DNA of 64,000 nt, taken from the NCBI GenBank assembly GCA_903970285.1, contig CAJCHN010000065.1, positions 1 through 64,000 on the forward strand, given 5' to 3'. This document shows positions 1 through 64,000 of this stretch, one piece after another. The DNA comes from Rhodanobacteraceae bacterium (lineage in GTDB: Bacteria; Acidobacteriota; Terriglobia; Terriglobales; Acidobacteriaceae). A model generated the notes under the pieces. That model searched no databases. It was given only the letters and a program-made list of their open reading frames with translations, and was not told the DNA's origin. The translations under genes were made by a program, and so were the position numbers. How positions within the stretch are numbered: position 1 is the stretch's first letter; every line of letters begins with the position of its first letter.

Positions 1-2
1 TT

Positions 3-968
3 GCAATCATCGGATATGGCTCGCAGGGACATGCCCACGCGCTCAACCTGAAGGACTCGGGGGTCGATGTTCGCGTCGGCCTCCGTCCCGCCTCGAAGAA
101 CGCGCAGCGCGCCAGGAACGCGGGGCTGGTCGTTGAAACCGTCGCCGAGGTGTCGAAGTGGGCCGACGTGATCATGAACCTCACGCCAGACCAGACCGCG
201 GCGAAGGTCTACCACGCGGAGATTGAGCCGAACATGAAGCCAAACGTGACCCTCATGTTCGCGCATGGCTTCAACATTCGCTTCCGCACCATCACGCCAC
301 CCCCAGGCGTCGACGTGTCGATGGCGGCGCCCAAGGCCCCTGGTCATCGCGTGCGCGAGGTCTTTACCGAGGGCGGAGGCGTGCCGGCGCTGGTCGCGGT
401 CGAGCAGGATGCCTCCGGCAACGCCCTCGCGCTCGCGCTCAGCTACGCCAAGGGAATCGGATGCACGCGTGCCGGCGTGCTCGAGACCACCTTCACCGAG
501 GAGACGGAAACCGATCTCTTCGGCGAGCAGGCGGTTCTCTGCGGGGGCACCGCGGCGCTGGTCAAGGCCGGTTTCCACACCCTGGTCGAAGCCGGCTACC
601 AGCCGGAACTGGCCTACTTCGAATGCCTCCACGAGCTCAAGCTGATCGTCGACCTCATGTACCGAGGCGGGCTCGAGTATATGAACCACTCCATCTCCGA
701 TACCGCGGAGTGGGGCGGCTACCTGGCCCAGAACCGCATCGTCACCGACGAGACGAAGAAGAACATGAAGGCGCTGCTGACGGAGATCCAGGACGGATCG
801 TTCGCCAGGCGCTTCATCGAGGAAAACGAGACCGGCCGTCACCAGTTCGCGAAGTTCCGCGAAGCCGAAGCCGCGGATCAGATCGAGCGAGTAGGCGCGG
901 AGCTCCGAGCCGGCATGCCCTTCCTCGATCCTGTCAAGGTGCAGGATGGCGCGGTCGTCAGGGCTTGA
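3..968 (+). CDS. ilvC: Ketol-acid reductoisomerase, 5' end outside window
   Basis: This enzyme converts 2-acetolactate (or 2-aceto-2-hydroxybutyrate) to the dihydroxy acid with NADPH and Mg2+, in branched-chain amino acid synthesis in the cytosol. The first visible residues form the Rossmann nucleotide loop [10 protein letters not shown], so only about 20-25 N-terminal residues are missing. The C-terminal knotted domain carries the metal and substrate residues in the stretch [19 protein letters not shown] and in [10 protein letters not shown]. The length after the loop fits the short class I enzymes. The gene ends 117 bases before the likely start of the next gene. Confidence 0.96.
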
Positions 969-1085
969 TCCTTGATGGATTCTTCCGGCCGGGGTGTTCC
1001 AACACGGAACTTCTCCGCTCGTGGACCCACGGCTTTTCATCAACAAGAAATTGCGGCAGCGAACCCGCGGGAGCATCATAGGGAG

Positions 1086-2585
1086 ATGGCGACGCTGTCT
1101 CCCACCTCCGACGTAGCCCACAACCTCACAGAGCCTTATCTCCTTACCACCAGGCCTGCGGAGCCCACTCCCGTCGCGGAGATCGTCGCGGCGCTGCGCA
1201 CCATCACCCCGCTCGCCGGCCTCACGGACGCTGAGTACCAGTGGCTCGCGACCCACGGCACGGAGCGCGTCGGTGATACCGGAGCCATCATCTTTCGCGA
1301 AGGTGAGCCGGTCATGAACATGGTCTGCATCCTGCGCGGTGAGATTCACGTGAGGCGGCGGAACTCCGGCCCCATGGCGCTCTTTATCGGTCGGGCCGGA
1401 CAGATCACGGGCAAGCTGCCTTTCTCGCGGATGAAGAAGTACGGCGGCGACGGCTACACCAGCGGGCCGGTTTGGGTGCTCGATATCGAGGAGCCGCTCT
1501 TTCCTGAGATGTTGCAGGCAATCCCGTCCATGGGGCAGCGCTGCGTCTCCGTCCTGCTCGACCGGGTGCGCGAGGTCACCCGCATGGAGCAACAAGCGGA
1601 GAAACTCTCCGCGCTTGGGAAACTCGCCGCCAACCTCGCCCACGAACTGAACAATCCTGCCTCCGCCGCGCAGCGCTCGGCAGCCTCTCTCTTCGCCGAG
1701 TTACGTGATTATGGCGATAAGAAATACAGCCTGGGTGCGATGTGTCTTCCTACCCAGACCTCGGTGCAGCTGCAGCAATGGGTCGAGCGCACCCGCGCCG
1801 AGATGGCCGACTATCTCAGCAAAGAGACCGACCTTGATGCTGCTCCGCTTGCCGTGGCAGACCGCGAGTCAAAGATTCTCGACTGGCTGGAGCAGCATCA
1901 TGTGCCGGATGCGTGGAAGATTGCTCCATCCATCGCGGAGACGCGCTTCCCCATGAAATACCTCGATCAGTTTTCCGAGCAGTTCCCCGACCAGGTGCTT
2001 GGTCCCGCCATGTCCACCTTCGCCAGTTCGCTGAGGGTCGAACGCATGGCGGAAACCATTCTCACCTCGACCGTGAGGATCTTCGACCTGATCTCGGCGA
2101 TCAAGGACTACTCCTACATGGATCAGGCTCCCATCCAGGACGTCGACCTTCCAGCCTCGCTCGAAAATACTCTCAGCATGTTCGCTTCCCGCCTGAACGG
2201 CATTACTGTCGAAACCGACTTCGATCCGGCGCTCGGACCCATTGCTGCCTACGGCAGCGAGTTGAACCAGGTGTGGACCGCGCTTATCGAGAATGCGCTC
2301 GATGCCATGCCGAACGGCGGCAGCCTGAAGCTGAAAACCAGGCTGCAGGGCCAACTGGCGCTGGTGGAGATCTGGGACTCCGGCGTGGGCGTGCCACAGG
2401 AGCTGCAATCCCGTATCTTTGAGCCCTTCTTCACTACCAAACCGCCGGGAAAAGGTCTTGGCCTGGGCTTGGATACGGCGCACCGCATCGTCTCCCGCCA
2501 CTCCGGCTTTCTTCGCGTTGAATCAAAACCGGGCGCAACCTGTTTTCAGGTCCGGCTGCCCGTCGATCAGGCGGAAGCCTATTAG
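1086..2585 (+). CDS. Sensor histidine kinase with cyclic-nucleotide-binding-like input domain
   Basis: The protein has 499 residues. Residues about 40-145 look like a cNMP-binding/Crp-like beta barrel (GAIIFREGEP, then CILRGEIHV). A dimerisation/phosphoacceptor helix follows, with H186 in LAANLAHELNNPA, and then a HATPase_c domain with NALDAMPNGG, DSGVGVP and a glycine-rich lid GKGLGLGLD. No transmembrane segment is seen, so it is probably a soluble sensor. No response regulator is adjacent. The start is uncertain: ATG 1086 directly abuts a GGGAG, and TTG 972 or ATG 975 in the same frame would add a low-complexity leader unlike the family. The ligand is unknown. Confidence 0.85.
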   Translation: MATLSPTSDVAHNLTEPYLLTTRPAEPTPVAEIVAALRTITPLAGLTDAEYQWLATHGTERVGDTGAIIFREGEPVMNMVCILRGEIHVRRRNSGPMALFIGRAGQITGKLPFSRMKKYGGDGYTSGPVWVLDIEEPLFPEMLQAIPSMGQRCVSVLLDRVREVTRMEQQAEKLSALGKLAANLAHELNNPASAAQRSAASLFAELRDYGDKKYSLGAMCLPTQTSVQLQQWVERTRAEMADYLSKETDLDAAPLAVADRESKILDWLEQHHVPDAWKIAPSIAETRFPMKYLDQFSEQFPDQVLGPAMSTFASSLRVERMAETILTSTVRIFDLISAIKDYSYMDQAPIQDVDLPASLENTLSMFASRLNGITVETDFDPALGPIAAYGSELNQVWTALIENALDAMPNGGSLKLKTRLQGQLALVEIWDSGVGVPQELQSRIFEPFFTTKPPGKGLGLGLDTAHRIVSRHSGFLRVESKPGATCFQVRLPVDQAEAY

Positions 2586-2608
2586 GCGGAAGCTTGTTAG
2601 GCGGCCGC

Positions 2609-2893
2609 TTACCTGATGATTTCAACACCGCGCCAGAATGCGATGTGATGCTTCACGTTTCGCGCCGCCGGCTTCGGATCGGGATAGTACCAGGCCGCGT
2701 CTGGATTCTCCTGGCCATCCACCAGCAGCGTGTAATAACGCGCCTGCCCTTTCCATGGGCAGGTCGAGGTGGTGGAGCTTGGACGCAGAAACTCACGCTT
2801 CACCGTCTCTTCGGGGAAGTAGATGTTCCCTTCCACCGTTTCGAACGTCTCGCTCTCGGCCAGAAGCTGGCCGTTCCACATTGCTTTCGCCAT
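2609..2893 (-). CDS. DUF427 domain protein
   Basis: This is a 94-residue single-domain protein. It has the DUF427 hallmarks TCPWKGQARYY and AWYYPDP and a C-terminal HIAFW. Proteins of this family are small beta-rich cytosolic proteins with no established reaction. The start at the MAKAMW methionine gives the usual family length; a longer frame upstream has no support. It lies convergent to the first histidine kinase (23-base gap) and divergent from the second. Confidence 0.85.
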   Translation of the reverse strand: MAKAMWNGQLLAESETFETVEGNIYFPEETVKREFLRPSSTTSTCPWKGQARYYTLLVDGQENPDAAWYYPDPKPAARNVKHHIAFWRGVEIIR

Positions 2894-3094
2894 GATTGAT
2901 CGATCCTGAGATCTGTGAAAAAGCCGGTCGAGCGTGCACGCCTGCGCCTTTACGGGAAGCGAAAACGCTTCCGTGGCATCTTGACGGTTGTAACAGAAAT
3001 GGGGCAGGAAGGAAAGGCTGGACGATGGCCAGGCCTCCTCCGCGCGGGCGCATCTCTGTTTCAACCGGCCCATGAGGGTAAAATACAGTGTCCG

Positions 3095-4951
3095 ATGGCC
3101 TCGCCTCCTGATCCCGCTCCCAGTGCGTCGGCTCCCACTGCTCTAGGCGCCGACTTCCATCACCTGCTCGAACACCTTGACGATGGCATCCTCTTCCTTG
3201 ATCGACAGTGGAGAATCGTCTACGCCAATCGGGCCGCGCGTCGCATCAGCCGCATGGAACCCGGCTTCCTCAACGGAGCAACTCACTGGGAGCTCTATCC
3301 GACGACCGTCGGCACCGAGCAGGAGCGCATCTACAGGCGCTCGATGGACGAACGAGTCTCGATTGAGCACGAGTTCTACTATCCGCCTTTCGATGTGTGG
3401 ATCCAGCTGCGGACCTTTCCCATTCCGACCGGCATCGCTGTTCATTACCGTGATGTCTCCCAACTTAAGCAAGCGAACACACGCCGGGAGGCAAGTGCGC
3501 GCCAACTGCAGCAGGTCTTCGATGTCACCTCCGATGCCATCATGCTCCTGGACCGGGAGTATCGCGTCACGTTCCTGAATCGCAGGGGCGCCGAACTCCT
3601 CTCCCGCAGCGGCGAGATTGTCGGCCGTAACCTCTTTCAGGTCTTCCCCGGCATCGTCTACAAGAACTCACCTTATGTGGCGACGTACGGACAAGCCATG
3701 GAAAAGGGCTTGGGAGGATACTTCGAAGCCTATTACCCAGATCCTCTCAATCTTTGGTTTGCCGTCGAGGCGCATCCGACCGACGACGGCATCATCGTCT
3801 TCTTTCGCGATATCTCGCACGAACGCGCCGCCGCCGAGGAACTCGAACGCAAGACGTCGCAGGCGCAAGCCCAGGCAGCGGAGATCGAAACCGTCTATCG
3901 CACGGCGCCGATCGGCCTCGCGCTCTTCGAGCCCAAGGAGTTCCGCTACGTACGGCTCAACGATCGGCAGGCCGCTTTCTTCGGTCTCACACCGGAGCAG
4001 GTCGTCGGACGCACCCTGACCGAGATGGCCCCCATCCCCGGCCTCCAGGAGCTCTTCGAACAGGTCTGCGCCGGTACGCCTGTGATCAACTATCCGCTCG
4101 AAGGCGAGCTCATCAGTCATCCCGGCGAGCACCGCTACTGGACCGTCAATTATTCTCCCGTCCAGGCGCCCGACGGCACCGTCCAGGCGATCTCAGCAGC
4201 TTCGCTCGAGATCACGGCTCAGAAGAAAGCGGAGAAAGCCCTGATCCAGAGCGAGAAGCTGGCGGCTGTTGGGCGGCTCGCCTCCTCAATCTCGCACGAG
4301 ATCAACAACCCGCTGGAATCTGTCACCAACCTGCTTTACCTGATCGCCGCCGAAGATCATCTGCCGCCAGAGGTAAGAACCTACGTTGAGCTTACCCAGG
4401 CGGAGATCGCACGCGTTTCGCAGATCGCCACGCAAACCCTCCGATTCCATCGACAGGCGTCTCTGCCAACCCGCGTAAGCGCCCGGCAGCTGGTTGATCC
4501 GGTCTTGAAACTGCACCAGGCACGCCTTACCAACTGCGGCATCAGGGTCGTCACCACATTCGTGAGCAAGCATTCCGTCCTTTGCCTGGAGAACGAGATT
4601 CGACAGGTGCTCAACAATCTGATCGGCAACGCCATCGACGCCATGCGCACCGGCGGACGCCTGTCCATCCGGTCGCACGACGCACATCATCCGCGAACGG
4701 CCGCTGCGGGAGTGCGTCTGACGGTCGCGGATGACGGCCACGGCATGTCGAGCGAAACCAAAGCCCGCATCTTCGAACCCTTCTTCACGACCAAGGACTT
4801 GAATGGCACCGGCCTCGGCCTGTGGATCTCCACCGAGATCGTCCAGCGACATGCCGGAACCCTAACCGTCCGGAGCAGCCAGCATCCGATCTGCCACGGC
4901 ACTGTCTTCAGTCTTTTCCTTCCGCTCGGCGAAGGCGCTGAAGAGATATAG
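3095..4951 (+). CDS. Multi-PAS sensor histidine kinase
   Basis: The protein has 618 residues. Three PAS-like modules lie at about residues 22-125, 135-245 and 262-380 (the second has DREYRVTFLNRRGAELL, the third carries a PAC-like VNYSPVQAPDG). A HisKA helix with H401 in ASSISHEINNPLE follows, then HATPase_c with NAIDAMRTGG, DDGHGMSSE and GTGLGLWIS. No membrane segments are visible, so it probably senses a cytosolic signal such as redox state or a ligand. No response regulator gene is adjacent, so its partner is encoded elsewhere. The ATG at 3095 begins at the first family-like residues. A longer frame from 2915 is open, and no strong ribosome site decides between them. Confidence 0.88.
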   Translation: MASPPDPAPSASAPTALGADFHHLLEHLDDGILFLDRQWRIVYANRAARRISRMEPGFLNGATHWELYPTTVGTEQERIYRRSMDERVSIEHEFYYPPFDVWIQLRTFPIPTGIAVHYRDVSQLKQANTRREASARQLQQVFDVTSDAIMLLDREYRVTFLNRRGAELLSRSGEIVGRNLFQVFPGIVYKNSPYVATYGQAMEKGLGGYFEAYYPDPLNLWFAVEAHPTDDGIIVFFRDISHERAAAEELERKTSQAQAQAAEIETVYRTAPIGLALFEPKEFRYVRLNDRQAAFFGLTPEQVVGRTLTEMAPIPGLQELFEQVCAGTPVINYPLEGELISHPGEHRYWTVNYSPVQAPDGTVQAISAASLEITAQKKAEKALIQSEKLAAVGRLASSISHEINNPLESVTNLLYLIAAEDHLPPEVRTYVELTQAEIARVSQIATQTLRFHRQASLPTRVSARQLVDPVLKLHQARLTNCGIRVVTTFVSKHSVLCLENEIRQVLNNLIGNAIDAMRTGGRLSIRSHDAHHPRTAAAGVRLTVADDGHGMSSETKARIFEPFFTTKDLNGTGLGLWISTEIVQRHAGTLTVRSSQHPICHGTVFSLFLPLGEGAEEI

Positions 4952-4988
4952 ACACGATCGCCGCATACTGCATCCAACGTCGGCAGCT

Positions 4989-6020
4989 ATGCAAACTACA
5001 GGGCAGATTCCGCTGAAACGCTTCGGCAAAACGGACGTACAGCTCTCAGCACTTGGGCTTGGCGGCCATCACCTGGGCTCCGCCAAGGACGAAAAGACAG
5101 CCATCGAAATCGTGCATCGCGCCGTCGACGGCGGCGTGACATTCTTCGATAACTGCTGGGAGTACAACCGCGGCAAGTCGGAAGACTGGATGGGCAAAGG
5201 CCTCAAGGGACACCGCGACAAGGTCTTCCTGATGACCAAGGTCTGCACCCACGGGCGCGATGCCGCGCTGGCGCTGCAGATGCTTGAAGAAAGTCTTCGC
5301 CGGCTGCAGACCGACCATCTCGATCTCTGGCAGATTCACGCCGTCTCCTACCAGAACGATCCGGAACTCTTCATGCGCACCGGCGGCGCGGCCGAAGCCC
5401 TGATGAAGGCAAAGAAAGCGGGAAAGGTCCGGTTCGTGGGCTTCACCGGACACAAAGATCCTGAGTTCCACTTGGCCATGATCAACACAGGTTTTCCCTT
5501 TGACTCGGTGCAGATGCCACTGAACCCGTTCGATGCCAACTTTCGCAGCTTCGAGCAGGAGGTGCTGCCGGTGGCGCGGCAGCGGGGCATGGCAGTGCTG
5601 GCCATGAAGCCTTCGGGCGGGCATGGCGACCCGGTGCAGAAGGGCGTCTTCACCATCAAGGAGCTGCTCACCTACTCCATGTCGCTGCCGGGCGTCTCCA
5701 CCACCATCAGCGGCATGGAGAAGATGGAATACCTCGAAGAGAACCTGAAGGTAGCCCAGAGCTTCACCCCGCTCAGCGACGAAGAGATGCAGAAGCTGCG
5801 GGATCGAGCGAAGCAATACGCGGGCGACGGCCAGTTCGAGCTCTACAAGGTGTCGATCAAGTTCGACAATCCTGAAACCCGTTACGCGCATGGCTTCCCG
5901 CAGGACATGCAGTCGATCGAGATGCGGCAGATTGCCAAGGCGACCAACAACACCGGGAGACCCTTCCCCGAGGTGAAAGAGCCCTCGAAATCGCCCTGGC
6001 CGCCGACCATGGACTTTTAG
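4989..6020 (+). CDS. Aldo/keto reductase (cytosolic paralogue)
   Basis: This is a 343-residue NAD(P)H-dependent TIM-barrel oxidoreductase. The catalytic tetrad is complete: D54 and Y59 in FFDNCWEYN, K84 in LMTKVCTH and H117 in LWQIHAVSY. No signal peptide is present. The next gene is a clear paralogue with nearly identical landmarks (FFDN.WEY, MTKVCTHGR, RFVGFTGHK, PGVSTTISGM) but carries a Tat leader, so this pair looks like a tandem duplication with one copy exported. The substrate is unknown. The C-terminal extension after about residue 285 lacks the ferredoxin cysteines found in some relatives. Confidence 0.92.
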   Translation: MQTTGQIPLKRFGKTDVQLSALGLGGHHLGSAKDEKTAIEIVHRAVDGGVTFFDNCWEYNRGKSEDWMGKGLKGHRDKVFLMTKVCTHGRDAALALQMLEESLRRLQTDHLDLWQIHAVSYQNDPELFMRTGGAAEALMKAKKAGKVRFVGFTGHKDPEFHLAMINTGFPFDSVQMPLNPFDANFRSFEQEVLPVARQRGMAVLAMKPSGGHGDPVQKGVFTIKELLTYSMSLPGVSTTISGMEKMEYLEENLKVAQSFTPLSDEEMQKLRDRAKQYAGDGQFELYKVSIKFDNPETRYAHGFPQDMQSIEMRQIAKATNNTGRPFPEVKEPSKSPWPPTMDF

Positions 6021-6065
6021 AGCGATCACGATTGAAACCGGAACAGCTTGCCGAGGAGAGTTGAG

Positions 6066-7223
6066 ATGCCGTTTGAGGATGAGCGCGAAGGCGCCGCGGA
6101 GGTTACGCGGCGGAGATTCCTGCAGAGTGCGGCGCTGACCGGTGTTGCCGCCGCTGTAACAACAGGCTCGGCAGAAGGACAATCAGGGAGGCAAAGCGGA
6201 GCGATGGAATCCCACGGAAGTGCCGCAGTCGACGCGGCGATCGGACCGAATCCTCTCATCCCAAACTTTTCAGGAGAGTACGGGGCTAGGTCGACGCCGG
6301 AGTTTGCGTGTCCGAAGCGCGCCATGGGCAGCACCGGGCTGCAGGTCTCGATCCTCGGGATGGGTGGTTTCCACCTTGGCACCGTCGAAACCCAGGAAGA
6401 AGTCAACAACATGGTTGCCAAAGCCCTGGACCATGGCATCAACTTCTTCGATAACGCATGGGAGTACCACAAGGGGCTTTCGGAAGAGCGGGTCGGCACC
6501 GCGCTGAAGGGCAAGCGGGAGCAGGCGATTGTCATGACCAAGGTGTGCACCCACGGACGCACCAAAGAAGTTGCCATGCGCATGTTGGAGGAGTCGCTCA
6601 CCCGGCTGCAGACCGATCACCTGGACGTTTGGCAGGTGCACGAGGTGATCTACTACAACGATCCGGAGAAGGCTTATGCGCCGGACGGGGTGCTGGAGGC
6701 GCTGGCAGCGGCCAAGCAGCAGGGCAAGGTGCGATTTGTCGGCTTTACCGGCCACAAGAATCCGAGCATTCATCTCGACATGCTGAGCCGCGGCTTCCCG
6801 TTTGACACCGTGCAGATGCCGATCAATCCGTTCGATCCGGGCTTTCGATCCTTTGAGATGAATGTTCTGCCGGTGGCGCGGCAGAAGGGGATGGCGGTCT
6901 TCGGCATGAAGAGCATGGGCGGCTCGGGCGAATCGATTGTGCATGGCGCGCTAACGCCCACCGAGGCGCTGAGCTACGCAATGAGCGTTCCGGGGATCTC
7001 AACGACTATCTCCGGGATGGACTCGATGGGGGTGCTGGAGCAGAACCTGGCGATCCTTGCAGGCTTCAAGCCGCTGACCGAACAGCAGATGAGTGCGCTG
7101 CGTGAGCATGGGCGGAAGTTCAACGACGGACGCTATGAACTGTTCAAGAGTACGGTCAAGTACGACGGTGCCGAAGGACGCGAGCAGCACCACTATCCAA
7201 CGGCGGAGGAGCTGCCGGCGTAG
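6066..7223 (+). CDS. Tat-exported aldo/keto reductase (paralogue of upstream gene)
   Basis: The protein has 385 residues. The ATG at 6066 is set by a GAGGAGAG ribosome site about 7 bases upstream and gives a twin-arginine leader (TRRRFLQSAALTGVAAAV, residues 14-31), implying export of the folded, cofactor-loaded enzyme. The tetrad is intact: D129, Y134, K158 and H191. It is homologous to the preceding cytosolic reductase over the whole barrel. The 45-base gap suggests co-transcription. The substrate is unknown. A dispersed repeat begins 14 bases after the stop. Confidence 0.92.
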   Translation: MPFEDEREGAAEVTRRRFLQSAALTGVAAAVTTGSAEGQSGRQSGAMESHGSAAVDAAIGPNPLIPNFSGEYGARSTPEFACPKRAMGSTGLQVSILGMGGFHLGTVETQEEVNNMVAKALDHGINFFDNAWEYHKGLSEERVGTALKGKREQAIVMTKVCTHGRTKEVAMRMLEESLTRLQTDHLDVWQVHEVIYYNDPEKAYAPDGVLEALAAAKQQGKVRFVGFTGHKNPSIHLDMLSRGFPFDTVQMPINPFDPGFRSFEMNVLPVARQKGMAVFGMKSMGGSGESIVHGALTPTEALSYAMSVPGISTTISGMDSMGVLEQNLAILAGFKPLTEQQMSALREHGRKFNDGRYELFKSTVKYDGAEGREQHHYPTAEELPA

Positions 7224-7237
7224 ATTTTCAGCCAGGG

Positions 7238-7330
7238 TACCCACCTCTACCGATTGTTGCCTATATTCTTCAAAGCATTACACTTATGGGTGGAACAAGA
7301 CAGCCTCGAAAACACCTTTGTGTTGCACCA
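7238..7330 (+). repeat. Dispersed 3'-end repeat, copy A
   Basis: A pyrimidine-rich start (GGGTACCCACCTCTACC) is followed by a core at 7254-7330 beginning TTGTTGCCTATATTCTTCAA. The core aligns without gaps over its first 50 bases with 62624-62673 (39 of 50 identical by eye). It also aligns with the reverse strand at 44338-44295 (38 of 44 identical by eye). This copy lies 14 bases after a stop codon and has the same orientation as that gene. Confidence 0.8.
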
Positions 7331-7365
7331 AAAATGGGCATGTACTTTCCGGACAGCGACGCGAC

Positions 7366-7569
7366 TCAGCCAGCAGCGTCCTTGCCGGGTTCGGCGTCAA
7401 CCCTGACAAGGGTTTCTTTCAGACGCTGAGTTGGTGCGTCCTGGCGCATCTCGCGGACCGCTGCGCGGTAGCCTCCCATGTAAATGGCGTAGAGAACGGC
7501 AAGAGCGCATCCCACCCCGAAGGCGAAACCGAGGAAGAACCCTATCAGCGCGCCTGAGGGAAAGTCCAC
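7366..7569 (-). CDS. Small membrane protein (67 residues)
   Basis: The GTG start at 7569 gives a protein with one glycine-rich transmembrane helix (residues 7-29, ALIGFFLGFAFGVGCALAVL) and a charged, probably cytosolic tail. It starts 2 bases after the stop of the preceding small membrane protein and is last in a minus-strand series that begins with the OFA-type transporter. No family is recognised. The tight spacing supports a real gene, but its size and the lack of homology known to me keep confidence moderate. Confidence 0.5.
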   Translation of the reverse strand: MDFPSGALIGFFLGFAFGVGCALAVLYAIYMGGYRAAVREMRQDAPTQRLKETLVRVDAEPGKDAAG

Positions 7570-7571
7570 GA

Positions 7572-7739
7572 TCAGCCGAAGAGCGCCCGGCTGAACTCGC
7601 GTACTTTGCTGGTGATGCGGACCTGGGCGGACCGTCGCATGCCAATCAGGTGGCCTTCCGGAAGCGTGGAAGCTGCCGCGACGAAGCAGGGACAGAGCAG
7701 CATCAGGAAGAACAACGAAAGAACCAGCATATCGACCAT
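7572..7739 (-). CDS. Small membrane protein (55 residues)
   Basis: The start at the MVDMLVLS methionine yields a 55-residue protein whose residues 3-24 form a hydrophobic segment (MLVLSLFFLMLLCPCFVAAA). This could be a membrane anchor or a signal peptide. A basic tail follows. It sits between the transporter small subunit (86 bases upstream) and another micro-membrane protein (2 bases downstream). No family is recognised. An extended frame to 7829 exists but begins with low-complexity residues. Confidence 0.5.
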   Translation of the reverse strand: MVDMLVLSLFFLMLLCPCFVAAASTLPEGHLIGMRRSAQVRITSKVREFSRALFG

Positions 7740-7825
7740 GGGCAGCCTACGGGTACCACAACCGCGCGGTGAGGGGTACTGGGGCGACTGTACACCCCCG
7801 CAGAGCGCCCCGCAACCGGCTGTGC

Positions 7826-7996
7826 TCACTTTGAGGCGGGCGGAGCCGGGGCGGGAGCCGGAGCCGCCGAGGTCGAAAAGATCTTCAGTGCGTTCTGGAC
7901 GGTGTAGGTGAGGCCCCAGGCGGTGGGAACCAGAACCACAATCCAGGCGGCGGCGATAAGGCCGGGGGAAGATTTTCTTACGGTCGTGGATGCCAT
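7826..7996 (-). CDS. MFS transporter small subunit (OFA-associated)
   Basis: This is a 56-residue one-helix protein with the segment LIAAAWIVVLVPTAWGLTYT followed by VQNALKIF and an Ala-Pro-rich tail. The pattern of a hydrophobic helix with a W-G-x-x-x-T turn and a K-I/L-F end matches the tiny accessory proteins encoded next to oxalate/formate-type MFS carriers and annotated as MFS transporter small subunit. An AAAGGAGC site 8 bases before the ATG fixes the start. It lies downstream of such a carrier here, supporting a two-part transporter. Its exact role is not established. Confidence 0.75.
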   Translation of the reverse strand: MASTTVRKSSPGLIAAAWIVVLVPTAWGLTYTVQNALKIFSTSAAPAPAPAPPASK

Positions 7997-8056
7997 TGGA
8001 TCAAGCTCCTTTGAAGCGTGGCGCGTTGCAGCGGCTGAGACGTTGGGAACCATGGG

Positions 8057-8111
8057 GGTACGGCGGGCGGTACGGCTGGGGGGTACGGCTGCGACTCAGA
8101 CCGCACCCCCC
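8057..8111. promoter_or_regulatory. Intercistronic hairpin with triple GGTACGGC repeat
   Basis: Three direct copies of GGTACGGC lie at 8057-8064, 8069-8076 and 8082-8089 (spacing 12 and 13 bases). The last copy is part of a long hairpin: 8078-8088 pairs with 8101-8111 with one mismatch in 11. The structure falls between the transporter stop and its small-subunit gene, where it could set relative expression by stopping or stabilising the transcript. No U-tract is present, so it is not a typical intrinsic terminator. Confidence 0.55.
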
Positions 8112-8122
8112 GGGGGATGCAG

Positions 8123-9496
8123 TCAGTGGCCGGAGCCGACCGGGCTGAGGTTTTGCTCCTTCATCCAATGCTTTTCGGCGACTGGCCGCACCAGCAGATT
8201 CGCAACGAGGCCAACGATCAACAGGCCAGTCATGATGTGGAGGATGGTGGGGTATGCGTCCTCCTTGGCCAGGTGATTGGCGACGTAGTGGTCAAGGATT
8301 CCATTGACCACCAGCGGCCCGACGATTCCGGCGGTCGACCACGCGGTGAGCAGCCGCCCGTGGATTGCCGAGACGTTATAGCCTCCGAAGAGATCCTTGA
8401 GGTAGGCGGGGATGGTTGCGAAGCCGCCGCCATACATGGAGATGATGACGGCCGCGATGATGACAAAGAGCGGCACCGAGTTGAGGTGGTCGCCGCGCGT
8501 GAGCGGCAGGCTGAAGAAGAGGATGGCTCCCACCACGAAGAAGATGAAGTACGTGGTCTTGCGTCCAAGGAAATCAGACAGGGATGCCCAGAAGAAACGG
8601 CCGGCCATGTTGAAGATGCTGAGCAGCCCGACGAATCCGCCGGCGGCGACGGCGAGGACGTGGCCCTTGAAGAAGTCCTGGATCATGGGGCTGGCGTCCT
8701 CCAGAATCCCGATTCCGGCCGTCACGTTGCAAAACAGGACGATCCACAATAAATAGAACTGGGGCGTCGACATGGCCTGGTTGACGTTGACATTGTGGGT
8801 GGTGATGAGGGCGTTGGCGCGATTGGTTCCGGACCAGCCTTCGGGCTTCCAGCCTTCCCGTGGGACGCGGATGGTGAAGACGCCGAACATCATGAAGATG
8901 AAATAGAGGATGCCCATCCAGAGAAACGCATTGGTGATGGGCGGAAGTCCGTGCGCCTTGAAGTGCGCCATCAACTGATTGCCCAGCGGGCTGCCGATCA
9001 TGGCGCCGCCGCCGAAGCCCATGATAGCGAGGCCGGTGGAGAGGCCGGGACGATCGGGGAACCACTTGATGAGGGTGGAGACGGGGGAGATATAGCCGAG
9101 CCCGAGACCGATGCCGCCCACCACGCCGTATCCCAGGTAAACCAGTGGAAGTAGATGCAGACTGACGCCCAGCGCGGCGATTTCGAATCCCAGGCCGAAA
9201 CAGATGGCGGCGTAGAACATGGCGCGGCGCGGCCCGGCTTTCTCCAGCCAAGCGCCGAAGAGCGCCGCCGAGATGCCGAGAAAGGCGATGGCGACGGAGA
9301 AGATGTAGCCAATGTCTTTGTTGATGTTGGCCGTGCCCACCGTGGCGGTGAAGTACTGAATCAGGGGAGTCTTGAAGACAGAGAACGAGTAGACCTGACC
9401 GATGGCCAGGTGAATCGCAAGTGCGGCGGGCGGCACCAGCCAGCGGCTGTAGCCTTCCGGAGCGACAGAATGATCACGGTCGAGAAAGTCGAGCAT
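8123..9496 (-). CDS. OFA-family MFS transporter (oxalate/formate or monocarboxylate type)
   Basis: This is a 457-residue, 12-helix carrier. The N-terminal IHLAIGQVYSFSVFKTP and the helix 4-5 region GIGLGLGYISPVSTLIKWFP are typical of the oxalate/formate antiporter family, which also contains lactate and pyruvate carriers. The gene is divergent from acs, so acetate- or other carboxylate-linked transport is the likely role (inference). A small-subunit gene and two further micro-membrane genes follow on the same strand. The substrate cannot be told from sequence. Confidence 0.88.
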   Translation of the reverse strand: MLDFLDRDHSVAPEGYSRWLVPPAALAIHLAIGQVYSFSVFKTPLIQYFTATVGTANINKDIGYIFSVAIAFLGISAALFGAWLEKAGPRRAMFYAAICFGLGFEIAALGVSLHLLPLVYLGYGVVGGIGLGLGYISPVSTLIKWFPDRPGLSTGLAIMGFGGGAMIGSPLGNQLMAHFKAHGLPPITNAFLWMGILYFIFMMFGVFTIRVPREGWKPEGWSGTNRANALITTHNVNVNQAMSTPQFYLLWIVLFCNVTAGIGILEDASPMIQDFFKGHVLAVAAGGFVGLLSIFNMAGRFFWASLSDFLGRKTTYFIFFVVGAILFFSLPLTRGDHLNSVPLFVIIAAVIISMYGGGFATIPAYLKDLFGGYNVSAIHGRLLTAWSTAGIVGPLVVNGILDHYVANHLAKEDAYPTILHIMTGLLIVGLVANLLVRPVAEKHWMKEQNLSPVGSGH

Positions 9497-9527
9497 GGGG
9501 TCAGCAAACTCCGAGGGTCTTTTGTTC

Positions 9528-9570
9528 TGAACAAGCGTTCATTGGATGCACAAACACAAGCCTTTGTAAT
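9528..9570 (+). promoter_or_regulatory. Putative acs promoter with perfect palindromic operator
   Basis: A perfect 14-bp palindrome TGAACAAGCGTTCA lies at 9528-9541. It abuts a promoter-like pair TTGGAT (9542-9547), 17 bases, TGTAAT (9565-9570). The site is in the 241-base gap between the divergent transporter and acs genes, where a TetR-like or similar dimeric repressor could control both directions. No regulator gene is adjacent. Transcription from here would give acs a leader of roughly 160 bases. Confidence 0.5.
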
Positions 9571-9737
9571 CGATTCAGTGGCTGCGCGCCAGTAGCTCAC
9601 GGTTTACGGGTGTTTCGGATGGCAGCCGAGGCAGCGATTGCCGAGGTTTTCGGCTTGGAGTACCTTTCTGGTGTCGGAAGACTCAGCCGTCGCGCCCCGC
9701 TTGGCGGTTTCGCAGGCCTTCCAGGAGGAATCACTTC

Positions 9738-11714
<1,977 letters not shown>

Positions 11715-12755
11715 GTGGCGCATTCAAGAGCGATGCTGCTCGGCTGCCTGGCGGTGATGCTCGCCTTGGTTGCGGAGGCGCAGGCGAGGCAGGCTCCGCT
11801 GCGGGTCTTTTTCGTGGATGTGGAAGGCGGGCAGGCGACGCTGTTCGTCGCTCCGTCCGGCACATCGCTGCTGATCGATACGGGCTGGCCGGGAAACCAG
11901 GGGCGTGACGCGGATCGCATCGTCAGGGCGGCGCATTCAGCCGGGCTGGACAAGCTCGACTTTGTGCTGCTGACGCACTACCACGTCGATCACGCCGGAG
12001 GCATTCCGCAGCTGGTGGGGAAGATTCCGGTGGGAACGTTTATCGACCACGGGCTCAATCGCGAACTGGACCACGGCATCACGGAGAAGGATTACGCGGA
12101 CTATCAGCAGGTTCTGGCGGCCGGCAAGTACCGGCACCTGGTCGCTCAACCGGGCGAAAAGCTGCCCATCCCCGGGTTGGACGTCACCGTGATCAGCGCG
12201 GATGGCAGGGAGATCGCGCAGCCGCTGGCGGGGGCCGGTCAGGCGAATCCCTACTGCGCGGCGTCGGAGGTGCGCGCCGACGATCAGACGGAGAACGGGC
12301 GGTCGCTGGGAGTTGAAGTTGTCTTCGGCGGGCTGAAGATCCTCGACCTCGGCGACCTGACCTGGGACAAGGAGCGTACGCTGATGTGTCCGGTGAATAA
12401 GCTGGGGCGGGTCGACATCCTGGTGGTTTCGCACCACGGCTGGTATCAGAGCTCGAGCCCGGCGCTGGTGGATGCGATTCAGCCGCGCGTGGCAATCATG
12501 GACAACGGCGAAAGCAAGGGAGGATCCGTCGCGACGCTCAAGACGCTGCGGGCAGCGCCCGGGCTGGAGACGCTGTGGCAGCTGCATTTTTCGGCCGAGG
12601 GCGGGGCTGCCTGGAACACGGACGAGCCGCACATCGCCAACTTGCCCGGGACCGACGTGGGGAACGATCTTGAGCTGGACGCCTGGGCGACCGGCAGGTT
12701 TACCGTCAAGAACTCCCGCACCGGGTCCGTCCAGACGTACGCGGAGCGGCCCTGA
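11715..12755 (+). CDS. Exported metallo-beta-lactamase-fold hydrolase (ComEC-like)
   Basis: The protein has 346 residues. A Sec-type leader covers residues 1-26 (LLGCLAVMLALVAEAQA), followed by a metallo-beta-lactamase fold. It has the ComEC-like opening FVDVEGGQATLF, the metal motif THYHVDHAGG, and later VSHHGWYQS and MDNG. Such proteins are periplasmic or secreted Zn-dependent hydrolases; phosphodiester or lactone substrates are both possible. The GTG start directly follows the acs stop, which suggests co-transcription and coupled translation. Its link to acetate metabolism is unclear. Confidence 0.82.
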   Translation: MAHSRAMLLGCLAVMLALVAEAQARQAPLRVFFVDVEGGQATLFVAPSGTSLLIDTGWPGNQGRDADRIVRAAHSAGLDKLDFVLLTHYHVDHAGGIPQLVGKIPVGTFIDHGLNRELDHGITEKDYADYQQVLAAGKYRHLVAQPGEKLPIPGLDVTVISADGREIAQPLAGAGQANPYCAASEVRADDQTENGRSLGVEVVFGGLKILDLGDLTWDKERTLMCPVNKLGRVDILVVSHHGWYQSSSPALVDAIQPRVAIMDNGESKGGSVATLKTLRAAPGLETLWQLHFSAEGGAAWNTDEPHIANLPGTDVGNDLELDAWATGRFTVKNSRTGSVQTYAERP

Positions 12756-12770
12756 CCTTCAGGCCCTCGG

Positions 12771-13655
12771 TCACGCGAGCGCGATGTTGATGTTCTGTAG
12801 GGCTTCGTCGATCTCAGCCGTGTTCTTGTAGCCGACCGTGACCGCATCGACGCCGGCATTGCGGAAGGCGAAGCGCATGGCGGCCTGGCGGTCGGCGTGG
12901 TTGAACGTGCCCTCGCCGATCAGTTTCATGCTGACGACGCCCATGCCCTCCCGGCGAACCTGCTTGACGTGCTCGACCACTTCGGCGACGTTTCCGCGGC
13001 CACCGGTGGCGTAGTCCTCGGCGTCCATGCGCGTGCCGTTATGGTTCATTCGGATCATCGCAACCTGCAGCCAGTCGTCGCCGGGCATGGCGCGCAGCGC
13101 CGGCAGGCCATGCACGGACGCGCCCCTGCCGACGATAATCCTGCGCTGCTGCGCCTCGGAGATGGCGTCGGCCCAGCGCCTGGATTCATCCGGCCAATCC
13201 GCCGTGTGCTGCCAGTGCAGCAGCATGATGTCGAAGTATTCGGTTCTTGCCGCACGGCGCAACTCGTCAAACTTCGCCTGCGGATCGATCCCGCCGCGGG
13301 TGGTCACCTTCGACATCAACTGATAACTGTCGCGTGGGATGCCCTGCAGCGCAACCCCCAGCATCTGGTGCATCTGCCCGTACGATTCGGCGGTCTCGTA
13401 GAATCGGATGCCGTGGTCGTAGGCATAGCGAACGAGCCGGGTGAAGCCCTCCTGCCCGAGATCCCGCTGGACCTGTCCGCTGAAGCTGCCGGTGCCGAAG
13501 GCGAGTCGCGTCACCCTCACATTGGATCTGCCGAGCGTGACCAAGTCTGTGGCGGTGCGGCGTGGCTGCCGCCCGAATAACGTATGGCCCGCACCGGCGA
13601 GCGCTCCCGCAGCCAGGCTGGTCCTAAGGAAAGTGCGACGAGACGAAGGCGGCAT
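12771..13655 (-). CDS. Tat-exported aldo/keto reductase with Glu at the catalytic Asp position
   Basis: The protein has 294 residues. AGGAGG lies 6 bases before the ATG. A twin-arginine leader SSRRTFLRTSLAAGALAG starts the protein. The barrel keeps Y92, K116 (LMSKVTTR) and H147 (MLLHWQH), but the residue five before Tyr is Glu (E87 in FYETAESYG) where nearly all family members have Asp. It is only distantly related to the two reductases at 5-7 kb. It is convergent with the metallo-hydrolase gene, 15 bases apart. The substrate is unknown. Confidence 0.87.
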   Translation of the reverse strand: MPPSSRRTFLRTSLAAGALAGAGHTLFGRQPRRTATDLVTLGRSNVRVTRLAFGTGSFSGQVQRDLGQEGFTRLVRYAYDHGIRFYETAESYGQMHQMLGVALQGIPRDSYQLMSKVTTRGGIDPQAKFDELRRAARTEYFDIMLLHWQHTADWPDESRRWADAISEAQQRRIIVGRGASVHGLPALRAMPGDDWLQVAMIRMNHNGTRMDAEDYATGGRGNVAEVVEHVKQVRREGMGVVSMKLIGEGTFNHADRQAAMRFAFRNAGVDAVTVGYKNTAEIDEALQNINIALA

Positions 13656-13758
13656 GACATCCTCCTGGCAGGCCCGACGATGGCCCACGCCGATCCTGGC
13701 CGTCTATGCTGAGACTTTAGCACGGCTCGCGGCCGGTGATTGGAAGCGCTCGCCCGCC

Positions 13759-14295
13759 CTACTCCAGTCCGGCGAACACCTCGTCTAAATCCATGTAGAT
13801 CGGTGTGCCTGCAACCTCCATCCGCGACGTCTCCGCCCGTTCCAGCCCCACACCCGAATAGGTAAAGCCAATCCGCTCAGCAGGATCCAGCAGCCAGATG
13901 TTCCTGATCCCCATCTTCCAGAAGTCCTCCAAACGCACCAGCACCCTGGGCAGCCGATCCTCTGGAGATAGAATCTCGATTGCAATCAACGGAGCCGTCA
14001 CTCGCACCCGCTCCGCGATCGCAGCATCATCATAGGCTACGGTTACGTCGGGAATTCGGACGCGGCTTTCGCCAACCCGCGTCCTTAGCTCCGAAATCAC
14101 GCGCACTCCCCATTCCGCTCTGCGAGACCGAAACCAGAAGCCGATCTCCATCTGCAACAAACCATGCTCCGTCTCGCCCAGGGTTCGTTCCTCAACTCGC
14201 CCATCCACGAAGTCGCAGTCCGGACGGTACGAGGTGTGGAGATACTCTTCCAGGGTGATCAGCGCAGCTTTCGCTTCCGTCTGACTTGCCGGCAT
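13759..14295 (-). CDS. Uma2 family endonuclease-like protein
   Basis: This is a 178-residue protein of the Uma2 (DUF820) family, a PD-(D/E)XK nuclease fold. It has EYLHTSYRPDCDFVDG near the N-terminus, RIPDVTV as the catalytic Asp region, IEILSPEDR as the Glu region, and NIWLLDP near the end. The cellular role of Uma2 proteins is unknown and they occur in many copies in some phyla. A second member is at 40565-41101. It lies 18 bases beyond the topA stop on the same strand. Confidence 0.88.
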   Translation of the reverse strand: MPASQTEAKAALITLEEYLHTSYRPDCDFVDGRVEERTLGETEHGLLQMEIGFWFRSRRAEWGVRVISELRTRVGESRVRIPDVTVAYDDAAIAERVRVTAPLIAIEILSPEDRLPRVLVRLEDFWKMGIRNIWLLDPAERIGFTYSGVGLERAETSRMEVAGTPIYMDLDEVFAGLE

Positions 14296-14313
14296 GGATC
14301 ACCTCTCCCGCAA

Positions 14314-17151
14314 TTATGCCATCACCACTGGCCGGCTCTTCTCGACATCCGGAATCAACCCTGCATCGTCGAGCTCCACACCCTTCGGCGGTCCAACCCG
14401 GCGTTCGTAGGTGCATTCGGGCGTGGTGGAAACCTCGGCTGGCTGGCCCTTCTTCGGGCGGCGTTTGGGCAGGAACTCGCGGTTGTTGGGGCAGACCAGG
14501 TATGTGCCTTCGCGGTTGCCATACTCCAGCAGGTAGGCGGAGTCGCACTTGGGACATGTTTCGTCGACCAGCTTCAGGTTGGAGGAGAAGTCGCACTTGG
14601 GGTAGTTCACGCAGCCGTAGAAGGTGTCTCCGCGCTTGGTCTTGCGCACGGCCAGGTCGCCGCCGTCCTTCGGGCAGGGGACGTCGAGCAGCTCCTGCTT
14701 GACGTACTTGCACTTGGGATATCCGGAGCACGCAATGAACTCGCCATAGGCGCCGTCGCGCTGTAGCAGGGGCTTGCCGCACTTGGGGCAGGCCTCGGCC
14801 AGTGTCACCGGAGGCTTGGACTGCACCTTCTGCGTCAGCTTGCGGATGGTCTTGCACGGCGGATCGTCCGAGTAGCCGGGGCACGACATGAACGGACCCC
14901 ACGGCCCATTCTTCAGCACCATCTGTCGCCCGCAGTTGTCGCAGAACTCTTCTTCCGGAGCCTCGTCCGCACCGGGCGCGGAGAGATCGGGCTTGGCGGC
15001 GAAGTTCTCCTTGGTGAAGTCGCACGAGACGGGCTCGGCGGTCACTTTTTTGCCCTTCTTCTGCGCCTCGGCCACGGCGCTGGAGAAGTGCTTCGCATCT
15101 TCCACCTGCCGCTCGAAGGTCGTCTCGTCGAGATTTGCCGCTTTGACGATCATCGGGAAGTGAAAGCTGCCGAGCACCTTCTTCAGCACAGCCTTGGGAT
15201 CCTTCTTCCACGGTCCGGCAGCGATGGTGACCGGCTTCTCCTTGGAGAACGCGCTGCACGAGTAGAAGCTGCCGAACTTGCCCCACTTCAGCAGCAGCGG
15301 CGATCCGCACTTTTCGCAGATCTCCGACGTCGGCTCTTCACGACGCTTGACATCTTCCATCGTGGTCGAGGCGGTGGCAAGCTCCTGCTCCAGGTGGCCG
15401 TAGAAGCCATCGAGCAGGTCGGTCCAGCGCTCCTGCCCGGCCTCTACCGCGTCCAGTTCGCTTTCGAGTTTGGCGGTATAACCGAGTTCGAAGATGTATG
15501 GAAAGTTCTTGACGAGCAACTCGGTCACCACCATGCCGATCTCGGTGGGGACGAAGCTCTTGCCGATCTTCTTGACGTAGTCGCGATCCTGGATCGTGTT
15601 AATAATCGACGCGTAGGTGGAAGGCCGGCCGATTCCCTTCTCTTCCAGCGTCTTCACCAGCGAGGCTTCGTTGTAGCGCGGCGGCGGCTCGGTAAAGCGC
15701 TGCTCCGGCAGAAGCTGCCTGAGCCCGAGGGCCTGGCCGCCAGCCAGCGCCGGCAGTCGCTTGTCGGACCCATCTTCCTCGTCATCCTCGGCGCTTCGGG
15801 CACCCGGGTCAGCCGCTGGCGCAGCTTCGTAAACCTTCAGGAAGCCGTCGAACTTCAGCACCGAACCCGACACGCGGAAGTCGTATGTGCGGTCACTCTT
15901 CGCGGCAATCTCGACCGTCGTCTGATCGAAGACCGCCGGCATCATCTGGCTCGCTACAAAACGCTGCCAGATCAGGCGGTAGAGCTTGAACTGCTCGTCC
16001 GAGAGATACTGCCGAATCTGGTCGGGAACGAACGCCACATTGGTCGGACGGATGGCTTCGTGGGCGTCCTGTGCGTCGCTCTTACCCTTGTAGTCGTTGG
16101 GTTTGGACGGCAGATACTGCTGCCCGAGCTTCGCGATGTACTTGCGTGCGTCGCTGACTGCGTCGGCAGAGACTCGGGTGGAGTCGGTACGCATGTAGGT
16201 AATCAGCCCGACCGTCTCGCCCTTGATGTCGACGCCTTCGTAGAGCCGCTGCGCAACGCCCATGGTGCGGCGCACGTTGAAGCCAAGACGTCCGGCCGCC
16301 TCCTGCTGCAGCTTCGACGTGGTAAACGGAGCCTTGGGATTCTGCCGCCGCTCCTTCTTTTCGACCGAGCGGACGCTCCACCGCGCCTTCTCGAGCGCGG
16401 CGATGACGGCATCCGTCGAGGCCTTGTCCGGCAGCGCGTTCGGGAGCACCTGTGGCTTGCCGTCCTTGTCCAATCCGTTCGGCACCGTCGCGCGTTTGCC
16501 ATCGATGCCAGTGAAGCGGGCCTTAAACTCCATGCCCTGCTGCGGCGCAAGCAGAGCGTCAATCGTCCAGTTCTCGACGGGATTGAATGCGTTGATCTCG
16601 CGTTCGCGTTCCACAATCAGACGCAGCGCGACCGTCTGGACACGCCCTGCCGACAACCCACGGCGGACCTTGTCCCACAGTAAAGGGGAGATCTGATAGC
16701 CCACCAGGCGGTCAAGGACACGCCGCGTCTGCTGCGCATCTACCAGGTTTTCGTTCACGTCGCGAGCATGTTCAAACGCGGCCTTCACCGCTTTCTGAGT
16801 AATCTCATTAAAGGTGACGCGCTGAATGCGTGCACCCTTCTTCAGCATGGGCGTCAATTGCATGGAAAGGTGCGCGGCGATGGCCTCGCCTTCGCGATCC
16901 GGATCGGGCGCAAGGAAGACACGGTCAGCCTTGGCGGCCAGCTTCTGCAGCCGCTCCACGATCTTTTCTTTGCCCGGCGAAACAATCAGCGTCGGCTCAA
17001 AGGTGCGCCGCTTCAGCTCCACACCGATGTCGTTCTTGGGCAGATCCATGATGTGCCCGATCGATGCTTCCACCTGGTAATCCGGTCCAAGATACTTGTT
17101 AATCGTCTTGGCCTTCGCCGGAGACTCGACGATTACGAGAGATTTGCTCAT
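14314..17151 (-). CDS. topA: DNA topoisomerase I
   Basis: The protein has 945 residues, a type IA enzyme that relaxes negative supercoils. The Toprim domain starts at residue 4 (VIVESPAKAKTI, then DPDREGEAIAAH), and the catalytic tyrosine is Y319 in GLITYMRTDSTR. The C-terminus has five Topo C4-type zinc modules beginning CEKCGSPLL, CDNCGRQM, CPKCGKPLL, CPKDGGDL and CPKCDSAYL. The fourth has Asp in place of its second cysteine. The start at MSKSLVIV has AAGGAA upstream. It is longer than the E. coli enzyme (865) owing to an acidic insert and extra zinc modules. Confidence 0.97.
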   Translation of the reverse strand: MSKSLVIVESPAKAKTINKYLGPDYQVEASIGHIMDLPKNDIGVELKRRTFEPTLIVSPGKEKIVERLQKLAAKADRVFLAPDPDREGEAIAAHLSMQLTPMLKKGARIQRVTFNEITQKAVKAAFEHARDVNENLVDAQQTRRVLDRLVGYQISPLLWDKVRRGLSAGRVQTVALRLIVEREREINAFNPVENWTIDALLAPQQGMEFKARFTGIDGKRATVPNGLDKDGKPQVLPNALPDKASTDAVIAALEKARWSVRSVEKKERRQNPKAPFTTSKLQQEAAGRLGFNVRRTMGVAQRLYEGVDIKGETVGLITYMRTDSTRVSADAVSDARKYIAKLGQQYLPSKPNDYKGKSDAQDAHEAIRPTNVAFVPDQIRQYLSDEQFKLYRLIWQRFVASQMMPAVFDQTTVEIAAKSDRTYDFRVSGSVLKFDGFLKVYEAAPAADPGARSAEDDEEDGSDKRLPALAGGQALGLRQLLPEQRFTEPPPRYNEASLVKTLEEKGIGRPSTYASIINTIQDRDYVKKIGKSFVPTEIGMVVTELLVKNFPYIFELGYTAKLESELDAVEAGQERWTDLLDGFYGHLEQELATASTTMEDVKRREEPTSEICEKCGSPLLLKWGKFGSFYSCSAFSKEKPVTIAAGPWKKDPKAVLKKVLGSFHFPMIVKAANLDETTFERQVEDAKHFSSAVAEAQKKGKKVTAEPVSCDFTKENFAAKPDLSAPGADEAPEEEFCDNCGRQMVLKNGPWGPFMSCPGYSDDPPCKTIRKLTQKVQSKPPVTLAEACPKCGKPLLQRDGAYGEFIACSGYPKCKYVKQELLDVPCPKDGGDLAVRKTKRGDTFYGCVNYPKCDFSSNLKLVDETCPKCDSAYLLEYGNREGTYLVCPNNREFLPKRRPKKGQPAEVSTTPECTYERRVGPPKGVELDDAGLIPDVEKSRPVVMA

Positions 17152-17412
17152 GGTATTCCTTCGATCCACCGAACCCGGCGCCGCAGCTCTCCGGGTTCCC
17201 GTTCATTTCAATGCGAACCTAACACGAGTTGCCAGAGCCGCGCCAATGCACCAAAGTCGCGCTACAGGCAAAAAGGCTCGCCGCTACTCCCCACACAACC
17301 GTCTAGACGCGGGCAGGCAGCAATAGTTGCGACTTGGGATCGGCTGCGGTTCGCCGGGCCAGGCACCCACTTCGTCCGGCCCGCGGTCAACCGGCCGCGT
17401 GCGACTCAACTC

Positions 17413-18600
17413 TTAGAAACATCGCACGTAATGCTTGCCGGGCAGCGCCTTGACCCGGCCGGCGAGTTCGAGCTCGAACAACGCCGTGAAGATCTCCGCG
17501 GAGCCAAGTTCCGACTCCATCTGCTCCATCAGCCCGTCGAGTTGAACCGGCTCATCGTGCCGCAAGCGCGCGAAGACCTTGCGCTCATGCTCGCTCATGG
17601 CCTGCTCAGCTTGCGTATTGAATAGAGATGCCGCGCCCGCAGGTTTGGATTCATCGGCTCTCCGCGGACCGCGCGCGCCCTGGGCGTCTTCGAGCAACAA
17701 CCGGATCTGCGATGGCAGATCTTCCCACACGTCTTCCCAGGTCGCGGTTAATTTGGCGCCCTGCTTGATCAAGGTGTTCGGTCCCCACGAGTTCTTGTTG
17801 GTCACATTGCCCGGAACGGCAAAGACATCGCGATTCTGCTCCATCGCACAGCGCGCCGTGATGCGGGTGCCGGAGTACTCCGCTGCCTCGACCACCAGCA
17901 CCCCCACGCTGATGCCGGAGAGGGTTCGATTCCGAATGGGGAAGTTCTGTGGCGCGGGGAAGGTGCCCATCGGGAACTCGGTGATGATGGCGCCTCCGGC
18001 AGCCACGGTCTGCTCTGCCAGCTTCTTGTTCTCCTTGGGATAGACGACATCCAGGCCGGTGCCCCAGACGGCCAGCGTCCGACCGCCGGCATCGAGCGCC
18101 CCCTTGTGAGCGGCGGTGTCGATGCCGCGCGCCATGCCCGAAAGAATGCTCAAGCCACGCTGAGCCAGGTCGCGGGAGAGCAGCTCCGCCATGCCCGAGC
18201 CGTAGGGCGTCGGCGAGCGCGTGCCGACCACCGCAATGCCCGGCCAGCCCAGCAGGTCCACGCTGCCGCGCACCCACAGTACGGCGGGCGGATCGTAAAT
18301 CTCCATCAGGCGCGGCGGGTATTCGGCATCCTGCGGCGTCAGGTAAACTCCGCCGTTCTGCTGCACCAGGCTGGCTTCCTTTTCCGCTTCGGCACGGGCT
18401 CGTCCGTCCCCAATAAACTGTGCGGAGTGCGCCGGAATGCGCAGGCCCTCAAGCTCCGTCAGCGGCATATCGAAGAGCAGGCTGGCCTCGCCGCCCATCA
18501 TCTGGACCGCGCGATGAATGCGTGTAGGGCCGAGGCCTGGGGTCAGGACCAGCGCCAGCCAGCCCAGGCGGTTCAGCTCCGCCCGTTCCTTGGGTTGCAT
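17413..18600 (-). CDS. dprA: DNA-processing protein DprA (Smf)
   Basis: The protein has 395 residues. DprA binds incoming single-stranded DNA and loads RecA during natural transformation. The N-terminal SAM-like region is followed by the Rossmann-like DprA domain with VVGTRSPTPYG, SGMARGIDTAAHKGAL, FPIRNRTLSGIS and FAVPGNVTNKNSWGPN. A C-terminal winged-helix DML1-like domain sits at about residues 320-395. It lies upstream of topA on the same strand with 261 bases between. ComM, another transformation protein, is also in this window, which suggests natural competence. Confidence 0.95.
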   Translation of the reverse strand: MQPKERAELNRLGWLALVLTPGLGPTRIHRAVQMMGGEASLLFDMPLTELEGLRIPAHSAQFIGDGRARAEAEKEASLVQQNGGVYLTPQDAEYPPRLMEIYDPPAVLWVRGSVDLLGWPGIAVVGTRSPTPYGSGMAELLSRDLAQRGLSILSGMARGIDTAAHKGALDAGGRTLAVWGTGLDVVYPKENKKLAEQTVAAGGAIITEFPMGTFPAPQNFPIRNRTLSGISVGVLVVEAAEYSGTRITARCAMEQNRDVFAVPGNVTNKNSWGPNTLIKQGAKLTATWEDVWEDLPSQIRLLLEDAQGARGPRRADESKPAGAASLFNTQAEQAMSEHERKVFARLRHDEPVQLDGLMEQMESELGSAEIFTALFELELAGRVKALPGKHYVRCF

Positions 18601-18906
18601 CGCACTGCCTCCGCGTGCTTCTCTGCTGCGGGAAAACTTGCCATGACCCTAACACACGACCTGGACCAGCCGTGCAGATGCCACGGGGGATGAGGTGGCC
18701 GTCATGCAGCCCGGCGCTCAGCACAACCGGCAAACCGATGTAGATGATCCAACATGGAGAGGTATGCGATGGTCAGCTTTCGAGGCGTGGACAGGCTGCT
18801 CCGTCACTTCGTGAACAGCAAGCAGATTCTCGTCTACGTTTAGCTTGAGTCGCGCACCCCTCACATCGTCGACCAGCCGGTCTGCGCGGTCGCCGTACAC
18901 TAGAAA
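18601..18906. other. Intergenic stretch between dprA and mqnA
   Basis: This is about 306 bases between divergent genes. Short open frames exist on both strands (for example 60 codons at 18718-18900 on the minus strand and about 30 on the plus strand from ATGGAGAGG), but none shows a family, a ribosome site or an overlap that would support it. It presumably holds the two promoters. I see no clear motif. Confidence 0.5.
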
Positions 18907-18908
18907 GT

Positions 18909-19748
18909 GTGCTTCGCGTCGCTGCTATCGACTTTCTGAATCCTGCGCCCCTGATGTGGGACTTCCATCACTCTCCCCGCAAGACACTCCTCGCCGAACG
19001 CTACCAGCTTCATCTCACCCAGCCCTCGGCATGCGCCCGGCAGCTGCTGGACGGAACGGCCGATCTCGGACTCGTTCCCATTGCCGCACTCACACCCGCG
19101 TTGCGTATCGTGCCGGGCTGCGCCATCGCCTCGCAGCGTCAGGTCAGGTCGATTCAACTGATCGCGAAGAAAGACCTGGCAGACGTCAAAACTGTCGCCG
19201 CGGACACCGCTTCGCGCAGTTCCGTGGCCTACACGAAGCTGCTGTTTCGCCACTTCCTGCATACCCGGCCGGCCTTCCACGCCGCACCAGCCGATGCGGC
19301 CGGCATGCTCCGCGAACATGACGCCGCACTGCTCATCGGCGACCCGGCGCTGCTTGCGCTGGAGCAGCGTTCAGCCATTGAAGCTCAAGTGGGTCCGTGC
19401 ACCTGGCACGATGTGGCTACGATGTGGAACTCCTACACCGGTCTGCCCTGGGTCGCCGCAGTGTGGGCGGTCCGAGCTGAGATTCCGCTGAGTCAACGCA
19501 AACGCGAACAGCTCTTTCTGGACCTGAACACCTCCCGGAGGCATGGGCAGGAGAACATCGAAGCGCTGGTCGGCGAGTGGATGCCGCGCCTCGCCATCCC
19601 CCCTGCAACCATCCGCACATACCTGACGGAGAACATCCACTATCTGCTCGATGCCCCGTGTCGCAGCGCGATCGATGAGTTCCGCAGGCTGGCAGCCGCG
19701 AACCACATTCTGCCATCACTCGAGCCAATTCCCTACCTGGCTCTCTAG
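18909..19748 (+). CDS. mqnA: Chorismate dehydratase-type MqnA, futalosine menaquinone pathway
   Basis: The protein has 279 residues. MqnA dehydrates chorismate to 3-[(1-carboxyvinyl)oxy]benzoate, the first step of the futalosine route to menaquinone. The periplasmic-binding-like fold starts with RVAAIDFLNPAPL and continues with LGLVPIAALT, RSSVAYTKLL, LLIGDPALL and GLPWVAAVWA, all matching the MqnA/MqnD family. The GTG start at 18909 is used. Other pathway genes are not in the window. MqnD is the main alternative, but the N-terminal motif order and length favour MqnA. Confidence 0.82.
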   Translation: MLRVAAIDFLNPAPLMWDFHHSPRKTLLAERYQLHLTQPSACARQLLDGTADLGLVPIAALTPALRIVPGCAIASQRQVRSIQLIAKKDLADVKTVAADTASRSSVAYTKLLFRHFLHTRPAFHAAPADAAGMLREHDAALLIGDPALLALEQRSAIEAQVGPCTWHDVATMWNSYTGLPWVAAVWAVRAEIPLSQRKREQLFLDLNTSRRHGQENIEALVGEWMPRLAIPPATIRTYLTENIHYLLDAPCRSAIDEFRRLAAANHILPSLEPIPYLAL

Positions 19749-19813
19749 CGGAGCCTGCGTGGCGGCTCCAGCATTTTAGCGACTTCCCCGCCGCGGTCAG
19801 CGTCTTACCGTCT

Positions 19814-20506
19814 ATGAACGTGCACAGCACGCTGCTGATCCACGCTGCTTCCGTTCTCCTGGCCGGGAACAACCATCACCTGATGCATGTGCTGCTGCGC
19901 TTCGGCCTGATCGGGCTCTTCCTGGTCTCGATCGTCGACTCCTCGTTCGTGCCGCTGCCCATCCCCGGCGTCACTGACATCATGCTGATCCTGTATGCGG
20001 CGCAGCCTCTGGCGCAGCGCCCAGACTCGGTGCTGCTTATTGCCGTCGCCACCGCCGGCTCCGCCCTGGGAGGCTGGTTCTCCTGGCGCGTAGGGCAGTC
20101 CGGGGGCATGGCCTTCATCGAGAAGCGAACGCCCGCGCGGATCTTCAAGCGGGTCTGCGGCTGGATGGAGTCGCATGCCATCCTGGCCGTCGCGGTACCC
20201 GCCATTCTGCCGCCGCCGATGCCGCTCAGCCCGTTCGTGCTCGCCGCCGGCGCCCTCAAGATGTCGCTACGCAAATTCATGGTCACGTTCACCGCCAGCC
20301 GGCTGGTGCGTCATGCCATCGCCGTGCTGCTCGGCATCCGCTACGGCAAGCACGTTCTCGTCCTCTGGTCGAAGTTTTCGGCGAAGTGGGGCACCCCCAT
20401 CCTGATCGTGCTCTGGGCGTTCATCCTGATCAGCGCGGGCTTCGCCTTCTGGCAGCTATGGAAGACCAGCCACACGGTGGGGAACCGAAGCCCCGCCACA
20501 ACGTGA
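19814..20506 (+). CDS. DedA/VTT-domain membrane protein
   Basis: The protein has 230 residues. It has the DedA (SNARE-associated/VTT) pattern: SSFVPLPIPGVTDIML, GWFSWRVGQSGG and an amphipathic reentrant loop before AGALKMSLRKF. Several helices follow, with a final one near residue 200-220. DedA proteins act in lipid transport across the inner membrane (undecaprenyl phosphate or phosphatidylethanolamine recycling in known members). The substrate here is not known. It ends 4 bases from the convergent membrane gene. Confidence 0.85.
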   Translation: MNVHSTLLIHAASVLLAGNNHHLMHVLLRFGLIGLFLVSIVDSSFVPLPIPGVTDIMLILYAAQPLAQRPDSVLLIAVATAGSALGGWFSWRVGQSGGMAFIEKRTPARIFKRVCGWMESHAILAVAVPAILPPPMPLSPFVLAAGALKMSLRKFMVTFTASRLVRHAIAVLLGIRYGKHVLVLWSKFSAKWGTPILIVLWAFILISAGFAFWQLWKTSHTVGNRSPATT

Positions 20507-20510
20507 AAGC

Positions 20511-21218
20511 TCAGACGGCCACAATGCCGGCATCAGAAGCCTTTACCTTGGGCGCGAACCTGCGCTTGTAATAGATGGTGGTGAGCACAATCGCCGGAAC
20601 CCCGACCGCTGTAGGCCAAAGCCACAAGAGGAAGCCGGCGTGCTGAAAAATGCGGCTCAGGGTCACCACAGAGAACGCAGTCCAGGCAGCAATATAGCTG
20701 CCGATGAAGTTGCTCAGGTGGGTGTACCACCAGAACATCTTCTGCTGCGGCTTGCGGACGAAGCTCCACATCTGCTCCGCGGCGGCGCGCATGCCGATGA
20801 AGCCGAAGACAATGGCCACGATGCCGAAGTGCTGCACCCACGCGCCGCGAAACGCACCGAATCCCGACAGACAGGCACTTGTACTGAAGGTGAAGACGGC
20901 GGCAATCCAATCGATCGGCTGTGCGCTTCCACCCCGGGCCAGGCTCTTCAGCTTGAGCACACGATAACCGGAGAATGCCAGGTAGAAGCTGAAGATTGCC
21001 ACCAGAGCAAGGAACAGCACCGGACGATACAGCGCCATCGGCAGAGCCGTCGCCGCCACCGTCCCCATCGCCCAAAGATAGACCATTCCCCAGCGTTTAT
21101 GCTGCTTGCCGCCCTTCGCGGTAGCGAGCGCCACCGGAGCCAGCGCAAACGCGCTGAACCCGGCACAGACATGGACCAACAGCAACAACCTCATCCAAAC
21201 CGGATCTGCATGATTCAT
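20511..21218 (-). CDS. DUF2306-like integral membrane protein under PadR control
   Basis: This is a 235-residue protein with seven or so hydrophobic helices. The pattern LLLVHVCAGFSAFALAPVAL followed by KQHKRWGMVYLWAM resembles DUF2306 (conserved HxxxG in helix 1 and HRxxGxxY after helix 2). AGGAGG precedes the ATG by about 7 bases. Its start codon overlaps the stop of the PadR gene (ATGA), so the two are translated together and the regulator probably controls this protein. The biochemical role is unknown. Confidence 0.78.
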   Translation of the reverse strand: MNHADPVWMRLLLLVHVCAGFSAFALAPVALATAKGGKQHKRWGMVYLWAMGTVAATALPMALYRPVLFLALVAIFSFYLAFSGYRVLKLKSLARGGSAQPIDWIAAVFTFSTSACLSGFGAFRGAWVQHFGIVAIVFGFIGMRAAAEQMWSFVRKPQQKMFWWYTHLSNFIGSYIAAWTAFSVVTLSRIFQHAGFLLWLWPTAVGVPAIVLTTIYYKRRFAPKVKASDAGIVAV

Positions 21219-21790
21219 CGCACTGCCTCCTGGAGTTCTGGTTGATCGTTGCGCATTCCGTTCAGTGCTTCGATCGTCTCGTCGGCCCACGTCGCCAGCG
21301 CCCGCACTTCCGCCATGCCATACCTCACCGTCATCAGCCAGAACGGCAGCCCGGGGTTTCCCGCATGCACCCGTTGGATGTCGCGCTCGATCGCCTGGTA
21401 GCGCGCAAGATCCATTCGCCACGCGCGACGCCACTCGGCGACCTGCTGCTGCATGGTTTCCGGGCTTGAAAGCTTTCCAAAGAAGATTTTGAGCAACAGC
21501 TCGTTCCGCTTGACCTGGGGGCGAGGCATCACGCCAAGCCACTGCATCAGCCGCTCCCGGCCCGTATCGGTCAGCGAGAAGACCCGGCTTCCGGCGCGCT
21601 CCCCCTCGGAACCGCGAACGAAGCCTTCCTCTTCCAGCCGCTTCAGCGTCGGATAAATCTGGCCGAAGCTCTCATTCCAGAAGTTCCCTATCGATCCGGA
21701 GATCATCTGCCGCAGCTCATAGCCGGTCATCGGACACATGCTGAGCATGCCAAGCAAGGCATCGGCAGACGTGGTTCTGGTCTCCTGCAT
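21215..21790 (-). CDS. PadR family transcriptional regulator
   Basis: The protein has 191 residues. The winged helix (residues 8-85) shows the PadR signature ALLGMLSMCPMTGYELRQMI, FGQIYPTLKRLEEEGFV and YSLT-like VFSLTDTGRERL. A C-terminal Vir-type dimerisation helix region follows. Its start codon lies at the edge of a 28-bp palindrome, and its stop overlaps the start of a membrane protein gene, the typical layout of an autoregulated PadR-membrane protein unit. The inducing ligand is unknown. Confidence 0.93.
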   Translation of the reverse strand: MQETRTTSADALLGMLSMCPMTGYELRQMISGSIGNFWNESFGQIYPTLKRLEEEGFVRGSEGERAGSRVFSLTDTGRERLMQWLGVMPRPQVKRNELLLKIFFGKLSSPETMQQQVAEWRRAWRMDLARYQAIERDIQRVHAGNPGLPFWLMTVRYGMAEVRALATWADETIEALNGMRNDQPELQEAVR

Positions 21791-21816
21791 ATCTGAAAGA
21801 TATATCTTCCAGATAT
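21789..21816. promoter_or_regulatory. PadR operator candidate
   Basis: ATATCTGAAAGATAT (21789-21803) is followed, overlapping by two bases, by ATATCTTCCAGATAT (21802-21816). The second is the reverse complement of the first with one mismatch in 15. The dyad covers the padR start codon, so a bound dimer would block transcription or translation initiation. The transcript may be leaderless or have a very short leader. Confidence 0.7.
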
Positions 21817-21885
21817 GTTGTCAAGAGGAGATTCGTCCAGGTGACCCGTCCTGTGTTTATCCGTGTCTGGTCTCCGGAACCGCTC

Positions 21886-22911
21886 TCAGAATTCCCACTG
21901 CAGCAGCGTCGCGCCCACGGTGAAGCCGGCGCCGACGCTCGCCAGCAGCACCAGGTCGCCCTTTTTCAGCCGTCCATCATCAAGCGCGGTCTGCATGGCC
22001 AGCGGAATTGTCGCCGCGGTCGTATTGCCATAACGATCGATATTGATGACGACGCACTCCTCCGCCATGCCGAGTCGCTCGGCGGTCGACAGAATGATGC
22101 GTTTGTTCGCCTGATGCGGGATGAAGCACTTCAGGTCTTTGCCGGTCACGCCGTTGCGCGTCAGCACCAACTCCGAGACCTCGGCCATCTTGCGCACGGC
22201 AAACTTGTAGACCGCGCCGCCATCCTGGTGAACGTAATGCATCTTCGCGGACACGGTTTCGCAGCTTGCGGGGTGCAGCGAGCCGCCTCCCGGCATATTG
22301 AGCGACACCGCGCCCGAGCCATCGATCTCGTGCACATAGTCCACCAGGCCAATCTCATGGCCGGCGCACGGCTCCAGCAGCACCGCGCCCGCGCCATCCC
22401 CGAAGATGACGCAGGTAGCCCGGTCGGTATAGTCGATGATCGAACTCATCACGTCGGCGCCGATCACCATCACCTTGGTGTGCATGCCGGATTCGATGAG
22501 CTTGGCCCCCACCTGCAGCGCGTAAGGAAATCCCGAGCAGGCCGCGGAAAGATCGAAACCCCATGCGCCCTTCGCCCCGAGCTTGTCCTGCACCAGGCAG
22601 GCGGTAGCCGGGAACATCATGTCCGGCGTCACCGTCGCGACGATGATGACCTCCAGTTCTTCCGCTCCGATGCCGCGCCGTTTCAGGCACTTCCTGGCCG
22701 CTTCGATCGCCAGGTCACTGGTCGCCACGCCCTTGTCGACGATGTGCCTCTCGCGGATACCGGTGCGCTCCTGAATCCACTGGTCGCTGGTGGCGACCAT
22801 CCGCTCGAGATCCTCATTGGTCAACAACCTGGGCGGAACGTAGGCACCCACCGAACTGATCTTGGCCCGTACCCGCGTCTGCGGCTTCAACGTCAGACTC
22901 AAATTCTTCAC
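21886..22911 (-). CDS. fabH: Beta-ketoacyl-ACP synthase III
   Basis: The protein has 341 residues. FabH condenses acetyl-CoA with malonyl-ACP to start fatty acid synthesis. The thiolase-fold triad is visible: Cys in [13 protein letters not shown], His in IPHQANKRI and Asn in [19 protein letters not shown] and [12 protein letters not shown] are also typical. The length is close to the family norm, with a roughly ten-residue N-terminal extension before the first strand. No other fab genes are adjacent. Confidence 0.96.
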
Positions 22912-23129
22912 CTCACGACAACGTTCCCAAGTCTACAAAAGAAAGCTCCTCTGAACCACCATTCATTCCGGATGCAGCTCACACCACTCAGCGGCCAGAT
23001 CTCAGACAAAGCATCCGCTTGCCGGACGCATCGTCGGCGGGACTGAGAATCGTGACGTGCGAAGTGAGAGCTTGCAGAGTGTCGGAGAAGCAGTCTGTCG
23101 AAGGAGAGGAGTGACTGCAAGAAGGAAGT

Positions 23130-23224
23130 GGCCGGGCGACCCACTGCGCCCGTACGAGCCCGTTACCGTTGCTTCCTTCCGGACCTGGCGGGGTTGGCGG
23201 GATTACGTCGCGTAGGACCCGGCA
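23130..23224 (-). ncRNA. ffs: Signal recognition particle RNA (small bacterial type)
   Basis: Read on the minus strand, the region holds the conserved tip CCAGGTCCGGAAGGAAGCAA (the GNRA-type GGAA tetraloop and the asymmetric loop bound by Ffh). The two ends pair: GCCGGG at 23223-23218 with CCCGGC at 23136-23131. The length of about 95 nt fits the 4.5S class. The exact 5' and 3' ends are estimates. The SRP receptor gene ftsY is elsewhere in the window. It is divergent from the MutS-like gene. Confidence 0.93.
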
Positions 23225-23275
23225 CGAGACTCAGTCTACCATCCCTAGAGACCGTCCGCAGAGGAGGAGTTCCAC

Positions 23276-25144
23276 TTGACGCAGCAGACCCGCGCGGATG
23301 CGCCAGCGGATGTTCCATGGCAGACGTCCCCGCCGCGCACCCAAGCTGAAGTCCTTGCCCGCTATCGCAACCTGCAGCAGCAGCATCAATCCGTCCGCGA
23401 CGGGCTCGCCGCCCGCCAGCGGCACGCGCTGCTTGTGCTTGCTGGCGTTATCCTCGTCATTGCCTGGCAGACCGCGGCCTCGATGCACGGCAAACAGCCC
23501 GCCTGGCCGCTCGCTCTCAGCTTCGCCGCCGTCGCAGGCGTGCTCCTCCTGCTGGTGCGTCTGCAGGCTCCCATGGAGCGGGCGCGCCGCATGATCGTCA
23601 TCTATGACTCTGCGATCGCCCGCGTAGACGGCTCGGAACCCTACGCCGAGAGCACCGGCGAGGACGCTGCCGCGCCATTCGCGTCTGCTCACCTCTACCA
23701 GCACGACCTGGACATCACCGGCGCGAAGTCCCTCTTCGCCCTGCTCTCCACCGTACGCACCGGCATCGGGGAGCGCGGGCTGGCGCGTTATCTGCTCCTT
23801 CCCGTCGCTCACCAGGAGAGCGTTCTGCGCCAGCAGGCGGTACGCGAACTCCACCCGCGGGCGGATCTGCGCGAGCGCATCGCGCTGCTCGGCGCTTCGA
23901 GCTTTCAGCAGCTCTCAGCCAGCTTCTTCGACGGCTGGCTCGAAGAACTCCCTCCGCAGTTTCACACAGTCTTTCGATACCTGCTGCTGCTCACCGCTGC
24001 GCTCAACCTCATGCTGGTTCTCGCCGGACTCTTCCACCGGCGCGACTGGAGCGATCTGCTGCCGGACCTGCTCGCCGTGAGCGCCATACAGTCCGCCATC
24101 TCGCTCCTGATCCGCTCCCGCGTGCTGCCTCTGCTGCAGGGCGCCGCACGCCTGCAGAGCCAGATTCAACTCCTGACGGAAGGTCTCGACGTGCTGCGAC
24201 GATCCGACTTTACAAGCAGCCGCATGCTCGACCTGCAGCGCCGTGTGCCTGCCGAAGCGGTGAAGAGCCTGAAACGGCTTGACAGCTTCCTGGTCGTCGT
24301 GCAACAGCGCGAAAAAGAGCTCTTCCTGATCTTCTCGCTGCTCTTCGCCGCAGGCTCCCAGACGGCCATTTCCATCGCCTACTGGAAGCGTCAACATGCA
24401 GCGGCGATGCGGGGGTGGATCGACGCCTGGGCCGAGTTCGAGACGCTCAATGCGCTGGCGACCTATGCGTTCGAGCACCCGCCGGACGACGCGGAATACA
24501 CCTGGCCACAGCTTCTTCCTGCGGATCACTCGCCCGAGTTTTCAGCCACGAGCCTGCGCCATCCGCTGCTACCCTCCGCTGTCCCGAACGACATCTTCCT
24601 GGGCGAACTGGCCAGCCGCTTCTTCCTCATCAGCGGATCCAACATGGCCGGCAAGTCGACGCTGCTGCGCGCGATCGGCGTCAGCGCCGTGCTGGCGTAT
24701 GCGGGTGCGCCGGTTCGCGGCGCAGCGTGTCGCCTGTCCCCTCTGCGCATCGGCGCCTCCATCGCGCTCACCGATTCGCTGGCCGAAAGCAAGTCGAAGT
24801 TTCTCGCTGAGGTCGAACGCCTGGCCGCCATCGTGGAGGCGAGCGCCAATGCCCCCGTCCTCTTCCTCGTCGACGAGATCTTCAGCGGCACCAACTCGCT
24901 CGACCGCCGGACCGCGGCCGCGGCCGTCCTAGGCCGATTGCTCGCGCACCACGCCATCGGTGCGCTGTCCACCCACGACCTCGCGCTTACGTCGCTCGCT
25001 GCAGACAACCAGGGAGGGTGCAACGTGCACATGGCCAGTCCCGATCCCGCCGACCCCCTCGCGTTCGACTACATCCTGAAGCCCGGGATCAACCAGCATT
25101 CAAACGCTCTTGCGATCATCCGGCTCCTCGGCCTCGAAGCCTGA
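23276..25144 (+). CDS. Membrane-anchored MutS-domain-V ATPase
   Basis: The protein has 622 residues. The TTG start is fixed by GAGGAGGAG 6 bases upstream. Two hydrophobic helices (about residues 50-66 and 76-94) and a second pair (about 230-275) anchor it. The C-terminus is a MutS ABC-type ATPase with Walker A SGSNMAGKSTLLRAI, Walker B LFLVDEIFSGTNSLDR and the H-loop LSTHD. The mismatch-recognition domain I is absent, so this is not repair MutS. Such membrane MutS-like proteins occur in Bacteroidetes and Acidobacteria and have no known function. Confidence 0.85.
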   Translation: MTQQTRADAPADVPWQTSPPRTQAEVLARYRNLQQQHQSVRDGLAARQRHALLVLAGVILVIAWQTAASMHGKQPAWPLALSFAAVAGVLLLLVRLQAPMERARRMIVIYDSAIARVDGSEPYAESTGEDAAAPFASAHLYQHDLDITGAKSLFALLSTVRTGIGERGLARYLLLPVAHQESVLRQQAVRELHPRADLRERIALLGASSFQQLSASFFDGWLEELPPQFHTVFRYLLLLTAALNLMLVLAGLFHRRDWSDLLPDLLAVSAIQSAISLLIRSRVLPLLQGAARLQSQIQLLTEGLDVLRRSDFTSSRMLDLQRRVPAEAVKSLKRLDSFLVVVQQREKELFLIFSLLFAAGSQTAISIAYWKRQHAAAMRGWIDAWAEFETLNALATYAFEHPPDDAEYTWPQLLPADHSPEFSATSLRHPLLPSAVPNDIFLGELASRFFLISGSNMAGKSTLLRAIGVSAVLAYAGAPVRGAACRLSPLRIGASIALTDSLAESKSKFLAEVERLAAIVEASANAPVLFLVDEIFSGTNSLDRRTAAAAVLGRLLAHHAIGALSTHDLALTSLAADNQGGCNVHMASPDPADPLAFDYILKPGINQHSNALAIIRLLGLEA

Positions 25145-25261
25145 AACGCACAAGCCCGAATTTCGTGTCAACTCGCGCTTTCATCTTGCCAACATCTGCA
25201 TCCAAACTGAACAGGCACTCAGTAGCCCGGCACAACCTGCCATCCATCCCTGGAGTTCAGC

Positions 25262-25411
25262 ATGCTGCTCATCATCATTCTCATCATCCTCATCTTTGGC
25301 TCGGGCTTCGGCGGCTACCGCATGGGTCCCGGCTTCGGCTACTACGGCGGCGGCGGACTCTCGCTCATCCTCACCATTGTGCTGATCCTGCTCCTGCTGA
25401 AGGTCATCTAG
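25262..25411 (+). CDS. DUF3309-type micro-protein (49 residues)
   Basis: The ATG with TGGAG about 7 bases upstream encodes MLLIIILIILIFG, then a Gly/Tyr-rich turn (GYRMGPGFGYYGGGG), then LSLILTIVLILLLLKVI. This two-helix hairpin with a glycine-aromatic turn is the DUF3309 pattern found as very short membrane proteins in many soil bacteria. The function is unknown. It lies between the MutS-like ATPase and the beta-glucosidase on the same strand. Confidence 0.75.
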   Translation: MLLIIILIILIFGSGFGGYRMGPGFGYYGGGGLSLILTIVLILLLLKVI

Positions 25412-25564
25412 ACTGCCTGCGCTCTTTCGGTTCCCAATTGTTAGTCCAGCGTGCTAAAACGGTTGCGCATCAGCAATCGTCAGGATGCTGCACCTGTGTT
25501 CTCGACAGCACGCGCGTTCAGTCCACTGCCGCACCCGGGACACCCCGAAAGATCAGGAGTAGCC

Positions 25565-27049
25565 TTGAGCGTCTCTCTTACCCGTAGAACGTTGGCCCGG
25601 TTGCTCGGCGCCTCCGCCGCAGCAGCCTCCATGCCCAGACTTGCCGGGGCCGCCGGCGGTACCGGCGCGCTGCCCGCTCCGGCCAGCCCATCCCCGGCGG
25701 AGACGCCGCGCTCGTTCCCCGCCGGCTTCTTGTGGGGTTCAGCCACGGCCTCTTACCAGGTCGAGGGCGCGGTCCACGCTGATGGCCGTGGCCACACCAT
25801 CTGGGATACCTTCGCGCACACTCCCGGCAAGGTCGCCAACGGCGATACCGGCGATATGGCCGACGACTTCTACCACCGCTACCCCGAAGACATCGCCCTG
25901 ATGAAGCAGATGGGCCTCAAGTCCTTCCGCTTCTCCATTGCTTGGACGCGCGTCTTCCCTACCGGCACTGGCGCACCCAACCCCAAAGGATTGGACTTCT
26001 ACAACCACCTGGTCGATGCCCTGCTCGCGGCCGGCATCGCGCCCTACTGCACGCTGTTTCACTGGGATCTCCCTCAGCCTCTGCAGGATCGAGGCGGATG
26101 GCAGAGCCGCGAAACTTCGCAGGCCTTCGCCGAGTACGCCGGCTACGTCAGCAAACGCCTCTCCGACCGCGTCCAGCACTTCATGACCGTCAACGAGATG
26201 CAGACCTTTGTCGATCTCGGCTACGGCACCGGCATCCATGCGCCCGGGCTCAAGCTGGGCCGGAAGGATCTGGCCCAGGTCGCCCACTACGCTGTGCTCG
26301 CCCACGGCCTCGGCGTGCAGGCTATCCGCGCCAACTCTCCGGCAGGAACCCAGGTCGGACTCGCCGATAACGCCGTCGCCTGCACCCCGGTCTTCAACGC
26401 GCCCGAGCATGTTACCGCCTCGCGCACCGCGTTTCGTGAGGAGAACGCCCGCTTTCTCACTGCCATCATGGAAGGGCGTTACACCGATCTCTACCTGCGC
26501 AAGATGGGCGCAGACGCACCCGCCCATACCGACGCAGACATGCGGGCGATCGGCTCGCCGCTCGATTTCGTCGGGCTTAACGTCTACCCGGCCAGCTACG
26601 TCCGGGCCGACGCCCACGCACCGGGCGGCTACGCCATGGTCTCCGAGCCCTCAACCGCCCCGCGCATGGCTTCACCCTGGCTCTACGTCGGGCCGGAGGC
26701 GCTCTACTGGGTGCCGCGCCAGGTGAACGAACTGTGGCACCCGAAGGCCATCTACATCACGGAGAATGGCGCTTCGTCGGACGACGTCGTTACCCGCGAC
26801 GGCCAGATCCTCGACACCGATCGCACCATGTTTCTGCGCAATTACCTTTCGCAGCTGCAGAAGGCGACTGCCGAAGGCGTTCCCGTGAAGGGTTATTTCT
26901 GCTGGAGCCTGCTCGATAACTACGAATGGGCGGATGGCTACGGCAAGCGCTTCGGCATCGTCTATGTCGACTTCCAGACGCAGAAGCGCACGCCAAAACT
27001 CAGCGCCCACTTCTACCAGGCCACCATCGCGCGAAACTCCGTCGCCTGA
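25565..27049 (+). CDS. Tat-exported GH1 beta-glucosidase
   Basis: From the TTG at 25565 (CAGGAG about 7 bases upstream) the protein has 494 residues and begins with a twin-arginine leader (LTRRTLARLLGASAAAAS), a Pro/Ala-rich linker, then a full GH1 barrel from FPAGFLWGSATASYQVEGA. E211 in MTVNEMQT is the acid/base; the usual NEP is NEM here. The nucleophile is E400 in YITENGAS. It should hydrolyse beta-linked oligosaccharides outside the cytosol. A longer start at 25451 would bury the Tat leader and is less likely. Confidence 0.92.
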   Translation: MSVSLTRRTLARLLGASAAAASMPRLAGAAGGTGALPAPASPSPAETPRSFPAGFLWGSATASYQVEGAVHADGRGHTIWDTFAHTPGKVANGDTGDMADDFYHRYPEDIALMKQMGLKSFRFSIAWTRVFPTGTGAPNPKGLDFYNHLVDALLAAGIAPYCTLFHWDLPQPLQDRGGWQSRETSQAFAEYAGYVSKRLSDRVQHFMTVNEMQTFVDLGYGTGIHAPGLKLGRKDLAQVAHYAVLAHGLGVQAIRANSPAGTQVGLADNAVACTPVFNAPEHVTASRTAFREENARFLTAIMEGRYTDLYLRKMGADAPAHTDADMRAIGSPLDFVGLNVYPASYVRADAHAPGGYAMVSEPSTAPRMASPWLYVGPEALYWVPRQVNELWHPKAIYITENGASSDDVVTRDGQILDTDRTMFLRNYLSQLQKATAEGVPVKGYFCWSLLDNYEWADGYGKRFGIVYVDFQTQKRTPKLSAHFYQATIARNSVA

Positions 27050-27172
27050 CCAGGAGTCCCGTCCCGCCCCCCGCCGACCGGGAACCCACCTTTACTCGCG
27101 TCTCTCGCGGAAGGGGTGAGATCTGCGCTGCTCGAGTCACGGAAGCACTGCACCTCTTCGCATGAGCAAGCG

Positions 27173-27189
27173 GGGCGACAACGTCGCCC
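27173..27189 (-). terminator. Terminator-like hairpin after efpL
   Basis: GGGCGAC (27173-27179) and GTCGCCC (27183-27189) form a 7-bp stem with a 3-base loop, 4 bases beyond the efpL stop. The following minus-strand bases (CGCTTGCTC) are only weakly U-rich, so termination may be partial. Confidence 0.45.
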
Positions 27190-27193
27190 GCAA

Positions 27194-27769
27194 CTAGGCG
27201 CGTCCCGCGAACTCCCCGGTCTCAGTCGTTACCTTCACCTTCTCACCCGCCTTGATAAACAGCGGAACCCGGATCTCGCGGCCGGTCTCAAGCGTTGCCG
27301 CCTTGGTGACGCTGCCGCTCGACGAGTCACCCTTGACCGCCGGCTCGGTGTACGTCACTTCCAGTTCGACAAAGATGGGTAGCTGCAGCCCGATCGGGTT
27401 CCCGTTGAACTTGTGCAGCTGCAGCATGGCGCCTTCGGTCAGCCAGTCCAGCGCCGCGCCCACCATCTCCGGCGTCAACGTAAGCGTCTCGAAGCTCTCC
27501 TGGTCGAGGAAGTGCGAGCCGTCGCCGTCGCTGTAAAGATACGACGCCGGCACCAGCACCAGGTCCGGCTCCTTGAACTTGTCGCTGGCCTTGAAGGTCT
27601 TCTCGAACACCGCGCTGGTCAGCAGGTTGCGCATCTTCAAGCGCACCAGGGTCTGCCCGCCGCGCGCGGTCGGCGAACTGATATCCGAATCCAGGCAAGC
27701 ATACGGCACACTCTCAAACTCAAAAACCATCTTCCGCTTCACGTGAATCGCTTCCACCAACGCCGGCAT
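27194..27769 (-). CDS. efpL: Elongation factor P-like protein EfpL (YeiP type)
   Basis: The protein has 191 residues in three beta-barrel domains (KOW-like, OB and C-terminal). The loop that enters the ribosomal peptidyl-transferase centre reads SPTARGGQT (residues 32-40), with R36, instead of the PGKGQA of canonical EF-P. SPTARG is the signature of YeiP/EfpL, and the end TLETGREIRVPLFIKAGEKV fits the same family. It should help ribosomes at proline and other stall motifs. Many annotations would simply say EF-P. The canonical efp is not in this window. Confidence 0.88.
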   Translation of the reverse strand: MPALVEAIHVKRKMVFEFESVPYACLDSDISSPTARGGQTLVRLKMRNLLTSAVFEKTFKASDKFKEPDLVLVPASYLYSDGDGSHFLDQESFETLTLTPEMVGAALDWLTEGAMLQLHKFNGNPIGLQLPIFVELEVTYTEPAVKGDSSSGSVTKAATLETGREIRVPLFIKAGEKVKVTTETGEFAGRA

Positions 27770-27798
27770 AGACTCTCTCCGTTCCTCGCTCGCAGGAG

Positions 27799-27830
27799 CC
27801 GTTCCAGTGCTCCCAGGAATCCGTTCCAGT
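27799..27830. promoter_or_regulatory. Direct repeat in the efpL / cyclase divergent region
   Basis: CCGTTCCAGT occurs at 27799-27808 and again at 27821-27830, 22 bases apart (two helical turns), 30-60 bases upstream of the efpL start. The spacing suits two molecules of a regulator on one face. The second copy runs into a minus-strand TATACT that could be the efpL -10 element. No bound factor can be named. Confidence 0.4.
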
Positions 27831-27915
27831 ATAGGAGAGCATTGCCAGGAGAGCAGTCTGCTGATGCTCAGCCGTGCCTGGCCGATATGCATGTCGAAGG
27901 TTCACTCTCTCCCAC

Positions 27916-30900
27916 ATGCCTCGATTGTCCGTATTGCCGGTCCGAGCCCGCGCGTCATTCCCGCGCGCCGCAACCGGGCTCCCATCCCGTGCAGCCGGAC
28001 GTTCGGCTCGTGCCTTCCTGATGCTGCTTCCGCTGGTGCTCGCGCTGGCCTCGGCGAACCCAATGCGCGCGCTCGACCCGCACAAGCAGATCGGCCAGTA
28101 CGGCCACGATACCTGGACCTCGCAGCGTGGGCTCCCGGGAGAATCCGTCTACCAGGTCCTGCAAAGCAGCGATGGCTACCTGTGGGTCCGGACCGGCTCC
28201 GGCCTCGCCCGCTTCGACGGCGTCCGCTTCGTTCCCATGGATGCCGCCATCGGCAGCGAACGCGTCAAGGCAATCTGCATGGGAGCCGACGGCGACCTGC
28301 TCATCCGCACCGCCACCCGGACCGTCGTCTACCGCAACGGCCAGTTCTCCGACTATCTGCCCCGCTCGCGCTGGCCCGGCGGAGACATCCGCACCCTCTT
28401 CGAGAGCCGCGAGCACGTCCTCTTCATCGGTGCCGACGACTACATCTACCAGGTCCGGAAGAACGGCGAGGTCACGGCCCTGCGCAGCGGCACCGGGTGG
28501 ATCAACGCCATCATCGAAGACCACTCCGGCACGGTCTGGATCGCCGGCTCAGCCGCACTCTTTTCCTTCGCGCAGGGTAAGCTCTCCCCACCGTTCCCCA
28601 CCACCGCCATTGCGTACACCGTCACCTCCCTGGTCGAGGACCACGCCCAGCGCCTGCTGGCCGGAACCTCCAAGGGGCTTTTCCTGCTCGGCCCGCACGG
28701 ACCCACCCTGACCCCGATCCAGCAAACCGGCATGCCGGCCCTCTTGACCGCGACACTCGAAGACCGCCAGGGCAACCTCTGGTTTGGCACCGAAGCCGCC
28801 GGGGTGACACGGCTCAGCGCCGGCCTTGTCTCCTCGCTTGGCTTCGCCACCGGCCTCTCCGACAACACCGTTCTCACCCTCTTCGAAGACCGCGAAGGCA
28901 GCCTTTGGATCGGCACATCGAGCGGCCTGGATCGTCTGCGCAACACCAACCTGACCACCTTCACCACCAATGAAGGTCTTGCCTCCAATCGCGTACGCTC
29001 CGTCATCGTGGATCGCGATGGCATGCTCGATGTCTTCAGCGACAGCGGCGGCCTCACCCGCATCCGCCACCGCGTCGCCGTCCCCTTTCCGCACAACAAC
29101 CAGATGCCGCTCTCGGGTTCCGCACTGTTCCAAAGCCGCGATGGAAGCATCTGGATCGGCACCTACAAGGGCCTGAGCCGCATCCGCGATGGCAAGGTGA
29201 CCATCTTCGACGGAGGAGGCCATTTCTCCCGCTTTTACACCTCCGCCATCTCCGAAGACGAGGAGAGCCTGATCGTCACCAACTCGGAGTCGCGCACCTT
29301 CCGCCTGCGCGACGGCAAGGTCACTCCATTCACCCTCGGCGGCAGAGAAACCCCGGTCACCAAAGGCGTTTACACCTTCTCCATCTACGCCGATCCCGCC
29401 CATACACTCTGGTTCGCAGCCTATGGCCTCTACCGCATTCCACTCCCAGGAGCTGCCGCCTCGCCGCTCCCGGCCGGCCTCCAGCCCGGTCTCGACTTCG
29501 ACGTCACCTCGATCCTTGACGATCACGCGGGCAACCTGTGGCTGGGCGGGCGCACCCGGGGACTTACCCAGTTCCGCAAGAGCGATGGCCGCATCAGCCA
29601 CTTCACCCTGCGCGACGGGCTCTTCGACGGCGAAATCTCCTCGGTCCTCCAGGGCGACGATGGGCGCCTGTGGATGAGCACCGAAGACGGTATCTACTCG
29701 GTCAGCCTTCAGGCCCTGAACGACCTCGCCGACGGCAGAATCCAGCACCTTGCCTCCACCGCCTACGGCCTGCCCGACGGCATGAAGACCTCAGCCGCCA
29801 CCGAGACCGCCTCGCAGCCCTCCGGAGCCCGCACCCCGGACGGCGTGCTGTGGTTCGCCACGCCGCGCGGTGTTGTCTCCGTTGACCCTAGCCACCTCAT
29901 CCTCAACAGTCACATGCCGCCCGTGATCGTCGAATCCGTCCTCACCGACGGCGCTCTTCGCCCGCATGATCAGAACCTGAACATCGCACCGGGGCTTAAA
30001 GACCTGGAGATTCACTACACCTCGCCCAGCCTCCTGGTGCCGGAGCGTGTGACCTTCAAATACCAACTCGAAGGCTACGACAAGAAGTGGGTGGACGCCG
30101 GCTCGCGCCGCGTCGCCTACTACATGAACCTGCCTCCGGGAACCTATCGCTTCCACGTCATCGCCGCCAATGATGACGGGCTTTGGAACGAAAAGGGGGC
30201 ATCCTTCACTCTTCGTCTGCGGCCTCACTTCTACCAGACCCGCTGGTTTATGGGCGTAGTCATCCTCTTCGCCGGCGCGGCCGTCCTGGCCGGCAACATG
30301 CGCTATACCCGGGTCATGCGGCACCGCGCCGCTCAACTCACCCGCGTCGTCGACCAGCGCACCTCCGAGCTGCGCAAGAGCCAGCGCGAGCTTGAACTGC
30401 TGGCCAACTTCGACGCCCTCACCGCCCTGCCCAACCGCCGCATGTTCGCCATGGATTTCGCCCGCATGTGCACCCGCAGCAAACAGCAGCGGTTCTTTCT
30501 CCTCCTCATCGACTTCGACCGCTTCAAGTACATCAACGACACCTACGGACACGATGCCGGCGACGCCTTTCTCGTGGAAGCCGCGCGACGCCTGCAGGGC
30601 TCGGTGCGTCCCAGCGACCGCGTGGCCCGGCTTGGCGGAGACGAGTTCGCTGTCCTGTTGGCCGGAGACCCCGACGACGTGGGTCTTGAAGCGATCTGCA
30701 GCCGCATCGTCCAGAGCTTTGCCGCACCGCTGCTCTTTCAGGGCAACAACATCATGACCAGCGCCAGCATCGGCATCTCCATCTTCCCGCAGCACGGCGT
30801 CAACCAGGAGCAGCTCTACAAATGCGCGGACCTCGCTCTGTACCAGGCCAAGCGCCTGGGCCGCAACAACTGGCAATGCTACCGCGCGGAGATGACAAAC

Positions 30901-30951
30901 GCCGTCCGCTCCGACGTTGACGCGAAACTAGCCGGCATCACGCTGGGCTAG
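27916..30951 (+). CDS. Two-component-like sensor (Reg_prop, Y_Y_Y) with GGDEF diguanylate cyclase
   Basis: The protein has about 1011 residues. A signal peptide or anchor (FLMLLPLVLALASA) is followed by two seven-bladed propellers of Reg_prop repeats (DGYLWVRTGSGLARFDG and similar WxGT/DG units) and a Y_Y_Y domain near residue 700 (YQLEGYDKKWVDAG). A transmembrane helix lies at about 778-797, and a GGDEF domain follows. The active motif GGDEF (907-911) is intact, and the inhibitory RPSD site lies five residues before it. It should sense a periplasmic ligand, plausibly a sugar, and make c-di-GMP. The start is the ATG at 27916; an upstream ATG at 27874 is possible. Confidence 0.9.
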   Translation: MPRLSVLPVRARASFPRAATGLPSRAAGRSARAFLMLLPLVLALASANPMRALDPHKQIGQYGHDTWTSQRGLPGESVYQVLQSSDGYLWVRTGSGLARFDGVRFVPMDAAIGSERVKAICMGADGDLLIRTATRTVVYRNGQFSDYLPRSRWPGGDIRTLFESREHVLFIGADDYIYQVRKNGEVTALRSGTGWINAIIEDHSGTVWIAGSAALFSFAQGKLSPPFPTTAIAYTVTSLVEDHAQRLLAGTSKGLFLLGPHGPTLTPIQQTGMPALLTATLEDRQGNLWFGTEAAGVTRLSAGLVSSLGFATGLSDNTVLTLFEDREGSLWIGTSSGLDRLRNTNLTTFTTNEGLASNRVRSVIVDRDGMLDVFSDSGGLTRIRHRVAVPFPHNNQMPLSGSALFQSRDGSIWIGTYKGLSRIRDGKVTIFDGGGHFSRFYTSAISEDEESLIVTNSESRTFRLRDGKVTPFTLGGRETPVTKGVYTFSIYADPAHTLWFAAYGLYRIPLPGAAASPLPAGLQPGLDFDVTSILDDHAGNLWLGGRTRGLTQFRKSDGRISHFTLRDGLFDGEISSVLQGDDGRLWMSTEDGIYSVSLQALNDLADGRIQHLASTAYGLPDGMKTSAATETASQPSGARTPDGVLWFATPRGVVSVDPSHLILNSHMPPVIVESVLTDGALRPHDQNLNIAPGLKDLEIHYTSPSLLVPERVTFKYQLEGYDKKWVDAGSRRVAYYMNLPPGTYRFHVIAANDDGLWNEKGASFTLRLRPHFYQTRWFMGVVILFAGAAVLAGNMRYTRVMRHRAAQLTRVVDQRTSELRKSQRELELLANFDALTALPNRRMFAMDFARMCTRSKQQRFFLLLIDFDRFKYINDTYGHDAGDAFLVEAARRLQGSVRPSDRVARLGGDEFAVLLAGDPDDVGLEAICSRIVQSFAAPLLFQGNNIMTSASIGISIFPQHGVNQEQLYKCADLALYQAKRLGRNNWQCYRAEMTNAVRSDVDAKLAGITLG

Positions 30952-31091
30952 CCCTTTGAGCCGATTGGCCGGGCTCGCTGTACCGAATGCCGGGTTCCCT
31001 CGCAAGCACAACAGAACCTGACAAGGCGCGACAAAACCAGCCCGCTCCCGCTACCATCGGAGACGTTTGTTGCGCGAAAAGGGAGAATCCA

Positions 31092-32384
31092 ATGCGTGTT
31101 GGTCTGATGACCCGCGAGTACCCGCCCCAGGTGTATGGCGGCGCCGGAGTCCACGTCGAATACCTTGCCCGCGAACTCGCCCGGCACATTGAGGTCGAGG
31201 TGCATTGCTGGGGCACGCAGCACGAAGATCACGGCAACCTGCATGTCCGCGGCGACGAGCCCGCACCCTCCATTACCGGCGACACCAAGCAGAAGTTCAA
31301 GGCCGCGGTCGACGCCTTTGCGCTGAACCTCGCGACCATGAAGGAGCTGGGTGAGATCGACATCGTCCATACCCATACGTGGTACGTGTCGATGGCCGGT
31401 TTTCTCGCCAAGAAGCTGTACAACATCCCCTTTGTGCTCACCACTCACTCACTCGAGCCGCTGCGCGCCTGGAAGGCCGAGCAGCTCGGTTCGGGCTACG
31501 CATTATCCTCCTGGATGGAACGAACGGCCATCCTCGACGCCGACGCCATCGTCGCCGTTTCGAATGGGACCAAAGCCGACATCCTCAAGGCCTACCCGGA
31601 AGTCGACCCAGACAGGATTCACGTCATCTACAACGGCATCGACCTGAATCAGTACCAGTACACGGAAGATAAGGAGGCGCTTGAGAAATACGGCGTCGAC
31701 ACGTCACGCCCGTACGTTCTGTTCGTCGGCCGCATCACTCGTCAAAAAGGCGTCACCCACCTGGTCGATGCGATTCGCTACCTGCCGCCCGGAACCCAGG
31801 TCGTGCTCTGCGCCGGCGCGCCGGACACACCGGAGATTGCGGCCGAGATGCGGGATAAAGTCGAAACCCTGCGCCGCGAAACTCCCGGCAGCCATCCCGG
31901 GCTGCACGAACAGGTGACGAAAGACGGCGGGCACGCCTTCGCTACGGGCGACCCCACCGGACGCGGCCACAACGTCGTCTGGATCGAGCAGATGGTCACC
32001 AAGGAAGAGGCCATCCAGCTCTACTCCCATTGCGCCGTCTTCTGCTGCCCCTCGGTGTACGAGCCCTTCGGCATCATCAACCTCGAAGCGATGGCCTGCC
32101 GGGCGCCAGTCGTCGCCAGCGCGACGGGCGGCATCCTCGAAGTCGTCGTGGAAGACGAAACCGGCCACCTCGTCCCGTTTGCAGCGGATCCGGTCACCAC
32201 CTTCCCGTCCGATCCCGATCAGTTCGCACGCGACCTGGCGGCTCCCATCACCGCTCTGCTGACCGACCCTGAGCGCGCCCGCAAGTTCGGCGAAGCCGGA
32301 CGCAAGCGCGTGGAGGCGCACTTCTCCTGGACAGCGATCGCCCAGCAGACGATTCAGCTCTATCAGTCGCTGATCCATCAGTAA
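31092..32384 (+). CDS. glgA: Glycogen synthase / alpha-maltose-1-phosphate synthase (GT4)
   Basis: The protein has 430 residues and a GT-B fold. REYPPQVYGGAGVHVEYLA opens the N-domain; VAVSNGTKADI, VIYNGIDLNQY, VLFVGRITRQKG and the E-x7-E motif EPFGIINLE follow. The pattern is that of the actinobacterial-type glycogen synthase (GlgA/GlgM), which uses ADP-glucose and may make maltose-1-phosphate for the GlgE pathway. GGGAG lies 7 bases before the ATG. No other glycogen genes are adjacent, so the choice between GlgA and GlgM is open. Confidence 0.88.
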   Translation: MRVGLMTREYPPQVYGGAGVHVEYLARELARHIEVEVHCWGTQHEDHGNLHVRGDEPAPSITGDTKQKFKAAVDAFALNLATMKELGEIDIVHTHTWYVSMAGFLAKKLYNIPFVLTTHSLEPLRAWKAEQLGSGYALSSWMERTAILDADAIVAVSNGTKADILKAYPEVDPDRIHVIYNGIDLNQYQYTEDKEALEKYGVDTSRPYVLFVGRITRQKGVTHLVDAIRYLPPGTQVVLCAGAPDTPEIAAEMRDKVETLRRETPGSHPGLHEQVTKDGGHAFATGDPTGRGHNVVWIEQMVTKEEAIQLYSHCAVFCCPSVYEPFGIINLEAMACRAPVVASATGGILEVVVEDETGHLVPFAADPVTTFPSDPDQFARDLAAPITALLTDPERARKFGEAGRKRVEAHFSWTAIAQQTIQLYQSLIHQ

Positions 32385-32419
32385 CAAGCACCGCGAAGCG
32401 GTCCAACCGCCTGTAAAAT

Positions 32420-32450
32420 AGGCGCCGCCCCCTGCGCGGGCGCCTTTGCG
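32420..32450 (+). terminator. Hairpin after glycogen synthase
   Basis: AGGCGCC (32420-32426) pairs perfectly with GGCGCCT (32439-32445) across a 12-base GC-rich loop and is followed by TTGCGGTT. It begins 36 bases after the stop and 55 bases before rimO. The U-tract is short, so efficiency is uncertain. Confidence 0.5.
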
Positions 32451-32474
32451 GTTGCGTTCCTTGTAAAATGGGGT

Positions 32475-34193
32475 GTGATCTCCGAAGCCGTCCTCGATCA
32501 ACCCGTCCTCACTTCAATCCGCCCCAAGGTCGGGTTCGTCTCGCTCGGCTGCCCCAAGAACCTGGTCGACTCCGAGGTGATGATGGGGCTGCTGCACCAC
32601 AACGGAGCGGAATTGACGCCGCACGCCGAAGACGCCGAGATCATCGTCATCAACACCTGCAGCTTCATCGACTCGGCCAAGCAGGAGTCGGTCAACACCA
32701 TCCTCGAGATGGTGCAGCACAAGCGCGAGCACGGCGGCAAGGCAAGCCGCATCGTCGTCGCCGGCTGCCTGGTCGAGCGCTACCGCGACGAAATCCGCAG
32801 GAACATCCCCGAGGTTGACGCGGTCGTCGGCACCGGCGAGTTGGAGGCGATTCTCGGCGCCGCCGGGCTGGCGCCTTCGGGCCAGGCGAAGAACTCGCCG
32901 TTTCAGATCCTGCCGCCGGACTTCAACACTCCCAGCATCGACGCGCACACGCAACACGATATGGAGCTGCTGCCGAATACGCCGGTGAACGAGACGACAG
33001 TCGCCATCGAGTCGCGCCAGGACATCCCGCAGCAACATCTGGTCGGGCGCGCGGCATCCGCGGTCAACCAGCACTCGCACCCGACGCACATCGCGCCGCA
33101 GCTTGCCATTGCTCAATCGCTCGCCGACTCCGGAAGGACGACCACCTCCTCGCGCCCCGAAGGCGATGCCCGCGAGCATGTGGGACGCTTCTCCCGCGAA
33201 GCCTGGGACGGTGCGGCCGCCGCGCTGCCCAGCTACCTCTACTCCGACGAGACCCCGCGCATTCTGGCCACGCCGCGTGCCTCCGCCTACATCAAGATCG
33301 CCGAAGGCTGCGATCACCCGTGCAGCTTCTGCATCATCCCGCAACTCCGCGGCAAATTTCGCTCGCGCCGCATGGGCTCGATCATCGCCGAGGCGCAGAA
33401 CCTGATCGCGCAGGGCGTGCGCGAGATCACCCTGATCGGCCAGGACACCACCTGCTACGGCGAAGATCTCGGCCTGAAGGAAGGCCTCGCGCAACTGCTC
33501 GACGCGCTCGCCGTGCTGCCCGGCCTCAAGTGGCTGCGCTTCCTCTACACCTATCCCAACAAGGTGACGGCGCGCCTGCTCGAAACCATGGCGAAGCACG
33601 AGACCATCGCCAAATATCTCGATGTGCCGCTACAGCACGCCTCCGCCTCGGTCCTCAAGACGATGAAGCGCGGTGGCAGCGCGCAGATTTTTCTCAACCT
33701 CATTGCCCGGGCGCGCGAGATCGTCCCCGGCATCGTGATCCGGACATCCTTCATCGTTGGATTCCCCGGCGAGACGGAAGCCGATTACAAGGAGCTCGAA
33801 GCCTTCGTCCAAGCCGCGAAGATCGACTGGCTGGGCGTCTTCACCTACTCGGATGAGCAGGGAGCCAAGGCCTACGACCTGGACGCCTCGACTAAGGTCC
33901 CGGCGAGGACGATCCAATCGCGCCGCCGCCGCCTGATGCGTCTGCAGCAGAAGATCAGCGCGGCGGAGAAGGCAAAATGGGTGGGGCGGATGGTCGACGT
34001 GCTGGTTGAGGGCCCGTCGGAAGAGACTGACCTGCTGTGGGAAGGCCGCACTTCCCTGCACGCCCCAGAGATCGACGGCAAGGTGTTTCTGAACGACTTT
34101 GGCCCGCACGATGCGCTCGTACCCGGTACCTTCTACCGCGCGGAGATTACTGAATCGCACGACTATGACGTAGTAGCCCGCATCCTCGAATAG
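32475..34193 (+). CDS. rimO: Ribosomal protein S12 methylthiotransferase RimO with a long insert
   Basis: The protein has 572 residues and adds a methylthio group to the conserved Asp of ribosomal protein S12. The MTTase domain cysteines are C26 (SLGCPKN), C62 (NTCSFID) and C98 (AGCLVER). The radical-SAM cluster is C279, C283 and C286 in EGCDHPCSFCIIP, and a TRAM domain ends the protein. RimO is normally about 440 residues; here residues 130-250, between the first two domains, are an extra low-complexity, His/Ser/Thr-rich segment in frame. The GTG start is used. Confidence 0.94.
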   Translation: MISEAVLDQPVLTSIRPKVGFVSLGCPKNLVDSEVMMGLLHHNGAELTPHAEDAEIIVINTCSFIDSAKQESVNTILEMVQHKREHGGKASRIVVAGCLVERYRDEIRRNIPEVDAVVGTGELEAILGAAGLAPSGQAKNSPFQILPPDFNTPSIDAHTQHDMELLPNTPVNETTVAIESRQDIPQQHLVGRAASAVNQHSHPTHIAPQLAIAQSLADSGRTTTSSRPEGDAREHVGRFSREAWDGAAAALPSYLYSDETPRILATPRASAYIKIAEGCDHPCSFCIIPQLRGKFRSRRMGSIIAEAQNLIAQGVREITLIGQDTTCYGEDLGLKEGLAQLLDALAVLPGLKWLRFLYTYPNKVTARLLETMAKHETIAKYLDVPLQHASASVLKTMKRGGSAQIFLNLIARAREIVPGIVIRTSFIVGFPGETEADYKELEAFVQAAKIDWLGVFTYSDEQGAKAYDLDASTKVPARTIQSRRRRLMRLQQKISAAEKAKWVGRMVDVLVEGPSEETDLLWEGRTSLHAPEIDGKVFLNDFGPHDALVPGTFYRAEITESHDYDVVARILE

Positions 34194-34242
34194 CGAGGTC
34201 TGCCCGGGCTTGCATCGTATCTTTCAGCTTTAGAGTCCACTC

Positions 34243-35304
34243 TTGACCCAGCCCAAGCCTGCCCACCGGTCCTTCGTCACGATCCAGGCGCTTCGCGCCG
34301 TGGCCGCGCTGCTGGTTGTCGTCCATCACGCCTCCATGATGAGCGCGAAACTTCGCCACACCGATCGCTTCTGGGAGAATGGGGCCGCCGGAGTCGACAT
34401 CTTCTTCGTCATCAGCGGCTTCGTCATCATCCTCTCCGCTGCCCCGCTGGCACAGAAGCAGCACCCGGCAAGAACCTTTCTGCTGCGCCGGCTCAGGCGG
34501 CTGGTTCCGATGTACTGGGTCGTCACCTCCGTCGAGCTTCTGCTCACCTTCGTGGCGCCCACGTTCACCACCGATCTGCGCGGAAGCCCGCTGCACGTCA
34601 TCTCTTCCTACTTCTTCTGGCCCACTTACATCGACGGGGGCGCTGGTCCCATCCTCTCTGTCGGCTGGACGCTGAACTTCGAGATGCTGTTCTACCTGCT
34701 GGTGACGCTTGCGTTGGCGCTCCGCGTCGTTCCGCCGGTCCGCTTTCTCGTCCCTGTCATTCTTTGCCTGGCGGCGTCATCCCATTGGGCCGAACAGGGG
34801 CATCTGGGCATCCTGACCCTGGCGAGTCCCATGCTGCTGGAGTTCCTTTACGGCGTCCTCATCGCGCAGGCCGTTCTGCAAGGAAAGACGCTCGGTCCCA
34901 TCGTCTCCTGCATTTTTATCGCCGTGGCGCCGGTCGTGCTGTTCACGACCGTGATGCATCACGGCGCCCCGCGCTGCCTGCTGTGGGGGCTGCCGGCGGC
35001 GGCGCTGGTGGCGGGCAGCGTCGGACTCGAGAGCTTTCTCGCGCCGCGCATCCCGAGCGCGCTGCAGGAACTCGGAGACTCTTCTTACTCTCTCTACCTG
35101 ATCCACGCGCTGCTGCTGCCGGCCATCGCGGAGAGCGCCGCCCGTCTGCACGTCCACGGCGAGGTCACCATCGCCCTGCTCGTCTGGGTGAGCGTCCTCG
35201 TGTGCCTCTTGTGTGGAGAGCTCTCGTACCGTCTGCTGGAGCGCCCGCTGCTCACAGCCTGGCCATCCCGCATACCCCGGCAGACGGTCGCGGCCAATTC
35301 GTGA
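34243..35304 (+). CDS. Acyltransferase family 3 membrane protein
   Basis: The protein has 353 residues and about ten helices. It matches acyltransferase 3/OafA-type enzymes that O-acylate cell-surface glycans: IQALRAVAALLVVVHHASM with the catalytic-type His at the end of helix 1, the GVDIFFVISGFVI motif, and YSLYLIHALLLP near the end. The TTG start at 34243 fits the family's N-terminus. Its last codon overlaps the start of the next small gene by 4 bases (GTGA), marking an operon with yacG and pgpA. Confidence 0.87.
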   Translation: MTQPKPAHRSFVTIQALRAVAALLVVVHHASMMSAKLRHTDRFWENGAAGVDIFFVISGFVIILSAAPLAQKQHPARTFLLRRLRRLVPMYWVVTSVELLLTFVAPTFTTDLRGSPLHVISSYFFWPTYIDGGAGPILSVGWTLNFEMLFYLLVTLALALRVVPPVRFLVPVILCLAASSHWAEQGHLGILTLASPMLLEFLYGVLIAQAVLQGKTLGPIVSCIFIAVAPVVLFTTVMHHGAPRCLLWGLPAAALVAGSVGLESFLAPRIPSALQELGDSSYSLYLIHALLLPAIAESAARLHVHGEVTIALLVWVSVLVCLLCGELSYRLLERPLLTAWPSRIPRQTVAANS

Positions 35305-35582
35305 AGCTTGGTATTTCAGGGTCGTCTAAAGCGTATTCTGTCCACGAGCCAGAAGAGGAGACTGCGAGAATCCGCGAGGACTTTCCTCGGCAGGAGCTTG
35401 TCTCACTCCTCACCGGCCGATCCTTTATCCTTGGAACAGCAGCATCACATCGAAGCGTGAGCTTCTGGCTCAGGCGCTTCGCCACGCAGAAACTGCACGG
35501 GAAGCCGCTGGGCGCGATCGTCGACGACGCTGTTCAGGACTGCCTTTGCGAAGCCAGGCTAATACGGGCAACAACCAAATGA
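35301..35582 (+). CDS. Unknown 93-residue protein, translationally coupled
   Basis: No family is recognised. The GTG start overlaps the acyltransferase stop (GTGA), and its stop overlaps the yacG start (ATGA), so it is joined on both sides by 4-base overlaps; this is strong positional evidence for translation. The sequence is soluble-looking, with a charged N-terminal part (HEPEEETARIREDFPRQ) and a basic region RRFATQKLHGKP. No signal peptide or helix-turn-helix is evident. Codon use is less GC3-rich than its neighbours, which may mean weak expression or recent origin. Confidence 0.6.
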   Translation: MKLGISGSSKAYSVHEPEEETARIREDFPRQELVSLLTGRSFILGTAASHRSVSFWLRRFATQKLHGKPLGAIVDDAVQDCLCEARLIRATTK

Positions 35583-35803
35583 CCAAACCCAAAGCGCTCT
35601 TCTGCCCCACCTGCCGCAAGGTCGTGCTCGCCACCGACCCCGACTTCCCGTTCTGCTCCGATCGCTGCCTCATCCTCGATCTGGGCAAGTGGGCCTCAGG
35701 CGGCTACGTCATCTCATCGCCCATTCACGATCCCGATCTGCTCGACGAACTCGAAGGCCTGCAGCACCGCGAGAACCGCCCGACCAACGAGAGCGATGGC
35801 TAG
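35579..35803 (+). CDS. yacG: DNA gyrase inhibitor / zinc protein YacG
   Basis: This is a 74-residue protein with the YacG zinc site: CPTCRKVV and, 16 residues on, FCSDRCLILDLGKW. In E. coli YacG binds GyrB and blocks gyrase. The ATG overlaps the preceding stop by 4 bases, and the gene overlaps pgpA by 8 bases. Its tail is acidic and unstructured. Confidence 0.92.
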   Translation: MTKPKALFCPTCRKVVLATDPDFPFCSDRCLILDLGKWASGGYVISSPIHDPDLLDELEGLQHRENRPTNESDG

Positions 35804-36308
35804 ACAGACACCCGTCAGTCTCGCCGCTCTCCCGCGCAAAAGGACTCGCTGGGCCTGGGCACTGGCTACCTTCTTCGGCGCTGGCCTGCTGCGCCCGGGC
35901 CCGGGCACCTATGGGTCCGTGGCCGCGGTGCTGCTGTGGTTCGGCACCATCCACTGGCTGCACCCGTCGGTTCATGCGCAGATTCTCGGCACGCTGGTGG
36001 CCGCACTCATCGTGACGCGCATCGGCATTCCCGTCTCGACCATCGTGGCGCTCGAGTCCGGCCGCGAGGATCCAGGGCACATCGTCATCGATGAGGTAGC
36101 CGGTCAACTCTTCGCGTTGATCGCCATCCCGGCGGACTGGGAACACGCCGCGCTCGCGCTTGTGCTATTCCGTTTCTTTGACATCCTCAAGCCTCCGCCG
36201 ATCCGCCAGCTGGAACGGCTCCCGGGCGGCACCGGCATCATGCTGGACGACGTCGCCGCCGGCCTGTTCGCGCTGGCCGTCGGGCAGCTGATCCTGTTGC
36301 GCTTCTGA
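35796..36308 (+). CDS. pgpA: Phosphatidylglycerophosphatase A
   Basis: The protein has 170 residues. PgpA removes phosphate from phosphatidylglycerophosphate in the inner membrane. The family motifs GPGTYGS, DPGHIVIDEVAGQ, FRFFDILKPPP and GTGIMLDDVAAG are all present, with hydrophobic helices between them. It overlaps yacG by 8 bases. PlsY and GpsA, other phospholipid genes, follow a few kilobases downstream on the same strand. Confidence 0.95.
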   Translation: MARQTPVSLAALPRKRTRWAWALATFFGAGLLRPGPGTYGSVAAVLLWFGTIHWLHPSVHAQILGTLVAALIVTRIGIPVSTIVALESGREDPGHIVIDEVAGQLFALIAIPADWEHAALALVLFRFFDILKPPPIRQLERLPGGTGIMLDDVAAGLFALAVGQLILLRF

Positions 36309-36403
36309 GCCGCTAAGTCCGGCAGATCCATGATCAAGCCCGCACATCGCAGCCGGCGGGTGCTGTCCTGCGCATGCTGCGCCACTTCAGATACGCTGGA
36401 TGC

Positions 36404-37420
36404 ATGCCGACAGTCGATTCAATCCGGCCGCAAGCTGTTCTGCCGCATGGCGAACTGGAGCTCACCGGCACCGATCTCGGGCCGGGCCTTGGCGCCGAGA
36501 TCGCCGGCGTCCCCGCGCTGGTCACGCTCGCCCGGCCCACCCGCGCCATCCTGCGGATTCCCGAAGGTGTGCTTCCGGGGGACCTGATCGTGACCCAGGA
36601 CCGTGCCCGCTCCGCCCCACGCCATGTCCAGATCGCGGTTCCCATGGCGGAGAATCTGCACCCGGTCGCCAATCCGGCAGCCGACGCCCGCGGCAACGTT
36701 TACACCACGCTCTCCGGCTCGCGCGGGCAGCAAACGCCCGTCTCCGTCTTCCGGATCGCACCCGCCCCGGCGGGCATCACCCATGAGCTGCGTCCGTTCG
36801 TCCGCGAGATCCTCAACCCCACCGGGCTTGCCTTCTCGCCACAGGGCGATCTCTACGTCAGCTCGCGCGCCGAAGGCATTGTCTATCGCATTGACCCGGA
36901 GGGAAAGGCCACCCCATTCGCCGAGGGGCTCGGCATCGCCACCGGCATTGCCTTCGATGCAGCCGGAGACCTCTACATCGGCGACCGCAGCGGAACCATC
37001 TTCAAGATCCATATCACGCAATCCCACCAGGGTCCGCAGCCCGGAAAGACCTTCGTCTTCGCCACTCTCGAACCCTCGATCGCCGCCTATCACCTGGCCT
37101 TCAACAGCCGCGGCACGTTATTCGTCACCGGACCAACGACCGCGTCCAGCCAACTGATCCATGCCATCGATCGCGACGGCCACATCTCCGCGTTCTACCG
37201 GGGTCTGGGCCGGGCGCAGGGTCTGGCGTTCGATGCCCGCGACAACCTGTACGTGGCCGCGTCGCTGCATGGGGAACGCGGCATTATCCGCATCACGCCC
37301 GCCGGCCACGCCAGCCTGGTGGTCTCAGGGGCGAACCTTGTGGGCCTGTGCCTGCTGCCCGGCGGACGCGCTGCGCTCGCCACCCGGGATGCGATCTACG
37401 AGGTGGAACTCGGAGCATGA
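36404..37420 (+). CDS. IPT/TIG plus NHL-like beta-propeller protein
   Basis: The protein has 338 residues. An N-terminal Ig-like IPT segment (SIRPQAVLPHGELELTGTDLG) is followed by six or so propeller blades with the NHL/SMP-30 pattern (GLAFSPQGDLYVSSRAEG, GIAFDAAGDLYIGDRSG, GLAFDARDNLYVAAS). No signal peptide is seen from either candidate start (36374 or 36404), which is odd for this class. The function is unknown; a protein- or sugar-binding scaffold or lactonase-like role is possible. It sits between pgpA and cinA on the same strand. Confidence 0.75.
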   Translation: MPTVDSIRPQAVLPHGELELTGTDLGPGLGAEIAGVPALVTLARPTRAILRIPEGVLPGDLIVTQDRARSAPRHVQIAVPMAENLHPVANPAADARGNVYTTLSGSRGQQTPVSVFRIAPAPAGITHELRPFVREILNPTGLAFSPQGDLYVSSRAEGIVYRIDPEGKATPFAEGLGIATGIAFDAAGDLYIGDRSGTIFKIHITQSHQGPQPGKTFVFATLEPSIAAYHLAFNSRGTLFVTGPTTASSQLIHAIDRDGHISAFYRGLGRAQGLAFDARDNLYVAASLHGERGIIRITPAGHASLVVSGANLVGLCLLPGGRAALATRDAIYEVELGA

Positions 37421-37504
37421 GAATCGAACAGCCAGCGTACTTTTCTCCAGGCGCTGGCCGATCGCTCAAGTCCGAGCTCGCTCCGTCGCATCCTAAGCAA
37501 AGAC

Positions 37505-38758
37505 ATGATCGCCGAAATTATCGCTGCCGGCTCCGAGATGCTCACCCCCTTCCGGCAGGACACCAACTCTCTCTTCCTCACCGAGGGCCTCAACGACCTG
37601 GGCGTTCAGGTCGCTTTCAAGACCATCGTCGGCGACTCCCTCGCTCACCTCACCCTTGCCGCCAAGGTGGCGCTCAGCCGCGCCGACCTTGTCCTCTTCT
37701 CCGGCGGCCTGGGTCCGACCGAAGACGACAACACTCGAGAGGCCGCTGCCGCCGCGCTCGGGCTTGGACTGCATCGTGACGAGCAGTTGATGGAATCGCT
37801 GCGCCAGCGCTTCGCCGCCCGCAAAATGCCCATGCCCGCGAATAACGCCAAACAGGCGGACGTACTGGAGGGCGCCACCATTCTTGAGAATGCCAATGGC
37901 AGCGCCGCCGGGCAGCTGATCGATACGGTCCTCGATGGCAGTCGCCGGATTGTCCTTCTGCTGCCGGGGCCGCCGCGCGAGATCAAGCCCATGTTTACCA
38001 ACCAGGTGAAGCCCCGGCTTGCCGCCATCCTGCCGTTAGGATTCCTGGCGCGCGGCCTGTTGCGCATGGCGCTCATCCCGGAATCGCTCGTCGACTCCCG
38101 CACCGCACCCATCTATCAGCGGTTCCCGGATATCGAGACGACCATCCTCGCCGGCTCGGGCGAGATCCAGCTCCACTTCCAATGCGCCAAGCCCACCCGG
38201 GCCGAGGCCGAGGCTCGCGTCGCCGATCTCTCTGCAGCTATCGAGCACGAGATGCAGGACGACATCTTCTCGGCGCACGGCGAGTCGCTCGAAGAGGTGG
38301 TCCTGCTGTTGCTCGGCCTGCGCCACTGGACTCTCGCCACCGCGGAAAGCTGCACTGGCGGTCTGCTCGCGGGTCGCCTTACCGGTGTGCCTGGCAGCTC
38401 GCGCTACTTCCTGGGCGGCGCGGTCGTCTACGCCGACCAGCTCAAGACTGTCTTTGCGGACGTGCCTGAGGAAATCATCGAGCGCGAGGGTCCCGTCTCC
38501 GAACCCGTCGCCCGCCTGCTCGCCGAAGGCATCCGCGCCCGCACCGGAGCTTCCATGGGCGTGGCCATCACCGGCATCGCCGGTCCCGGGCCCGGGACGG
38601 GCGCCGATGCGGAAAAGCCTGTCGGACTGGTCCACATCGGGCTGGCTGATCCCGACGACACCCAGGTCCGTACCCTGCACATTACGGGCGACCGCGAACG
38701 CATCCGCTTCTGGGCCACGCAGTACGCCCTCGAAATGATACGCCGCCATCTCCTTTAG
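37505..38758 (+). CDS. cinA: CinA-like protein, nicotinamide-nucleotide amidase
   Basis: The protein has 417 residues. An N-terminal MoCF-biosynthesis-like domain with ADP-ribose pyrophosphatase-type features (AEIIAAGSEMLTPFRQDTN, SGGLGPTEDDNTRE) is joined to a C-terminal amidase domain (TAESCTGGLLAGRLTGVPGS, GVAITGIAGPGPG, GLVHIG). It is thought to recycle pyridine nucleotides by deamidating NMN. The order pgpA-cinA is common in bacteria. Confidence 0.95.
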   Translation: MIAEIIAAGSEMLTPFRQDTNSLFLTEGLNDLGVQVAFKTIVGDSLAHLTLAAKVALSRADLVLFSGGLGPTEDDNTREAAAAALGLGLHRDEQLMESLRQRFAARKMPMPANNAKQADVLEGATILENANGSAAGQLIDTVLDGSRRIVLLLPGPPREIKPMFTNQVKPRLAAILPLGFLARGLLRMALIPESLVDSRTAPIYQRFPDIETTILAGSGEIQLHFQCAKPTRAEAEARVADLSAAIEHEMQDDIFSAHGESLEEVVLLLLGLRHWTLATAESCTGGLLAGRLTGVPGSSRYFLGGAVVYADQLKTVFADVPEEIIEREGPVSEPVARLLAEGIRARTGASMGVAITGIAGPGPGTGADAEKPVGLVHIGLADPDDTQVRTLHITGDRERIRFWATQYALEMIRRHLL

Positions 38759-38851
38759 CTGCCGTTTTGCCACGCTTTGGTGGTACACACCGGAGACTCC
38801 CGCAGCCACTCCGTCAAACCCTGATTTGCTCTAAACTCATTCGGAGACGCA

Positions 38852-39460
38852 ATGAACCCGTGGCTGTTCACCATCCCGCTCGCGTATCTCCTCGGCTCGA
38901 TTCCCTTCGGCTACCTGCTCGTACGCTTCTTCCGCAAGGAGGACATCCGCGCCATCGGCAGCGGAAACATTGGCGCCACCAACGTCGCCCGCTCCGGAGC
39001 CAGGGGCCTCGGCTTTCTTACCCTCCTGCTTGATCTCGCCAAGGCGTTCACCGCCGTATTCCTTGCGCAGCGCTTCGCCCCCGGCGTCTCGGACCTCGCT
39101 GTCACAGCAGCCGTGGCCGCCATCGTCGGTCACATGTTCCCTGTCTGGCTTGGCTTCCGCGGCGGCAAAGGCGTAGCCAGCGGCCTGGGAGTCTTTCTCG
39201 CCCTGGTGCCAATCGCAGCCCTCTGCATCCTCTCCGTCTTCGTCGTGGTCGTGCTGCTGACGCGTTACGTTTCGCTCGCGTCCATTCTCGCGGCCGCTTC
39301 CTTTCCTCTCTTCGGCTTCTATCTCGTCCGCCATCCCAGCCCGATCGTTCTCTGCGGCTTCCTCGTCATCCCGATTCTCATCTGCGCCAAACACCAGGCG
39401 AACATCCGTCGGCTGCTCGCCGGCACCGAGAGTCGCTTTGGCCAGAAGGCGGTTGCATGA
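38852..39460 (+). CDS. plsY: Glycerol-3-phosphate acyltransferase PlsY
   Basis: This is a 202-residue membrane enzyme that transfers acyl from acyl-phosphate to glycerol-3-phosphate. Conserved motifs are LLGSIPFGYLLVRF, GSGNIGATNVARS, the glycine-rich GHMFPVWLGFRGGKGVASG and a final KHQANIRRLLAGTE. CGGAG precedes the ATG. Its stop overlaps the gpsA start (ATGA), so substrate synthesis and use are coupled. Confidence 0.97.
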   Translation: MNPWLFTIPLAYLLGSIPFGYLLVRFFRKEDIRAIGSGNIGATNVARSGARGLGFLTLLLDLAKAFTAVFLAQRFAPGVSDLAVTAAVAAIVGHMFPVWLGFRGGKGVASGLGVFLALVPIAALCILSVFVVVVLLTRYVSLASILAAASFPLFGFYLVRHPSPIVLCGFLVIPILICAKHQANIRRLLAGTESRFGQKAVA

Positions 39461-40449
39461 GCCGCATCGCCGTGCTGGGTGCCGGAGCCTGGGGCACCGC
39501 GCTCACCCTCTCGCTTGCTCGCCGCGGAGGCCACGAGCTCACGCTGTGGTCGCATTCGCCGGCGCTCGCAGATCACCTTATCGAAACCGGGGAGAACCTC
39601 GCGTATCTCCCCGGTTTCATCCTGCCGACAGGCGTCCAGATCACCTCCGACCTTCCGCGCGCCATCTTTGAAGCCGATGTCCTGCTCTGCGTCACTCCGT
39701 CGCAGTACCTGCGTGAGACCATCACCCACATCGCTCCGCTCTTGACCCGCAACCAGATCATCCTCTCCGCGAGCAAGGGCATCGAAGAGGGCTCCTACCT
39801 GCGCATGACTCAGGTCCTTGCGTCCATCTGCGACAATCCCAGCGGCGTGCTCAGTGGACCTTCGTTCGCGCAGGAGGTTGCGGCTGGCCTGCCCACCGCC
39901 ATCGTCCTCGCCTCATCCGACCTGGCCGTCGCGCAGACTCTTCAGCGCGACTTCAGCTCGCCCACCCTGCGGCCCTACACCAACGACGACGTGGCCGGCG
40001 TGGAGCTCGGCGGAGCGCTCAAGAATGTCATTGCACTCGCCAGCGGAGTCATTCACGGTCTCGGACTTGGCTCCAACACCTCGGCCGCACTCATCACGCG
40101 CGGAATCGCCGAGATCACCCGCCTCGCTGTCGCCTGCGGTGGCCGCCGGCAAACCTTGGCTGGTCTCGCCGGAGTCGGCGACCTCGTGCTCACCTGCACC
40201 GGGACGCTCAGCCGCAATCGCACCGTCGGCGTCGAACTCGGCAAAGGCCGCAAGCTGCCGGACATTCTCGCCGGCATGAACGGCAAGGTCGCCGAAGGCG
40301 TCCGCTCGACCGCGGCCGCGCTCGGTCTCGCCGCCCGCTATGAGGTCGAAATGCCCATCACCACGCAGATGGACCTGATCCTGCACCACCACAAACCCTC
40401 GCGCGACGCCATCCGCGACCTGATGGCTCGGCCCGGACGCGACGAGTAA
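39457..40449 (+). CDS. gpsA: Glycerol-3-phosphate dehydrogenase [NAD(P)+]
   Basis: The protein has 330 residues. GpsA reduces dihydroxyacetone phosphate to sn-glycerol-3-phosphate. The N-terminal Rossmann loop is GAGAWGTALT, SASKGIE and SGPSFAQEVA follow, and the catalytic Lys lies in ELGGALKNVIALASG. It overlaps plsY by 4 bases and supplies that enzyme's substrate. Confidence 0.97.
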   Translation: MSRIAVLGAGAWGTALTLSLARRGGHELTLWSHSPALADHLIETGENLAYLPGFILPTGVQITSDLPRAIFEADVLLCVTPSQYLRETITHIAPLLTRNQIILSASKGIEEGSYLRMTQVLASICDNPSGVLSGPSFAQEVAAGLPTAIVLASSDLAVAQTLQRDFSSPTLRPYTNDDVAGVELGGALKNVIALASGVIHGLGLGSNTSAALITRGIAEITRLAVACGGRRQTLAGLAGVGDLVLTCTGTLSRNRTVGVELGKGRKLPDILAGMNGKVAEGVRSTAAALGLAARYEVEMPITTQMDLILHHHKPSRDAIRDLMARPGRDE

Positions 40450-40495
40450 TTAGAGCTTTTCTCCTGTTGATGGGTCCTGGATGACTCCTGCGAGT

Positions 40496-40520
40496 GCCGT
40501 TTTCTTCGCTGGAAAACGGC
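40496..40520. other. Hairpin between gpsA and Uma2
   Basis: GCCGTTTTC (40496-40504) and GAAAACGGC (40512-40520) form a perfect 9-bp stem with a 7-base loop in the gap between convergent genes. Neither side has a U-run after the stem, so it is terminator-like but not a standard intrinsic terminator. It may protect transcript ends. Confidence 0.5.
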
Positions 40521-40564
40521 GTGCCTACCCGTGGATTCGCGGGACCCGCACACAAAAAGAGGCG

Positions 40565-41101
40565 CTAGCTCGCGGAACGCCGTCCTTCCAGCGCATTCAG
40601 TTCCGCAAACACCTCAGCGTGGCTCATCCGGATCGCCGTGCCCGGAACGGTGAGCTCCTCGACCGGCATCCATCCACCCGCCTGCACCATCATCGTCTTG
40701 CGCAGCCGCGGATTCACCACCCAGATCGCACCCACACCCATAGCTATAAAGTCGTCGACCTTCTCCTGCAGGTCATCCATCCGGTCATCGGGCGAGAGCA
40801 CCTCGATGCACAGCAGCGGCGGAATCGTCACGATCTCTTCGAATGCATCTTCCGACCTCATCAGCAGCACGTCCGGCACTCGGAACCGATTCCTCGCAAC
40901 CTGAATACGAAGCTCACCGGCAACGCGAATGCCCCACTGTGCCTCGCGTCCACCGAAGAACTTGATGAAGAAGGTCTGCACCGTCGCATGCGATCCCGTT
41001 CCCACGTTCCGCTCCTTCACCTCGCCATCCACCCACTCACAGTCGGGCTGATAGCTCGTCTTCAGATACTCGTCGCGAGAGATCAGGATCGAAGTCGACA
41101 T
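40565..41101 (-). CDS. Uma2 family endonuclease-like protein (second copy)
   Basis: The protein has 178 residues, the same length as the member at 13759-14295 and clearly related: EYLKTSYQPDCEWVDG, RVPDVLLM, IEVLSPDDR and IWVVNP match the earlier gene's motifs in order. The PD-(D/E)XK residues are intact. The function of the family is unknown. It is convergent with gpsA and divergent from a small membrane protein gene. Confidence 0.88.
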   Translation of the reverse strand: MSTSILISRDEYLKTSYQPDCEWVDGEVKERNVGTGSHATVQTFFIKFFGGREAQWGIRVAGELRIQVARNRFRVPDVLLMRSEDAFEEIVTIPPLLCIEVLSPDDRMDDLQEKVDDFIAMGVGAIWVVNPRLRKTMMVQAGGWMPVEELTVPGTAIRMSHAEVFAELNALEGRRSAS

Positions 41102-41214
41102 GCTGCCCCTTCCACGGTTGATGGTACTCGCTGCTCGGAACTGGCGGCGAAATGAGCTGTCTGCGCGAGAGTCAGGGTACCCTTGCCAGGTTTCATCGCA
41201 TCTTAAACTGCATC

Positions 41215-41439
41215 ATGAGCACCCAGGATCCCACTGCCGACTACCGAAAGTATCCCAAAGGCCCGAATTTTCTCCTCATCGTGGTCCTTTCTTCGGTCAT
41301 TCTCGTCGTTCTCCTCGTCGCCGCCGTCTTCCTTGTAGGCGGCAGCGGCAAGAGCCTCGTCCCCCACAAACCCACACCCGAACCGAACTCCAGCGTGCAG
41401 CCACTGCTCCCGGCCCCGGCTGGCTCGAACGTCGGCTAG
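41215..41439 (+). CDS. Small single-helix membrane protein
   Basis: The protein has 74 residues. A charged N-terminus (STQDPTADYRKYPKG) is followed by one helix (residues 19-41, FLLIVVLSSVILVVLLVAAV) and a Pro/Ser-rich, probably periplasmic tail. No family is recognised. Codon use resembles the neighbours. A clear Shine-Dalgarno site is not visible before the ATG at 41215. Confidence 0.55.
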   Translation: MSTQDPTADYRKYPKGPNFLLIVVLSSVILVVLLVAAVFLVGGSGKSLVPHKPTPEPNSSVQPLLPAPAGSNVG

Positions 41440-41613
41440 AGTGAATCTCCTGTGGGTGGATCGGGCGGCCTCGGAGTCAACGCAGTTCTCTACCACGGAA
41501 TAACGGCACGCTGAAGCCTGCTACGCGACAGCGACAGGAGATTTGCTCCAGCCCAGTCCCGCCGACGCCTGCCGGCGAGCAGACCGGCAGCACATTGATA
41601 GACTGCCAGTAGT

Positions 41614-42657
41614 ATGGCGTTCTCTTTTTTCGGCAAGCGGAATCAACCCCAGGAATCGGACCAGGCGCCGGCGGAGGTCGAAGAGCTGAAGGCCGAGGAG
41701 GCCGCGGCTCCGGCTGCCGAGCCGCCCCGCGGCGGCTTCTTCACGCGCATGAAGCAGGCGGTCTCGCGCACCCGCGAGACGCTCGCAGAGTCGCTCAACC
41801 AGGTTCTCGCGCTCACCCGCGAGGTCGATGAGACCACGCTCCAGAGCCTTGAACCTATCCTGCTCGCTGCCGACCTCGGCACCACCACTTCCGCCCTGGT
41901 GCTCGAACGCCTCCGCGAACGCGCCCTCCGCAAAGGTGTCGAAGGTTGCGGTATCGAAGGCGGCGAACAGCTCAAACACCTGCTCAAGCTTGAGCTGCAG
42001 GCTATCCTCGACAGCGTTGCTCGCCCCATCGTCCACCCCGAATCCGGCCCCGAAGTCATCATGATGGTGGGCGTCAACGGCACCGGAAAGACGACCACTT
42101 CGGGCAAGCTGGCCGCCCACTTCACCGGCCAGCATCGCTCCGTTCTGCTGTGCGCCGCAGACACCTTCCGCGCCGCCGCCATCGAGCAGCTTGAGGTGTG
42201 GGCACAGCGCTCCGAAGTGCAGATCGTCAAGACCAGGCAGGGCGGAGACCCATCCGCCGCCCTCTACGATGCCTGCGCTGCCGCCCGGGCTCGCAACACC
42301 GACATCGTCATCGTCGACACCGCCGGCCGTCTCCATACCAAATCCGACCTGATGAAGGAGCTGGACAAGATGCGCCGCACGGCCGAAAAGCTGATTCCCG
42401 GCGCGCCGCATCAGACGCTTCTGGTCATGGACGCGACCACCGGCCAGAACGGCTTGCAGCAGGCACGGCTGTTTACCGAAGCGGCCCGCGTCACCGGCAT
42501 CGTGCTCACCAAGCTGGACGGAACCGCCAAGGGCGGCATCGTCCTTGCGATTGCAACTGAACTCAGCCTTCCGGTGGTCTACGCCGGCACCGGCGAAAAG
42601 CTCGAAGACATCCTGCCCTTCGACAGCAAGTCCTTCATCGACTCGCTCATCGACTGA
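41614..42657 (+). CDS. ftsY: Signal recognition particle receptor FtsY
   Basis: The protein has 347 residues. A short acidic/Ala-Pro N-terminal region is followed by the N domain and the SRP GTPase G domain: G1 GVNGTGKTTTSGKLA, DTFRAAAIEQLEVW, DTAGRLHTKSDLM, TKLDGTAKGG and GTGEKLEDILPFD. It receives the SRP-ribosome complex at the membrane. The SRP RNA gene lies about 18 kb away in this window. Confidence 0.97.
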   Translation: MAFSFFGKRNQPQESDQAPAEVEELKAEEAAAPAAEPPRGGFFTRMKQAVSRTRETLAESLNQVLALTREVDETTLQSLEPILLAADLGTTTSALVLERLRERALRKGVEGCGIEGGEQLKHLLKLELQAILDSVARPIVHPESGPEVIMMVGVNGTGKTTTSGKLAAHFTGQHRSVLLCAADTFRAAAIEQLEVWAQRSEVQIVKTRQGGDPSAALYDACAAARARNTDIVIVDTAGRLHTKSDLMKELDKMRRTAEKLIPGAPHQTLLVMDATTGQNGLQQARLFTEAARVTGIVLTKLDGTAKGGIVLAIATELSLPVVYAGTGEKLEDILPFDSKSFIDSLID

Positions 42658-42975
42658 AGCTCCACTATGGCTGAAGCCGATCCTGGTTCTGCTGCTCAAG
42701 GAGCGCCTGCAGCGGACTGAAAGGCGAAAAATGTCTTGCACGAGGGTTGGCGAAGCCGGTGCCTGACTCTCACCTGTCTTGCTCCGGGCCCCTCTGGGAA
42801 CTTACGAAACCAACGCTTCCCTCGCGCTCACCGTTCCCGTTTCGGCCCCGCGTGCGGAATGGTCGGCGAAAGCCGCTCGATTTCCACGTTCCTCCTCCCC
42901 GCCAACGGTATTCTGGCCCCGGCGACAAGACCGGCAGCTTTACTCCTGCCCATCCCACTCCAGAGCGTGACGCCA
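42658..42975. other. Gap between ftsY and the second acyltransferase
   Basis: This is about 318 bases on the strand leading into the acyltransferase. The reading frame of that gene stays open upstream to 42736, but the translated text is low-complexity and unlike any acyltransferase N-terminus, so I treat it as leader. No terminator for ftsY and no clear promoter is seen. Confidence 0.4.
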
Positions 42976-44256
42976 ATGCCCAGCCGAGCCTCCAAACACT
43001 CGCGAGCCGCGCCCGTCGCAAGCCGTCGAAAGCCTTACCTGCTTGCCCGCACCTTCGCCAATTCCCATATCCTGTCTCCCTCAGCCTCCTTTTTGCTCGA
43101 TCTCATCCGCTTCACGGCCGCACTGATGGTCGTCGCCGCGCACCTGGGCCACCCGGAGTTCCACACCGGGTTCCGCGACCGCCAGCTGCTCGGCGATATC
43201 GCTGTGCCCATCTTCTTCGTACTCTCAGGCTTCGTCATCCGCTTCCTCACCCGCTCGCGCGAGCACACCCTGCTGGACTTCGCCATCGACCGCGCGGCCC
43301 GCATCTACTCGGTCGCCCTGCCCGCCATGGCGCTCACCCTGATCAGCGCGGCGCTGGTCTACCTTCTGGCGCCCCACTACTATCTGCACTTCTGGGCCGG
43401 CGTCTCCGACGATCCCGTCACCCGCATCGGGCTCAACCTGCTCTTCCTCAGCCAGTCTTGGGGACATAACACCATCCCCTTTGTCGATACGCCCTTCTGG
43501 TCGCTCAGCTACGAGTGCCTCTTCTACCTCGCCTACGCGCTTGCCTTCTTTCTTCGCGGCGCTCGGCGGGCCCTCGCGCTTTCGCTGTGGGCTGCCGTCG
43601 CCGGACCGCAGGTGCTGCTGCTCCTCCCCGCCTGGTGGTTTGGCTGCCTGGTCTACGATCTGCACCATGCGCTTCGCCATCACTTCGCAGCCCGGCTGCT
43701 TCGCCGGGTGACGGTGGCCGTCGCTGCGGCCGCAGTTGGCCTCTACGCGTGTGGACATCCCGCGCTCCTGACCCTCCCGGTGCGGGCCGTGATCGCGTTC
43801 TCCTCGCTGCCCAACCCGCTCCTGCTGCTCCACCAGCAACCCCGCCGCGCCACCCTCTTCGCCCTGGCCGTCGCCGCTCTGGCGGCGGTCGCCATGCTCC
43901 TGCTGCTCCTCATTGCAGATCTGGTGACCCTGACCGCCCGCAACCTCTGGGTCCGGCGCTTCCGCCATCTCGCGGATGGAACCTTTGCCATCTACCTCAT
44001 GCATTGCCCCCTGCTGACCCTCGCCGCCACGCTCGGTTTTCTCCGCCCGCAGCGGACCGTTCTCGACCTCACCACCGCTGCGGCCATCTGCCTGCTGCTC
44101 GTCGCCGCCGCGCGCCCCTTCGATCGCTTCAAACTCACTCTCCGCGCCGGCTTGCGCCGGCTCGTGCCGCGCTGGCAGGGTCGGGTCGTGAGACTTACTC
44201 AGGAAAACCGCCCGGACCGGACCTTCCTTGCGCCGGAAAAGTGCCCTCCACCATAA
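42976..44256 (+). CDS. Acyltransferase family 3 membrane protein (second)
   Basis: The protein is about 426 residues from the ATG at 42976. A basic N-terminal segment precedes LLDLIRFTAALMVVAAHLGHPEF, the helix 1 pattern with the active-site type His, then AVPIFFVLSGFVIRFLTR, WSLSYECLFYLAYALAFFL and FAIYLMHCPLLTL. It probably acylates an extracytoplasmic glycan. It is only distantly related to the enzyme at 34243-35304. The long Arg-rich N-terminus is unusual, and the start is uncertain. Confidence 0.83.
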   Translation: MPSRASKHSRAAPVASRRKPYLLARTFANSHILSPSASFLLDLIRFTAALMVVAAHLGHPEFHTGFRDRQLLGDIAVPIFFVLSGFVIRFLTRSREHTLLDFAIDRAARIYSVALPAMALTLISAALVYLLAPHYYLHFWAGVSDDPVTRIGLNLLFLSQSWGHNTIPFVDTPFWSLSYECLFYLAYALAFFLRGARRALALSLWAAVAGPQVLLLLPAWWFGCLVYDLHHALRHHFAARLLRRVTVAVAAAAVGLYACGHPALLTLPVRAVIAFSSLPNPLLLLHQQPRRATLFALAVAALAAVAMLLLLLIADLVTLTARNLWVRRFRHLADGTFAIYLMHCPLLTLAATLGFLRPQRTVLDLTTAAAICLLLVAAARPFDRFKLTLRAGLRRLVPRWQGRVVRLTQENRPDRTFLAPEKCPPP

Positions 44257-44261
44257 CGCAC

Positions 44262-44356
44262 GCTAAGGGCCATTTCGCCCGTCCTGCACGGTGCTGTTCC
44301 ACCCCTAAGTGTATTGCTTTGAAGAAGATAGGTAACCCGTGACGGGGGGGGGCATC
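44262..44356 (-). repeat. Dispersed 3'-end repeat, copy C (reverse strand)
   Basis: Read on the minus strand, a C9 run is followed by GGGTTACCTATCTTCTTCAA and a continuation that matches copy A (7254 on) at 38 of 44 positions and copy B (62624 on) less closely. It begins 4 bases after the stop of the minus-strand gene at 44360 and runs in the same direction as that gene. The part beyond about 50 bases diverges from A and B. Confidence 0.78.
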
Positions 44357-44359
44357 ACC

Positions 44360-44818
44360 TTACCCAAGCATCTTTCCCGTCTCCGCGCCGTCGCCCTGCG
44401 CACGCTCTTGTTTCCTCAGGTTGTAGTCCGTCAGAAAGCCTACGCCGATGGCGAACGGAATCGCCCCTGCAGCCGCTCCGCAGAGAATCGGCTTTGCTCC
44501 GAGAATGAACGCAAGCAGAAAAAAGAACGACGCAATGCCAATGCCGCTCGACATCAGGATCAGTGCCGTGGTCCGCGTGTTCGCCAGCTTCTCCGCGTAG
44601 GTCGCCACCGAGCGCTGTTCCTCATCCTCTCGCACGCTGCCCAGGATCGCCTCGATCTCGAGTGGCGGAACTCCGCGCGCCAGCAGCGCCATCCGCTGCT
44701 CCGCCTTCAACCGCCGGCTGTGTGCCTGGCTGAACGCTCCGGACACGATGGCTACGATCGCCACCGCAAACGCCCCCAGCGGAATCATGACTGCCGGGTT
44801 CATCAACATGGACTCCAT
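44360..44818 (-). CDS. DUF6249-like membrane protein
   Basis: The protein has 152 residues from the ATG at 44818, which has GGAGGT 5 bases upstream. One N-terminal helix (VMIPLGAFAVAIVAIVSGAF), a short cytosolic region containing RMALLARGVPPLEIEAILG, then a pair of helices (TALILMSSGIGIASFFFLL, AAAGAIPFAIGVGFL). The LxxxGxPPxEIE-like motif is typical of DUF6249-type proteins that sit beside ECF sigma genes. The function is unknown. It is divergent from an ECF sigma factor here. Confidence 0.72.
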   Translation of the reverse strand: MESMLMNPAVMIPLGAFAVAIVAIVSGAFSQAHSRRLKAEQRMALLARGVPPLEIEAILGSVREDEEQRSVATYAEKLANTRTTALILMSSGIGIASFFFLLAFILGAKPILCGAAAGAIPFAIGVGFLTDYNLRKQERAQGDGAETGKMLG

Positions 44819-44865
44819 CCCACACCTCCCTCTCTCTGCCGCCGTTAGACATGGCGGCAAGGTCA

Positions 44866-44912
44866 AAGTTTCAGTTGCCAGCCTGAAACTTCGAGCGCAC
44901 CCTTTGGTCTAA
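44866..44912 (+). promoter_or_regulatory. Inverted repeat and ECF-type promoter before the sigma gene
   Basis: AAGTTTCAG (44866-44874) and CTGAAACTT (44883-44891) form a perfect 9-bp inverted repeat with an 8-base spacer. The right arm contains GAAAC (44885-44889), which with GTCTAA (44907-44912) after 17 bases matches the general ECF pattern GGAAC-N16/17-GTC. The TTG start is 10 bases further on, with no ribosome site, so transcription could start almost at the start codon. Confidence 0.5.
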
Positions 44913-44921
44913 CCCAGTCAC

Positions 44922-45482
44922 TTGCCCAGCCAGCTTACCTTCGAGCAGATCGTCCAGGAACACCAGCAGATGGTCTTCCGCACCTTGGTCCGCCTGGTTG
45001 GCCGGGAGCACCTGGAAGACCTGGCGCAGGACGTCTTCCTGCGCCTCTTTCGCGCGCTGCCTGGCTTCCGTGGCGAAGCGCAGATCTCGACCTACCTCTA
45101 CCGCATCGCTGTCCATGTCGCACAGGACGAATGGAAGCGCCGCCAGCATGAGCGCCGCCACATCTCCATCTCCGCCGAAGAAGAAGACTGGGAGGCTCGG
45201 CTCGAACATCCTTCCCGCAACCCCGCCGAAGATCTCGAAGACCATGAGTTCGCTGCCCTCGTCGAGCAGCGTCTTCAACAACTCAGCCCGGTCGAGCGTA
45301 GCGTCATCGTGCTCTTTCACCAGGAAGACCTCAGCTACGAGCAGATCGCGGAGGCTCTTTCCCTCCCCATCAATACTGTTCGCACGCACCTTCACCGCGC
45401 CCGCAAAAAACTGCGTGCCTCCCTCCAGCCGGGCGCAAGAGACAACCGGGACGCGATAGCATCTCAGGAGAAGACACGATGA
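44922..45482 (+). CDS. RNA polymerase ECF sigma factor
   Basis: The protein has 186 residues. Sigma region 2 spans about residues 7-77 (EHQQMVFRTLVRLVGREH, DLAQDVFLRLFRAL) and region 4 about 120-172 (LSPVERSVIVLFHQEDLSYEQIAEAL, TVRTHLHRARKKLR). The TTG start keeps the complete region 2. No Shine-Dalgarno site is present, suggesting a leaderless transcript from the promoter just upstream. Its stop overlaps the next start by 4 bases (ATGA), pairing it with a membrane protein that may control it. Confidence 0.93.
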   Translation: MPSQLTFEQIVQEHQQMVFRTLVRLVGREHLEDLAQDVFLRLFRALPGFRGEAQISTYLYRIAVHVAQDEWKRRQHERRHISISAEEEDWEARLEHPSRNPAEDLEDHEFAALVEQRLQQLSPVERSVIVLFHQEDLSYEQIAEALSLPINTVRTHLHRARKKLRASLQPGARDNRDAIASQEKTR

Positions 45483-45826
45483 GCGACCTCCACGAAGTCC
45501 AAGCCCGGGACGAAGTCGAACCCCACGACGAACTCAGCCGCCGGCTCACGCGCGCGCTGGAGGCGGTTCCTGCCTTCACCGTCCCTGCGGGCTTTGCCGC
45601 CCGCACCGCCGCCGCAGCAGCCCGTCTGGCTCCCGCTCCGGCGCCGGCCCGATGTGCTGCGCTGGTCGCGCGCTTCGCCTTCGCCATCCTGACCCTCGCC
45701 ATGCTTCTGCTCATTCCTCAGGCACGCGACCGGGCGAACTACACTCTGGCCCTTGAAACTCTACTTTCGCTCGAGTTTGTGGGTCTCACGATGTGGTTCA
45801 GTCTTCGGCCCCCGCTTTCCCGATAA
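45479..45826 (+). CDS. Putative anti-sigma membrane protein
   Basis: The protein has 115 residues. The N-terminal 40 residues are charged (SRRLTRALEAVPAFTVPAGF), then an Ala-rich linker and two hydrophobic segments (FAFAILTLAMLLLIP; LALETLLSLEFVGLTMWF). It starts inside the sigma gene's stop (ATGA). The position suggests an anti-sigma factor, but the zinc motif HxxxCxxC of common anti-sigma domains is absent, so the inhibitory role is inferred only from position. Confidence 0.6.
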   Translation: MSDLHEVQARDEVEPHDELSRRLTRALEAVPAFTVPAGFAARTAAAAARLAPAPAPARCAALVARFAFAILTLAMLLLIPQARDRANYTLALETLLSLEFVGLTMWFSLRPPLSR

Positions 45827-45875
45827 CAGAAAACCGCCTCTGACTCTGATACCTGCAACGTTGAGCGCTTTGTCC

Positions 45876-47036
45876 ATGGATCCCTCCTTCATGCAGCTCG
45901 CGCTCGACCTTGCCCGGGCTACGGTCGGCCTCACGTCGCCCAATCCGCAGGTAGGCTGCGTACTGGTCCGCGACGGGCAGGTGCTCGGAGCAGGGGCCCA
46001 CCTTTACGACCAGGTCGATCATGCCGAGATCGTCACCCTTAAGCAGGCTCGAGCCGCCGGCTACGACCCGCGCGACGCAACCGCATACGTGACGCTCGAA
46101 CCCTGCAGCCATCACGGCCGCACCGGCCCCTGCGCCGACGCGCTCGTCGCCGCCGGCATCGCGCGTTGTGTGGTCGCCACCTCCGATCCGAACCCGGCAG
46201 TCTCCGGCCGCGGCCTGGCCCGGCTTCGCGCCGCCGGCATCGACGTGCGCGTCGGTGTGCTCGAAGCCGAGGCTCGCGAGATCAACTTCGCCTTCGCCTG
46301 CTCGATCACCTTGGAGCGCCCGTGCGTGACCATTAAAGCCGCGCTTTCGGTCGACGGCCTGCTTGCCCCGCCGCCCGCGCAACGCCTGCATACGGCACCG
46401 TTCTTTCTCACCGGCCTGGAAAGCCGCGCCGAGGTGCAGCAGCTTCGCCACGCATGCGATGCTGTGCTCTCCGGCATCGGTACCGTACTGGCCGACGATC
46501 CGCAGCTGACCGACCGCACCGGGCTCCCGCGCCGGCGCCCGTTGATGCGGGTCATCCTGGATTCCTCTCTGCGAACAGCTCGCACCTCCCGGCTGTTGAA
46601 TCCATCCAACCAGGACGTCTGGTTCTTCTGCTCGGCCGAAGCCTCCCTCGATCGTGCCACCTCCCTCGAGAATGCCGGCGCAATGGTGACTCGTGTGGCT
46701 TCGCACGGTGCCGGATTGGACCTGCACGCGATCCTGGCGCACCTGCACCAGGCCAGTATTCGATCGGTTCTGCTGGAGGCAGGCTCCGAGCTTAATGGAG
46801 CATTTCTGCGGCAGCACCTGGTGGATCGAGCCATCCTCTACTACGCCGAAGCTGAGCTTGGCTCCGGCGCCGTTCCGTTCGCTCGCGACTACCCCGGCCC
46901 CTTCGCGCTCGAGCAATCCATAAAAGACGTACAGAAGAGGCAAGTGGGCGCCGACGTCTGCGTCTCCGGCCTGCTGCGTGATCCCTGGACCACATCGACC
47001 GGGAACCCGACGCCAAATCCGCTGGCCATCATCTAA
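45876..47036 (+). CDS. ribD: Bifunctional riboflavin biosynthesis deaminase/reductase RibD
   Basis: The protein has 386 residues. The N-terminal cytidine-deaminase-like domain has the zinc residues in DHAEIVTLKQA and EPCSHHGRTGPCADAL. The C-terminal reductase domain has TIKAALSVDG, DAVLSGIGTVLADDPQLT and LLEAGSELNGAFL. It deaminates and reduces the pyrimidine intermediate made from GTP. The start at 45876 matches the family's N-terminus (DPSFMQLALDLAR). It lies 9 bases before ribE. I see no FMN riboswitch upstream. Confidence 0.95.
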   Translation: MDPSFMQLALDLARATVGLTSPNPQVGCVLVRDGQVLGAGAHLYDQVDHAEIVTLKQARAAGYDPRDATAYVTLEPCSHHGRTGPCADALVAAGIARCVVATSDPNPAVSGRGLARLRAAGIDVRVGVLEAEAREINFAFACSITLERPCVTIKAALSVDGLLAPPPAQRLHTAPFFLTGLESRAEVQQLRHACDAVLSGIGTVLADDPQLTDRTGLPRRRPLMRVILDSSLRTARTSRLLNPSNQDVWFFCSAEASLDRATSLENAGAMVTRVASHGAGLDLHAILAHLHQASIRSVLLEAGSELNGAFLRQHLVDRAILYYAEAELGSGAVPFARDYPGPFALEQSIKDVQKRQVGADVCVSGLLRDPWTTSTGNPTPNPLAII

Positions 47037-47045
47037 CCTTGCACC

Positions 47046-47702
47046 ATGTTCACCGGACTGATCGAAGCCACCGGCACCATCGTCTCGCTGATTCCCGCGC
47101 CAGCCAGCGGCCCCACCCGCATTACCGTCACAGCGCCGTCGCTTGCGCCACGCTTGCGGACCGGCGATTCGATCGCAGTGTCCGGGGTCTGTCTCACCGC
47201 GCTCGAGATCACTGCAACGGAGTTCTCCGCCGATCTTGCTGAGGAGACCGTTCGCCGGACCCGGCTCGCTCAACTCACTCCCGGCGACCTGGTCAACCTG
47301 GAGCTGCCCACCCCGGCCGGGTCGCCGCTGGGCGGACACGTGGTGCAGGGCCATGTCGACGGGGTCGGCACCCTGCTGGCGCTCGATCCGCTCGACCCCG
47401 CTGATCCACACACGGACTGGCGGCTGCAGGTGCAGATTCCACCTGAACTAGCCCGCTATGTGGCTCCGCAAGGCTCCATCACGCTGGACGGCATCTCTCT
47501 GACGGTGGCAAAGCTGGCGGCCACCACGGTCTCGATCGCCATCATTCCGCACACCTACACGGCCACAAACATCCACACGCTGCGGCCAGGCTCGCCCGTC
47601 AATATTGAGGTCGACATCCTGGCCAAGTACGCGGAACGGCAGGCTGCGGCGGCGTCAGGCTGGAAGCTGACGGAGGATTATCTGCTCGCGAATGGGTATT
47701 GA
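47046..47702 (+). CDS. ribE: Riboflavin synthase, alpha chain
   Basis: The protein has 218 residues made of two homologous lumazine-binding barrels. It starts with the invariant MFTGLIEATGTI. The first barrel has GDSIAVSGVCLT and the second has GSITLDGISLTVA; GGHVVQGHVDG joins them. It converts two 6,7-dimethyl-8-ribityllumazine molecules into riboflavin. It follows ribD after 9 bases, clearly in one operon. The lumazine synthase gene is not in the window. Confidence 0.97.
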   Translation: MFTGLIEATGTIVSLIPAPASGPTRITVTAPSLAPRLRTGDSIAVSGVCLTALEITATEFSADLAEETVRRTRLAQLTPGDLVNLELPTPAGSPLGGHVVQGHVDGVGTLLALDPLDPADPHTDWRLQVQIPPELARYVAPQGSITLDGISLTVAKLAATTVSIAIIPHTYTATNIHTLRPGSPVNIEVDILAKYAERQAAAASGWKLTEDYLLANGY

Positions 47703-47739
47703 ATACGCGACGCCTTCAGCCTTGCGCAACGTCTCTAGA

Positions 47740-48564
47740 TCAGGGCGCAGTGGCTCTTCCGGTCTGCGGCAAAGGAGTCTCATCGACCACCTTGTACTCC
47801 GGCGGCAGCGCGAAGAGGTTCGCGTCCGGCTCGCCCTGGTGGATCTCCGTCACCGAGACCAACTGCTCGCCGCTCCGCGGGTCGTCGTGGCGAATTGTCA
47901 GGTAAATGGACAGCGCGGGCGAGTACCAATAGTCGTCGGTGATGACCACCTCCTTGCCCGTCCCGCTGCGATCGGCCGGAACCGTGCGCGTCCGCCTCAT
48001 GCCGCGCAGCGCAATCCCCTGAAAATTCTGCTCTCCGAGACCGGTATCCACGCGATCGGGGAGCGCCGGACCAGGCTCTGTGGGCCCGGGAGTGGTCGCC
48101 GGCGGATGATCCAGCGTGGTCTCGCGCACCAGGCGCCGCGCCGGATCAATGAAGGTGTTGAGCCTGCTGGACGGGTCGTACAGATGGGCTTCGAGCAGCC
48201 GGGGCTCGCCCTTGAAGCCTGCCGGCACCAGCAACCGGCGCTCGTTGTAGATGCGGCCGGAACTCTGGCGCGCGATGTGGTTGATGGTGGTGACGATATG
48301 TTCGCTGCCGTCGGGCAGCAGTTCGTGCGAGACGATCTGCACGGTCGCCGTAAACGGCGCGTTCGGCACCGGCGTCACGAAGATGCCGGGAATGTGAACC
48401 TGGGGCCCGCGATAATCGCGGCTGGGAACGGTCGCCGCCGGCTGGCCCGACCTGCCGGAGATGGTAGCTGTGGACTCGGCAACGATCTGCGCGTTGAGCA
48501 GGCTCGGCGATGAGCCGCCAACACACGCGACCAGGAGCACAAGGGATGAGAAAGCCAGACGCAT
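47740..48564 (-). CDS. Predicted secreted protein or lipoprotein of unknown function
   Basis: The protein has 274 residues. The N-terminus LAFSSLVLLVACVGGSS has a lipobox-like LVAC, so a lipid anchor is plausible; cleavage at SLLNAQ would be the alternative. The rest is beta-rich with repeated phrases such as RLLVPAGFKGEPRLLEAHLYD and YWYSPALSIYLTIRHDDPRSGEQ. The latter resembles secreted proteins common in Acidobacteria that end with a statement of salt-bridge-rich strands. No catalytic motif is recognised. It is convergent with ribE (37-base gap). Confidence 0.7.
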   Translation of the reverse strand: MRLAFSSLVLLVACVGGSSPSLLNAQIVAESTATISGRSGQPAATVPSRDYRGPQVHIPGIFVTPVPNAPFTATVQIVSHELLPDGSEHIVTTINHIARQSSGRIYNERRLLVPAGFKGEPRLLEAHLYDPSSRLNTFIDPARRLVRETTLDHPPATTPGPTEPGPALPDRVDTGLGEQNFQGIALRGMRRTRTVPADRSGTGKEVVITDDYWYSPALSIYLTIRHDDPRSGEQLVSVTEIHQGEPDANLFALPPEYKVVDETPLPQTGRATAP

Positions 48565-48674
48565 CGGAAGCCTCTGCGCAACAGCTTAGCGCACAAGGCA
48601 GCCGGACATACCAGAAATCGCACCAAATGCCGCAGCGGAGATGGAATTACTTCCAGTCCAGATCGTACCGGCTG

Positions 48675-48833
48675 CTAGCGGCTGCACGTATACGACAGCC
48701 GATCGTTCCAAAACCCCTCGTAAGTGGGAAACGGCCGTCGGCGCACGCAGCCGGGCAGCTCTCGTACCCGGTCAACCACCTGAAAGAGCTCAGCGGAGAA
48801 GTAGGTCGTGCCTGGTATGCCGAGCATTCCCAT
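48675..48833 (-). CDS. Possible small ORF between rho terminator and lipoprotein gene
   Basis: A 52-codon frame on the minus strand from an ATG at 48833 (MGMLGIPGTTYFSAELFQ to YEGFWNDRLSYTCSR). It follows the rho terminator and precedes the lipoprotein gene on the same strand. Composition is protein-like with mixed polar and aromatic residues, but there is no good ribosome site and no family. It could equally be a gene remnant. The rest of the 387-base gap between the lipoprotein start and the rho stop shows nothing else apart from the terminator. Confidence 0.25.
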   Translation of the reverse strand: MGMLGIPGTTYFSAELFQVVDRVRELPGCVRRRPFPTYEGFWNDRLSYTCSR

Positions 48834-48872
48834 CGTCTCGACCCGGCGCAACCAGCAGGCAGCTAAGCCCGG

Positions 48873-48921
48873 CTAAAAACAAAGCAGCGCGCATGGCAGG
48901 AAAACATACCATGCGCGCTGC
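48873..48921 (-). terminator. Intrinsic terminator of rho
   Basis: On the minus strand, GCAGCGCGCATGG (48921-48909) pairs perfectly with CCATGCGCGCTGC (48896-48884) across a 12-base loop and is followed by TTTGTTTTT. The 13-bp stem with a U-tract, 31 bases after the rho stop, is a textbook intrinsic terminator. Confidence 0.92.
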
Positions 48922-48951
48922 TTGTGTTCTTCTGAAGGGTTTCGACGGAAC

Positions 48952-50202
48952 CTAGCTCTGGCTCATGCTGTGCAGGAACTCGGAGTTATTGCGGGTCTTC
49001 TCCAGCCGGCTGGTCAGCAGCTCCATCGCCTCGGTGGGCGAGAGCGGATTCAATACCTTCCGCAGAATCCAGATGCGCTGCAGGTCATCCTTGGGAATCA
49101 GCAGTTCTTCCTTACGCGTACCGGAACGCTGGATGTCGATCGCCGGGAAGACGCGCTTATCGACCAGCTTGCGGTCCAGAATGACTTCCATGTTGCCGGT
49201 GCCCTTGAACTCCTCGAAGATGACCTCGTCCATACGCGAGCCGGTATCGACCAGCGCGGTGGCGATAATCGTCAGCGAACCACCCTCTTCGATATTGCGA
49301 GCCGCGCCAAAGAATCGCTTGGGGCGCTGCAGCGCATTCGAATCCACACCGCCCGAGAGCACCTTGCCCGAAGGCGGAACAATGGTGTTGTAGGCGCGGG
49401 CAAGACGCGTGATCGAGTCCAGCAGGATGACGACATCGCGCTTGTGCTCGACCAGGCGCTTGGCCTTCTCGATGACCATCTCGGCGACCTGCACGTGACG
49501 CGCGGCGGGTTCGTCAAACGTGCTCGAGATCACCTCGCCGCGCACCGATCGCTGCATGTCGGTCACTTCTTCCGGCCGCTCGTCGATCAGCAGGACGATC
49601 AGAACCACTTCCGGATGATTCGCAGTGATGGAGTTGGCGATCGATTGCAGCAGCATCGTCTTGCCAGTGCGCGGCGGCGCCACAATGAGGCCGCGCTGCC
49701 CCTTGCCGACCGGCGTCAACAGGTCCATCACGCGCCCGGAGATGTGCTCCCGCACCGTCTCCATCTTGATGCGCTCCTGCGCGTAAAGCGGCGTCAGGTT
49801 GTCGAACAGGATCTTGTTGCGGGTCTCTTCAGGCGACTCGAAGTTGATCGCCTCAATCTTTACCAGGGCAAAGTATTTCTCACCTTCATGCGGCGAACGC
49901 ACGTTGCCGGAGATGGTATCGCCGGTCTTCAGGTCGAACTTGCGGATCTGTGAGGGTGAAACGTAGATGTCATCGGGTCCGGGCAGATAGTTGTAGTCGG
50001 GCGAGCGCAGGAAGCCATAGCCGTCCGGCAGGATTTCCAGTACGCCTTCGGCGAAGATGTGTCCTTCTTTTTCGCTCTGCGCCTGCAGAATCTTGAAGAT
50101 CAGGTCCTGCTTGCGAAGGCCGCTGGTGCCGCCAATATCAAGCCCGCGCGCGAGTTTGCCCAACTCGGCGATATTATGCTCTTTCAGTTCGGAAATTGTC
50201 AT
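48952..50202 (-). CDS. rho: Transcription termination factor Rho
   Basis: The protein has 416 residues. An N-terminal SAP-like helix region ([20 protein letters not shown]) precedes the RNA-binding cold-shock-like domain ([20 protein letters not shown]). The RecA-type ATPase carries Walker [13 protein letters not shown], Walker [16 protein letters not shown] and the R-loop/Q-loop VHERSGTIEE-like region near [11 protein letters not shown]. It forms the hexamer that ends transcription at C-rich RNA. A 290-base leader separates it from rpoZ on the same strand; long leaders are typical of autoregulated rho genes. Confidence 0.97.
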
Positions 50203-50492
50203 GGGAGTGGTGTCTTTTCTTGGGTGGGGGGTTGGTGCAGGTGAGGAGATGGCGCAACAGGAAGGAAGACTCGGGCGCGGCTTCTGAGGCAGAAGGCAAC
50301 GTGCTGGGGCCGGAGGGAGGTGCGGACTTTCTGCTGTGCGGGGGATTTGCTGGCTTGAGTGTACTACGGTTTTCGAACTGCGGAGATGCTAAAGCAGAGG
50401 AAATTGAACGAACCTGATCATGAATCTGAGTTTACGCCTCGCTCCAGGGAGTCAGCTTTGGGCGCGGGAAGTTCGGCGGAACTGCCGCGGGC

Positions 50493-50723
50493 CTAAGCCG
50501 CGCGGCGCTCCTGATGATCGGCAACGTGAATCTTCTCCACCTTCGCTTCAACCGCTCCGTCCATCGGAACGGTGTCCTTGAACCGGTCCAGCACCTCGTT
50601 GGTGGTGTCCTGCAGGCGGGTGTTTGGCTTGTGCAGCTTGCGGGTAGCCTTGGCGGCGAGCTGGCAGAGCTGGTAGCGATTGTTGACGTGAGTCAGTGCT
50701 CCAAAGATGAGGTCTGAGCGCAT
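50493..50723 (-). CDS. rpoZ: RNA polymerase omega subunit
   Basis: The protein has 76 residues. SDLIFGALTHVNNRYQLCQL followed by AAKATRKLHKP matches the omega core (usual RY-x-L-V-x-x-A-A-x-R-A-R). AAGGAG lies 8 bases before the ATG. Omega supports assembly of RNA polymerase. The gene stands upstream of rho on the same strand, placing two transcription genes together. Confidence 0.85.
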   Translation of the reverse strand: MRSDLIFGALTHVNNRYQLCQLAAKATRKLHKPNTRLQDTTNEVLDRFKDTVPMDGAVEAKVEKIHVADHQERRAA

Positions 50724-51288
50724 AATAATTTCTCCTTCTTCCTTCGTTAATGTGCGGAGCTCCGTGTCAGGCTCCGTCTCAATCCTTTGTGAATACCAGC
50801 TCGCGCCGCGGTTCCTGCGCCAGACGTTCAGCCAATACCCTGTTTTCCCCGGGGGCGTTGTGCCACCCTTCCCATACCATCCGCCCCGCTTGGGCGTGTA
50901 GAGACTGATGTGGCGGACAAGAAGCTCACTTCGTCCGCCAAAACGCTACCCTCTTAGACGCGAAAGAGCGGCTCAGGATGCCACTCAATCCAGATTTTGC
51001 AGCACAATCTACAGGAAATCACTTCTCTGAAGAAAAGCGCCTCGGGACCAAGTGCCCCAGCGATGCTCTTCTCAATCTATTTCTCCTCCCAGCGATCGGC
51101 TCCCCACCCACTGGAATCAAGCACGTAGAGACAACCCTTATGGAAGTTAGATGGTAGAAACCGCGGCGTCAATACATTTTTTCAGAATCGAACCCTCGCA
51201 GGTGTACAGAAAAAGGGATAGCGGAAGGATAAGGCCAGAATGGAACCTGAGCCCCTGACGGTGCACCGGACCATGAGAAAAGCCCCGC
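50724..51288. other. 565-base gap between rpoZ and comM, with one strong hairpin
   Basis: No reading frame here is convincing on either strand. The clearest element is at 50911-50940: TGGCGGAC and GTCCGCCA (8 bp), inside which GAAG and CTTC pair around a CTCA loop. There is no U-run on either side. Codon-like bias is lost across most of the stretch, so it is probably regulatory DNA plus remnants. Confidence 0.5.
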
Positions 51289-52896
51289 TTACGCCCAGTA
51301 GCTCCGGTCCAGCGTCCGGTACTGGATCGCCTCGGCGATATGCTTTACTGCGATCTCCGCGACACCTTCCAGATCGGCAATGGTGCGGGAGACCTTGAGA
51401 ATGCGATCATGGGCACGCGCGCTGAGACCCTGCTGCTGCATCGCGCGCTCCAGGATCCGCTCCGCCTCGCTCGAAAGTTCACAGAAAACCCGCACCTGCT
51501 GGGTCGTCATCTGCGCGTTGGCATACACGGCGTACGAGGCGCTGCGTCCCGAAGGGCGGGTGCGCACCTGACCGTTGCGTGCCGCGGCCTCCACAAAGCG
51601 GGCGTGCTGCCGCTCCCGCGCCGCCATCACCCGCGTCCGTATCTCGGCGGAACCCTCCGCCGCCGACCCTCCGCGCAACTCCTTATACTGCACCGCCGGC
51701 ACCTCGATATGAATGTCGATCCGGTCCAGCAGCGGCCCCGAAACCTTCGAAACATACCGCTGGATCATCGGGGGCGTGCAGTGGCAGTCGCGGCTCTTAT
51801 CGTTGAAATACCCGCAGGGACACGGGTTCATGGCCGCCGCCAGCATGAAGCGCGCCGGGAAGCTGAGGCTCATCGATGCCCGCGCGATGGTGACCGTACC
51901 GTCTTCGAGCGGCTGCCGCAGCACCTCCAGCACGTTGCGCGGAAACTCCGGAAGCTCGTCGAGAAACAGCAGTCCGTTGTGCGCCAGAGACACCTCCCCC
52001 GGTCGCGGAACCGCCCCGCCGCCGATCAACCCCGCGTCGGAGATGGTGTGGTGCGGCGCGCGAAACGGACGATGCGTCACCAGCCCGTCGTCACCATTCA
52101 GCACGCCGGCGACGGAGTGGATCTTGGTCGTCTCCAGCGCTTCTTCAAACCTCAACGGTGCCAGGATCGAGGGCAAACGCTTGGCCAGCATGGTCTTGCC
52201 CGAGCCCGGCGGTCCGATCATCAGGATGTTATGGCCGCCGGCCGCCGCAACCTCCAGCGCCCGCTTCGCCACCTGCTGACCGCGAACGTCCTTGAAGTCA
52301 TGCGCGAAAATCTGCAACTCCTCCAGCAGCTCCATGGACATCACGGTCAACGGCATTTGCGTCATCGAGCCCAGTGCCGCTGCATTCAGCAGGTCACGCA
52401 CCTCCAGCAGGCTGCGCACCGGATAGACCTTCACCCCTTCAACGACAGCCGCCTCCCGTGCGTTGCCGGCAGGGATGACCAGGTTTTGAATGCCGCGCGC
52501 CTTCGCCGCAACCGCGATTGGCAGCATGCCATGCACCGAGCGCAGATTACCGTCGAGTCCGAGCTCTCCCACCAGCAGAAAGTTCGAAAGATCCTTGATG
52601 TGCAGGGCGCCATACGCACCCAGCAGGGCAATCGCGATAGGCAGGTCGAATCCGGATCCTTCCTTCTTCACGTCGGCCGGAGCCAGGTTGATGGTGATCC
52701 TGGTCGGTGGAATGTCAAAGCCGCTATGCCGGATGGCCGAGAGCACACGGTCCCGGCTCTCACGCACCGCCGCATCCGGCAGGCCGACGGTCGAAAAGTT
52801 CATCTTCTCGTTCACCACGCCGGAGAAGTCGACCTCGACATCGATGATATGGGCATCGATCCCGTATACCGCTGCGCTGAGTGCCTTGAAGAGCAT
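51289..52896 (-). CDS. comM: ComM / YifB family Mg-chelatase-like AAA+ ATPase
   Basis: The protein has 535 residues from [13 protein letters not shown]. An N-terminal Lon-like S5 domain (about residues 20-165) precedes the AAA+ core with Walker [15 protein letters not shown], Walker [28 protein letters not shown] and a zinc-like cluster [18 protein letters not shown]. ComM is a branch-migration helicase that helps integrate transforming DNA. With DprA it supports natural transformation. An upstream start at 52962 is possible but not typical. Confidence 0.94.
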
Positions 52897-53013
52897 GACG
52901 TGCGCCTGTTGATGCGTTGAGGCAGGATGTGAAGATTGCCCGACTATAGCATTTACACTCACCCATGCGATCCCGGGGCCAAGCCAGATCCTACTTCCCG
53001 TGAAGGATGCTCG

Positions 53014-53997
53014 ATGCCACTCTCCCGCCTGTGCTTATCGAATCACCGTCTGCTTGTCCTCGCCGTCACGTTCGGCCTGGCGAGCGCCTCCGCACAAGAC
53101 ACTCCGCCCACGCCGCCCGACCCCGCCCAGAACCCCGACGCGCAGGTGGTTGAAGGTGCGCCCCCGGCACCGCTCACTCCGGAGCAGCTGAAGCAGCACG
53201 CCTGGGAGATGCTCTCCTCCTCGCAGGTGGACGTGAAGCATACAGACGTGCGCATCCAGGGCCTGGCTGCGCTTGGCCTGATGGGAAACAATCCGCGTTC
53301 GCTGCAGATGATCGGGGCCGCCATGACCGATCCGGATGTCGACGTGCGCACCGCGGCCGTCCTCGCCGCTGGACAGACCAAGGCGCCGGAGATCACCTCC
53401 GACATGCGCCGCCTGCTTGACGACAAGGAGCCGCAGGTTGCGTATGGCGCAGCCCTGTCGCTGTGGAAGCTGGGTGACCACTCCGGCGAAGACATCCTGA
53501 TGGCGGTCATAGACGGAGAGCGCCGTGCGTCGGCCACGCTGATGAACGGCACCGAACACACCATCGACAAGGATCTTCACTCTCCCTCCACGCTGGCGAA
53601 GATCGGCGTCCTGCAGGGCGCCGGCATGCTGCTGGGACCGTTCGGCTTCGGCATCACCGCCTACGAGTACATCCACAGGAACGGCGGCGACTCGGCTCGT
53701 GTGAACGCCATCGAAGCCATCTCGCAGGAGAAGACAGAACCCATCCGGAAGGAGTTGCTGGGAGCGCTGGACGATAAGGATCCCAGCCTGCGCGCCGCCG
53801 CGGCCAAGGCGCTCGACAGCTACCACCAGCCGGATGTCTCGGCGGCCATCGCCAAGCTCTTCGACGATCCCAAGCAGCCCGTGCGGCTGACCTCGGCGGC
53901 CGCTTACCTCATCAGCACCGGCACCTCCGCCGCCAGTCCGGATCCCAACCAGAAGACCACGCGGCGTCCACGGTCGAGCGCGGCGAACCGGCACTGA
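53014..53997 (+). CDS. Secreted HEAT-repeat protein
   Basis: The protein has 327 residues. GAAGGA lies 7 bases before the ATG. The signal peptide is [15 protein letters not shown], then a Pro-rich linker. HEAT-type helical repeats follow ([54 protein letters not shown]). A glycine-rich hydrophobic insert near residue 208-225 ([18 protein letters not shown]) interrupts them. It probably binds a partner in the periplasm. The function is unknown. It is divergent from comM. Confidence 0.78.
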
Positions 53998-54056
53998 TAC
54001 GGCTGTCGCCTTGTGCACCACCTACAATGAACCTGCGGCCTGTTACGCAGGAGCTC

Positions 54057-55562
<1,506 letters not shown>

Positions 55563-55670
55563 GCCAGCGTCCTGCGAAGATGCTTCCGGCAGCTTCGCAG
55601 CCAAGGTTCAAACTCGTTATCATGTGCCTCCCTGTGGCAGTTTGGACATATTGCTATCGCATGATGACGT

Positions 55671-55837
55671 GTGTCCAGGCTCCGCCTCGACAGCTTGATT
55701 CCGACTGCGCTTCGAGACTTTGTAGAGGATGACGAAGAGCAACTCGGTGCAGTAAAAGAAGCGGACGAGCCGTTTACCGCGATGAATTCCTGCCACACAA
55801 AATCGCTATCTTCCGCGAGCGTTTCGCCAGGCGGTGA
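55671..55837 (+). pseudogene. Decayed antitoxin of a ParD-like toxin-antitoxin pair
   Basis: Frame 0 from GTG 55671 reads SRLRLDSLIPTALRDFVEDDEEQLGAVKEADEP, the style of a small antitoxin N-terminus and helix. After about 55775 the sense continues in another frame as RDEFLPHKIAIFRERFARR and stops at TGA 55835-55837. The stop overlaps a GTG (GTGA), the usual antitoxin-toxin overlap. The frameshift indicates inactivation. Confidence 0.5.
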
Positions 55838-56110
55838 GGATCATCTGGCCGGACCGCGCCATTGCGGAACTGGGCCGGATCGCAGACTCCATCGCGAAGG
55901 GCAATCCGGATGCCGCGGAGCGTGTCGCCTCGATCATCTTCCACCGGGTGATGTCGCTTTGCTCGATGCCTAAACGAGCGACACCTGGCCGCATTTCCTT
56001 AACCCGGGCATCGCTTGTCCTACCCTGGCTGTACTTCATCGTCTACCGGATTGTGGGTGAGCAAATTAGCATTCCTTCCATCCGCCACAACGTCTCGGCA
56101 TTGACCCGAC
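55834..56110 (+). pseudogene. ParE/RelE-like toxin remnant without its stop
   Basis: From GTG 55834 the frame reads RIIWPDRAIAELGRIADSIA, then NPDAAERVASIIFHRV, PKRATPGRISL and YFIVYRIVGEQISIPSIRHN, matching ParE-type toxins from first strand to last. The family ends within a few residues of the I-R-H strand, but here the frame stays open into sequence antisense to the thiolase gene, with a stop (TGA) only in the neighbouring frame. Loss of the stop or a frameshift near 56090 is likely. Confidence 0.6.
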
Positions 56111-56141
56111 CTGAGTTCGACTCGGCGACTCCGCTTCTTCG

Positions 56142-57329
56142 TCATTGCTGCGCACGCTCCACCGCCAGCGCCACCGAATTCCCGCCGCCCAGGCACAGCG
56201 CCGCCACCCCCTTGTTCGCATCACTCCGCATCATCTCGTGGATCAGTGTCACCAGCACCCTCGCACCGCTGGCCCCGATCGGATGCCCGATCGCCACCGC
56301 GCCTCCATTCACGTTCACCTTCGACAGATCCAGCCCAAGCTCCTTTGTCACTCCCAGAGCCTGCACGCTGAAGGCTTCATTGAGCTCGTACAAGTCCACC
56401 TCATCCTTGCTCCAGCCGGCCTTCTGCAACACTCTCTGCACCCCCAGCACCGGAGCCAGCATCACCCATCTCGGCGCGACTCCGCTCATCGCCTGCGCCT
56501 TGATATGCACCAGCGGCTTCAGTCCCAATTCAGCGGCCTTGGCTGCCGACGCCAGCACCAGCGCAGCCGCCGCATCGTTCACCCCAGGAGCGTTCCCCGC
56601 CGTCACCGTGCCATCCTTCTTGAAGGCCGGCTTCAATGCCGCGAGCGTATCGAGCGATGCATCTTCGCGTACGCTCTCGTCACGATCGAAGACCGTTACT
56701 GCACCCTTTTTTCCTGGAACGTTGACCGGCACCACCTCCGCCGTGAATCTCCCTTCACGCCAGGCGGCCGCGGCTCTGCGATGCGACTCGAGCGCATACG
56801 CGTCCTGCTGTTCGCGCGTGATGCCATGCTTCTCGGCGACCAGTTCGCCCGTCATCCCCATGTGCTGGTTGTCGCACGCGCACCACAGCCCGTCATGAAC
56901 CATCGAGTCCACAACCTTCTGATCGCCCATCCGGTATCCCTGCCGAGCCTTCGGCAGCAGGTACGGCGCGTTCGACATCGACTCCATTCCGCCCGCAACC
57001 ACGATCTCCGCATCGCCCTCGAGGATCGCTTGCGCCCCCAGCGCCACTGCCTTCAATCCGCTGCCGCACACCATGTTGATGGTCAGCGCCGCAACCGTCT
57101 CCGCGAGTCCGCCGCGCAGCGCGGCCTGGCGCGCCGGGTTCTGTCCCAGCCCGGCCGGCAGCACGCAGCCCATGATGCATTCGTCCACAACGTCCGCGTG
57201 AACACCTGCGCGGACGACCGCCTCGCGCACAACGATCGCGCCCAGTTCGGTCGCACTCAACTCACTCAGCCCACCCTGAAACTTTCCCACCGCGGTTCGC
57301 ACCGCGCTCACGATCACCACATCCGTCAT
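56142..57329 (-). CDS. Acetyl-CoA C-acetyltransferase (thiolase)
   Basis: The protein has 395 residues. The nucleophile is C88 in [11 protein letters not shown], with [22 protein letters not shown] and the C-terminal [10 protein letters not shown] providing the His and second Cys sites. It condenses two acetyl-CoA to acetoacetyl-CoA or runs in reverse in beta-oxidation. The [17 protein letters not shown] start is the family N-terminus; the frame continues open upstream but not with thiolase sequence. Pseudogene remnants flank it on both sides. Confidence 0.94.
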
Positions 57330-57374
57330 TCGCGTCCCCCAGCAATGCCCCTGCGACGCCGTAGTATACGTCTC

Positions 57375-57773
57375 ATGCTGGATCAGTCGACAGCCGCGCC
57401 TCCTGCTGTCGCTCCGTGGCCCATACGCTGGCGCTGATAGGCTTTCTGGTCGTGACTGCGATCCTCGCGCGATTGCGCATTGCAGCGCCACCCTGCACGT
57501 CTTCGCAACAGGCTCCGCTACAGCTCCACCATCACCCGGAGTAGCTTCTGCTTGGCTCGGTGCTTGCCGGCGCTCTTCGGCTGCCTTCATCTCTACGAAC
57601 GCGCCGCCGCCGTCCTTGCACTCGCCGCGCTTGGCATCCTTTACGGCCGGGGTGCTCACCGGATGAAGGGAGATCTTCGCGGCCTCATCATCGCCCGTAC
57701 CCTGCAGGACTTCCTGGACGCCTGCCTTGCTCTCACGAGACCCTTCCTGAAGCCGCCGCGACATCACCCATAG
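57375..57773 (+). pseudogene. Remnant of a CPBP-family (CAAX-like) membrane protease
   Basis: Three pieces are in two frames. [17 protein letters not shown] (frame 0) leads to a helix [20 protein letters not shown] in frame 2. After a gap, frame 0 resumes with [20 protein letters not shown] and then [20 protein letters not shown]. The last part resembles the C-terminal FGxxHxYxG and RPGxIAHxxQD region of CPBP intramembrane proteases, with degraded catalytic residues. Roughly 100 residues, including the EExxxR site, are missing. The assignment rests on pattern recall. Confidence 0.45.
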
Positions 57774-57827
57774 CGGGCATGTGAAGCACAATCGGGGAAA
57801 GAAAACTCCGCCGTTCTCGTTTTTCTC

Positions 57828-57856
57828 TTGACACTTATTTTCCCTGAATCTATACC
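57828..57856 (+). promoter_or_regulatory. Strong sigma-70 type promoter
   Basis: TTGACA at 57828-57833, 17 bases, then TATACC at 57851-57856. The -35 box is perfect and the spacing optimal. The start of transcription would be near 57863. The only thing downstream on this strand before the terminator is the non-coding stretch below. Confidence 0.72.
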
Positions 57857-57862
57857 TTCGTT

Positions 57863-57992
57863 AGCTGCTTGAAGCATTCAGGCAACGGGCTGGGAGAATA
57901 GGCAAAACGCAGTCGCAAAGCGGTCCGCTTCGAAGGCAAACGAAGCGCACAAAAACCAGAAGGGGACGCCTTAAAGGCGTCCCCTTCTTTCG
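57863..57992 (+). ncRNA. Predicted orphan small RNA (~130 nt)
   Basis: Between a near-consensus promoter and an intrinsic terminator lies about 130 nt with no plausible reading frame. It can fold into competing hairpins: CGCTTCG (57926-57932) with CGAAGCG (57941-57947), or AAGCGG (57918-57923) with CCGCTT (57925-57930), which share bases. Two similar AGGCAAA-type segments occur (57899 and 57934 on). The next gene downstream is on the opposite strand, so this is a free-standing transcript and not a leader. I do not recognise an RNA family. Confidence 0.6.
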
Positions 57993-57994
57993 TT
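57960..57994. terminator. Perfect 11-bp intrinsic terminator, probably bidirectional
   Basis: AAGGGGACGCC (57960-57970), loop TTAAA, GGCGTCCCCTT (57976-57986), then CTTTCGTT. On the minus strand the same stem is followed by CTGGTTTTTG, so it can also end the coiled-coil protein gene, whose stop is 20 bases away. Confidence 0.85.
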
Positions 57995-58005
57995 CCGCAA
58001 CTATA

Positions 58006-58875
58006 TCAATTCGACGGCGCCGCCATCGGCTGCACCGCACCCTTCGGAGTCGAAAGATACCCTGAAATCTGGTTCTTCGAGATGTTGTTCACCACAATCT
58101 CGTAGAGCACCGGATCCTTGCCGGTGTAGAACTGCACCGGCTCGTCCAGGCTTTTGTCCTTCTTCTCGATGTTGCGGTCGTCCGCGCTCACCATCAGCGT
58201 GTAGCGCGAGTGCTTGTCATCCACCTTCTTGGCCTGCAGCTTGATGGTCGAGAGCAAGGTCGGCTTGGCGCCCTTCTGCAGCGTGAACTCGTAGTAGTTG
58301 CGATCGCCCTTATGCTTCAGTATCTCCAGCTCGTCGTGCGTCTTTGCAATCAGCCCGCTCATCACGCCCGCATCGCCGATCGTGCGCTGCAACTGCGCCT
58401 TGGTGTCGGCCAGGTCGCTCTGCGTAGCCGCGATGCTTGCCTTCGCGCCCCCTACATCGGTCTTCACGCTGGAGACATCCGTCTGCACCGCGCCCAACTT
58501 TGCCTCCGCGGCCTGCTCCTCCGCGGCTAGCTTGGCTGTCTTCTCACTCTGCGCCCGCACTGCCATCAACTGGGCTGCCTGCGCATTCATCAGCGCCTGC
58601 GTCCGAGCCTCGACCTGCTTCTGGGTCAGGCCAACACTCTGCCCCAGCGTCTCGGTCGTCGCCCGCAGCCGGTCGCTCAGCGCCTGCTGCTGCTCCGCCA
58701 ACTGCGTGTTCTTCTGTTCTGCAGCAGCCAGCTTCTGTTCGGCAACCGACAGGTGATTGCTTAACCCGTAGCACCACACCAGCGCTGCAATCGCCAGCAC
58801 CAGGGTGACCGCCAGCGCGACCAGCAGCTTGCCCGATACGTCCCTCGCTTCACTGCCCACTGTCCCCTCACTCAT
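58006..58875 (-). CDS. Membrane-anchored coiled-coil protein
   Basis: The protein has 289 residues from the ATG at 58875 (AAGGAGAG about 6 bases upstream). A short N-terminus, one helix (LLVALAVTLVLAIAALVWCY, about residues 15-34), then a long heptad region rich in Ala, Gln and Lys (about 40-180, for example EQKLAAAEQKNTQLAEQQQA). A C-terminal beta-rich domain (YYEFTLQKGAKP, YTLMVSADDRNI, YEIVVNNISKNQISGYLS) follows. It probably spans the periplasm as an oligomer. No family is recognised. Confidence 0.72.
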   Translation of the reverse strand: MSEGTVGSEARDVSGKLLVALAVTLVLAIAALVWCYGLSNHLSVAEQKLAAAEQKNTQLAEQQQALSDRLRATTETLGQSVGLTQKQVEARTQALMNAQAAQLMAVRAQSEKTAKLAAEEQAAEAKLGAVQTDVSSVKTDVGGAKASIAATQSDLADTKAQLQRTIGDAGVMSGLIAKTHDELEILKHKGDRNYYEFTLQKGAKPTLLSTIKLQAKKVDDKHSRYTLMVSADDRNIEKKDKSLDEPVQFYTGKDPVLYEIVVNNISKNQISGYLSTPKGAVQPMAAPSN

Positions 58876-59062
58876 CGCACTCTCCTTGTGCTGCAATCTT
58901 GAAGTTACGCTATGGCAAATCACCCGTGCGTGTACAGGCAGGCTTCGCACCCCCGAATCGCTCTCCAGTAACAGGTGACCTGCTCTATGGACGATACGAG
59001 TGGATAACAGTTTCGCTTGGCTGGCAAGCTTCGCATCGCGGTCGGCCACATAAAATAGCTAG

Positions 59063-60082
59063 GTGGCTTCTCCGGAATTCCTCATCGCCGGCGCCGGCGT
59101 CATCGGCCTCTCGCTCGCACTCGAACTCGATCGCCGCGGCTCTTCGGTGACCGTCCTCGATACCGGAAGAGCGATGCAGCAGACCAGTTCCGCCGCGGCA
59201 GGCATGCTCGCCGTGCACGACCCTTTGAATCCTCCCGAGCTGTTGCCGCTGGCCCAGCTCAGTGCTGCGCTCTATCCCGCTTACCTCGACCGCATCGCGG
59301 AGCTTTGCGGGTCGATCGTTCCTTTTCAGACTTCGGCAACACTCGAATCCGGAGAGCTCGAAGGTTCTTTACCAGATCCGCGTGAATTGGTTCCGCAGCT
59401 CGATCCGCAAGGCCAGTCTTTTCATCTGCTGGCAGAGCACTCGGTCGACCCGCGCCAGCTCGCCGGCGCGCTGCTCGCCGCGGTGCGTCGCACGCGCATC
59501 AACCTGCGCGAGCAGACCTCGCTCGTGCGCCTCGCAACCACGCCGGCAACGGTTCGCGTCCAGTCCTCCGCCGGCCCGCTCGAAGCCTCCACCGTGATCG
59601 ACTGTATGGGCGCATGGTCACCTGCACCCATCGCGCCGCGCAAGGGACAGATGCTGGCGGTGCGCATGCCGGCTGAGCTTGACCTCGCATGCGTCGTCCG
59701 CACACCGGAGGTGTACATCGTCCCGCGCACCGACGGGCCCGATGCCGGCCGCGCCATCATCGGAGCCACTCTTGAAGATGCGGGATTCGACCTGACCGTG
59801 CACGCGGCGGACATCCTCACGCTCAATGCGAAGGCCATCAGGCTGATTCCGGCGCTGGCTGACGCCGAGTTCCTGGAGTCCTGGTCGGGCCTGCGGCCGG
59901 CGACGGCGGATGGTCTGCCAATGCTCGGCCCGGCGCCCGCCCAGCCACGCTATGTGCTGGCAAACGGCCACTTCCGCAACGGCATTCTGCTGGCGCCCGC
60001 AACTGCCCATGTGATCGCTCAGCTGCTCTGCGGAGAGACACCCCTCCTTGATCTCACTCCGTTCAATCCGGCGCGCTTTTAG
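59063..60082 (+). CDS. thiO: FAD-dependent glycine oxidase-like enzyme (ThiO type)
   Basis: The protein has 339 residues of the DAO family. The N-terminal FAD loop is IAGAGVIGLSLALELDRRG. SSAAAGMLAVHDP follows, the usual ThiO/GlyOX signature, then WSGLRPATADGLPMLGPAP and GHFRNGILLAPATAHVIA near the end. ThiO makes iminoglycine for thiamine thiazole synthesis. No thiamine gene is adjacent, so another amine substrate is possible. The GTG start at 59063 has AGCTAGG just upstream. Confidence 0.85.
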   Translation: MASPEFLIAGAGVIGLSLALELDRRGSSVTVLDTGRAMQQTSSAAAGMLAVHDPLNPPELLPLAQLSAALYPAYLDRIAELCGSIVPFQTSATLESGELEGSLPDPRELVPQLDPQGQSFHLLAEHSVDPRQLAGALLAAVRRTRINLREQTSLVRLATTPATVRVQSSAGPLEASTVIDCMGAWSPAPIAPRKGQMLAVRMPAELDLACVVRTPEVYIVPRTDGPDAGRAIIGATLEDAGFDLTVHAADILTLNAKAIRLIPALADAEFLESWSGLRPATADGLPMLGPAPAQPRYVLANGHFRNGILLAPATAHVIAQLLCGETPLLDLTPFNPARF

Positions 60083-60152
60083 ATGCCCGCAGACCGCGTC
60101 AACCCGCCGTTCGCGCCTGGCCGCCGATAACCGCCCAGCAGGTTCAGTGATC

Positions 60153-60182
60153 GTGACAATGCTTTCTCCGCTGCGCTACAGT
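60153..60182 (+). promoter_or_regulatory. Putative citrate synthase promoter
   Basis: GTGACA (60153-60158), 18 bases, TACAGT (60177-60182), about 34 bases before the ATG. The -35 match is moderate. Confidence 0.35.
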
Positions 60183-60215
60183 CGAAGGTACTTTCTGCAG
60201 CGCGGAGAACGCATC

Positions 60216-61382
60216 ATGTCCACAGCCGTCGCACCCAAGGGCCTTGAAGGCATCGTCGCCACGACCTCTTCGATTTGCTATATCGATGGCGACGCCGGCG
60301 TCCTCTCCTATCGCGGCATCGACATCCATGAGTTAGCCGCCAACTCCAACTTTGAAGAGACCACCTACCTGCTGTGGAATGGACGGCTGCCCACCTCCGA
60401 AGAGCTCTCCGCGTTCTCGGCGGAGCTCGCCGCCGCGCGAACGCTGCCGCCCGCCGTCGTCAATCTGCTGAAGTCCGTCCCCAGCTCGGCGACACCGATG
60501 GAGGTGCTGCGCACCGCGGTTTCGCTGCTCTCCCTCTACGACCCGGACGAGGAGGACTCCAGCCACGCCGCCAACCTGCGCAAGGCCTTCCGGCTTACCG
60601 CGCAGATCAGCATGATCGTCGCCATCTTCGACCGCATCCGCAAAGAGAAGGACGTGGTCGAGGCCGATTCCGGCCTGTCGCACGCCGGCAACTTCCTCTG
60701 GATGCTCAATGGAGAGAAGCCGTCGGTGACCGCAACCCGCGCCTTCGATATCGCGCTGATCCTGCACGCCGACCACGAACTGAACGCCAGCACCTTCGCC
60801 GCGCGAGTGATCGCGGCGACGCTCTCCGACATGCACTCCGCCATCACCGGCGCGATCGGCGCGCTCAAGGGTCCGCTGCACGGCGGCGCCAATGAAGCGA
60901 CGATGCGGCTGCTCTTCGCCATCGATGAGTCCGGCGAGGATCCGGTCGAGCACGTACGCCGGATGTTTGCCGCGCGGCAGAAGATCTCCGGCTTCGGTCA
61001 CCGCGTCTACCACACCGAAGATCCACGCGCGACGCACCTGCGACGCATGTCTGAAGAACTGGGCATGGCGGCCGGCAATACCAAGTGGTTCGACATGTCG
61101 CGCAAGATCGAGCAGTTCGTCAAGGCGGAGAAGAAGTTGAACGCGAACGTCGATTTCTACTCGGCCAGCACCTACACCACGCTCGGCATCGACATCGACC
61201 TGTTCACTCCGATCTTCGCCGTTTCGAGAATTGCCGGGTGGGCCGCCCACGTGATGGAGCAGCACGATGACAACCGGCTGATCCGGCCGCGGGCGGATTA
61301 CACCGGGCCGACGTATCCCTCGGCTTACGTCGACATGGAAGATCGCCGCCCAGGCGAATCGGGCAGTTCGGAGACGGCGTAA
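60216..61382 (+). CDS. gltA: Citrate synthase
   Basis: The protein has 388 residues from the ATG at 60216. It starts MSTAVAPKGLEGIVATTSSI and then YRGIDIHELA, typical of the short type II-like/2-methylcitrate-like clade. The catalytic histidines lie in KGPLHGGANEAT and SGFGHRVYHTEDPRA, with the Asp in NVDFYSAS. It condenses acetyl-CoA with oxaloacetate. Methylcitrate activity cannot be excluded, but no prp genes are nearby. GGAG lies 8 bases upstream. Confidence 0.94.
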   Translation: MSTAVAPKGLEGIVATTSSICYIDGDAGVLSYRGIDIHELAANSNFEETTYLLWNGRLPTSEELSAFSAELAAARTLPPAVVNLLKSVPSSATPMEVLRTAVSLLSLYDPDEEDSSHAANLRKAFRLTAQISMIVAIFDRIRKEKDVVEADSGLSHAGNFLWMLNGEKPSVTATRAFDIALILHADHELNASTFAARVIAATLSDMHSAITGAIGALKGPLHGGANEATMRLLFAIDESGEDPVEHVRRMFAARQKISGFGHRVYHTEDPRATHLRRMSEELGMAAGNTKWFDMSRKIEQFVKAEKKLNANVDFYSASTYTTLGIDIDLFTPIFAVSRIAGWAAHVMEQHDDNRLIRPRADYTGPTYPSAYVDMEDRRPGESGSSETA

Positions 61383-61391
61383 ACTGACTGG

Positions 61392-62579
61392 GTGAACCGG
61401 ATTTACCTGGATGCGAACGCGACGACACCTCTGCTTCCCGGGGTGTTCGACGCGATGCGTCCATTTCTGCTCGACCAGTTCGGCAACGCCAGCTCCATCC
61501 ATCAGCCGGGCCAGCATGCCCGTGCGGCGGTCGACCAGGCACGCGAAGCGGTGGCACGGCTGCTGCACTGCCGGGCGTCCGAGATCGTGTTTACCTCGGG
61601 CGGCACGGAGAGCGACAACCTCGCGCTCTTCGGCGTCCTCAAGCCGGGCGATCATCTGATCACAAGCCGGATTGAGCATCACGCCGTGCTGCATGCGGCA
61701 GAGGCGCTGGAGCAGCGCGGCGTCGACGTGACGTACCTGCCTTGCGATGGCGCGGGCATGGTTTCGCCGGAGTCGCTGGCGCAGGCGCTGCGGGCTCATA
61801 CACGGCTGGTCTCGCTCATGCTGGCCAATAACGAGACCGGCGCCATTCAGCCGATCGCGGAGATGGCGAGCATCGCGAAGGCGCATGGCGCGCTCTTCCA
61901 TACCGATGCGGTGCAGGCGGCGGGCAAGCTGCCGATCGACCTGAGTACAAAGGGCGCACTCGCGCAGGTGGACCTGCTGAGTGTCTCCGGGCACAAGATG
62001 TATGCGCCGCAGGGAACCGGCGTGCTGTTTGTGCGCCGCAACGTACGGCTGGCACCGCTCTTCCATGGCGGCACCCATGAGCGGCAGCGGCGCGCCGGCA
62101 CGGAGAATGTCGCCGGGATCGTGGCGCTGGGTAAAGCCGCGGAGCTGGCGCAGGCGTGGCTGAGCGACGGCAGCGGCGCCGCGGAGCTGGCCAGGCTGCG
62201 AGATCGCCTGGAGCGGACGTTGCTGGCGCGGATTCCTGAATCCGGCGTCAATGGTGCCGGCGCCGAGCGCACGCCCAACACCGCCAACCTTTACTTCGAC
62301 CATGTGGAGGCGGAGGCGCTGGTGATTGCGCTGGACCTGAAGGGGATCTCGGTATCGGGCGGGTCGGCGTGTCAGTCCGGCGCGACTGAGCCCTCGCATG
62401 TGCTGACGGCGATGGGGCTGGCGCCCGCTCGGGCGCGGGCGAGTGTGCGCTTCTCGCTGTCGCGGCTGAACACGGCGGAGGAGATCGAGCGTGCGCTGAC
62501 GGTGGTTCCGGAGGCAGTGGAGCGGCTGCGCTCGCTCTCGCCGGCGTGGAAGCAGGCGGCCGCTCTGGCTGCTGTGTAG
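61392..62579 (+). CDS. Cysteine desulfurase (NifS/IscS-like)
   Basis: The protein has 395 residues and is PLP-dependent. It removes sulfur from cysteine for iron-sulfur clusters and thiolation. It starts MNRIYLDANATTPL. The PLP lysine is in SVSGHKMYAPQG, and the catalytic cysteine in the mobile loop GSACQSGATEPSHVL. The GTG start lies 9 bases after the citrate synthase stop. No scaffold gene is adjacent, so the partner is unknown. Copy B of the dispersed repeat follows about 20 bases after the stop. Confidence 0.95.
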   Translation: MNRIYLDANATTPLLPGVFDAMRPFLLDQFGNASSIHQPGQHARAAVDQAREAVARLLHCRASEIVFTSGGTESDNLALFGVLKPGDHLITSRIEHHAVLHAAEALEQRGVDVTYLPCDGAGMVSPESLAQALRAHTRLVSLMLANNETGAIQPIAEMASIAKAHGALFHTDAVQAAGKLPIDLSTKGALAQVDLLSVSGHKMYAPQGTGVLFVRRNVRLAPLFHGGTHERQRRAGTENVAGIVALGKAAELAQAWLSDGSGAAELARLRDRLERTLLARIPESGVNGAGAERTPNTANLYFDHVEAEALVIALDLKGISVSGGSACQSGATEPSHVLTAMGLAPARARASVRFSLSRLNTAEEIERALTVVPEAVERLRSLSPAWKQAAALAAV

Positions 62580-62598
62580 CAAGATCGAGGAGTCTGCG

Positions 62599-62700
62599 AG
62601 GGTCTACCCCTCCCCCCTGCCACTTGTTACCTATGTTATTCAACGCATGGCACTTACCTGTGGTACAAGACACGGTTCGAGAACCACTTCGGTTGCACTA
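62599..62700 (+). repeat. Dispersed 3'-end repeat, copy B
   Basis: A pyrimidine-rich stretch with a TACCCCTCCCCCC run leads into a core (62624-62700) that begins TTGTTACCTATGTTATTCAA. Against copy A it matches 39 of the first 50 bases and again near the end (GTTGCAC). It lies about 20 bases after the cysteine desulfurase stop and in the same orientation. Confidence 0.8.
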
Positions 62701-62771
62701 TTTTCAGGGCACCCACTTATTTCGAGCGCGGCCGATCGCCGCCGAATCGGAGCCTCACGCACGCACATCGA

Positions 62772-63842
62772 ATGGATGTGAAACAGCAAAGCTCATTGCG
62801 GCTGTCGGTGCTCGACCAGTCTCCGGTCGCGAGCGGGTCGACGCCGTCGCAGGCGTTGCGGAACTCGGTGGCGCTGGCGCAGCATGTGGAGGCGCTCGGT
62901 TTCCGGCGGTTCTGGATGTCGGAGCACCATGCGATGGACCTGCTGGCGTGCACGGCGCCCGAGATCATGCTGGCGCGAATCGGCGCCGAGACCTCGACCA
63001 TCCGGCTGGGCTCCGGCGGCATCATGCTGCCGCATTACACGCCGCTGAAGGTGGCGGAGACCTTTCGCACGCTTCATGCGCTGTATCCCGGGCGTATCGA
63101 TCTGGGAATCGGGCGCGCTCCGGGCGGTGGTCCGATCGAGGCGACGGCGCTGCGCCGATATCGCGGCACGCCGGCGGGGGCGCTGCAGCACGACGACTTT
63201 CCCGACCAGCTTGCGGAGCTGATCGCGTTTCTGCATGGCGGCTTTCCCGAGGCGCATCCGTTCTCGCGGGTGCGGGTGTCTCCGGATGCGCCGGGCAGCC
63301 CGGATGTGTGGCTGCTGGGTTCGAGCCTGTGGAGCGCGCAGGCGGCGGCGGAGTTTGGCCTTCCGTATGCCTTCGCGCACTTCTTCTCGGGCGAGTCGAC
63401 GCGGCATGCGATGGAGCACTACCGGGAGAACTTCCAGCCAAACCCGGAGTTGCGGGAGCAGGAGCGCACAGCGCCCGAGGCGATGGCCGCGGTCGGCGTG
63501 CTCTGCGCCGAGACTCAAGCCGAGGCCGACCGGCTGATGCAGTCGGTGCGGCTGCTTCAGCTTCGCATCCGGCAGAACGACCGGCGTCCGGTGGCCTCGC
63601 CGGCGGAGGCGGCGGCGGAGCTATCGGGTTACGGGCCGGCGGAGCGTGAGCGCACCGAATTTCCCCGGTACTTTGCCGGCACTCCGGACAAGGTGCGTGC
63701 GGGGCTGATGGAGATGTCGGCCAGGCTGAAGATCGGGGAGTTCGTGGTGAACACGATTACGCACGATCCAGCCGCACGGCTGCGCAGCTACACGCTGTTG
63801 AGCGAGGCGTTCGCGCTGCCGGCCGAGGTGCAGGCGGCTTAG
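62772..63842 (+). CDS. LLM-class flavin-dependent oxidoreductase
   Basis: The protein has 356 residues and is a bacterial luciferase-like (F420/FMN) TIM barrel. It has LSVLDQSPVASG at the start, the core RFWMSEHHAMD, IRLGSGGIMLPHY, GRIDLGIGRAPGG and the C-terminal FAGTPDKVRAGLMEM. Such MsnO8-type proteins are flavin monooxygenases of unknown substrate. A second in-frame ATG lies four bases on. Its stop is 158 bases from the window end. Confidence 0.9.
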   Translation: MDVKQQSSLRLSVLDQSPVASGSTPSQALRNSVALAQHVEALGFRRFWMSEHHAMDLLACTAPEIMLARIGAETSTIRLGSGGIMLPHYTPLKVAETFRTLHALYPGRIDLGIGRAPGGGPIEATALRRYRGTPAGALQHDDFPDQLAELIAFLHGGFPEAHPFSRVRVSPDAPGSPDVWLLGSSLWSAQAAAEFGLPYAFAHFFSGESTRHAMEHYRENFQPNPELREQERTAPEAMAAVGVLCAETQAEADRLMQSVRLLQLRIRQNDRRPVASPAEAAAELSGYGPAERERTEFPRYFAGTPDKVRAGLMEMSARLKIGEFVVNTITHDPAARLRSYTLLSEAFALPAEVQAA

Positions 63843-63880
63843 CGGCCCGGACAGGCTGCGAAGAACAACGAAGAACGTAC

Positions 63881-64000
63881 ATGCGTCATTCGAGCGGCGA
63901 GGTGGACCGATTTGTCGGCCGGATGCGCGATATCTGCCGAGACCTGCTTTTCAGGAGCTCTGATCTTCCTTTCCCGATCCGGAAGGCATTTCGAAGCCAT
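63881..64000 (+). CDS. Possible start of a further gene, cut by the window end
   Basis: From ATG 63881 a frame of 40 codons (MRHSSGEVDRFVGRMRDICR, then PFPIRKAF) is open to the window end. It has no recognised family and no clear ribosome site, so it may be chance. Confidence 0.25.
   Translation, partial: MRHSSGEVDRFVGRMRDICRDLLFRSSDLPFPIRKAFRSH

Follow-up and report, generated by a model that had tools for sequence, protein, structure and literature searches.

What is made from a short stretch of DNA that lies between a strong promoter and a terminator-like hairpin, but in which no protein can be read? The question is raised by a locus close to one end of the window, the 64,000-nt stretch of DNA from a soil bacterium analyzed here. 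In the original prediction, the locus was described as a free-standing gene for a small RNA with a possible switching fold. Apart from the fold, that description fits the window copy, which has no ORF, but most relatives carry the unit as a tiny protein-coding gene. The coding relatives had been missed because a comparison with relatives was needed to see them. The features of the locus and its two neighbors are collected in Table 1.

Table 1. Positions of the unit and its neighboring genes in the window
Feature	Coordinates	Strand	Remarks
Divergent thiolase gene	56142..57329	-	Pfam Thiolase_N and Thiolase_C; upstream neighbor in many coding and some ORF-less forms
Promoter	57819..57856	+	T-rich stretch; -35 box TTGACA, 57828-57833; 17-nt spacer; -10 box TATACC, 57851-57856; direct reading
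Predicted transcript	57863..57994	+	About 130 nt; deduced from promoter and terminator-like hairpin
5' hairpin (hp1)	57866..57884	+	From the fold; other form in relatives
RBS-like motif GGGAGAATAGGCAAA	57892..57906	+	Kept though the ORF is gone; contains a GGCAA copy, 57901-57905
ACG where the start codon was lost	57907..57909	+	15 nt downstream of the first G in GGGAG
Hairpin CGCTTCG-AAGGCAAA-CGAAGCG	57926..57947	+	GGCAA copy, 57935-57939, in the loop
Terminator-like hairpin	57958..57988	+	14 bp, 3-nt loop
Convergent 289-aa gene	58006..58875	-	No Pfam match over cut-off; usual downstream neighbor within the genus

The promoter boxes and spacer were found exactly as predicted. The pattern TTGACA-N17-TATA occurred only once in the 64 kb (both strands) and in none of 100 dinucleotide shuffles, and CTTGAC and CTATA were invariant across 42 aligned loci. 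A simple promoter scan missed this promoter because it accepts a -10 box only if the sixth base is T. Transcription would start at A57863, a position deduced from the -10 box. The fold of the 129-nt RNA gave a z score of -4.9, to which the terminator helix contributes. Within it, the hairpin at 57926-57947 was predicted with pair probabilities of 0.97 to 1.00 for six of seven pairs and 0.46 for the outermost pair. This hairpin had been proposed to compete with another at 57918-57930. Both exist and are mutually exclusive, but the latter alone reached -2.9 kcal/mol versus -9.2 kcal/mol, with a pairing probability of 0.00 versus about 1, and there is therefore no sign of a switch. The predicted terminator also stood in part: the hairpin is present and longer than the 11 bp first noted, but its U-tract is weak on the plus strand (TTCTTTCGTT) and better on the minus strand (GGTTTTTG). 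Thus, the hairpin probably also ends the convergent gene and would be used from both sides.

The space of about 130 nt indeed lacks a usable reading frame. No plus-strand ORF of at least 20 codons (ATG, GTG, or TTG start) was found to overlap the unit; within the predicted transcript, a single TTG opens a frame of 10 codons and two CTG open frames of 3 and 66 codons, the last of which runs out through the terminator. The next long plus-strand ORF starts at 59063, about 1.07 kb away, so there is no gene in this genome for which the unit could serve as leader; it is a transcription unit that stands by itself, between a promoter and a terminator-like hairpin of its own. Both points are as originally claimed. 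The lack of a recognized RNA family was likewise borne out: no Rfam family reached its gathering score at the window unit or in 17 loci (the window's included), and matches at the unit with E up to 10 were all sub-threshold. The best of these was RefA9 (57940-57984; E, 0.056; score, 25.7 versus a gathering score of 49). The window's sole Rfam match at gathering score lies elsewhere and is the bacterial small SRP RNA (RF00169; 23127-23224, minus strand, 65.9 bits).

By DNA search of 61 genomes (the window's own included), the locus was found in 35, all in genus group g1, the window's genus, of which 35 of 37 genomes carried it. The match among g1 genomes was chiefly to the promoter and the transcript start. 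The family-wide DNA search gave 66 of 300 genomes. Between their promoter and terminator, the relatives have AGGGAGAATAGGCAA or a similar sequence and then a tiny ORF, for example, MATKKAAKKAAKKPAKKAAKKK; this ORF was present in 27 of the first 30 loci, and the ORF-less ones were the window, G030, and G019. A covariance model running from the promoter to the start codon (R2) was run on 40 chosen genomes, most of them low scorers; 32 had one match each, and the other 8 had none (G400, G021, G005, G076, G104, G209, G303, and G103). Class-wide, R2 matched 75 of 299 genomes, fewer than R3, a model that takes in distant members. With a threshold of E up to 0.01, R3 gave one match per genome in 163 of the 299 (71 in the window's family and 92 outside, as counted from the matches listed). 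Both models end at or just past the start codon. In a phylum-wide draw, R3 matched 28 of 247 genomes, 27 in the class and one outside it (G669; E, 0.0086); the outside match is without a lysine-rich ORF and was taken as chance. A whole-unit model (R1) matched 389 of 398 family genomes, a figure that was set aside, since unrelated lysine-rich tails may be picked up by the K/A-rich part of this model.

Named genomes were also scanned with a pattern, which gave 63 loci, in Edaphobacter, Granulicella, Terriglobus roseus, Silvibacterium, Acidipila, Paracidobacterium, and MAGs. Their record titles read Acidobacteriaceae or Acidobacteria in every case except L187 (JANXWZ010000176.1). This record, titled a Rhodanobacteraceae MAG, carries an Acidobacteriaceae unit, and its title or binning looks wrong; its ORF-less sequence is that of G405:C242, and the two are probably the same record. 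Taken by homology, the window locus belongs to a single-copy gene that is spread over much of an Acidobacteria class and apparently undescribed.

The unit in relatives usually contains a ribosome-binding site and a lysine-rich ORF of 11 to 83 aa, typically MATKKAAKKAAKKPAKKAAKKK. Among 131 distinct units, 106 were coding, with ORFs of 12 to 37 residues that passed a filter of more than 30% lysine, and 25 were ORF-less. The set includes one unit from outside the family as well as low scorers, and because the latter were fetched on purpose, 25 of 131 is not a frequency. The less biased set of 63 loci held 56 coding and 6 ORF-less units and one cut by the end of its stretch. T makes up only 1.6% of the ORF interior, so an open frame by itself proves little, and the evidence for coding comes from the substitution pattern together with start and stop. 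Stops in the 106 coding units were TAA (84), TAG (21), and TGA (1). In 39 independent ORF pairs of equal length, the third-position share of changes was 0.739, compared with a null mean of 0.383 and a maximum of 0.465 in 1,000, and the synonymous share of changed codons was 0.734, compared with 0.290 and a maximum of 0.383. Judged by this pattern, the ORF in homologous units is selected as protein. A short ORF under purifying selection thus lies inside a transcript whose small RNA size is predicted from promoter and hairpin.

Outside the family, 22 units were read, hand-picked from the 92 R3 matches across eight families and a range of scores. All 22 encode a lysine-rich peptide of 11 to 83 residues, from MAAKKKAKKKR to K/A/P repeats; therefore, coding is most likely the ancestral state. 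In three units of family f6 (L277, L278, and L280), the gene has grown to K/A/P repeat proteins of 56 to 83 residues, histone H1-like in look, which gave no curated-family match over the cut-off (two of the three were also compared with Pfam). Searches of Pfam and NCBIfam with short and long forms of the peptide returned nothing over the cut-off and weak matches only, among them the histone H1-like NF038053 (E, 0.65, with a 37-aa form), and a 22-aa peptide had no match among solved structures. Its composition is like that of histone H1-like protein tails, and on this basis the most likely role of the peptide is to bind DNA, RNA, or another polyanion.

In the window copy, the peptide is absent: ACG replaces ATG, the frame is open through the hairpin, and no other usable plus-strand ORF is present. 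The GGGAG of the RBS-like motif was invariant in 42 loci; in the 106 units that code, ATG follows the first G of this motif by 12 to 17 nt, with a distance of 15 nt in 43. At the same distance, ACG was found in 16 of the 25 ORF-less units, in several lineages (as counted from the printed table). This recurrent ACG could be a relic of one older, shared loss followed by regain, a repeated identical lesion, or a rare start codon in use. One ORF-less genome of the window's clade (G405) still shows ACGGCAACCGCAAGGAAGCCGC, which resembles the coding ATGGCAACCAAGAAGGCAGCC. The window genome was searched for another copy of the peptide with ATGGCNRCNAARAARRCNGC, which stands for one start pattern among other possible starts, and this pattern had no match.

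An RpoB tree with 37 genomes was used to follow the history of the ORF (RpoB was taken by homology); coding state was known for 34 of these, and 16 were ORF-less. At least four changes of coding state were needed. A single clade of all 16 ORF-less genomes was rejected (p-AU, 0.0001), and so was a single clade of the six within g1 (p-AU, 0.0003). As the fewest changes alone cannot separate loss from regain, a reading of five ORF losses presupposes an ancestral coding state and no regain. The window, G405, G019, G421, and G030 formed one RpoB clade (93/87), and in the tree of the convergent gene these five were grouped with the coding G295. All ORF-less genomes on the RpoB tree fell outside the clade whose peptides end in H.

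The unit as a whole can also disappear. On the RpoB tree, G005 lies near the window's clade, in a group of weak support (80/35). It retains thiolase, convergent gene, and a hairpin, and has lost the promoter and RNA; decay therefore occurs, and the promoter can go when the unit is not needed. In G400, beside G005 on the tree, there is no unit next to the convergent gene, and the hairpin is present with other upstream genes. No unit was seen in the short stretch beside the convergent gene of G021; in that genome, the convergent gene (L288) has one in-frame stop. Given G005 and the 8 of 40 genomes without an R2 match, the unit is dispensable, which counts against the account favored below. In the window and several other lineages, as read from these sequences, the peptide is lost but the RNA gene is kept.

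The synteny that had been named as support for the prediction was found: the neighbors are often the same in relatives, and the promoter and RBS-like motif are conserved there. The thiolase was present in 26 of 43 representative loci, always divergent, including 7 of 15 ORF-less representatives. These loci are stretches of unequal length (about 3 or 6 to 8 kb), and L125 was not assessed because the unit pattern was not found in it. The thiolase was missing from 16 of the 43, among them 7-kb loci of g48 (two), g60 (two), G198, and G397; in G397, none of three neighbors (thiolase, convergent gene, and rsmE-like gene) was found. The convergent gene stood next to the unit in 9 of 10 g1 representatives.

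Selection on the RNA after loss of the ORF was examined by sequence identity. For the five ORF-less species of the window's clade, pairwise identity averaged 0.79 in the promoter and 0.89 in the RBS-like motif, compared with 0.38 and 0.29 in the flanks; it was 0.45 in the 5' UTR, 0.46 in the terminator, and 0.33 in the interior. The interior here is not above the flanks, and the 5' UTR and terminator are only slightly above, so the argument for an RNA function in this clade is built on the promoter, the RBS-like motif, and the GGCAA counts given below. Other ORF-less groups kept more. Seven units of g80 had an interior identity of 0.88 and a motif identity of 1.00 with flanks of 0.30 and 0.25, and six g48-type units had an interior identity of 0.66 versus 0.31 in the flanks. 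The latter set was chosen (L073, L213, L241, L248, L249, and L165) and is without the other type (L076, L250, and L251); L213, from Terriglobus roseus, is placed in g48 by inference from its sequence. L073 and L213 carry another hairpin, with GGCAAAG in its loop. In the ORF-less L250 and L251 of genus g48, a different interior (GGCGAC...ACCGCC) stands in place of the GGCAAAG hairpin. Conservation of the interior in close relatives, on which the original prediction had staked itself, was thus found in these other groups, but in the window's own clade only as GGCAA motifs. In relatives, hp1 was kept through changes on both sides in 30 cells versus 8.9 in shuffles of the diverse alignment A3, and in 5 versus 1.1 on A2; in the terminator, both sides had changed with the pair kept for 8 of 13 predicted pairs (A1, 42 loci).

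The motif GGCAA, which was picked after the sequences had been seen, had 65 copies in the interiors of 24 ORF-less units, with the RBS copy counted, compared with 14.5 ± 3.4 in 200 shuffles; L156, the remaining ORF-less unit, was left out, since no terminator was found in it. Without the RBS copy, the window's clade had 13 copies, with 2.45 ± 1.37 expected and a maximum of 7 in 2,000 shuffles. The window has an additional GGCAA at 57881-57885, in the 3' arm of the 5' hairpin and outside the counted interiors. The motif was also frequent in the 3' UTRs of coding units, with 72 copies in 103 of them (3 of the 106 were dropped) versus 20.3 ± 3.8 in shuffles. Inside ORFs it was not clearly enriched (123 versus 114.6 ± 7.1 in synonymous shuffles). 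GGCAA sites were unpaired at 0.70, compared with 0.56 for other 5-mers and 0.60 for 5-mers of the same composition. A 3' UTR copy was found in 66 of 89 family units with a peptide not ending in H, in 4 of 16 with a peptide ending in H, and in 0 of 22 outside the family; thus, the motif seems to have arisen inside the family. Part of the GGCAA could derive from the old ORF context (ATGGCAACC). The retention of promoter, RBS-like motif, and GGCAA after loss of the ORF points to an RNA function that would be independent of the ORF.

We consider it probable, on comparison of these sequences, that the unit began as a micro-mRNA, became dual-function, and then lost its ORF, and that the window copy is a small RNA probably acting via unpaired GGCAA. 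The ancestral gene would have made a short transcript from a strong sigma-70-type promoter, with 5' hairpins, a AGGGAGAAUAG ribosome-binding site, a lysine-rich ORF (11 to 83 codons in the units read), and then a GC-rich terminator. In one branch of the family, GGCAA motifs would have been added to the RNA, which itself probably took on a second function. The ORF would then have been lost in several lineages of that branch, the window's clade included, with the promoter, RBS-like motif, and GGCAA motifs retained; in the window, ACG stands at the former start. The window RNA is most likely small and non-coding and may present GGCAA in single strands and in a hairpin loop, where the motif could titrate an RNA-binding protein or pair with UUGCC-containing RNAs. 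The sequences themselves show the homology, the coding signature in relatives, the ORF-less state of the window copy, and the retention of promoter and motif; transcription, translation, and the GGCAA partner are inferred in this proposal. The broader form of the account describes a class-wide micro-gene whose peptide, like a histone tail, goes down to 11 residues, whose transcript gained a regulatory function based on GGCAA in one family, and whose peptide was dropped several times, giving a series from mRNA through dual-function to non-coding RNA. We hold this broader form to be slightly less likely than not.

The same observations could also describe a dying pseudogene of the peptide gene, in which promoter and hairpin linger and the RNA does nothing. 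Such a relic would explain why interior identity in the window's clade equals that of the flanks, and both the outright loss of the unit in G005 and its absence beside the convergent gene in G400 agree with it; a lingering hairpin would be expected in any case, as the convergent gene probably needs it. It does not explain why, in five ORF-less species with flanks as far diverged as 0.38 and 0.29, the promoter and RBS-like motif are not diverged, why GGCAA is found at 13 copies instead of 2.45, or why the g80 and g48-type interiors are conserved. We regard a mere relic as unlikely. The opposite possibility, that the window is still translated from ACG 57907 or another non-standard start, draws on the intact RBS-like motif, on the ACG standing exactly at the start position here and within 12 to 17 nt in 16 of the 25 ORF-less units, and on the basic nature of the frame, which up to the end of the hairpin has 27 codons with 3 K and 6 R, although it is not of the K/A type. 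But this frame runs through the terminator hairpin, for 52 codons to a stop at 58063. The frames from ACG in other ORF-less units range from 8 to 53 codons or have no stop within the stretch examined, and there is therefore no ORF common to ORF-less units. Continued coding is accordingly given very little credence.

A leader or attenuator with a lysine-rich leader peptide would serve a downstream rRNA methyltransferase-like gene, which we call rsmE from its first residues. This same-strand gene follows the unit in 23 of 43 representatives, all outside the window's genus (none in g1 or in six genera with H-ending peptides), and its match starts +196 to +506 from the -35 box. A same-strand downstream gene is not common to all members, however: the next gene is convergent in 9 of 10 representatives of the window's genus, and the rsmE-like gene lies on the opposite strand in g47 and g38, yet the unit is kept. 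Promoter and hairpin stay with the unit in these differing gene settings, which argues against a leader, and we regard this reading as very unlikely. There is finally the reading closest to the original prediction, a regulatory small RNA of the ordinary stand-alone kind, with a switching fold and no coding past. The absence of a usable ORF in the window and the strong promoter with its terminator-like hairpin are what it would lead one to expect. Its history is contradicted by orthologous units that encode a peptide under purifying selection and by coding in all 22 units read outside the family, and its switch by the zero pairing probability of the first competing hairpin; as a whole it is scarcely credible. 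Its regulatory part overlaps the favored account, in which the ORF was lost from a dual-function gene and a small RNA remained.

If that account is true, the Acidobacteria hold a replicated natural experiment on the passage from mRNA to non-coding RNA. One promoter and RNA frame would be shared by forms with and without the ORF, and cultured strains (Terriglobus roseus, Edaphobacter, and Granulicella) are included. The units would also add a family of tiny conserved bacterial ORFs, mostly of 11 to 27 residues in the units read, that matched no curated family; in this soil phylum, the peptides might take part in nucleic-acid binding. In addition, the GGCAA motif makes the search for a partner, protein or RNA, testable.

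No description of the locus was found in the titles and abstract openings of the open-access literature searched, a body that leaves many subscription papers and preprints outside, and the start sequences of the peptide did not occur in the open-access literature searched. Pseudomonas AlgP is a lysine-rich, low-complexity protein, and the unit peptides are like it and like Chlamydia Hc2 in their lysine-rich, low-complexity sequence of variable length. The size of Hc2 varies with the number of its lysine-rich pentamers (PMC2848022). The peptides differ from Hc1, Hc2, and AlgP in that no profile match exceeded the cut-off, most of those read have 11 to 27 residues, and DNA binding is only predicted. 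Acido-1 (RF01686) and Acido-Lenti-1 (RF01687) have been reported as candidate non-coding RNAs of Acidobacteria (PMC2864571). Neither reached its gathering score at the unit of the window or at any of 17 loci of the unit.

The enterobacterial SgrS/SgrT system is more alike in design, as a small RNA with a short ORF ahead of the terminator. Rfam includes an SgrS model, and the window unit and 17 loci were without any Rfam family at gathering score. The two systems belong to different phyla, and no sequence relation was found; the unit is set apart by its lysine-rich, polycationic peptide, its class-wide spread, and base-pairing that is only putative. SgrS is the closest known case to the window unit: the RNA is kept without the ORF in Yersinia, and the start codon of sgrT is altered in E. 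coli O157:H7 (PMC4021124).
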